DNA of 33,205 nt from Candidatus Neomicrothrix parvicella RN1 (GTDB lineage Bacteria > Actinomycetota > Acidimicrobiia > Acidimicrobiales > VFJN01): positions 1-33,205 of the forward strand of contig CAMDIH010000022.1 in the NCBI GenBank assembly GCA_945898515.1, given 5' to 3'. Both the position numbers and the translations under genes were made by a program. A model generated the notes under the pieces. It did no database searches, was not told the origin of the DNA, and saw only the letters and a program-made list of their open reading frames with translations. Shown piece by piece: positions 1 through 33,205 of this stretch (position 1 is its first letter; the number at the start of each line of letters is the position of its first letter).

Positions 1-512
1 GGAGCGGGAGCTGGAGCTGGAGCTGGAGCCGTCGCGGACCGGATCGGCTCATCGTCAACCCGGCGGGGCGGAACGGGCCGCCCACTACCACTGGAGGTGA
101 CCAGGCGGGCAGGAGGACGCGACGGGGCTGGCGGGACCGGAGCCGGAGCCACCGTCTCGACGAGAACCGGAGCAGCAACCGGAGCCGGAGCGGGAGCGGG
201 ATCCGGAGCGGCAACCGGAGCCGGAGCGGGAGCCGGAGCGGTGGCTGCCTTGGTGGCCTTGGTGGCCTTGGTGGCCTTGGTGGCCTTGGTGGCCTTGGTG
301 GCCTTGGTGGCCTTCGGGGGCTCCTCCGGCTGCACCTCCCGAACCATTCCCTCCCGCTCGGCCTTGCGCCGGACGCGGTCGACCTGCGCATCTTCGATAC
401 TCGAAGAATGCGTTTTGACGCCGATCCCCAGTGATCCGCAGAGGTCGAGCGTTTCCTTATTCGTCATCCCGAGCTCCTTGGCGAGCTCGTGTACGCGCTT
501 CTTGGCGGCCAA
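1..512 (-). CDS. infB: Translation initiation factor IF-2, N-terminal part (3' end outside window)
   Basis: IF-2 is the GTPase that brings fMet-tRNA to the 30S subunit and promotes subunit joining. Only the first 170 codons are present. The protein starts LAAKKRVHELAKELGMTNKE, the classic IF-2 N-terminal helical module, followed by the conserved stretch GIGVKTHSSSIEDAQVDRVRRKA. The start must be TTG at 512: an in-frame TGA lies four codons upstream and no ATG or GTG intervenes. After residue 60 the chain becomes low-complexity, with seven Lys-Ala-Thr units and then Ala-Pro-rich sequence running to the window edge, typical of the disordered linker of actinobacterial IF-2. It is last in the order rimP-nusA-ylxR-infB, 128 bases after ylxR. 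The G domain is not visible. Confidence 0.93.
   Translation of the reverse strand, partial: MAAKKRVHELAKELGMTNKETLDLCGSLGIGVKTHSSSIEDAQVDRVRRKAEREGMVREVQPEEPPKATKATKATKATKATKATKATKAATAPAPAPAPVAAPDPAPAPAPVAAPVLVETVAPAPVPPAPSRPPARLVTSSGSGRPVPPRRVDDEPIRSATAPAPAPAPA
251..313 (-). repeat. Seven-copy 9-bp tandem repeat inside infB
   Basis: Seven exact head-to-tail copies of a 9-base unit (TGGTGGCCT on the plus strand) encode Lys-Ala-Thr seven times in the IF-2 linker. The copies are identical at the DNA level, so slippage could change copy number in frame, three residues at a time. The flanking region from 1 to about 240 is a looser GGAGC/GGAGCT repeat that encodes Ala-Pro. Confidence 0.95.
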
Positions 513-640
513 GGTCCTGGTTCAGTCCTTTGTGGTTGCTCTATGAGGGCGCGGGCTGCCAACGGGCGGCACCACGGCGTTCTATCCTCGCACGAACCGC
601 CGGGTTGGGACGATTCCGAGGGGTAACCGGGTCGATCACC

Positions 641-874
641 TCAGGGGTCGGGGCTCGGCCAGAGGGCAAGGACCGCCGCTGGGGCCACCGGCACCCGCAG
701 GGCTTTGGCAAAGGCATTCCGCTTCGCCGCCTTCTGCACGCATCCGGGAGCATCGGCGCAGATCCAGGCACCACGGCCCGGAAGGCCTCGACCGATCAGC
801 AGGCTACCCCCCGGTCCGCCGACCACTCGCACGAGGTGCGAAGGGGCCGCCCGACGACGGCACCCCACGCACAT
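641..874 (-). CDS. ylxR: YlxR family RNA-binding protein (DUF448)
   Basis: Small 77-residue protein of the YlxR/DUF448 family, a probable RNA-binding or nucleoid-associated protein found between nusA and infB in many bacteria. It opens MCVGCRRRAAPSHLVRVV, the family signature with the paired cysteines, and contains GRGAWICADAPGC and the basic stretch KAAKRNAFAKALR. It begins 20 bases after nusA. ATG at 874 is the only usable start because an in-frame TGA lies upstream without an intervening GTG or TTG. The order nusA-ylxR-infB supports the call. The exact biochemical role of the family is unsettled. Confidence 0.9.
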   Translation of the reverse strand: MCVGCRRRAAPSHLVRVVGGPGGSLLIGRGLPGRGAWICADAPGCVQKAAKRNAFAKALRVPVAPAAVLALWPSPDP

Positions 875-894
875 GCGGCGTCTCTCGGCGGTCG

Positions 895-2079
895 CTACTG
901 CGTCTCCTCAGCCGCGGCGGGTGCCACTTCCGCCTCCACTACTTCCTCCACCGACTCCTCACTGTCCGCCTCCACCGTGGGGTGCGCCCATTCCTCCGCC
1001 GACAGGGCCGGTCCGCCCTCCGCGGGTACCCAAACCTGCTCTCCGGAGGCGGCATCCACCACCCACTCACCTTGGGCCCACTCCTCGCCCTGGTAGGCCT
1101 CTTCGTCGGCGATCATCGTCTCGCTCTTGATGTCGACCCGCCATCCGGTGAGCCGAGCAGCGAGGCGAGCATTCTGGCCCTCCTTACCAATGGCCAGCGA
1201 CAGTTGGAAGTCCGGCACGATCACTGTGGCGGTGCCCGTCTCGATGTCGATGCGGACCTCCTTCACTTTGGCCGGCGACAGCGCCTTCATCACAAAATCG
1301 TACGGATCCTCCGAGAAGGGAACGATGTCGATCTTCTCGCCGTTGAGTTCGTTGACGACCTGCCGAACCCGAGCCCCACGGGCGCCCACGCACGCCCCCA
1401 CCGGATCCACGTTGGCGTCGTTGGACCAAACGGCGATCTTGGTGCGATGCCCCGGCTCGCGAGCGCACGCCTTGAGTTCCACCACCCCTTCGGCAATCTC
1501 GGGAACCTCGAGCTTGAACAGTTCCAAGATCAGGCCCGGGTGCGTGCGCGACACCACGATCTGCGGGCCCTTGGACGTGCGACGCACCTCCACGATGTAG
1601 GCCTTGAGCCGAGTGTTGGGAGCGGGACGCTCGTAAGGGACCTGCTCGGCTTGGGGCAGCAGCGCCTCCACCCGCCCCAGATCCAGCAGCGTGTAGCGGC
1701 TGTCGGTCTGCTGGATAATCCCGGTCACGATGTCGCCTTCGCGACCGGCGTACTCCGAGTACTTCAGTTCGCGCTCAGCCTCACGAATCCTCTGCGTCAT
1801 GACCTGCCGGGCAGTGGTGGCGGCGATCCGACCAAAATCGTCGGGGGTCACATCCAGTTCGGGCCCATAGGGCTCGCCGTCCTCGTCAATCTCCTGGGCA
1901 AACACGCGAATGTCGAAGCTGCCCGGGTCGATGGTGACCCAGGCGTACTCATTGGCGTTCGGCATCCGCTTGTAGGCCGACTCGAGAGCATCAGCGAGGG
2001 CGCCGAGCAGCGCCTCCACCGAGATTCCCTTGTCGATCGCCAGTGCCGCCAGAGCTTCTCCCATGTCGATGTTGCTCAT
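895..2079 (-). CDS. nusA: Transcription termination/antitermination factor NusA
   Basis: NusA binds RNA polymerase and nascent RNA and modulates pausing, termination and antitermination. The 394-residue product has an RNAP-binding N-terminal domain (about 1-110), an S1 domain (about 113-180, GDIVTGIIQQTDSRYTLLDL), KH1 (VGACVGARGARVRQVVNEL) and KH2 (SLAIGKEGQNARLAARLTG). An acidic, Glu-rich tail replaces the C-terminal repeats found in Escherichia coli, as is usual in Gram-positives. I place the start at ATG 2079, which overlaps the rimP stop as ATGA and follows a GAAGGCGAG ribosome site. An in-frame extension to 2121 would lie inside rimP and is less likely. It is co-transcribed with rimP, ylxR and infB by position. 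Confidence 0.97.
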   Translation of the reverse strand: MSNIDMGEALAALAIDKGISVEALLGALADALESAYKRMPNANEYAWVTIDPGSFDIRVFAQEIDEDGEPYGPELDVTPDDFGRIAATTARQVMTQRIREAERELKYSEYAGREGDIVTGIIQQTDSRYTLLDLGRVEALLPQAEQVPYERPAPNTRLKAYIVEVRRTSKGPQIVVSRTHPGLILELFKLEVPEIAEGVVELKACAREPGHRTKIAVWSNDANVDPVGACVGARGARVRQVVNELNGEKIDIVPFSEDPYDFVMKALSPAKVKEVRIDIETGTATVIVPDFQLSLAIGKEGQNARLAARLTGWRVDIKSETMIADEEAYQGEEWAQGEWVVDAASGEQVWVPAEGGPALSAEEWAHPTVEADSEESVEEVVEAEVAPAAAEETQ

Positions 2080-2558
2080 GAACTCGCCTTCTTTCCTGTC
2101 TTCTTGGGCTGGCCGCCCCACTCGAAGGTGGTGCGGGCCCGTTCGATGTCGTCAAAGCGCACGGTGTGGCGCTCGTCGTGGACGTCTTGCACGGTGACTG
2201 AGGTGTCGTCGGCCGCGGCGATGGTGCCCTCCACCCGGCGCTCACCGTCGGTGCCGGGCTTCGTCTTGATCTTCACGTTGGAACCGATGGCACGACCGAA
2301 ATGGTCCGGGGTGCGCAAGGGGCGCTCAAGACCGGGCGTGCTCACCTCCAGGGCGTAGTTCCCGTCGATGGGGTCGTGCTCGTCGAGCGCTCGAGAGATC
2401 ACCCGGGCCACCCGGGCCACTGCACCCATATCCGCACCGCCAGGACAGTCCACCAGCACCTGAAGCACGCCGTTGGCCAGGTCGAGGTCGTAAAGATCGA
2501 GGCCAGCGGCCTCGACAAGGGGCACCACGATCACTCCAACCCGGTCGATCACAGTCAT
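2076..2558 (-). CDS. rimP: Ribosome maturation factor RimP
   Basis: RimP assists late maturation of the 30S subunit. The 160-residue protein has the family motif YALEVSTPGLERPLRTPDHF in the centre and a C-terminal SH3-like barrel (VEGTIAAADDTSVTV). The tail is Lys-rich. The ATG at 2558 follows an almost perfect ribosome-binding site, AGGAGGTGAC, 9 bases upstream. It is first in the rimP-nusA-ylxR-infB unit, and its stop overlaps the nusA start. A UUCG-capped hairpin lies about 33 bases upstream of the start. Confidence 0.95.
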   Translation of the reverse strand: MTVIDRVGVIVVPLVEAAGLDLYDLDLANGVLQVLVDCPGGADMGAVARVARVISRALDEHDPIDGNYALEVSTPGLERPLRTPDHFGRAIGSNVKIKTKPGTDGERRVEGTIAAADDTSVTVQDVHDERHTVRFDDIERARTTFEWGGQPKKTGKKASS

Positions 2559-2591
2559 GGCACTCCGTCACCTCCTCCCTGACACAGCAAC

Positions 2592-2613
2592 GGCGCGGGC
2601 CGAAGCCCACGCC
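2592..2613 (-). promoter_or_regulatory. UUCG-capped hairpin in the rimP-nusA leader
   Basis: In the minus-strand RNA, GGCGUGGGC-UUCG-GCCCGCGCC forms a nine-base-pair stem (one G-U pair) closed by a cUUCGg tetraloop. It sits between proS and rimP. No U-tract follows, so it is not a classic intrinsic terminator. It could be a leader structure for the nusA unit, a boundary or processing element, or a weak terminator of the upstream unit. The structure is read from the sequence; the function is inference. Confidence 0.6.
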
Positions 2614-2720
2614 GCTCAACTCCACGGACGATCTAAAGAACACCCGAACGCTACCAGTGTCTGGGGCAACCACACTCATTGGTGGAGCCTTGGCCGTCCG
2701 CCACCAGGACCGATGCGGCG

Positions 2721-4133
2721 CTAATACGACCGGGCGAGGTAGGCGATGAGGTCGGGGTCGTCCTCGCTAGTAGGGAGACCCCCCTCCGCGGTTTGTAGGC
2801 AACGCACCGTCACGGCATCTTGGGCCAGACGCGCCTCACCGCCATCTTTGACCAGATCCCAGGCCACCCGGGCGAACCCAACCTTGGCCCCCTCAATGGC
2901 TTCTTCCACCGTGGTGGCGTTCACGGTGCGCTCGTCTCGATGCGCCGTAGCCCGAGCCAGCATGTCGGCCTGAATCTGAACCAACAGATCCGGTACCCGG
3001 CCCGCCACCTCGGCCACGCCCACCGGCCACTTCTCCCCCGTATCGCGTCGGACCAGCGTGACGAGACCCTCGGCCAAATCACGCGGGCCCACCTCGACGC
3101 GCACGGGCACCCCCTTCAGTTCCCAGTCGGTGGCGCGCCGGCCGAAACTGGTGGCCACCTGCGCGTCGAGTCGCACCTTCACCCCGGCCCCTTTGAGGGC
3201 CGCCGCTAGGGAGGCGGCAGCGTCGCCTGCGCCGCCTTCATCGCGCACCAGTAACACCACCGCCTGGATAGGCGCCAGCGCGGGCGGGACCACCAGACCC
3301 TGATCGTCGCCGTGGGCCATGATCAGCCCACCCACCATGCGGGTGGAGGTGCCCCACGAGGTTGTCCAGCACAACTCGGTCGAGCCCTGGTCGGAGAGAT
3401 AGGTGATGTCGAATACCTTGGAGAAGTTCTGGCCGAGATCGTGGCTCGTTCCCATCTGCAGTGCCTTGCCATCCCCCATCATCGCTTCGCAGGCCAGGGT
3501 GTTGATCGCCCCGGGGAAGCGTTCGGCAGCCGTCTTGCGCCCGGCGAGAACCGGGATCGCCAGCACGTTCACCATGAAATCCGTGTAGACGTCGCGCAGG
3601 ATGCGCTCGGCATAGGCGTTGGAATCCTCGGCGCTGGCGTGGGCGGTGTGGCCTTCCTGCCAAAGGAACTCAGTGGTCCGCAGGAACAGACGCGGTCGCA
3701 ACTCCCAGCGCACGACGTTGTTCCACAGGTTCAGTAACAGCGGTAAATCGCGGTAGCTCTGAATCCACTTCCCCATGTACTCACCAATAACGGTTTCACT
3801 GGTGGGCCGCACCACCAGAGGCTCATCAAGTTCTTTCCCACCCGCGTGGGTAACCATGGCCAACTCGGGACTGAAGCCCTCTACGTGCTCGGCTTCGCGG
3901 GTGAGGTAACTCTGCGGGATGAACAAGGGGAACGCGCAGTTCTCGGCTCCCGCCTCTTTGATCCGGATGTCTTCCTCCGCTTGCATCCGCTCCCAGATGG
4001 AGTAGCCGTACGGGCGGATGACCATCGTGCCGCGGGCGGGCCCGTTCTCGGCCAACTCGGCTTTGGCCACTACGTCTTGGTACCACCGAGGAAAATCGTC
4101 GGCTTGGGGCGTGAGGATGGGCTGCTTGGCCAT
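2721..4133 (-). CDS. proS: Prolyl-tRNA synthetase, archaeal/eukaryotic-like type
   Basis: Charges tRNA-Pro with proline in the cytoplasm. The 470-residue protein begins with the short type-3 layout (FPRWYQDVVAKAELAENGPA, then RGTMVIRPYGYSIWERMQ). Class II motifs follow: RPTSETVIGEYM near 109-120, motif 2 WELRPRLFLRTTEFLWQEG near 143-161, and motif 3 GGLIMAHGDDQGLVVPP at 268-284. An anticodon-binding domain spans about 287-380. It lacks the large editing insertion of the common bacterial type. It ends in Tyr (ARSY), a type-3 hallmark, yet the C-terminal domain keeps only one cysteine, so the usual four-cysteine zinc site is absent. ATG at 4133 lies 32 bases after ispG; no clear ribosome site is visible. 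Confidence 0.95.
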   Translation of the reverse strand: MAKQPILTPQADDFPRWYQDVVAKAELAENGPARGTMVIRPYGYSIWERMQAEEDIRIKEAGAENCAFPLFIPQSYLTREAEHVEGFSPELAMVTHAGGKELDEPLVVRPTSETVIGEYMGKWIQSYRDLPLLLNLWNNVVRWELRPRLFLRTTEFLWQEGHTAHASAEDSNAYAERILRDVYTDFMVNVLAIPVLAGRKTAAERFPGAINTLACEAMMGDGKALQMGTSHDLGQNFSKVFDITYLSDQGSTELCWTTSWGTSTRMVGGLIMAHGDDQGLVVPPALAPIQAVVLLVRDEGGAGDAAASLAAALKGAGVKVRLDAQVATSFGRRATDWELKGVPVRVEVGPRDLAEGLVTLVRRDTGEKWPVGVAEVAGRVPDLLVQIQADMLARATAHRDERTVNATTVEEAIEGAKVGFARVAWDLVKDGGEARLAQDAVTVRCLQTAEGGLPTSEDDPDLIAYLARSY

Positions 4134-4165
4134 AGCGCCGATGCTAGGCGGCAGGGGCGCCTCGG

Positions 4166-5398
4166 TTAGAGACTGGCCCGCTTGCGGATCAGGTCCACCC
4201 GCTGCTCGGCGTGATTCGCATCATCACCCTGTTCGGCGAGCAGCGCCGCGCGATCGCGTTCGGCCTCCCGCTCAGCCTTGGCGGTATCCACCCGGGCAAT
4301 GGCGGCCTCGGCCCCATGGGCATGGATGAACTCCGCCCACTCGACCAGCGCAGAAACCATCTCGTCTTCGGGCACAACCGCCACGTTGCGGCCCTTCACG
4401 AACAGATGGCCGCGCTTGTTGCCCGCCGCGATGCCGATGTCGGCGTCGCGCGCCTCCCCGGGACCATTCACGACGCATCCCATGACGGCCACCTGCAGGG
4501 GGATTTCCCGATCCCCGAAGGCGGCCATGGCGTCCTGGGCGACCTGGATCACATCGATTTCGGCCCGGCCGCAACTCGGACAGGCGATGAGATCCACGTT
4601 CTTGCGCTCCCGCAGCCCCAGCGCCTCGAGGAGTTGGCGTCCGGCGCGAGCCTCCTCCACCGGGTCGGCGGTGAGGCTGTAACGGATGGTGTCGCCGATG
4701 CCCTCGGCCAGCAGTGTGGCGAGACCCGCGGTGCCCTTGAGCAGGCCGACCGGCGGCGGACCGGCCTCGGTGACCCCCAGGTGCAACGGGTGATCGGTGA
4801 CCTCGGCCAACTGTCGGTAGGCCTCGATCATGAGGGGCACGCTCGATGCCTTCACGGAAATCTTCACGTTGTCGAAGCCCACTTCCTCGAAGTAGGCCAG
4901 TTCTTGTTGCGCCGATTCCACCATGGCCTCGGGGGTAACCCGACCGCCGTACTTCTCGTAGAGCCGCGGGTCGAGACTGCCCCCATTCACCCCGATCCGG
5001 ATCGGAATGCCCCGGTCCTTGCACTCCTGCGCCACCAGTTTGATGTGCTCCGGCTTGCGAATGTTGCCAGGATTCAGGCGCAGGCACTGCACCCCGGCAT
5101 CGAGGGCCGCCAGGGCCATCCGGTACTGGTGGTGGATATCAGCCACGATGGGAACCGGCGAACGCGGGATGATCTGCGCGAGCCCCTCGGCCGCCTCGAT
5201 CTCGTTGCAGGTGCAGCGAACGATGTCGGCGCCGGCGGCGGCCAACGCGTAGATCTGCTGCAGCGTGCCGTCGACATCGGCGGTCTTGGTGATGGTCATC
5301 GACTGAACCGTGATGGGTGCTCCACCCCCCACGGGAACATTGCCCACCATCACCTGGCGGGTTTGGCGACGCGGGAAGGACGACTCGCCGATTTCCAC
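4166..5398 (-). CDS. ispG: 4-hydroxy-3-methylbut-2-enyl diphosphate synthase (MEP pathway)
   Basis: IspG is an iron-sulfur enzyme that converts MEcPP to HMBPP near the end of the MEP isoprenoid pathway. The 410-residue protein has the N-terminal TIM-barrel motifs (VPVGGGAPITVQSMT, ADIVRCTCNEIEAAEG, LRLNPGNI) and the C-terminal cluster cysteines in ACPSCGRAEIDV and VMGCVVNGPGEARDADIGIA. The start is taken as GTG at 5398 (VEIGESSFPRRQTRQVMVGN), 7 bases past the rseP stop. Upstream in-frame sequence overlaps rseP and does not look like IspG. Its neighbours rseP and dxr give the common order dxr-rseP-ispG, which puts two MEP-pathway enzymes in one unit. Confidence 0.96.
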   Translation of the reverse strand: MEIGESSFPRRQTRQVMVGNVPVGGGAPITVQSMTITKTADVDGTLQQIYALAAAGADIVRCTCNEIEAAEGLAQIIPRSPVPIVADIHHQYRMALAALDAGVQCLRLNPGNIRKPEHIKLVAQECKDRGIPIRIGVNGGSLDPRLYEKYGGRVTPEAMVESAQQELAYFEEVGFDNVKISVKASSVPLMIEAYRQLAEVTDHPLHLGVTEAGPPPVGLLKGTAGLATLLAEGIGDTIRYSLTADPVEEARAGRQLLEALGLRERKNVDLIACPSCGRAEIDVIQVAQDAMAAFGDREIPLQVAVMGCVVNGPGEARDADIGIAAGNKRGHLFVKGRNVAVVPEDEMVSALVEWAEFIHAHGAEAAIARVDTAKAEREAERDRAALLAEQGDDANHAEQRVDLIRKRASL

Positions 5399-5405
5399 GG
5401 GACGC

Positions 5406-6758
5406 CTAGCCCAGTCCGATGGGATCTCGGAAGTCGAGATAGATCGCCGACATCCCGACAACCAGGAAGAACATGATGACGGCGTAGGTGAGGGGGATGA
5501 GGCGGGAGACGTCGGCCATGTAACGCCGTTCCTTGGTGGAGCGAATCCGCTCGTAGGTGGCAATCACCACGTGGCCTCCATCGAGCGGCAGCATGGGGAG
5601 CAGGTTGAGCACGCCGAGGGAGATGTTGATCAGGGCGAAGAACACGAGGAAGTTGCCCAGACCCTCTCCCACCAGGGAAGCCCCGATACGAGCGATCCCT
5701 GGCAAAGACATCAGCCGTTTTTCGTCGCCGGACCGAGGCTCACGGGCCGAACCCGAAGCCCCCGAATCGCCCGAATCCGCCTGGTTCTTCGCCTCGGAGT
5801 CCTGCACCGAACTGCCTTGCACCACGCTACGGCCGAAGTCGCCGAGATCATGAACGAAGAACCCCACGAGGCTCGTGGCCGTCTCCTTTATCCCGATGCC
5901 GGTGAGTTCCACAGCCTCAACAGCCCCTTCGATGGGGTTCACCCGCACAGTGGACGCGGGCACATCGGCATTGCCGATGCCCAAAAAGCCGATGCTGCTG
6001 TCGTCTTGGCGTCGCCCCAACGTGGCGTTGAGGGTGAGCGGCTCGCCGTTGCGCTCCACCTCCACCGCCACGGTGTCGCCAGCCCGGGCCACTACCAGTG
6101 GGCCCACATCGGCGAAGGATTCCACCGGAGTGCCGTCGATGGACAGCACTAGATCGCCCTCAAGTACACCGGCGGCCGCCGCGCCCGATCCCTCGCTCAC
6201 ACTGCCCACAATCACCGGAGGTGACGGGGCACCGAGGCGCTCGCCCAACGAGCCACCGCCGTCTACGCCCAGAATGGAAAAGGCGATGAAGAACAACACG
6301 ATCGCCTGAAGAAAGTGCATGAGCGAACCCGCCGTGGCCACCAACAGTCGCTTCGGGTAGGACTGCTGCCGGTAGGTACGCGCTTCGTCCTCCGGGGTCA
6401 CGTCGGTATCGAGGTTCGACATCCCGATGATGCGCACATAGGCACCCAGGGGCAACAGTTTGATCCCGTATTCGGTCTCACCCCGTCGGAACGACCAGAT
6501 CTTCGGGCCGAAAAAGAGGAAGAACTCGGTGACCTTCATGCCCGAGCGCCGCGCCGCGAGGTAGTGGCCCAGTTCGTGAAGGAAGATCATGATCACCAGG
6601 CCAGCGATGGTAAGGAACCACCCCACACCGCCGTAATAGGCAATGGCCAACACCAATGCCGCCAGCACACTCACGCGCCACGGCTCCCCGGCGACCTCCC
6701 CGGCCGGTTTGCCGGAGGGCGCTGTGGGCTCGGTGGTTTCGATGTTGGTGTCGGTCAC
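5406..6758 (-). CDS. rseP: Site-2 intramembrane zinc metalloprotease RseP/RasP-like
   Basis: Membrane protease that cleaves substrates such as anti-sigma factors within the bilayer. The 450-residue protein carries the zinc motif HELGH at residues 61-65 in the first core helix, a PDZ domain (about 170-250, with VLEGDLVLSIDGTPVESFADV) and the second metal motif NLLPMLPLDGGH in a later helix. Between these lies a hydrophilic Ser/Asp/Gly-rich segment (SEAKNQADSGDSGASGS). The start is GTG at 6758, overlapping the dxr stop as GTGA, so translation is probably coupled. The N-terminal 25 residues are hydrophilic and precede the first helix. Its substrate cannot be told from this window. Confidence 0.94.
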   Translation of the reverse strand: MTDTNIETTEPTAPSGKPAGEVAGEPWRVSVLAALVLAIAYYGGVGWFLTIAGLVIMIFLHELGHYLAARRSGMKVTEFFLFFGPKIWSFRRGETEYGIKLLPLGAYVRIIGMSNLDTDVTPEDEARTYRQQSYPKRLLVATAGSLMHFLQAIVLFFIAFSILGVDGGGSLGERLGAPSPPVIVGSVSEGSGAAAAGVLEGDLVLSIDGTPVESFADVGPLVVARAGDTVAVEVERNGEPLTLNATLGRRQDDSSIGFLGIGNADVPASTVRVNPIEGAVEAVELTGIGIKETATSLVGFFVHDLGDFGRSVVQGSSVQDSEAKNQADSGDSGASGSAREPRSGDEKRLMSLPGIARIGASLVGEGLGNFLVFFALINISLGVLNLLPMLPLDGGHVVIATYERIRSTKERRYMADVSRLIPLTYAVIMFFLVVGMSAIYLDFRDPIGLG

Positions 6759-7918
6759 TTGGCGAACCTCTCTGCGATGACGACCATGGCGGCGGCTCGC
6801 GCAACCCGATCGGCCTCAATCACGGCCTCTACACTGTCGGCCTGGCCCCCATCATGCCGGGAAAGTACCTCGCTGAGTACGTCAGGGATCGTTATCCAGG
6901 GAATACGGCCGTCCAGGAAGGCCGCTACCGCCACTTCGTTGGCCGCATTGAGCCACGCCGGGGCGGTTTCCCCCATCCGTCCCGCCTCGTACGCCAGACC
7001 CAGACACGGGAAGGCATCCCCGTCGGGCGGCTCAAAATCGAGGCGTCGTAATGAGGCCCAGTCGATGCGACCGAAGGCCGTATCGATTCGATCGGGGTAG
7101 GCCAACGCGTAGGCAATAGGCAGTCGCATATCGGGCAGGGACAGCTGAGCCAGGGTGCTTCCGTCGGTGAACTCGGCCATCGAGTGCACGATCGACTGCG
7201 GGTGCACCACTACCTCGATGCGGTCATAGCCCACTCCAAAAAGTTCATGGGCCTCAATCACCTCCAGGCCCTTGTTCATCAAGGTGGATGAATCAATGGT
7301 GATCTTTGGCCCCATGGACCAAGTGGGGTGCGCCAACGCATCGGCGATGGTGACCTCGGCCAGATCGGCTTTCGTGCGACCACGGAAAGGACCACCGGAA
7401 GCGGTGAGCACGATGCGGCGTACCCAGTCGCCCGCCACCCCCTGCGGGTGTTGGGCCCGCAGGCTCTGGTGAATGGCGCAGTGCTCACTATCGACCGGCA
7501 CCAACTCGCCCGCGCCGGATCGATGGCGCACCCGCCGCACAACCGGACCGCCCGCAATGAGCGACTCTTTGTTGGCCAGGGCCAGGCGCGTACCCCCGCC
7601 GAGGGCGGCCAAGGTGACGCCCAGACCGGCGAAGCCCACAACACCATTCACACACACATCGCCCGTGTTGGCGATGCTGGCGAGCGCATCGGGACCCGCC
7701 ACCACCTCGGTGCCCGAGGGCACCCGGGCGGCGGTTTCAGCGGCCAGGGAATCATCGGCGATGGCCACCACCCTGGGCCTCCATCGCTGCGCCTGCTCGA
7801 CCAGCTGCGCCACGGAAGAACCGGCCCCGAGCGCCACCACCTCGAACCGCTCAGGCTCCGATTCGATGACCGACAACGCCTGCGTACCAATAGACCCGGT
7901 CGAGCCGAGGATGGACAC
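6755..7918 (-). CDS. dxr: 1-deoxy-D-xylulose 5-phosphate reductoisomerase
   Basis: Catalyses the NADPH-dependent conversion of DXP to MEP, the first committed step of the MEP pathway. It begins with the cofactor loop SILGSTGSIGTQAL. It has LANKESLIAGG, the metal and substrate motif DSEHCAIHQSL, LTASGGPFRGRT and HPTWSMGPKITIDSSTLMNK. I choose GTG 7918. The ribosome site AAGGAGG directly abuts the other candidate GTG at 7930, leaving no spacer, whereas it stands 12 bases from GTG 7918. With 7930 the protein gains four residues (391 in all). Its stop overlaps the rseP start. Confidence 0.95.
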   Translation of the reverse strand: MSILGSTGSIGTQALSVIESEPERFEVVALGAGSSVAQLVEQAQRWRPRVVAIADDSLAAETAARVPSGTEVVAGPDALASIANTGDVCVNGVVGFAGLGVTLAALGGGTRLALANKESLIAGGPVVRRVRHRSGAGELVPVDSEHCAIHQSLRAQHPQGVAGDWVRRIVLTASGGPFRGRTKADLAEVTIADALAHPTWSMGPKITIDSSTLMNKGLEVIEAHELFGVGYDRIEVVVHPQSIVHSMAEFTDGSTLAQLSLPDMRLPIAYALAYPDRIDTAFGRIDWASLRRLDFEPPDGDAFPCLGLAYEAGRMGETAPAWLNAANEVAVAAFLDGRIPWITIPDVLSEVLSRHDGGQADSVEAVIEADRVARAAAMVVIAERFAK

Positions 7919-7998
7919 GGAGGTAGTCACCCTCCTTACGCTACCGACCCGGCGTCGAATGAACAGCCAAGAATCCGCAACGACCGGGCGCGGGTGCG

Positions 7999-9573
7999 CT
8001 AGAGGAAGAACTGGCGCGCCGACGCAAGCAGATACAAGGCGGGGAGGACGAACAGCATCGCATCGAAGCGATCCAGCACCCCGCCGTGACCGGGGAGAAT
8101 CGAGCCCATGTCCTTGATGCCGAGATCACGCTTGATGAGCGACTCACACAGATCGCCAAGCGGGGCGGCCAGGGCGATCACGAGGCCGGCAAGAAGACCA
8201 TCGACGAACCCGTTGATCGGTCCGAAGCCAACCACCAAGGCCCCCGCGGTGACGACCACCACGGCGACCACCATGCCCCCCACCAAACCCTCCACCGTCT
8301 TGTTGGGACTGGCGTTGGAAAGCGGCTTAGACCCGGCGTTGCGGCCGATGACCAGGCCTCCCAGGTCGTAGCCGACCGTACCGATGATCGCCGCCAGGAG
8401 TATCCCGATGCCCGGCTGGCCGATCCCGAGCATGAGGCCGGCGAACGATCCGGAGAGCCCAACCCACAACACGGCCAACAGGGTGACCCCAATGTTCATC
8501 ACGGGGGCTTCAGCGGCGGCGCCCACCAAATAGTGCAGGAGGCAGACCGCCACGGTGAGGAAGAGAATGCCGGGCAGCACCGCCGCGCCGTTGTTGTAGG
8601 CGCCGATCACCAAGCCCACCGAGGCCACGATGCCCACGATGGGCAGGGGCGTGTAGCCCGCCTGGCGCAGCACCACCAAGAACTCCATGGCGGCGAGACC
8701 CACCACGGCGGCCACCAACACCATGGCGGCGCTGGGTCCGATATTGAAGAGCACGAGAGCGATGCCGAAGAGCACCACGCCCACGATGGCCGCTTGGCCC
8801 ATATCTCGGTCGCCGCCCCCGCCGGCGGAACGGGCGGCTCGCCGGGGTCGGTAGCCGGTGCCATCGTCATCGCCAGAAGCGACCGCTCCGGGCGCGCTGG
8901 CTCGACGACGGCGCCGCGGCGCCTGCTGCTCGCTCTCAGCGGTGGCGTCGTCGGCGCTGTCGGCCCAGTTGTCCGGGAAGCCCCCGTCCTCCGCGAACAC
9001 CGAACGGGAACCACCCTCGGGGTCGTCGTCGGCAAGGTCGGCGAAGGTGAAATAGTCGTCGTGGGTGGGACGCTCACGGTCGTCAAGGGCCCCCACCACA
9101 CCGTCGTCATCCTCCGCCCATGCGGCAATGTCCTCGAAACCCTCCGCCCCGTCGAAGGATCGGCTGTCATCCCGCCAGCGCGGACTAGCGGTGGCCAACG
9201 TGGTCCAGTCCTCACCATCGCCGGCGGACTCACCGGGCTGGTCGGGAAGGATCTGGGGGACCTGCCCGGTGGGGGGCTCAGTCCAGTGGGGTAGCGACAC
9301 CGGACCCGATGGCGGGTCGGTGGGGGCTACCGCCGAACGCGCGATGTCGCGCGGGTCCGACGACGAACCCAGGGGGAATCTCAACACCGGACGCGAGCCA
9401 TCCCGCTCGGGGATGGTGGGACGGTCGCCGTAGCGCGGCTGAGTGCCACCGCGTCGCTGGGCCACATCATCGCGGTCCATCGCCTCGGCGGCCTCATCGG
9501 CACCAATAATGCGCACCCCCTCGTTTGCGGGGGTGGTGGGCCTGTCGCTTCGTTCTTCACGTTCCTCGGTCAT
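7999..9573 (-). CDS. cdsA: Phosphatidate cytidylyltransferase with long acidic N-terminal extension
   Basis: CdsA makes CDP-diacylglycerol from phosphatidate and CTP at the membrane, the branch point of phospholipid synthesis. The C-terminal half (about 260-524) contains several hydrophobic helices and the family signature ending SLIKRDLGIKDMGSILPGHG followed by GVLDRFDA. The first 257 residues are unusual: hydrophilic, rich in Asp, Glu, Pro and Arg, without recognisable domains, and ending in basic clusters (PRRRRRA, YRPRRAARSA). This tail is probably cytoplasmic and disordered. Typical CdsA proteins are about 260-300 residues, so this one is nearly double. The ATG at 9573 follows GGAGGT. 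Order frr-cdsA-dxr is common in bacteria. Confidence 0.94.
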   Translation of the reverse strand: MTEEREERSDRPTTPANEGVRIIGADEAAEAMDRDDVAQRRGGTQPRYGDRPTIPERDGSRPVLRFPLGSSSDPRDIARSAVAPTDPPSGPVSLPHWTEPPTGQVPQILPDQPGESAGDGEDWTTLATASPRWRDDSRSFDGAEGFEDIAAWAEDDDGVVGALDDRERPTHDDYFTFADLADDDPEGGSRSVFAEDGGFPDNWADSADDATAESEQQAPRRRRRASAPGAVASGDDDGTGYRPRRAARSAGGGGDRDMGQAAIVGVVLFGIALVLFNIGPSAAMVLVAAVVGLAAMEFLVVLRQAGYTPLPIVGIVASVGLVIGAYNNGAAVLPGILFLTVAVCLLHYLVGAAAEAPVMNIGVTLLAVLWVGLSGSFAGLMLGIGQPGIGILLAAIIGTVGYDLGGLVIGRNAGSKPLSNASPNKTVEGLVGGMVVAVVVVTAGALVVGFGPINGFVDGLLAGLVIALAAPLGDLCESLIKRDLGIKDMGSILPGHGGVLDRFDAMLFVLPALYLLASARQFFL

Positions 9574-9636
9574 CGGACCTCCATCAGTCCTCTGGGCGCC
9601 CGCCCGGCCAGCCCGGCGGATGCCGAACCCTCAGGG

Positions 9637-11704
<2,068 letters not shown>

Positions 11705-11739
11705 GTGGGGTTACTCCTGATTGGCGGGATGCGGCGGCG

Positions 11740-12699
11740 TTAGCCCTGAACCGGGGGAACCTCGGTGACAGGGGCCTCGGTGACAGGGGCCTCGGTGACA
11801 GGGGCCTCGGGAACGAGGGCGGGCGGAGGCGGGATAGCGGGCCCCTGACCCGACGCGATGCGAGCCTCACGCGCCTGTTGGGCCAGCAGGGCCAGGCGAC
11901 GCGCCTCGGCCTGCTCGGTAGCGACACGCGCCTCCTCGTCTTCGGTGCGCACTGCGGTGGCCACACTGTCGGCGAGAGCGGCACTAGCGGCGGCGGAGGC
12001 TTCGACCCGGCGGGCGGCGATGTAGCGACCCTCTTCCACGGCATCGGCGATGATCCGGCACATCAGGCTGCCCGATCGGATCGCATCGTCGTTGCCCGGA
12101 ATCACGAATTGAACAATGTCAGGATCACAATTGGTGTCCACCACCGCGATGATCGGAATGCCGAGTTTATTGGCCTCGGTGACGCCGATGTATTCCTTCT
12201 TGGTGTCCAGAATGAACACGGCATCGGGGAGCCGCTCCATCTGGGCGATACCCCCGAGGTTGCGTTCCAGTTTCTCGAGCTCACGGCTAAGCAGGAGCGC
12301 CTCCTTCTTCGGCATGGCATCGAACTCGCCCGAAGCCCGCATGCGGCGGTACTCCTGCATCTTGGCCACGCGCTTGCCGATGGTGGAGAAGTTGGTGAGC
12401 ATGCCACCGAGCCAACGCTGGTTGATATAGGGCATACCGACCTTCTCGGCGTAACTCTGGATCGGGTCCTGAGCCTGCTTTTTCGTCCCGATGAACAACA
12501 CGGTTCCGCCATCGGCGACGAGGTCTCGAACAAAGCTGTAGGCGGTCTCGATCCGACCCAAGGTCTGCTGCAGATCAATGATGTAGATACCGCCGCGCTC
12601 ACCGAAGATGAAGCGCTTCATCTTCGGGTTCCACCGACGGGTCTGGTGTCCGAAGTGAACTCCGGCCTCGAGCAACTGCTTCATGGTGACGACGGCCAC
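11740..12699 (-). CDS. rpsB: 30S ribosomal protein S2 with extended C-terminal tail
   Basis: S2 binds the back of the 30S subunit and is needed for S1-type interactions. The product starts [20 protein letters not shown], the standard S2 N-terminus, from GTG 12699 preceded by GGGAAGGGAG. Other motifs are [36 protein letters not shown] and [14 protein letters not shown]. At 319 residues it is longer than the usual 230-260 because of a C-terminal tail rich in Ala, Glu and Arg that ends in Pro-Val-Thr-Glu-Ala repeats. Similar tails occur in actinobacterial S2 proteins. It heads rpsB-tsf-pyrH-frr-cdsA. Confidence 0.96.
11761..11805 (-). repeat. Three-copy 15-bp tandem repeat in the rpsB tail
   Basis: Three identical 15-base units (CTCGGTGACAGGGGC on the plus strand) encode Glu-Ala-Pro-Val-Thr repeats at the C-terminus of S2. 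A degenerate copy lies on each side. The unit is in frame, so copy-number change would lengthen or shorten the tail without breaking the gene. Confidence 0.9.
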
Positions 12700-12727
12700 G
12701 CTGGGCTCCCTTCCCGTGGTTGGCTGT

Positions 12728-12744
12728 GTCGGCGGAAGGCCGAC
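12728..12744 (-). promoter_or_regulatory. Short hairpin in the rpsB leader
   Basis: A perfect six-base inverted repeat (GTCGGC, five-base loop, GCCGAC) lies about 29 bases upstream of the rpsB GTG, within a 200-base non-coding leader. A TAGGGT hexamer resembling an actinobacterial -10 box occurs at 12853-12858 without a convincing -35. Both are candidates only. S2 autoregulation is known in some bacteria, but nothing here proves it. Confidence 0.3.
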
Positions 12745-12899
12745 GCCGGACCTGGCGCCCTCCGCAGTGAAACAACGCAGGACGACCGCGGGATGGCCCG
12801 GGTGCTTGGTGTGATTGGTTCTCGGCACGGGAGGTCCCCGAGCCGAAGGTCAACCCTAGTGGCGCAGGGCGCTCTGCGGCCAGTGGACGGGCGCGGCTC

Positions 12900-14513
12900 C
12901 TACCCCGGGGGGCTCAAGGCGGCAGCAGCAGCCCAGGCCAACGCACCCGCGACATCCTCGCCGTAGCGAAGGGCCTCCCCCATCATTTGGTCGCCAAGGG
13001 TATCGACGAAGGATCGGCATCCTGGCGGGAGGCCGGCCAGGGCCAGGCCGAGCTCGCGATGGGCCTCGGCACTACCCGGTAGGCGGGTGTGGGCTCCCGG
13101 GCCGACGATCGGAACCACGATCTGCGTAGCCCCCGGTGCCCGGGTGGAGGGCACCGGCACGATCAGGTCGCCACGAGCCGCCAAGGATACCGCCCGGACG
13201 GTGGGGGGAATCGGGTGGCCCTGCAGTTCAAGCACCACCCCGGAAACCTCGCTGAGTTGGGCGGCGGACAGTGCGTGCCGATCCAAGGTGGCGTCGGTGG
13301 CCACGGCGTACCCGTCGAGGATCATCCCCCCCAGTCGGGTGGAGCCAACCGCCGCCAGGGCCGTGGCCAGATTGGCGCCCTCGTGAGGCGTTCCCAGAGT
13401 GGCCACCAGGCCAAGGTGCGCCAGCCATTCCACCCCGTGACGGGTTTCGAGCTCAATGAGAGCCAGCCGCACCACCACGCCGCCCTGTGAATGAGCGTAG
13501 AGATCGATCAGCACCCCGGGTTGTTCCGCCGCCATCGCCTCAATGAGATCGGCCAGGCGGGCACCACTGGTCCGCAGGTTGATCTGGGTGTCGGCGGGGC
13601 CGTACTCACTGGCGGGGATCGCCCCCAGCCCGTCGCTGGGATCAGAAGTGCGGCCCCCGGCATAGCTGAAGCGCAGCACATCAGATGCGCCATAGCCGAG
13701 GCCGGCGGTGTTGATATGGGTCACGGCGGCGTGCTGGCTGTTCGAGCCGAGACCGGCTACCAGCAGGGCCAATCGTCGCTCCACCGGCGGGGGTGCCTCC
13801 ACTGCGGGGGTCGAACAGGGCCGCTCGGCCTGCGCCCGGGCCTGCCCCCAGGCCGCCAACAGCACCCGTGCGCCGATCGCGATGCCCTCGGGCAAGCCCA
13901 ACCGACCGGCGTAGTGCCCCAACGTGGCGAGCGACTGACTCCCCGACCGCAACCAGTGCGCCCCGCGCCCCGCCAGGCCCACGGCGCCCCCCACTAGTTG
14001 CTCGATGGAGCGCCGCTCCCCCGCCGAGCCCTCCCCGGGGGGCTCGTCGAAGGGCACCAATCGCACCTCTGGCAGCCTGGGTCCGAACAGTGACGCCGGG
14101 TCGAAGTAGGCATCGCCCCGTCGGGCCCCAAAATGAAGATGATCCCGCGTGAGGCCTACCGGGTCGCCCTGCCGCACCCGCTGCCCCACCACCACATCGA
14201 TCCGGGCCAGGAACGAATAGGTGGTGCGCACCCCGTCGGGGTGACGGAGCGTCACATGCAATCCACCGGCCACCGACCCGGCAAAGGTCACCACCCCATC
14301 GGCCGCCGCCGTCACCACCGCCCCCGGGGCCGTCGCGTACTCGAGACCGCGATTGCCGGCGCCGTAGGGCGTGGTCGGCGGACGAAACGGGTCCGCTACC
14401 ACGGCATCGACAGGCGGGACATAGACGGAAAGGACAGGGGCGGCCTGTGCGGGCACGGCCAGCAGGCCCACCACCAGCACAGCGCCACCGAACACGGACG
14501 CGATGCGGGGCAT
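12900..14513 (-). CDS. Secreted M23-like domain fused to alpha/beta hydrolase
   Basis: A 537-residue exported protein. Residues 1-24 form a signal peptide (VVGLLAVPAQAA). Residues about 38-145 resemble an M23/LytM domain: PYGAGNRGLEYATAPGAVV, a beta core, and the HxH motif DHLHFGARRG (His125, His127). The first-zinc-ligand motif, normally HxGxD, reads NRGLE (Asn54, Glu58), so metal binding may be lost. Residues about 245-500 form an alpha/beta hydrolase: LALLVAGLGS, the nucleophile elbow YAHSQGG with Ser342, a plausible Asp449 (ARGDLIVPVP) and His475 (GAHTRLPG). The ATG follows GGGAGG. It lies between whiG and rpsB, where other actinobacteria carry an M23-type gene. It may act on cell-envelope lipids or glycans; the substrate is unknown. 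Confidence 0.8.
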   Translation of the reverse strand: MPRIASVFGGAVLVVGLLAVPAQAAPVLSVYVPPVDAVVADPFRPPTTPYGAGNRGLEYATAPGAVVTAAADGVVTFAGSVAGGLHVTLRHPDGVRTTYSFLARIDVVVGQRVRQGDPVGLTRDHLHFGARRGDAYFDPASLFGPRLPEVRLVPFDEPPGEGSAGERRSIEQLVGGAVGLAGRGAHWLRSGSQSLATLGHYAGRLGLPEGIAIGARVLLAAWGQARAQAERPCSTPAVEAPPPVERRLALLVAGLGSNSQHAAVTHINTAGLGYGASDVLRFSYAGGRTSDPSDGLGAIPASEYGPADTQINLRTSGARLADLIEAMAAEQPGVLIDLYAHSQGGVVVRLALIELETRHGVEWLAHLGLVATLGTPHEGANLATALAAVGSTRLGGMILDGYAVATDATLDRHALSAAQLSEVSGVVLELQGHPIPPTVRAVSLAARGDLIVPVPSTRAPGATQIVVPIVGPGAHTRLPGSAEAHRELGLALAGLPPGCRSFVDTLGDQMMGEALRYGEDVAGALAWAAAAALSPPG

Positions 14514-14590
14514 CGGGCCTCCCGGAGTGGGCGCGCAGGAACACGGGAGGGGGAAGCAAGGCGACGCCCGAGGGCGCTAGGACAAGGGCG

Positions 14591-15367
14591 TCAGGCGGGT
14601 TCGCGCTCGGATGCCGCCATGCGGGATCGGAGCTGGATGACGGCCTTGGTATGGATCTGACACACCCGACTCTCGGTGACACCGAGGATCGAACCGATCT
14701 CTGCGAGGGTCAGACCCTCGTAGTAGTAGAGGGTGAGCACTGTTTTGTCCCGCTCGGGCAGGCGGGCGATGGCACCGGCGAGGATGTGCCGCATCTCCTC
14801 TACCTCGTAGGCCGCCACCGGGCCGAGCCCGTCGTCGGCCAACGTGTCGCCCATGGTCATGGAATCGCCTCGGTCGCTGCCGGCGAGCATTTCGTCCAGC
14901 GCCACGAGACCGGTGAAGGAGATCTGTCCGAGCGTGGCTTGGAGTTGATCGTCGGTGAGATCGAGTTCCTCGGCAAGTTCAGCATCCGAGGGGGTGCGGT
15001 GGAGTTCGCCCTGGAGTTTGGAATAGGCGTTTTCCATGGCCCGGGCCTTGGCCCGCACCGATCGGGGCACCCAGTCGATCGAGCGAAGTTCGTCGAGAAT
15101 GCTGCCTTTGATGCGGGAGATCGCGTAGGTCTCGAACTTGAAGCCCCGATCAAGGCTGAACTTCTCAATGGCATCGATGAGGCCAAAGATGCCGTAGGAC
15201 ACGAGATCGGCCTGATCCACGTTCTGGGGCAGACCACTCGCTACCCGCCCCGCCACATACTTCACCAGCGGCGAGTAATGCACGATCAACTGATCACGCA
15301 ACGCCTGCGTGTTATCGGCTTTGTACTCGGCCCACAGCCGCTCGAGGTCGGGATCAATATTGCTCAT
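14591..15367 (-). CDS. whiG: WhiG/FliA-family RNA polymerase sigma factor
   Basis: A 258-residue sigma factor with regions 2, 3 and 4. Region 2 contains RDQLIVHYSPLVKYVAGRV, QADLVSYGIFGLIDAIEKF and FKFETYAISRIKGSILDEL. Region 3 begins WVPRSVRAKARAMENAYSKL. Region 4 has LPERDKTVLTLYYYEGLTLA and the helix-turn-helix EIGSILGVTESRVCQIHTKA. It closely resembles Streptomyces WhiG, which starts sporulation, and the flagellar FliA group. Its place beside xerC, dprA and rpsB matches WhiG. No flagellar or sporulation gene is present here, so the regulon is unknown. ATG 15367 lies 28 bases after xerC; no clear ribosome site is seen, and sequence upstream in this frame is antisense to xerC. Confidence 0.9.
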   Translation of the reverse strand: MSNIDPDLERLWAEYKADNTQALRDQLIVHYSPLVKYVAGRVASGLPQNVDQADLVSYGIFGLIDAIEKFSLDRGFKFETYAISRIKGSILDELRSIDWVPRSVRAKARAMENAYSKLQGELHRTPSDAELAEELDLTDDQLQATLGQISFTGLVALDEMLAGSDRGDSMTMGDTLADDGLGPVAAYEVEEMRHILAGAIARLPERDKTVLTLYYYEGLTLAEIGSILGVTESRVCQIHTKAVIQLRSRMAASEREPA

Positions 15368-15395
15368 CGGATCATCATTTCTGCACCATTCAGCC

Positions 15396-16253
15396 CTACG
15401 CCCGGGGGTGGGTGGCCTCGTACACAACACGGAGACGCTCTCTACTGACATGAGTGTACCGCTGCGTGGTGGAGAGGTCAGCGTGACCCAGGAGTTCCTG
15501 CACCACCCGCAGGTCGGCCCCACCATCGAGCAGGTGGGTGGCGAAAGTGTGGCGAAGGGCATGGGGATGGGTAGGCGAAACGGCCCGCCGGTCCAGCAGG
15601 CGGCGAACATCCCGGGGGGTGAGGCGATGACCACGGCGGTTGACGAACAACGCCGCCTGGTCCGGGCGGTGGACCAGCCAGGCCCGCAGTGCGGCCACCG
15701 CCGGTTCGCTGAGGGGCAACACGCGCTGCTTGCCCCCTTTGCCCCACACGGTGGCGCGAGCGCGTTCCAAGTCGAGGTCGGTGGGGTCGAGCGAACAAAG
15801 TTCGCCCACCCGTAACCCGCTCCCGTAGAGCAGTTCCAACACCGCGTCGTCTCGCACCCGGACCACCGGATCACCGCTAAGAGCGGCCGGGCCGGGGGCA
15901 TCGAGGAGCGCGCTGAGTTCGTCTTGGCGCAGCACCCGTGGGAGGCGCCCCTCGCCCCGCGGGGCCAAGAGATTGATGCTCGGGTCGGTGGGGATGCGTC
16001 CGGTGCGGGCCACCCAGCGGAAGTAACGGCGCAGCGCAGCCACCTTGCGGGCGATGGAACGTTTGGCATAGCGACGGGCCGACAGATGCGCCACGTATCG
16101 GCGCAGCAGCACGCGGTCCACGCCACCGGGCTCGTGCAGATCGCCGCGCTCGGCCCAGGTGATGAAGCCAGCGAGGTCGCTGCGGTAGGCATCCCGCGTG
16201 CGCGGTGCCACCGATGTAAGCGAGGCGAGGAACTCCTGCTCATGCCATGCCAT
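15396..16253 (-). CDS. xerC: Tyrosine recombinase XerC-like
   Basis: Site-specific recombinase of the XerC/D group, which resolves chromosome dimers at dif. The 285-residue protein has an N-terminal SAM-like core-binding domain (about 1-90) and a catalytic domain with the full set of active-site residues: Arg148 (GSGLRVGEL), Lys172 (WGKGGK), His231 and Arg234 (HALRHTFATH), His257 (LLGHADLSTTQRYTH) and Tyr266. Length and the absence of phage genes favour a housekeeping Xer over an integrase. The ATG has no ribosome site, but TACGGT lies seven bases upstream, so a leaderless transcript is possible (inference). The partner recombinase and the dif site are not in the window. Confidence 0.9.
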   Translation of the reverse strand: MAWHEQEFLASLTSVAPRTRDAYRSDLAGFITWAERGDLHEPGGVDRVLLRRYVAHLSARRYAKRSIARKVAALRRYFRWVARTGRIPTDPSINLLAPRGEGRLPRVLRQDELSALLDAPGPAALSGDPVVRVRDDAVLELLYGSGLRVGELCSLDPTDLDLERARATVWGKGGKQRVLPLSEPAVAALRAWLVHRPDQAALFVNRRGHRLTPRDVRRLLDRRAVSPTHPHALRHTFATHLLDGGADLRVVQELLGHADLSTTQRYTHVSRERLRVVYEATHPRA

Positions 16254-16299
16254 TTGGTTACCGTACTGTCGCCTCGATCCAGGAGCACGGAACCGGTGG

Positions 16300-17334
16300 T
16301 CATCTCGTCACCATTTCGTACCAACCACCGGTGCGCTCAACCCATCCGGTGGCCAGGAGAGCCTCCAACGCCAGCGCGAGATCGGGCAAGGGAACGCCGG
16401 TGCGCACCGAAAGGTGCTCGAGGGTAGACGGCTCACCATCGAAGCCCGCCAGCACTGCCCGGGCGGTGGGGGTGGGCACCGGGCGAGGATCGGCAGTACC
16501 CGCCCGCTCGGCCGCACTGAGGCCCAGCGCCACCAGTACGTCGGTAGCGTCGCGCACCGGCGGACAGCCCTCGGCGATCAACTGGTTGGTGCCCGCCGAG
16601 GAGGAGTTCCGCACGGAGCCGGGTACCGCCATCACGAGACGATCGCGCTCGATGGCCTCGTGCACCGTGTGCATCGATCCACCGGCGGCATGCGACTCGA
16701 CCACCACCAGAACATCGGCCAAGCCGGCGATGATCCGGTTACGGGCGGGAAACCGCCACGGTGCCGGGCGCACACCAAGGCCCGTCTCCCCTAGCAGCAC
16801 GCCCTGCGCCCCCACCTGGGTCCACAGGTCGCGATGGCGGGCGGGGTAGACGACATCCAGCCCACTCCCCACCACCCCCACCGGGGCTCCTCGGGCGTCG
16901 AGCACCCCCCGATGAGCGGCGCCATCAATGCCCAGCGCCAGACCCGAAACGATCCCCACCCCGGCCTCGGTGAGATCCCGGCCCAGTTCACGCGCAACTC
17001 CGGCACCACTGCCGGTGCCTCGGCGGGTACCCACGATGGCCACCAGAGGGGCCTTGATGACCCCAAGATCACCGACGGCGAACAACACCGCCGGCGGCTC
17101 GAGATCGGCCCGGAGGCGCTCGGGGTAGGCCGGATCGTCGATCAACATCACCTGCACCCCGGCGGCGCGATGGGCAGCCACTACCTGCTCAACATCAATG
17201 TGCGGGTCTCCGCCCGCCTCTCGCCACCCCCGCTCCGGCCCGGGGCCGGCCAGCAGGTCGCTCAGGCGCCGCGGGCCCATGCCGGGCTGGCTCGCCAGCA
17301 GAATGGCGAAGCCGAGGTGGTGATCGGTGGTCAT
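16300..17334 (-). CDS. dprA: DNA-processing protein DprA
   Basis: DprA protects incoming single-stranded DNA and loads RecA during transformation. The 344-residue protein has an N-terminal helical domain (about 1-90), the Rossmann-like core with AIVGTRRGTGSGAGVARELG, GIVSGLALGIDGAAHRG, GSGLDVVYPARHRDLW, FPARNRIIAGLADVLVVVE and AVPGSVRNSSSAGTNQLI, and a C-terminal winged-helix-like region (about 285-344). The ATG overlaps the comM stop as ATGA. The comM-dprA pair is a widespread arrangement. Its presence is not by itself proof of natural competence, because many non-competent bacteria keep it. Confidence 0.95.
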   Translation of the reverse strand: MTTDHHLGFAILLASQPGMGPRRLSDLLAGPGPERGWREAGGDPHIDVEQVVAAHRAAGVQVMLIDDPAYPERLRADLEPPAVLFAVGDLGVIKAPLVAIVGTRRGTGSGAGVARELGRDLTEAGVGIVSGLALGIDGAAHRGVLDARGAPVGVVGSGLDVVYPARHRDLWTQVGAQGVLLGETGLGVRPAPWRFPARNRIIAGLADVLVVVESHAAGGSMHTVHEAIERDRLVMAVPGSVRNSSSAGTNQLIAEGCPPVRDATDVLVALGLSAAERAGTADPRPVPTPTARAVLAGFDGEPSTLEHLSVRTGVPLPDLALALEALLATGWVERTGGWYEMVTR

Positions 17335-18857
17335 GGGGACGACACCGAGGCCAGGACCGACGGGAGGGAGGTATCCGCCCGGAGACTCAAGGCGATGGCC
17401 ACCTGGGCGGCGGTGATGGGGGCCTCCTGCTGCTGGAGGTCGGCCACGGTGCGGGCCACCCGTCTGATCCGATGCAGGCCCCGGGCCGACAGGCGGCCGC
17501 TCTGCAGCGCCTGAACCAACACCTCGACCGCTTCCTCCCCCAGCGGGGCAATCTCATCCAGACGATCCACGGGAATGGCGGCGTTGGTTTCCACACCGCG
17601 CGAGCGCGCCATGGCACGCGCCGCCAACACCCGCGCCCCCACCGCGGCGCTGGGTTCGCCGAGGGCGTGGCCCATGAGATCCGACACCGACGGACACGAC
17701 ACCTCCACTCGCAGATCGAAGCGGTCCAGGAGGGGCCCCGACAACCGCCGTTGATAGCGAGCGCGAGCCCCCTCGCTGCACCGACACCCACCGGGACGAC
17801 CGCCGTAGCCGCAGGGGCAGGGATTCATGGCCGCCACCAGTAAAAACCGCGCCGGGAAGGTCACCGTGGCCGCCGCCCGGGCCACCCGCACCACCCCCTC
17901 CTCCAGGGGCTGCCGCAGGGCATCGAGCACATGCACGGCAAACTCGGCCAGTTCATCCAGAAACAGCACGCCATGGCAGGCGGCGCTGATCTCGCCGGGG
18001 CGCATGGTGGTGCTGCCGCCGCCCACCAATGCCACGGCGGAGGCACCGTGATGGGGGGCCCGGAAGGGCGGATGGCGAATGAGCCCCCCCGGTGGTAGCC
18101 CCAGCCCGGCGGCGGAGTGGATTCGGGTGGCCTCGAGCGCGGCCCGATCGCTCAAGGGGGGGAGCAGGCCCGGCAGCCGCGAGGCCAGCATGGTCTTGCC
18201 GGCCCCGGGCGGGCCGAGCAGCAACAGATGGTGGGCGCCGGCGGCGGCCACCTCCAGGGCGTAACGCCCCACCGGCTGACCCCGCACGTCGGCCAGGTCG
18301 GCGGCGGCGGGCAACCTCGGCGGCGGCGCGCTCGGCGGCGCCGCCGGCCAGGGTTCCTCGTGGCGCAGGCAGGCCAACAGGCGCGCGAGGGTGTCGATCC
18401 CGTGAACCACGCGGCCCGCCACCAACCCCGCTTCGGCAGCGCTCACCGCCGGAAGAACCACGGCACCCTCGCTGAGCGCCTCGATCAAGCAGAGGGTGCC
18501 CGGCACCGGCCGGAGCGAACCATCCAAGCCGAGCTCACCGATGAAGGCCCGCCCCAACACGGCCTCGGGTGGCACCTGATCCGAGGCCACCAGGATCGCC
18601 ACGGCGATGGCCAGATCGAGACCGGCCCCCACTTTGCGGACTGTGGGTGGAGCGAGGTTCACCGTGATGCGATGAGGCGGCCAGGTGGCCCCGCTCGACA
18701 GCAAGGCAGCCCGCACCCGGCCACTGGCCTCCCGGCACGCCGCGTCCGGTGAACCCACCACGCTGAAGGAGGGCAGACCGCGGCTGATGTGCACCTCCAC
18801 GGTCACGGCGTGGCCATCAACGCCGAGCAGGGATGCAGAAGGGACAAGACCGAGCAC
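17331..18857 (-). CDS. comM: YifB/ComM family Mg-chelatase-like AAA+ helicase
   Basis: A 508-residue AAA+ ATPase; ComM in Vibrio and Haemophilus is a branch-migration helicase that aids integration of transformed DNA. The N-terminal part (about 1-165) is a Lon-like S5 fold starting VPSASLLGVDGHAVTVEVHI. The ATPase has Walker A GPPGAGKTMLASRLPGLL, Walker B GVLFLDELAEF, and the family motif AMNPCPCGYGGRPGGCRC, whose cysteines suggest a zinc site. A C-terminal helical domain includes RLSARGLHRIRRVARTVADL. The GTG at 18857 follows GAGGAG. It opens the comM-dprA-xerC-whiG series after a 368-base gap. Confidence 0.94.
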   Translation of the reverse strand: MLGLVPSASLLGVDGHAVTVEVHISRGLPSFSVVGSPDAACREASGRVRAALLSSGATWPPHRITVNLAPPTVRKVGAGLDLAIAVAILVASDQVPPEAVLGRAFIGELGLDGSLRPVPGTLCLIEALSEGAVVLPAVSAAEAGLVAGRVVHGIDTLARLLACLRHEEPWPAAPPSAPPPRLPAAADLADVRGQPVGRYALEVAAAGAHHLLLLGPPGAGKTMLASRLPGLLPPLSDRAALEATRIHSAAGLGLPPGGLIRHPPFRAPHHGASAVALVGGGSTTMRPGEISAACHGVLFLDELAEFAVHVLDALRQPLEEGVVRVARAAATVTFPARFLLVAAMNPCPCGYGGRPGGCRCSEGARARYQRRLSGPLLDRFDLRVEVSCPSVSDLMGHALGEPSAAVGARVLAARAMARSRGVETNAAIPVDRLDEIAPLGEEAVEVLVQALQSGRLSARGLHRIRRVARTVADLQQQEAPITAAQVAIALSLRADTSLPSVLASVSSP

Positions 18858-19225
18858 GAACTGCTCCTCGTAGTGGCACCCAGAACCGGGCGCTGGCGGG
18901 AGAGGAGGCCGAGAGCGGGCGCCGGCCCTCGAGGCGCACGTCGAACTCTAGGCCGCCGATGTGACACTCCGGTAGAGGTCAACACCCCTGGTTACGGGCG
19001 GCACCAGCCTCATCCGGCTCTACGAACGCCGGCATGACCGGCGGCCGCGGCGGCGTTGGCTCTAGCCGATGCGGGTCGCCGCGGTGCCCATGGCGGTGGA
19101 TAGCACTGGTGATCGCGCACCAGCCACCAACCCGCACCGTGCCGCCACTGATGGAAAGCGGCGCCCCGATCGACGGTGCCCCGGGCCTCCCGCCGCGGCC
19201 CGTTCCGGTTAGCCCTCAGCCACCG
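18858..19225. other. Longest non-coding gap, upstream of comM
   Basis: This 368-base stretch lies between the esterase and comM, and I see no convincing gene on either strand. A minus-strand TTGACC at 18982-18977 resembles a -35 box, but no TANNNT hexamer lies at 16-19 bases; TAGAGT is 26 bases away. The stretch may hold the promoter of the comM-dprA-xerC-whiG unit. No tRNA-like fold, long inverted repeat or T-tract terminator was seen. Confidence 0.5.
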
Positions 19226-20152
19226 TCAACGGGTGCGATCGAGGAGCCAATCGAGCACATTGGTGCCGAGAGCATCGCGCTCGAGAAAAGGAATGTGGCT
19301 GCCACCCTCGATGGTGTCGAGTTGCACGCCGAGGCCCTCGTCGCAGCGCTCATAGACGCTCAGAGCGGTTTCCTCGCCGGCGATCCCCCCCTCGAGGTCG
19401 ACCCGGCTACCGCGCGTCGGTTCCGGGTCACACCCAGCTCGGCCGGCCCAGCGGGCCACCACCTCCTCCGCGCCTGGGTACGGGCGGCTTGTTGATCCGC
19501 CGGCATAGGCGATCACCGAATCGGCATCGCCGTGGAGATGCAGGACCGATACCCCCTGGGTCGGGACACAACCCTGCGGATCCGCCACATCGGACCCGGC
19601 CAACACGGCAATGGCCGTCACCTGATCGGACCGTTCGCAGGCAAGCCGATAGGCCATGAAACCACCATTGGAATGACCAAAGATGTAGACCCGGGCGGGA
19701 TCGATGGGCCGCTGTTCGATGGCCTCGTCGATCAGCCCGCTGATGTAGGCCACGTCATCCACCGCCGCTCCGGTGAAGTTGCAACACGCAGGGGTGGCGT
19801 CCCAGAAGCGTTTGCCCGAGGTGTCGATGGTGCCGTCGGGCAACAGCACGTACAGCCCCCGTGATGCCGCCTGTTCGGTGACCCCGAGGTAGGCGTCTTG
19901 CCCCGCCCCGGTGGCGCCGTACCCGGCCAGGAGCACGAGGAGGGGCGCCGGAGCGGTCACCTCGTCAGGGGCCACGAGTTGCGCCGGTCGGGCCGGCGGG
20001 CCCAGTTCGGTCGAACCGGTCTCCTTCACTACCGTGGTGGTCGAGGCGGCCGCGGTGGTGGGCGGGGCGGCCGTGCTGCCATCAGCGCCGCAACCGGCGA
20101 GGAGGACGACCGGGGCCACCAGCAGGGCGAGGCGTCTCATTGCAGAGGTCAT
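19226..20152 (-). CDS. Lipoprotein esterase of the LpqC/PHB-depolymerase family
   Basis: A 308-residue exported alpha/beta hydrolase. The N-terminus has a hydrophobic core ending in the lipobox LLAGC (Cys21), then a Thr/Ala-rich tether to about residue 50, so it is probably anchored outside the membrane. The catalytic domain shows LLVLLAGYGATG, LPDGTIDTSGKRFWDAT, ACCNFTGAAVDDVAYISGLI, the nucleophile motif FGHSNGGFMAYRLA with Ser161, LHLHGDAD with Asp209 or Asp211, and GGSHIPF with His286. These match the LpqC and feruloyl-esterase or PHB-depolymerase group; the substrate cannot be told. The ATG overlaps the enoyl-CoA hydratase stop as ATGA, so the two are probably co-translated. Confidence 0.88.
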   Translation of the reverse strand: MTSAMRRLALLVAPVVLLAGCGADGSTAAPPTTAAASTTTVVKETGSTELGPPARPAQLVAPDEVTAPAPLLVLLAGYGATGAGQDAYLGVTEQAASRGLYVLLPDGTIDTSGKRFWDATPACCNFTGAAVDDVAYISGLIDEAIEQRPIDPARVYIFGHSNGGFMAYRLACERSDQVTAIAVLAGSDVADPQGCVPTQGVSVLHLHGDADSVIAYAGGSTSRPYPGAEEVVARWAGRAGCDPEPTRGSRVDLEGGIAGEETALSVYERCDEGLGVQLDTIEGGSHIPFLERDALGTNVLDWLLDRTR

Positions 20153-20919
20153 CGTCCCTCGAAGCGCGGTTCGCGCTTGGCCAGGAACGCCCCGATCGCT
20201 TCCGCGGTGTCGCGGGTGCTGAAGTTGATGGTCTGGCTGCGGGCTTCGTCGTCGAGCGCCTGCTCGAAACTCTGCTCGAACGAACGGTTCAGCATCCGCT
20301 TGGTCATGGCCAAAGCGATGGGCGGGCCCGCGGCGAGACGCCCGGCCCAGTCGGCCACCAATGGGTCCAGGGCCTCCACGGACACCACCCGGTTCACGAT
20401 CCCCAGCCGCAAGGCCTCAACCGCCGGGATGATCTCGCCGAACAGGGCGAGTTCTTTGGCCTTATGGAGGCCCACCAGGCGAGGAAGGATCCACGAACCA
20501 CCACCATCCAAGGACAGGCCTCGGCGGGCAAAGATCTCCGAGAATCGCGACCGATCGCTGGCCAGCACCAAATCACACCCGAGGGCGAAGTTCATTCCCA
20601 CGCCCACGGCGTCGCCATCCACCCGCGCGATGGTGGGCTGGGGAAGTTCATGGAAAGCCTGCACCACGGCATTGATCCGGCGCATGGAGGCGAGCTGGTG
20701 CGTGGCGACCACCGACGTGTCGGACAGATCCGCCCCGGAGCAAAAGTCGCCGTTGGCGCCAGTGAGCACCACACATCGGTCATCGGGATTGCCGATGATC
20801 GATGCCGCCACCGCCGCCAACTCCTCCCACATCAGGCCGTTGATGGCGTTCTTCTTATGGGGGCGACAGAACGTGACCGTCACGATGCCGTCGGCTCGCT
20901 CGATACCTAAGGTCTCCAT
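20149..20919 (-). CDS. Enoyl-CoA hydratase/isomerase family protein
   Basis: Crotonase-fold protein, 256 residues, likely acting on an enoyl-CoA in acyl-CoA metabolism. It has the oxyanion-hole segment GANGDFCSGADLS, PTIARVDGDAVGVGMNFALG, CDLVLASDRSRFSEIFARRG and LSLDGGGSWILPRLVG. In the last segment the catalytic position carries Asp, as in isomerase-like (PaaG-type) members, rather than the Glu of classic hydratases. I choose ATG 20919 (METLGIERADGIVTVTF); ATG 20931 and 20964 lie in frame upstream but would run into or past the divergent small gene. It is coupled to the downstream esterase and breaks the usual yraN-comM-dprA order. Confidence 0.88.
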   Translation of the reverse strand: METLGIERADGIVTVTFCRPHKKNAINGLMWEELAAVAASIIGNPDDRCVVLTGANGDFCSGADLSDTSVVATHQLASMRRINAVVQAFHELPQPTIARVDGDAVGVGMNFALGCDLVLASDRSRFSEIFARRGLSLDGGGSWILPRLVGLHKAKELALFGEIIPAVEALRLGIVNRVVSVEALDPLVADWAGRLAAGPPIALAMTKRMLNRSFEQSFEQALDDEARSQTINFSTRDTAEAIGAFLAKREPRFEGR

Positions 20920-20935
20920 CCTGCGCACCATACTG

Positions 20936-21052
20936 ATGGTGGTGGGCCTCAACCCGTATCGCAAACTCCATCGCTCCCCCGCCGACTTCGCGATGATGGC
21001 AGGGGCCGTGGTGGCTTGTGTGGTCCTCGTGCTGTGGGCGTTGTTCGGTTAG
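20936..21052 (+). CDS. Small single-pass membrane protein (38 residues)
   Basis: The only plus-strand gene I accept. The ORF encodes MVVGLNPYRKLHRSPADFAM, then a hydrophobic helix MAGAVVACVVLVLWALFG and a stop. A basic head before a C-terminal helix predicts an inner-membrane peptide with the basic end inside. It lies outside the neighbouring minus-strand genes: divergent from the enoyl-CoA hydratase start 16 bases away and overlapping the yraN stop by four bases. ATG 20936 is assumed; GTG 20939 and 20942 are alternatives. No ribosome site is present, so a leaderless mRNA is possible. No function can be assigned. Confidence 0.6.
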   Translation: MVVGLNPYRKLHRSPADFAMMAGAVVACVVLVLWALFG

Positions 21053-21393
21053 AGCGCCGCTTCGATGACCTCGAGGTCGTCGCCCAGAATGGCCACCACA
21101 TCGAACCGCAACGACGATGGATGCACTCCGCTGATCTCTAGATAGCGACTCGCCAGCCGCCGCAATCGCCGCTGTTTGGCGGGGGTTACCGCCTCGGCGG
21201 GGGTGCCGAAGCGGTCCGTGCGGCGAGCCTTTACCTCCACGAACACCAGATCGGCGCCCTGGCGCACCACGAGGTCGAGTTCGCCCTCGGAGCAACGCCA
21301 GTTCCTCTCCACCACTTCGTAACCCCGCTCGGCGTACCAAGCCGCCGCGCGGGCCTCCCCTGCCGCGCCGTAGGCCCGGCGCTGTTCAGTCAC
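21049..21393 (-). CDS. yraN: YraN family (UPF0102) endonuclease-like protein
   Basis: A 114-residue protein of the UPF0102 family, which has a PD-(D/E)XK nuclease-type fold and no settled function. Motifs are RRAYGAAGEARAAAWYAERG, the active-site-like GELDLVVRQGADLVFVEVKA with Glu, Asp and the E-x-K pair, and VTPAKQRRLRRLASRYL. The start is GTG 21393, one base after the DUF2469 stop; the longer in-frame extension would overlap that gene in another frame. In many actinobacteria yraN directly precedes comM; here two metabolic genes intervene. Confidence 0.92.
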   Translation of the reverse strand: MTEQRRAYGAAGEARAAAWYAERGYEVVERNWRCSEGELDLVVRQGADLVFVEVKARRTDRFGTPAEAVTPAKQRRLRRLASRYLEISGVHPSSLRFDVVAILGDDLEVIEAAL

Positions 21394-21394
21394 C

Positions 21395-21688
21395 TCAGAT
21401 GTCCGTGCTGGGGAGTTCCTCAATGTTGACGTCTTTGAAGGTGACGATCGACACCGAGGCCACGAAACGCGTGGTGCGGTACATGTCCCACACCCAGGCA
21501 TCCCGCATCTTCAGTTCAACGTAGGTGCGCCCGTCTTCGTTGCGCACGATGCGTTCCACCTCATTGGCGAGGTAGAAGCGCCGCTCGGTCTCCACCACAT
21601 ACCGGAACATCGACGCGATGTCTTTGTACTCCCGGTAGAGCAACAACTCGATCTCGGCTTCGTAGCGCTCGAGGTCTTCGGTGGACAT
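21395..21688 (-). CDS. DUF2469 family actinobacterial protein
   Basis: A 97-residue protein matching the DUF2469 family, which is characteristic of actinobacteria and typically found next to yraN. Recognisable stretches are MSTEDLERYEAEIELLLYRE, YKDIASMFRYVVETERRFYL, ANEVERIV and YVELKMRDAWVWDMYR. It is acidic and rich in aromatic residues and has no signal peptide or membrane helix. It lies 52 bases after rplS and one base before yraN. No biochemical role is known to me; the conserved position suggests a basic cellular task. Confidence 0.92.
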   Translation of the reverse strand: MSTEDLERYEAEIELLLYREYKDIASMFRYVVETERRFYLANEVERIVRNEDGRTYVELKMRDAWVWDMYRTTRFVASVSIVTFKDVNIEELPSTDI

Positions 21689-21740
21689 GATCGCAGGCTA
21701 CCTGGGCCGGTGAGACAGGCTCGGGGGACCAGCGCGGCGC

Positions 21741-22088
21741 TCAGCGCTCGCGCTTTTCCTTGATCTTGGCGGACTTCCCGACCCGATCGCGCAAGTAGTA
21801 GAGCTTGGCTCGGCGCACGTCACCGCGGCTCACCACCTCGATCTTGGACACCGTGGGGGCATGGAGAGGGAAGGTGCGCTCCACCCCAACCCCATAGGAC
21901 ACCTTGCGCACGGTGAAGGTCTCGCGCACGCCGTCTCCTTGGCGGCCGGTGACGGCCCCCTGGAACACCTGGATGCGCTCCTTGGCGCCTTCGACCACCC
22001 GGACGTGCACCTTCAAGGTGTCGCCAGGGGCGAAGTCGGGGAGGTCCGTCCGGAGACTGGAATGGTCAACGAGATCGGTGGGTTGCAT
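21741..22088 (-). CDS. rplS: 50S ribosomal protein L19
   Basis: L19 lies at the subunit interface and forms intersubunit bridges. The 115-residue protein matches the family length and has [54 protein letters not shown] and the basic end [20 protein letters not shown]. The ATG follows GGAGCG. It follows trmD by 71 bases, completing the conserved rpsP-rimM-trmD-rplS order. Confidence 0.97.
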
Positions 22089-22135
22089 GGCAGGTCGCTC
22101 CGTAGGCGCTGGTCGCAGCGGCGGTTCGATGGGAA

Positions 22136-22165
22136 CGCTGAGGATAGGCGGCGGGTTGCTCAGCG
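22136..22165 (-). other. Inverted repeat spanning the trmD stop codon
   Basis: CGCTGAG and CTCAGCG form a perfect seven-base inverted repeat with a 16-base loop that includes the trmD stop. It could fold in the mRNA between trmD and rplS and tune their relative levels. No T-tract follows, so it is not a standard terminator. The pairing is seen; the role is inference. Confidence 0.35.
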
Positions 22166-22879
22166 GTCGAACTCGGCCAGCATCTCCTGCTCCTGAGCCG
22201 TGATCCCGCCACGCGCTTCAATGAGATCGGGGCGCTCCGCCACGGTGCGGCGCAGGGCCTGCACCCGCCGCCACCGCTCCACCTTGGCGTGGTCACCCGA
22301 GCGCAATACCTCCGGCACCGACCAGCCGCGGAAATCAGCCGGTCGGGTGTACTGCGGGTACTCGAGCAGGCCATCGCTGAAGCTCTCGTCATCGGCTGAG
22401 GTGTCGTTGCCCATCACGCCCGGCACCAGGCGGCCCACCGCTTCGAGCACCACCATGGCCGCTACCTCACCCCCACTCACGACGTAGTCGCCGATGGACA
22501 CTTCGGCATCCACCAGGTGCTCTCGCACGCGCTCATCAACGCCTTCGTAGCGGCCACACAACAGGCTGAAGCCATCAAGGGCGGCCAACTGGTGGGCGTA
22601 GGCCTGATCGAGGCGACGGCCCGCCGGGCCCAGGTACAACAAAGGACGGGGCGGGTCCACTCGCTCCACCGCGGCAAAAATGGGCTCGGGGATCATGACC
22701 ATGCCCGCTCCCCCACCGAAGGGACTGTCGTCGACGCGGTGGTGCACGTCGCTGGTCTCCTGTCGCACATCGTGCACCCGAATATCGAGCATTCCCTGCT
22801 GGCGAGCCCGCCCCAGCAGGCTCTCGGAGGCAAAGTCATCCACCAGTCCGGGGAAGATCGTGAATACGTCGATCCGCAC
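22160..22879 (-). CDS. trmD: tRNA (guanine-37-N1)-methyltransferase
   Basis: TrmD methylates G37 of tRNAs with SAM and prevents frameshifting. The 239-residue SPOUT enzyme starts [20 protein letters not shown]. It contains [19 protein letters not shown], the trefoil-knot stretch [33 protein letters not shown] and [20 protein letters not shown], and the C-terminal [21 protein letters not shown] choose GTG 22879, eight bases past the rimM stop; the in-frame extension upstream overlaps rimM and is not TrmD-like. Confidence 0.96.
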
Positions 22880-22887
22880 GGCGGGGC

Positions 22888-23352
22888 CTATAGGTCCAAG
22901 AGGCCCTCGGGTGGATCGATCACGATGCACCCGGCCTCCTGCTCGGTGATGAACACAACCGGCACCAGCGCCCCGCTATCGAGTACGAGGAGATCCGATG
23001 CGGGGTTGCCCTGCACTTCGGTGACGGTGCCCACCGGCGAACCGTCGGCCAACACGACGGGGCGACCGATGAGTTCGTGCACCCACAGCACGCCATCGTC
23101 GTCGCCCTCAACCGGTTCGGCCCGCAGCAGCAGACCCCGCCAGGCCTCGGCCCCATCGCGGTCGTGAAACCCGTCGAACTGCACGATCCAGCGGTCTTGG
23201 TGCCGGGCCGAGGAGACCACGGTGAGCGGCCCACGATCGGTCTGCAGCACCGCCCCGGGGTGGAGGCGTTCGAGGCGATCGGAGGACAGCGCCACCAGGA
23301 CTTCGCCGCGCACGCCAAACGCTTTGGTGATACGCCCGACCTCAAGTAACAC
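22888..23352 (-). CDS. rimM: 16S rRNA processing protein RimM
   Basis: RimM assists maturation of the 30S head with S19. The 154-residue protein has the N-terminal barrel motif [20 protein letters not shown] and a C-terminal PRC-barrel ([20 protein letters not shown]) that ends PPEGLLDL. I choose GTG 23352, which has GGAGGT four bases upstream. An in-frame ATG at 23406 would add 18 residues rich in Arg (ELTRRRRGGSSE) but lacks a ribosome site. The 118 bases up to khpA hold no other gene that I can see. Confidence 0.92.
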
Positions 23353-23470
23353 CAGTACCTCCGAGGAGCCACCACGGCGACGGCGGGTTAGTTCGCCAGC
23401 CGTCATGGCGCCGCGCAGGGCCAATGCCGTACAACGCCCCCGCCCGACACCGTTGCGTCGGGATGAAGAC

Positions 23471-23818
23471 TCAGTCCTCGAACTCGATGTCGACCTCGAC
23501 CTCATCGCGCACGGCGGCGGCCCGCACCACCGTTCGGATGGCGTTGGCCACTCGACCGCGCTTACCAATCACCCGGCCCATGTCCTCAGGACCCACCCGC
23601 ACCTCGAGGCGCACCCGGCCGCGCTGCTCGATGGGGTCGATGCGCACCGCATCGGGATCACCTACCAGTGAGGTCACCAGGACATCGAGAACCGAGGTGG
23701 CGATGGGGGCCGGATCGTAGGCGGCGGCGTGGCCGTCGTCCTGGCTGGCGGCCGCGGTCTCGGGGGAGTCGACGCGGTTTACGTCCTCTTCCGTCAGATC
23801 CTGGTCGAGTTCACTCAT
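23471..23818 (-). CDS. khpA: KhpA-type KH-domain RNA-binding protein with N-terminal extension
   Basis: A small KH-domain protein found between rpsP and rimM; in Streptococcus, KhpA works with KhpB in RNA binding and cell-division control. The KH core is in the C-terminal 75 residues: [20 protein letters not shown], then [20 protein letters not shown] (the GxxG loop is GKRG), [11 protein letters not shown], and an acidic end. The first 40 residues are an acidic extension ([20 protein letters not shown]) not present in the short 75-80-residue family members. ATG 23818 overlaps the rpsP stop as ATGA. Confidence 0.9.
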
Positions 23819-24096
23819 GCCTCGGCCGCCTCCGGTGTCTCTGCGACCTCGGCGGCCTGCGCCTCGGCCACCTTCAACAGGCGGGCCACGGTCTCCGTGG
23901 GCTGGGCACCCTTGCTGATCCAATCGTGAGCTTTCACCGTGTCGATCTTTACGAGCGACGGCTCGTGGCGCGGATCATAGGTACCTAGGATCTCGATGAA
24001 CCGGCCGTTGCGGGGCGAACGCGAGTCGGCCGCCACTACGCGGTAAGTGGGCTGCTTTTTCTTGCCCATACGCATCAGGCGGAGCTTCACGGCCAC
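23815..24096 (-). CDS. rpsP: 30S ribosomal protein S16
   Basis: S16 is an early assembly protein of the 30S subunit. The 93-residue protein has the signature [40 protein letters not shown] and the C-terminal [13 protein letters not shown]. It ends in an Ala/Glu tail. The start is GTG 24096 with AAGGA upstream. It follows ffh by 70 bases and is coupled to khpA by an ATGA overlap. Confidence 0.97.
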
Positions 24097-24166
24097 TGGG
24101 GTTCGTCCTTGTCTCGATCGGTCACTCGCCCGGGGGCGGGGTTCTATCGTGGTCGCTAGAGGGGGC

Positions 24167-25570
24167 TCAGTTCAAACCCGGCAGGCTGAAGGGCGGCTTT
24201 GGCATGGCCGGGGGGTCGCTGGTCGCCGTGGTTGTTCGCCCCCGGCTCTTCCCTTTTTTCTTCCCGCTCCGCCCCTTCTTGGTGCCAGAAAAGCCCGGGA
24301 TGCGCTTCATCATCTTCTGCATCTCCTTGAACTGTTTCACCAACACCGCCACCTCGCCGGGATCGGATCCCGACCCGCGGGCGATGCGAGCCCGGCGCGA
24401 GCCGTCGATCAAGTCGACGTTGGCCCGTTCCGCCACCGTCATCGATTGGATCATCGCCTCCAGGTGGTCCAGTTGCCCATCTTCGATCTTGGCGTTCTTC
24501 AGTTCCTTCGGCATCCCGGGGATCATCCCCACGACACCCGAGAGGGGGCCCATCTTCTTGATCTGCTGCATCTGGTCGAGAAAATCGTCCAGCGTGAAGC
24601 TGCCGTCCATGAGCCGCTGGGCGGCCTCCTCGGCCCCCTGCTTCTCGTAGACCTCCTCGGCCTTCTCGATCAGGGTGAGCATGTCGCCCATACCCAGGAT
24701 TCGGCCCGCCAGCCGATCCGGGTGGAAGAGTTCGAAGTCGGCCAACTTCTCGCCGGTGGAGGCGAAGGCGATGGGCTTGCCCACCACCTCCTTCACGCTC
24801 AGGGCCGCCCCACCGCGTGCGTCGCCGTCGAGTTTGGTGAGGATCACCGCGTCAAGGGCCAGCGTGTCGTTGAAACTCTCGGCCACCGTCACGGCGTCTT
24901 GACCGGTCATGGCATCAATCACCAGGAACGTGTAGTCCGGGCTCGTCACCTCGGAGATCCGGCGTACCTCGTCCATGAGCGCAGCGTCGATGGCCAGGCG
25001 GCCGGCGGTATCCACGATGAGCACGTCACGGCCCAGTCGCTTCGCCTCCGCCAATCCGGCCGCCGCCGTTTCCACCGGGTCGCCGGGAAGGGAGAACACC
25101 GGTACGTCAATCTGGCGGCCCAGCGTGCGCAACTGCTCCACGGCAGCGGGCCGCTGGAGGTCGGCGCCCACCAGGATCGGGTTGCGGCCCTGCTGCTTGA
25201 ACCAGCGGGCGAGTTTGGCGGCGTTGGTGGTCTTCCCGGCCCCCTGGAGGCCGGCGAGCAGCACCACGGTGGGGGGTTTGCTGGCGTAGGAGATCCGAAT
25301 GACCTCGCCGCCTAGAGCGTTGATGAGTTCCTCGTGGACGATCTTGATGATCTGCTGCGCCGGGTTGAGCGCCTCAGCCACCTCAATCCCGACGGTCTTG
25401 GCCCGGATGCGCTCGAGCATCCCGCGCACGACCTTGAAATTCACGTCGGCTTCGAGGAGCGCCACGCGTATCTCCCGCAGCACCTCCTCCACATCTTGCT
25501 CGCGCAGGCGCCCCTGACCTCGGAGGCGCTTGAAGATCCCTTCGAACCGGTCTGAGAGTGCGTCGAACAT
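24167..25570 (-). CDS. ffh: Signal recognition particle protein Ffh (SRP54)
   Basis: Ffh binds 4.5S RNA and signal sequences and delivers ribosomes to FtsY. The 467-residue protein has an N-terminal helical domain (about 1-90), a G domain with [17 protein letters not shown] from 107, [21 protein letters not shown] and [14 protein letters not shown], and a Met-rich M domain (about 300-435) with [18 protein letters not shown] and [10 protein letters not shown]. The tail is Lys/Arg-rich. The ATG is at 25570. Together with ftsY nearby it places both protein halves of the SRP pathway in one block; the SRP RNA gene is not in the window. Confidence 0.97.
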
Positions 25571-25596
25571 GTCCGGCGGACCTTATCCGGCGGTGG

Positions 25597-25906
25597 CTAC
25601 TGGTCCCGCACCGTGAAGGTGGTGCCGTCCGGGTCGGGCGGGTCGCCTCCGCCGACGCGGCCGGGGGCGACCACTCCACAGGCCCCACCGGGTAGATCGG
25701 AGTCGGGGGAACTGTCCGTCGGGGCCTCGGGTAGAAATCAATCCAGGGTCACCGGGGGATCCACCGGCGTTGAAACTCCAGTTCCCGGAGGCAATGACCG
25801 ACAGCACCCCTTGCTCGTCGGTCACGGTCCAGCCCTCGGCCTCCGCCATCGGCTCGCCCGATAACCCCGAGCGCAGAAACCGACTCGGGCAGTTCGTGGC
25901 GGTCAC
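25597..25906 (-). pseudogene. Probable frameshifted hypothetical gene
   Basis: An ORF begins at GTG 25906 with GGGAGG upstream and reads TATNCPSRFLRSGLSGEP, then GWTVTDEQGVLSVIASGNWS, with G/C-ending codons typical of neighbouring genes. After about residue 55 this frame turns Arg-rich (RPRPRRRRRP) and looks non-coding. The +1 frame instead reads FLPEAPTDSSPDSDLPGG and later DPDGTTFTVRDQ before TAG at 25597, with good codon use. That frame carries a TGA at 25740-25738. One base gained, or two lost, near 25737 would explain both halves. It may be decay or an assembly error. I do not recognise the family. Confidence 0.5.
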
Positions 25907-25949
25907 GCATGAACGGCCTCCCGGCCTCGGTGGTCAGCGGTGAGACGAG

Positions 25950-26402
25950 TCAGCCGAGGCCATTGGTTCCCGAGACCCTCCCCACCGTGAGGTGGTTGTC
26001 CACACTGGCCACACCCGCTACCGCGGCGGCGGCCCGTTCCATGTCCGCACGGGCGCTCTGGTGGGGAACCTCGCCGCGCAGGATGGCACAGGCGCCGACG
26101 GCCTCCACCTCCGGCTGGGGCAGGTGCCAGGTCCTTGGCGCTCGGGCTAGTTCCTCTCGCACCCGCTCGGCGAGGTTGGCATCACCGTTGTTCCGGTTGA
26201 TCCAGCGTTCCTGGATCCGACGCCGCGTCTCCCGGCCCGCCATCGGGGCGATCATCAGCCCCAGCCCCACGCCGGCAGCGAAGAGGGCCACCCGGCGGTA
26301 TCCAAACAGCCGCCCGGTGCGGTAGCCCGCCTTCGCACCAACGCGCGAGGCGCCGATGCCCACCTTGACGGGCAGAAACAGGAGACGCACAAGGGTGAAC
26401 AT
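25950..26402 (-). CDS. BON-domain-like protein with an N-terminal membrane helix
   Basis: A 150-residue protein with a basic N-terminus, a hydrophobic segment (RRVALFAAGVGLGLMIAP, about residues 36-53) and a C-terminal region resembling a BON domain: LAERVREELARAPR, a central strand with GACAILRGEVPHQSARADME, and VAGVASVDNHLTV. BON domains often bind lipids or other envelope ligands. ATG 26402 is chosen; GTG 26423 is in frame and adds seven residues, and neither has a clear ribosome site. It follows ftsY closely and precedes a broken gene before ffh. The role is unknown. Confidence 0.7.
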   Translation of the reverse strand: MFTLVRLLFLPVKVGIGASRVGAKAGYRTGRLFGYRRVALFAAGVGLGLMIAPMAGRETRRRIQERWINRNNGDANLAERVREELARAPRTWHLPQPEVEAVGACAILRGEVPHQSARADMERAAAAVAGVASVDNHLTVGRVSGTNGLG

Positions 26403-26430
26403 GTTCGCAGCGTAGACCCACAACCCCGGC

Positions 26431-27513
26431 TCAGTCGGCGGCGAAGAGGGCGTCGATGAACTCGTCGGGATCGAAGGCCACTAGGTCGTCCACGGTCTCG
26501 CCGAGACCCACCAGTTTGATGGGAATACCGAGGGTGGACTGGATCGCCAGCGCGATGCCGCCCTTGGCCGAGCCATCCAGTTTGGTCAACACCACGCCGG
26601 TGAGTTCCACCGCCGCGGTGAACTGCTGGGCCTGCACCAATCCGTTTTGTCCCGTGGTGGCATCCAGGACGAGCAACACCTCGCTGACCTGACCCGGATC
26701 GCGGTCGGCCACGCGGCGTACCTTGCGAAGTTCCTCCATCAGGTTCACCTTGGTGTGGAGACGGCCCGCGGTATCAGCCAGCACGAGGTCGCTCCCCCGA
26801 GCGGCGGCCCGTTGCACGGCATCGAAGATGATCGAGCTGGGATCGCCCCCTTCGGCGCCCCGAACGAGGTCGGCGCCGGAACGCTCAGCCCAGGCCTCCA
26901 GCTGTTCGGCCGCCGCGGCACGGAAGGTATCCCCCGCCGCCATGACGATCCGGTGACCGAGATCGGCCTGCTGCTTGCCCACCTTGCCGATGGTGGTGGT
27001 CTTGCCCACCCCGTTCACGCCCACAAAGAGCCACACGTTCGGGCCACCGGGCTGGTGGTGCAGGTCTCGGTCCCCCACGGCGAGATCGGCCTTGAGCTGG
27101 GTCTTGAGCACCTCGAGCAACTCCGTTGCTGCCGTGATGCCCTCCGAGGCCACGCTCTGGCGCAGCCGATCGAGGATGGCCGTGGTGGCGCTGATGCCCA
27201 CATCCGCTCGGATGAGGGCTTCTTCAAGTTCGTCCCAGGTTTCCTGGTCCAGCGCTTCGCGGGCCATGACCGAGCCCAAGAATCCCGACAGGGTGCCACG
27301 GGCCTTTCCTAAGCGATCACGCAACGAGGCCGCCGGCGGGGCGGAAACCGAAGGGGCGGAGGGCGAGGGAGCGGGAGCCGACGGGGCGGGAGCCGACGGG
27401 GCGGGGGGCGGCTCAAGGGTGGCGCGGTCCGCCCGGCGATGCACCACCAAGGCCACGCTCCCCACGAACAAGACGATGGCGATGACGATCAGGACGAGCA
27501 GTAGAGATTCCAT
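26431..27513 (-). CDS. ftsY: SRP receptor GTPase FtsY
   Basis: Membrane-associated receptor for SRP. The 360-residue protein begins with a hydrophobic helix (LLLVLIVIAIVLFVGSVALV), so it is probably membrane-anchored, as in other actinobacteria. A Pro/Ala/Ser-rich linker (about 35-62) follows. The NG domain has FVGVNGVGKTTTIGKVGKQQ near 163-182, MAAGDTFRAAAAEQLEAWAE, LADTAGRLHTKVNLMEELRK, LDATTGQNG, TKLDGSAKGGIAL and GLGETVDDLVAFDPDEFIDAL at the end. It follows smc by 62 bases, the standard smc-ftsY order. Confidence 0.97.
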   Translation of the reverse strand: MESLLLVLIVIAIVLFVGSVALVVHRRADRATLEPPPAPSAPAPSAPAPSPSAPSVSAPPAASLRDRLGKARGTLSGFLGSVMAREALDQETWDELEEALIRADVGISATTAILDRLRQSVASEGITAATELLEVLKTQLKADLAVGDRDLHHQPGGPNVWLFVGVNGVGKTTTIGKVGKQQADLGHRIVMAAGDTFRAAAAEQLEAWAERSGADLVRGAEGGDPSSIIFDAVQRAAARGSDLVLADTAGRLHTKVNLMEELRKVRRVADRDPGQVSEVLLVLDATTGQNGLVQAQQFTAAVELTGVVLTKLDGSAKGGIALAIQSTLGIPIKLVGLGETVDDLVAFDPDEFIDALFAAD

Positions 27514-27575
27514 GAGGCTTTGCAGCGTAGAGCCCGCGCCGGGGTGAACCCGCCGCCGGGACCGTGGGGGCGCCG

Positions 27576-30500
27576 CTAGGCGACGGTAGACACCCGCTCG
27601 CTCACGACCTTGCTGCTCCCACCTGGTTCCATGGTGACGCCGTAGAGCACATCGGCGGCTTCCATGGTGCGCTTCTGGTGGCTCACGATCAGCAACTGCG
27701 CCTCCTGCCGGAACTCCCGCACCAGGTCGAGAAAACGATGAAGGTTCACATCGTCGAGGGCGGCCTCCACTTCGTCCATCACGTAGAACGGTGACGGGCG
27801 GCTCCGGAACACGGCAAACAAGAAGGCCAGCGCCGTGAGCGAGCGCTCGCCTCCCGAGAGCAGTGAAAGCTTGCGTACGTTCTTGCCCGACGGCTTCGCC
27901 TCCACCTCGATGCCCGTTTCCAGCAGGTCGTCGGGGGCGGTGAGCCGCAGCGACCCGGCCCCGCCGGGAAACAGTGTCTGAAACAACTGCTCGAAATTCT
28001 GCGACACGTCGGCGTAGGCCCCCGCAAAGACCTCGACGATCTCGGCATCGATGGCCCGGATGACCCGGCCGAGATCCCGGCGGGATGCCTTCACATCTTC
28101 GAGTTGCTCCTGCAAGAACGTGTGGCGCGTCTGCAAGGCGTCGTACTCCTCGAGCGCCAAGGGATTGATCGGGCCCATCAGCCGCAACTCGCGCTCAAGG
28201 GCCCGGGCCCGGGCCGTGGGGGTAGACCCATCAGGACCTTCGGGCGCCACACTGGCCATGGCCACCGCCGGCTCCACCTCGAGATCGCGGCGCAGGGTGT
28301 CTACCGCCGTTTCGAGACGTAACTTCACTTCGGCTTCGTCGAGTTCGGCTCGGCGAGACCGCTCCCGGGTCTGATCGAGACGCCGTTCGGCGTCGGAACG
28401 CTGATGGCGAAGCTCATCGAGCCGCACCGAGGCCACCCGCTGGGCCTCGCTCTGCCGACGCCGCCGCTCCCGCAGATCTCCCAGGGTGGCTTCGATCGTG
28501 CCGAGGCGTTCGGGCACCAGGGCCGCCAGACGTTCGACCGCCGTCTGTTTCACATCAAGTTCGACGCGGCGGATCTCGGCCTCGCGTCGGGCCTCGGTGG
28601 TGCCCTCCAACCGGGCCTCTACGTCAACCAGGCGGGCACGGAGGAACTGGCGTCGATCATCCAACCCCGCGGCCCGCACCTCGATATCGGCCCGCTGCGA
28701 GCCCACCATGGCCGCCCGCTCGTCCAGATTTCCCTTGGCGGCGGCCATGGCTCGCGCCTGCTCAGCACCCTCGGCTTCCTGGGCCTCCAACCGCGGTAGG
28801 AGCAGGTCGAGCTCGGCCACCCGGGCCTGCTCCCGCCCAACCCGCTCCGCCAGTTCGTCGGCGTGCGACCGCAACGCTTCGGTCTCGGTGGCGGCGTCGC
28901 GGCGGTCGGCCTCCACCCGCTGCAGCCCGTCGGTGGCGGCGCTCAGACGACCGTCGTGCTCGTCGAGTTGGCGGGCCAGGCCCGCTTCAGCGTGGCGGGC
29001 CTCCTCGAGCCCGGCGCGGGCTTCGGCCAGACCGGCTTCGGCATGGCCCGCTTCCAGGGTGGACTGCTCGGCGCGCTCGCCGGCCTCCGCCAGCGCCGCG
29101 CCAGTAGCCCCCGTGGAGGCGGTGCCCACCCGCCATCCGCTTGGTCCGAAGCGTCCGCCCTCCAGCGTCACGATCACGAGGTCGGGATGAGCCAAGGACG
29201 CATCCACCGCCGCCGACCAGCCGCCCTCCACGGCCACCGCCGCCCCCAGGAGCGCATCGAGCAGGGCGCCTACGTCGGGGCGAGCGGCCCGCACATGGCG
29301 CCGCACGGGCTCCCCCACCGCCGGAGCGACACGGCTCGTTCGGGTGGCCCCCAGGGCGAGTACCGCTCCTCCCACCGCGTCGCGGGCATCCGTGCCGGAC
29401 TGCAAGGCCACGATGGCCGCTCTCGCCGTCTCCACCCCATCCACCACCACCGCCGCCAGCGCTTCCCCGGCGGCGGCTTCCACCGCCGCTTCCCATCCGT
29501 CATCAACCTCGATGAGCTCGAGGAGGGTGCCCACCACACCATCTACCTCCGCCAGTCGTTCCGCACCGGCTCGGGCCCGGGCCTGATCCAAGGCAAGTCC
29601 CAGGGCCTCGGCCCGGGCGGTCCAGGCGTGGCGATCGCCGTCGGCCGCCCGCAGGGTGGCTTCGGCCTCGGCCACCTGCTTCTCGGCGTCGGCCCGCTGT
29701 TGCTCGGCTCCCGCCAAGCGTTCCACCAGTGGACCTTCAGCCGAGGAGGCCGTCTCAGCCTCCGCCCGCAAACGATCTGTCTCGGCGGCGAGGCGAGAAA
29801 GTTTCTCCCCGAGCACCACGAGGGATGCCTCCACCCGCTGACGTTCCCCGTCGCCGCGCTCCACCCCGGCGCGCATGGCGGCCAGTTCGCCCCGCGCCTC
29901 CGCCGCCTGTCCTGCCGGGGCCGCCACGACGCCTTGGGCCCAATCCTGCTCGAAGGCAGTCCGGGCAGCGGCCAGCGCGCCCTGGGCCTGGCTCAGTTCC
30001 TCTTGCTGAGGCACCAAATCCTCGGCCTCGGCATCCGCGGCGGCCAACTCGGAGGTCAGGCGGTTCGCCTCGGCTTCCAGCGTGGCGATCACCGCTTGGT
30101 CTACGAACGCCCCCCGCTCCCGCTCGATGCCCCGACGGCGCTCGGAGAGCAGGGCTACGAGCCCACGGGCCTTCTCCCGCAGGGCCTCAAAGCGAACGAG
30201 GTCGTCGCCGAGATCGTCGGCCCCGGTATGACCCAACTCGGCTTCGGCGCTCAGGACCGCCGCATCGAGTTCGCCCAGCGTCCGCCGCAAGAGCCCGTCC
30301 TCATTGGCCAGTTCGGCCCGGGCGGCGCCTCCATCGGCGAGCCGCCGATGCAGCGTAGTGAGTTCGCGGCCCGCCAGGAACACCTGCAGCGCCCGCAGTT
30401 CGGCTACGAGATCGCCGTGCCGCCGGGCGGCATCGGCCTGACGCTCCAGAGGGCGCAACTGCCGTCGAACCTCGCGTAGGAGATCGCCCAAGCGGGTGAG

Positions 30501-31061
30501 GTTGCCCTCGGTGGAGGTGAGGCGGCGCTCGGCTTTTTCTTTGCGCTTCCGGTACTTCAGGATGCCGGCGGCCTCCTCGATGATGAGGCGGCGCTCCTCC
30601 GGACGGGCGTTGAGGACGGCGTCGATCTGCCCTTGGCTCACGATCACGTGCTGCTGACGACCGACCCCCGTATCGGAGAGCAAGTCCTGGATGTCGAGCA
30701 GGCGACAGGGGACGTCGTTGATGGCGTACTCACTGTCGCCGGTGCGGAACAGCGTGCGGGTAATGGTCACCTCGGTAAAATCGATGGGCAGCATCCCGGC
30801 CGAGTTGTCGATGGTGAGGCTGACCTCGGCCCGACCGAGCGCCGAGCGCCGAGCGGTGCCGGCAAAGATCACGTCGTCCATCTTCTGCGACCGCACCGCA
30901 GAGGGCGCTTGAGCACCGAGCACCCACCCGATGGCGTCCACCACGTTGGACTTCCCCGACCCATTGGGCCCCACCACCACGGTGACGCCGGGTTCAAGAT
31001 CGAGTGCGGTCGTGTCGGCGAAGGACTTGAAACCCTTCAGCGTGAGCGTCTTGAGGAACAT
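27576..31061 (-). CDS. smc: Chromosome segregation protein SMC
   Basis: SMC forms the core of the condensin-like complex that compacts and separates chromosomes. The 1161-residue protein has the N-terminal head with Walker A GPNGSGKSNVVDAIGWVLG at 31-49, followed by SVLTIDNSAG-like strand residues and the stretch VIVSQGQIDAVLNARPEERR. Long Ala/Glu/Arg-rich coiled coils flank a hinge (about 500-640, DGVVGTLLELIEVDDGWEAA). The C-terminal head has the signature LSGGERSLTALAFLFAVF from 1068 and Walker B VMDEVEAALDD with Asp-Glu at 1096-1097. Antiparallel open frames are long because of codon bias and are not genes. ScpA and ScpB are not in the window. Confidence 0.97.
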   Translation of the reverse strand: MFLKTLTLKGFKSFADTTALDLEPGVTVVVGPNGSGKSNVVDAIGWVLGAQAPSAVRSQKMDDVIFAGTARRSALGRAEVSLTIDNSAGMLPIDFTEVTITRTLFRTGDSEYAINDVPCRLLDIQDLLSDTGVGRQQHVIVSQGQIDAVLNARPEERRLIIEEAAGILKYRKRKEKAERRLTSTEGNLTRLGDLLREVRRQLRPLERQADAARRHGDLVAELRALQVFLAGRELTTLHRRLADGGAARAELANEDGLLRRTLGELDAAVLSAEAELGHTGADDLGDDLVRFEALREKARGLVALLSERRRGIERERGAFVDQAVIATLEAEANRLTSELAAADAEAEDLVPQQEELSQAQGALAAARTAFEQDWAQGVVAAPAGQAAEARGELAAMRAGVERGDGERQRVEASLVVLGEKLSRLAAETDRLRAEAETASSAEGPLVERLAGAEQQRADAEKQVAEAEATLRAADGDRHAWTARAEALGLALDQARARAGAERLAEVDGVVGTLLELIEVDDGWEAAVEAAAGEALAAVVVDGVETARAAIVALQSGTDARDAVGGAVLALGATRTSRVAPAVGEPVRRHVRAARPDVGALLDALLGAAVAVEGGWSAAVDASLAHPDLVIVTLEGGRFGPSGWRVGTASTGATGAALAEAGERAEQSTLEAGHAEAGLAEARAGLEEARHAEAGLARQLDEHDGRLSAATDGLQRVEADRRDAATETEALRSHADELAERVGREQARVAELDLLLPRLEAQEAEGAEQARAMAAAKGNLDERAAMVGSQRADIEVRAAGLDDRRQFLRARLVDVEARLEGTTEARREAEIRRVELDVKQTAVERLAALVPERLGTIEATLGDLRERRRRQSEAQRVASVRLDELRHQRSDAERRLDQTRERSRRAELDEAEVKLRLETAVDTLRRDLEVEPAVAMASVAPEGPDGSTPTARARALERELRLMGPINPLALEEYDALQTRHTFLQEQLEDVKASRRDLGRVIRAIDAEIVEVFAGAYADVSQNFEQLFQTLFPGGAGSLRLTAPDDLLETGIEVEAKPSGKNVRKLSLLSGGERSLTALAFLFAVFRSRPSPFYVMDEVEAALDDVNLHRFLDLVREFRQEAQLLIVSHQKRTMEAADVLYGVTMEPGGSSKVVSERVSTVA

Positions 31062-31105
31062 TCGATGGCCGACGTTAGTAGTCCCAGCGCGACCCGCGGC
31101 GCACC

Positions 31106-31942
31106 TCAGACCTGACAGGCGTCACAGAAGTACAGGGGCTTGTTGGCGAAGCGCGTCTTGACCACCGCAGCCCGGCATCGGCGGCACGGCTCACCGTCGC
31201 GTCCAAAGACCTTCAGGTGGTTCTGGTAGTCGCCAGATTTTCCGTAGAGGTCGACGAATCCATTCTCCCCCACGGTGGTCCCGCGGTACTTCACGGCCTC
31301 GTGCAGCGTCTCCACAAGGGCTCGAAACAGGCGCCGGATCTCCTGGGAGGACAGCTCACTGGAAATACGGTCGTGGCGAAGGCCGGCTTCCCACAGGATC
31401 TCGTCGCTGTAGATGGGTCCGATGCCCACGACCATATCGGGGGCCATCAGCAGGGCTTTGAGCTTGAGGTTTCGAGCCAGTATCGAGCGAGCGAACAACG
31501 TCCAGGAGACCGCATCGGCCACGGGGTCCAGCCCGCAGGCCGCCAATTCGGGGAGATCTTCCGCCACGGCGTTGGTGGCGACCACGAACGCCTGGGCGGT
31601 GCCGCCGGGATCGAGGAGCCAGACCTGTCCACCCTGGGTGAAGCCCAGCACCACCAGCGTGCCCTTGGGCGAGGTGGCGCGCGGGGCGGCCTTCTCGAGT
31701 CGGCCGGTCTCCCCCAGATCCAGCACCAGCATTTCGCTGTTATCGAGGTTGGCCACCAAGAAGCGACCTCGCCGGTCTACCGACTTGACCTTGGCGCCCT
31801 CCAAGCGGGCCTGGAAGATCTTCTTGTTGCCGTTTCGCTTGGTCACCTTGGCTCCGGTGACCTCGGGCACCTTGAGGCGCTTGCCTACCGATTCCTTCTC
31901 CAGTTCACGCCGGAGCGTTTCGAGCTCGGGTAGCTCAGCCAT
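31106..31942 (-). CDS. mutM: Divergent Fpg/Nei (MutM-like) protein lacking key catalytic residues
   Basis: By position (rnc-mutM-smc) and fold this is the Fpg homologue: 278 residues with AELPELETLRRELEKE, the helix-two-turn-helix region GIGPIYSDEILWEAGLR, the loop FVDLYGKSGDYQNHLKVFGR and a four-cysteine zinc finger (CRRC ... CDAC). But residues needed for Fpg chemistry differ. The nucleophilic Pro2 is Ala2, the beta-strand Lys is Arg60 (RRGR), HLGMSG reads DLGETG, DPRRFG reads DPGGTA, and the Asn of GIGNIY is Pro. Glu3 and Glu6 remain. It may be an altered glycosylase or a non-catalytic DNA-binding protein. The ATG overlaps rnc by eight bases; no upstream start would restore Pro2. Confidence 0.85.
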   Translation of the reverse strand: MAELPELETLRRELEKESVGKRLKVPEVTGAKVTKRNGNKKIFQARLEGAKVKSVDRRGRFLVANLDNSEMLVLDLGETGRLEKAAPRATSPKGTLVVLGFTQGGQVWLLDPGGTAQAFVVATNAVAEDLPELAACGLDPVADAVSWTLFARSILARNLKLKALLMAPDMVVGIGPIYSDEILWEAGLRHDRISSELSSQEIRRLFRALVETLHEAVKYRGTTVGENGFVDLYGKSGDYQNHLKVFGRDGEPCRRCRAAVVKTRFANKPLYFCDACQV

Positions 31943-32636
31943 GGTGGGTCTCCCTCGGGGTTTCCAGTCGATTGGGATCGGTCAACGCGTCGTGCGCCAC
32001 GCGAGCGGCGGCCTGTTCGGCCTGTTTCTTGGAGCGTCCTGCGCCGTTTCCGTAGGCGATGCCTTCGATGCTGACCACGCTGGCGAAGGTGCGGTCATGG
32101 TCCGGGCCGCTGGCCTGCACGTCGTAGTGGGGCGGGCTAGCAAACAACTGGGCCGCCAGTTCCTGCAGGCGACTCTTGTGATCGGTTCGATCGAACTGGG
32201 CCGTAGCCAGACGGCTGCTGAGGACAGTGAGAATGAGGGTGCGGGCTCCCTCGATCCCGCCGGCTAGGTAGACAGCCCCAAAGATGGCTTCCAACGCATC
32301 GGCGAGAATCGACGGCTTTTCTCGCCCGCCCGAGTGTTCCTCCCCGCGTCCCAGGAGCAAGTGCTCCCCTACCCGCAACTCGGCCGCCACCTCCGCGAGG
32401 GCCACCGCATTCACGACGGTCTTGCGGATGTCGGTGAGGTCGCCCTCCGGGAGCGTGTCGTAGACCCGGTACACGTGATCGGCGACCACCACGCTCAGCA
32501 CCGCGTCGCCGAGGAACTCGAGACGTTCGTTCGAGGGGTAACCGGCGTGCTCGGCACACCACGAACTGTGGACAAGCGCCGGCGCCAACAGGTCCGGAGC
32601 CAGATCGAGGCCGAGGCGCGCCACTAACTCGTCCAA
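31935..32636 (-). CDS. rnc: Ribonuclease III
   Basis: Cleaves double-stranded RNA in rRNA and mRNA processing. The 233-residue protein has the catalytic signature NERLEFLGDAVLSVVVADHV, a second acidic motif ILADALEAIFGAVYLAGGIE and a C-terminal dsRNA-binding domain (about 155-222: DHKSRLQELAAQLFAS, then GAGRSKKQAEQAAARVAHDAL). TTG 32636 is the only standard start in frame between acpP and the RNase domain; no ribosome site is visible, and a CTG at 32660 cannot be excluded. It lies 29 bases after acpP and overlaps mutM by eight bases. Confidence 0.95.
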   Translation of the reverse strand: MDELVARLGLDLAPDLLAPALVHSSWCAEHAGYPSNERLEFLGDAVLSVVVADHVYRVYDTLPEGDLTDIRKTVVNAVALAEVAAELRVGEHLLLGRGEEHSGGREKPSILADALEAIFGAVYLAGGIEGARTLILTVLSSRLATAQFDRTDHKSRLQELAAQLFASPPHYDVQASGPDHDRTFASVVSIEGIAYGNGAGRSKKQAEQAAARVAHDALTDPNRLETPRETHHG

Positions 32637-32665
32637 ACGGGCTACTGGGAGCGAGTTCAGGGTGG

Positions 32666-32920
32666 TTACAGCCGACCGAAGACGTAGTCGACCGCGTCGC
32701 GGACCGTCTTCAGGTCCGCCAAATCTTCGTCGTCGATCCGGAAGCCCACCGAGCGCTCGCTCAACTCCTCCTCCAACGCCTCCACCAGCTCGATCAGGGC
32801 CAGCGAATCGGCGTCGAGGTCGTCCGCGAAACTCTGCCCCTCCGAGATAGCGGCGGGCTCGATTTCGAGAATGTCGGCCAACCGATCTCGTATCAGCGCA
32901 AACACCTGCTGTCGGTCCAT
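32666..32920 (-). CDS. acpP: Acyl carrier protein
   Basis: Carries acyl chains in fatty-acid synthesis on a phosphopantetheine arm. The 84-residue protein has the attachment motif FADDLDADSLALIELVEALE with Ser in DSL, the acidic helices of the family, and ends LKTVRDAVDYVFGRL. ATG 32920 has GAGGAA upstream; the in-frame extension to 32992 lacks family similarity. It sits in the plsX-acpP-rnc order typical of many bacteria. A TAGGGT hexamer at 32996-32991 could be a -10 box, without a clear -35. Confidence 0.95.
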   Translation of the reverse strand: MDRQQVFALIRDRLADILEIEPAAISEGQSFADDLDADSLALIELVEALEEELSERSVGFRIDDEDLADLKTVRDAVDYVFGRL

Positions 32921-33049
32921 GGGGGTTCCTCGTTCAACGTGGGTTTCGGCGGGCAACGACAACTCCTGCGCAAGGGCTCTGGAAGGGCGCACCCTAGCCC
33001 ATTCCAGACTTAGTGCGCTTGTGAATGGAGAAACGTCCTGGTCAGAGGG

Positions 33050-33205
33050 TTACTGGGCCGACACGACGGCCGTGCGGAGGCGTTCCACGATCCCGGCCTC
33101 GTGCAGTTCTGCGGCCACGCGTATGGCATTGACCACCGCCGTCGCCGAGGACGAGCCGTGGGAGATCAGACACAGCCCGTCCACCCCCAAGAGCATCGCC
33201 CCCCC
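33050..33205 (-). CDS. plsX: Phosphate acyltransferase PlsX, C-terminal end (5' part outside window)
   Basis: PlsX makes acyl-phosphate from acyl-ACP for phospholipid synthesis. Only the last 51 residues are present. They include [20 protein letters not shown] and [19 protein letters not shown], matching the conserved PlsX C-terminus, and end AVVSAQ with TAA. The reading frame runs off the window edge. acpP follows after 129 bases, and that order supports the call. Confidence 0.9.

Follow-up and report, generated by a model that had tools for sequence, protein, structure and literature searches.

A gene in the window, the 33,205-nucleotide stretch of Candidatus Neomicrothrix parvicella RN1 DNA analyzed here, encodes a protein in which an M23/LytM-fold domain that has lost its zinc site is joined to a lipase-like serine hydrolase, and the altered form of this domain, with asparagine in place of the first zinc-binding histidine (Asn-type, as opposed to His-type), is conserved among the fused relatives. 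The fold families of both halves are already known; the conserved Asn-type domain with a fused hydrolase is what is new. Degenerate LytM domains are known chiefly as amidase regulators, and here one appears to be strongly selected for another purpose, beside a predicted serine hydrolase and in a host order that is little studied and largely uncultured. Taken as a whole, the protein is on balance probably best explained as an envelope-exported protein in which a dead M23 binding or scaffold module tethers a working lipase-type hydrolase. In this reading, the M23/LytM-fold half of the exported protein would have lost the ability to hold catalytic zinc and to cleave peptidoglycan; we infer that it would be retained as a binding or scaffold module without catalysis, with peptidoglycan or a wall protein as its most likely partner, that the flexible linker would tether the Ser342-Asp449-His475 hydrolase at the envelope, and that the hydrolase would cleave an ester, whether in lipids, in lipoproteins or in wall polymers.

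The open reading frame begins with an ATG codon and runs uninterrupted for 537 codons. The features of the gene and its immediate neighbors, in positions of the window, are as follows.

12900..14513, minus strand: whole gene, encoding a 537-aa fusion, predicted to be secreted, of a degenerate M23 domain and an alpha/beta hydrolase (open frame, Pfam, relatives)
14439..14513, minus strand: predicted signal peptide, about residues 1-25 (hydrophobic stretch and AQA/AP site)
14079..14432, minus strand: M23/LytM-fold domain, residues 28-145 (Pfam PF01551, 4e-16; model pLDDT mostly >90)
14340..14354, minus strand: NRGLE, residues 54-58, where the HxGxD zinc motif is expected (alignment of relatives)
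14118..14162, minus strand: residues 118-132, an active-site loop of reduced length that leads into HLHFG (His127 alone conserved)
13818..14078, minus strand: linker, residues 146-232, partly disordered or helical and variable in sequence (pLDDT, identity 0.20)
13014..13817, minus strand: lipase-like alpha/beta hydrolase, residues 233-500 (DUF676, DUF7379, structural matches)
13815..13817, minus strand: Cys233, invariant (74/74 fused proteins)
13488..13490, minus strand: Ser342, predicted nucleophile in AHSQG (74/74 fused proteins)
13167..13169, minus strand: Asp449, predicted triad acid (74/74 fused proteins)
13089..13091, minus strand: His475, predicted triad base (73/74 fused proteins)
13017..13019, minus strand: Cys499, invariant (74/74 fused proteins)
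14591..15367, minus strand: WhiG-type sigma factor, upstream neighbor (Sigma70 regions 2, 3 and 4)
11740..12828, minus strand: ribosomal protein S2 (rpsB), downstream neighbor (Ribosomal_S2, 1.2e-96)

Beyond these neighbors, which are named from their Pfam families, tsf follows rpsB on the same strand as the fusion gene, and xerC, dprA and a ComM-type Mg-chelatase gene lie farther upstream. A sigma gene is found upstream on the same strand in 45 of 74 testable homologous loci; the WhiG-type sigma gene is absent upstream in the other 29, where rpsB is retained, and this suggests that whiG was lost or relocated in some lineages. The downstream rpsB is recovered in 71 of the 74 loci by script and in 73 once two overlapping frames are read. 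In M. tuberculosis, the M23-domain gene Rv2891 presumably also adjoins rpsB. A scan of the gene region for promoters and terminators gave nothing above chance.

When 60 related genomes were searched with the protein at a threshold of E 0.001, 40 matched and 22 hold both halves, in one frame in 21 and split by a frameshift in G017. A further genome (G035), in which the hydrolase lies at a contig end, counts as the 23rd hydrolase genome, and the M23 half stands alone in 14 of the 60, giving a set of 37 genomes that clearly have the M23 domain or, in the case of G035, the hydrolase that belongs with it. The remaining genomes gave no match (20/60) or a marginal one (3 more), so the fusion protein is dispensable. 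Among the 21 one-frame genomes, a stop interrupts the match in G015, and the G030 copy is truncated where its contig begins. A hydrolase-only profile matches the same 23 genomes at E 1e-40 or better and, at that level, none of the 14 genomes with the M23 half alone; no family member found in this way is a free-standing gene. The earlier note had named two separate genes, joined by sequencing error, as the finding that would undo the fusion; with 21 of the 23 hydrolase genomes (21 of the 60 searched) fused in one frame and no free hydrolase gene found, this explanation is excluded among the hydrolase genomes, and the fusion is a real protein that is widespread in this one actinobacterial group. 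The frameshift in G017 (L020, G017:C1:766515-768018) falls within the hydrolase and may be a sequencing error or mark a pseudogene.

A scan of named genomes confirmed 228 relatives, of which 80 were kept, with titles mostly of Acidimicrobiales, Acidimicrobiia or Actinomycetota; one of the two patterns used contains GNRG and so favors Asn-type rows. One locus with a stop inside the match (L080) was excluded from the counts, and of the 79 rows that remained 73 are fused, making with the window protein the 74 fused proteins to which the residue counts refer. The other sets of relatives were gathered without the GNRG pattern, the best-scoring 30 matches in each becoming loci, and some species are common to both sets. 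No plasmid-borne relative was found by tblastn against 72,556 plasmid records. Acidimicrobiia-type members of the family also turn up in four MAG records (L032, L035, L059, and L062) whose titles read Chloroflexota, Acidobacteria or Bifidobacterium breve; these titles are therefore probably wrong.

Export of the fusion protein is suggested by its N-terminal composition. The best 15-residue stretch of the window protein has a mean hydropathy of 2.47 and is followed by AQA/AP, which we take to be the cleavage site, while a similar hydrophobic stretch occurs in 83 of the 84 fused Asn-type rows whose upstream sequence was long enough, as does a small-x-Ala site downstream of the stretch (83/84). 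The signal peptide claimed in the earlier note is thus backed on purely compositional grounds, in the window protein and its relatives alike.

The Pfam Peptidase_M23 match spans residues 54-139 with an E value of 4e-16, above the cut-off, and the zinc site within this domain is degenerate, as had been claimed from the presence of HLHFG together with NRGLE in place of HxGxD. Among the 74 fused proteins, asparagine occupies position 54 in 73, the sole exception (L056) being a row that ends at a contig edge, and Arg55 and Gly56 are present in all; the conservation of N54-R55-G56 is far above chance. Position 58 is acidic in 69 of the 74, with Glu in 35, Asp in 34, Thr in 3, and Ala in 2. Within HLHFG, residues 125-129 of the window protein, the second histidine (H127) is kept in 74/74 and the first (H125) is histidine in 2/74. 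The degeneracy goes beyond what had been claimed, with a loop of seven residues and both catalytic histidine positions also gone: alignments with solved M23 enzymes place a seven-residue gap just before HLHFG, the model draws a single unbroken strand across residues 118-132, and the position of the second catalytic histidine, which canonical M23 enzymes carry in YxHL, is Phe in the window protein, histidine not being among the most frequent residues recorded for it in the relatives. Compared with an active M23 peptidase, the window protein therefore keeps the M23/LytM fold and lacks the HxxxD motif (NRGLE instead), a complete HxH pairing (HLH is read, with the first motif missing), and the second catalytic histidine.

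The loss of the zinc ligand and the loss of the loop go together. In a comparison of 151 distinct M23 domains (193 rows before identical segments were collapsed, with one contig-edge row dropped), Asn54 is accompanied by a short loop in 108 of 108 domains and His54 by a long loop in 37 of 41 (3 intermediate, 1 short), the last 2 domains being rows that end at contig edges. A histidine lies inside the loop in 36 of the 41 His54 domains versus 0 of the 108 Asn54 domains. Counted over 141 rows, the short loop of the Asn-type is 10 residues long in 105 rows and 11 in 3, and the loop of the His-type measures 17-20 residues in 29 of 31 rows. Elsewhere in this genome, two further proteins that are clearly M23 keep both motifs (HQGVD/HLHFE and HEGND/HLHFE) and serve as an internal control for the loss of the zinc motif.

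His-type domains occur in the same slot beside whiG or rpsB in other lineages of the phylum, some fused and some stand-alone, and phylum relatives outside the order retain H/D/H. That one rpsB-linked slot holds fused and unfused as well as zinc-type and Asn-type forms makes it a clean natural experiment. On an M23-domain tree of 91 chosen rows, which includes the motif columns, is built from few columns and has many unresolved forks, the Asn/His label needs to change three times: order-wide, in parallel in L116, and in a His54 row inside the order (L118) that has Tyr at the His127 position. L116, which sits within a His-type clade, lost His54 together with the long loop independently, for a second time. 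This Asn-type, short-loop member (also L208, G090:C66) of a His-type lineage outside the class lies away from whiG and rpsB, and both copies examined in family f58 (L208 and L209) adjoin other genes. The fused/alone label needs to change 14 times on the same tree, which requires that either losses or gains have recurred. A tree of the hydrolase with 61 rows (all fused rows, except one in four of the named set) follows lineage, the order (SH-aLRT 100), the outside family f58 (97), and the class set (94) each forming a single group. Since His-type fused relatives are found in sister lineages, the fusion is probably older than the zinc loss, and the simplest reading is one old fusion followed by loss of the zinc site in the order and by repeated loss of the hydrolase.

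Pairwise identity averages 0.52 in the M23 half, 0.39 in the hydrolase, and 0.20 in the linker. Measured against three relatives, dN/dS comes to 0.17, 0.18, and 0.22 in the M23 half, compared with 0.27, 0.26, and 0.33 in the hydrolase. Both halves are under purifying selection, and the degenerate M23 half evolves more slowly than the hydrolase. Because the M23 half is the better conserved one and occurs without the hydrolase in 14 of the 37 genomes, it likely has a role of its own; the targeting of the hydrolase to peptidoglycan by this half, as the earlier note proposed, is plausible and for the same reasons incomplete, the M23 half being more than an address tag. By its conservation and its dN/dS, the Asn-type domain is under constraint and not in decay. 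Asn54, Asp/Glu58, and His127 remain jointly present and might still bind zinc. They could also form a remodelled site that binds another metal or a peptide stem, with weak catalysis or sensing, an alternative to which we would give a low probability: random decay would not yield such invariance at N54, R55, and H127, the mostly acidic position 58 and the low dN/dS of the M23 half agree with a retained site, but both catalytic histidine positions and the loop are gone, position 58 is Thr or Ala in 5 of the 74 fused proteins, and asparagine is an unusual zinc ligand. Rated somewhat below this is the more elaborate conjecture that the M23 domain was remade throughout the order into a non-zinc pocket (Asn54-Arg55-Gly56, Asp/Glu58, His127, and the short loop) that would grip or sense peptidoglycan and control the tethered lipase, the replacement of His by Asn and the shortening of the loop having recurred in another family. 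If true, such a pocket would couple the state of the wall to lipid or lipoprotein cleavage at the envelope.

An AlphaFold2 model built with 53 sequences has a mean pLDDT of 86.6 and a pTM of 0.66, with pLDDT mostly >90 in both domains and <50 in the linker at residues 145-163 and 171-188; at this pTM, the relative arrangement of the M23 and hydrolase domains is undefined. In VIA-align comparisons, residues 28-146 match the LytM domains of H. pylori Csd3 (Z 20.2) and EnvC (Z 18.9-19.0), and the fold is common to Csd3, EnvC, DipM, and StM23 (PDB 4rnz, 8c0j, 7qrl, and 9gy1; Z ~19-20). The zinc ligands are missing from EnvC-type domains as they are from the window domain. Unlike the M23/LytM proteins, the window protein has Asn for the first zinc His, a loop that is seven residues shorter, and a C-terminal serine hydrolase, of which none is described among the LytM-domain matches listed. 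Rv0950c, Rv2891, and Rv3786c of M. tuberculosis are likewise actinobacterial M23-domain proteins, in a paper that treats active versus degenerate zinc motifs and reports an intact zinc site in Rv0950c (PMC8594824). The part of that paper drawn on here mentions no hydrolase fusion for the M. tuberculosis M23 proteins, whereas the window protein has one (PMC8594824). A literature search, which covered few of the subscription journals, found no paper on the M23-hydrolase architecture.

The structural likeness to EnvC (its LytM domains are among the best matches), the absence of zinc ligands, the stand-alone occurrence of the domain in many relatives, and the established role of degenerate LytM domains in amidase activation, as far as the consulted part of the source goes (PMC8594824), would suit an EnvC/NlpD-like activator of peptidoglycan amidases to which the hydrolase is an add-on. 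Such an activator is nevertheless improbable, ranking below both pocket proposals, as no amidase partner turned up: the genome itself, ~90% complete, has no match to Amidase_3, Amidase_2, or NlpC/P60, and 12 of the 23 fusion genomes have no Amidase_3 match, 8 of these 12 being at least 90% complete. The absence of these amidase families weakens the classical form of the activator explanation.

The tethered hydrolase of the preferred reading is recognized by sequence families around its nucleophile and by structure over most of its length. The window protein scores 21.1 against DUF676 (cut-off 20.3) and 24.8 against DUF7379 (below the cut-off of 33), in matches that cover just 64-80 residues around the nucleophile, and at E 0.01 the relatives match DUF676 in 49 of 53 and DUF7379 in 50 of 53 cases. 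Residues 242-505 match a Streptomyces lipase (Z 19.6) and Candida lipase B (Z 18.8) in VIA-align comparisons, within a range of Z 16.7-19.6 for the lipases 5h6b/5h6g (Streptomyces), 1tca (Candida lipase B), 1isp (Bacillus subtilis LipA), and 7v3k (MAJ1). These lipases share the Ser-Asp-His order and the AHSQG nucleophile elbow with the window hydrolase; they differ from it in that identity is only 18-21% and in that the window protein adds an M23-fold module in front and two invariant terminal cysteines, Cys233 and Cys499, which could possibly form a disulfide. Ser342, Asp449, and His475 lie where the earlier note placed them, their codons being confirmed by eye on the DNA, and are conserved in all or all but one of the fused proteins, as listed above. 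With a predicted alpha/beta hydrolase fold and an ordered, conserved triad at the sequence level, we infer that the C-terminal domain would hydrolyze esters.

That the hydrolase is a nutritional extracellular lipase, with the M23-like domain merely aiding folding or secretion, is quite improbable, since conservation is higher in the M23 half, which lacks the hydrolase in 14 of 37 genomes, and since the locus is fixed beside rpsB and not near lipid genes, even though lipase-type folds are the closest structurally and the fusion is carried by the lipid specialist Candidatus Microthrix (genomes L047 and L065). All Candidatus Microthrix MAGs are predicted to encode secreted lipases according to the part of the source consulted (PMC11495043), and the fusion in this genus may be one of them. 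For such lineages, the fusion gives the lipid or ester chemistry of the envelope a named candidate. Three distant hydrolase-like proteins (L205, L206, and L207) have hydrophobic, membrane-like N-termini without an M23 match, and their nucleophile elbow reads AHSSG or AHSQA.
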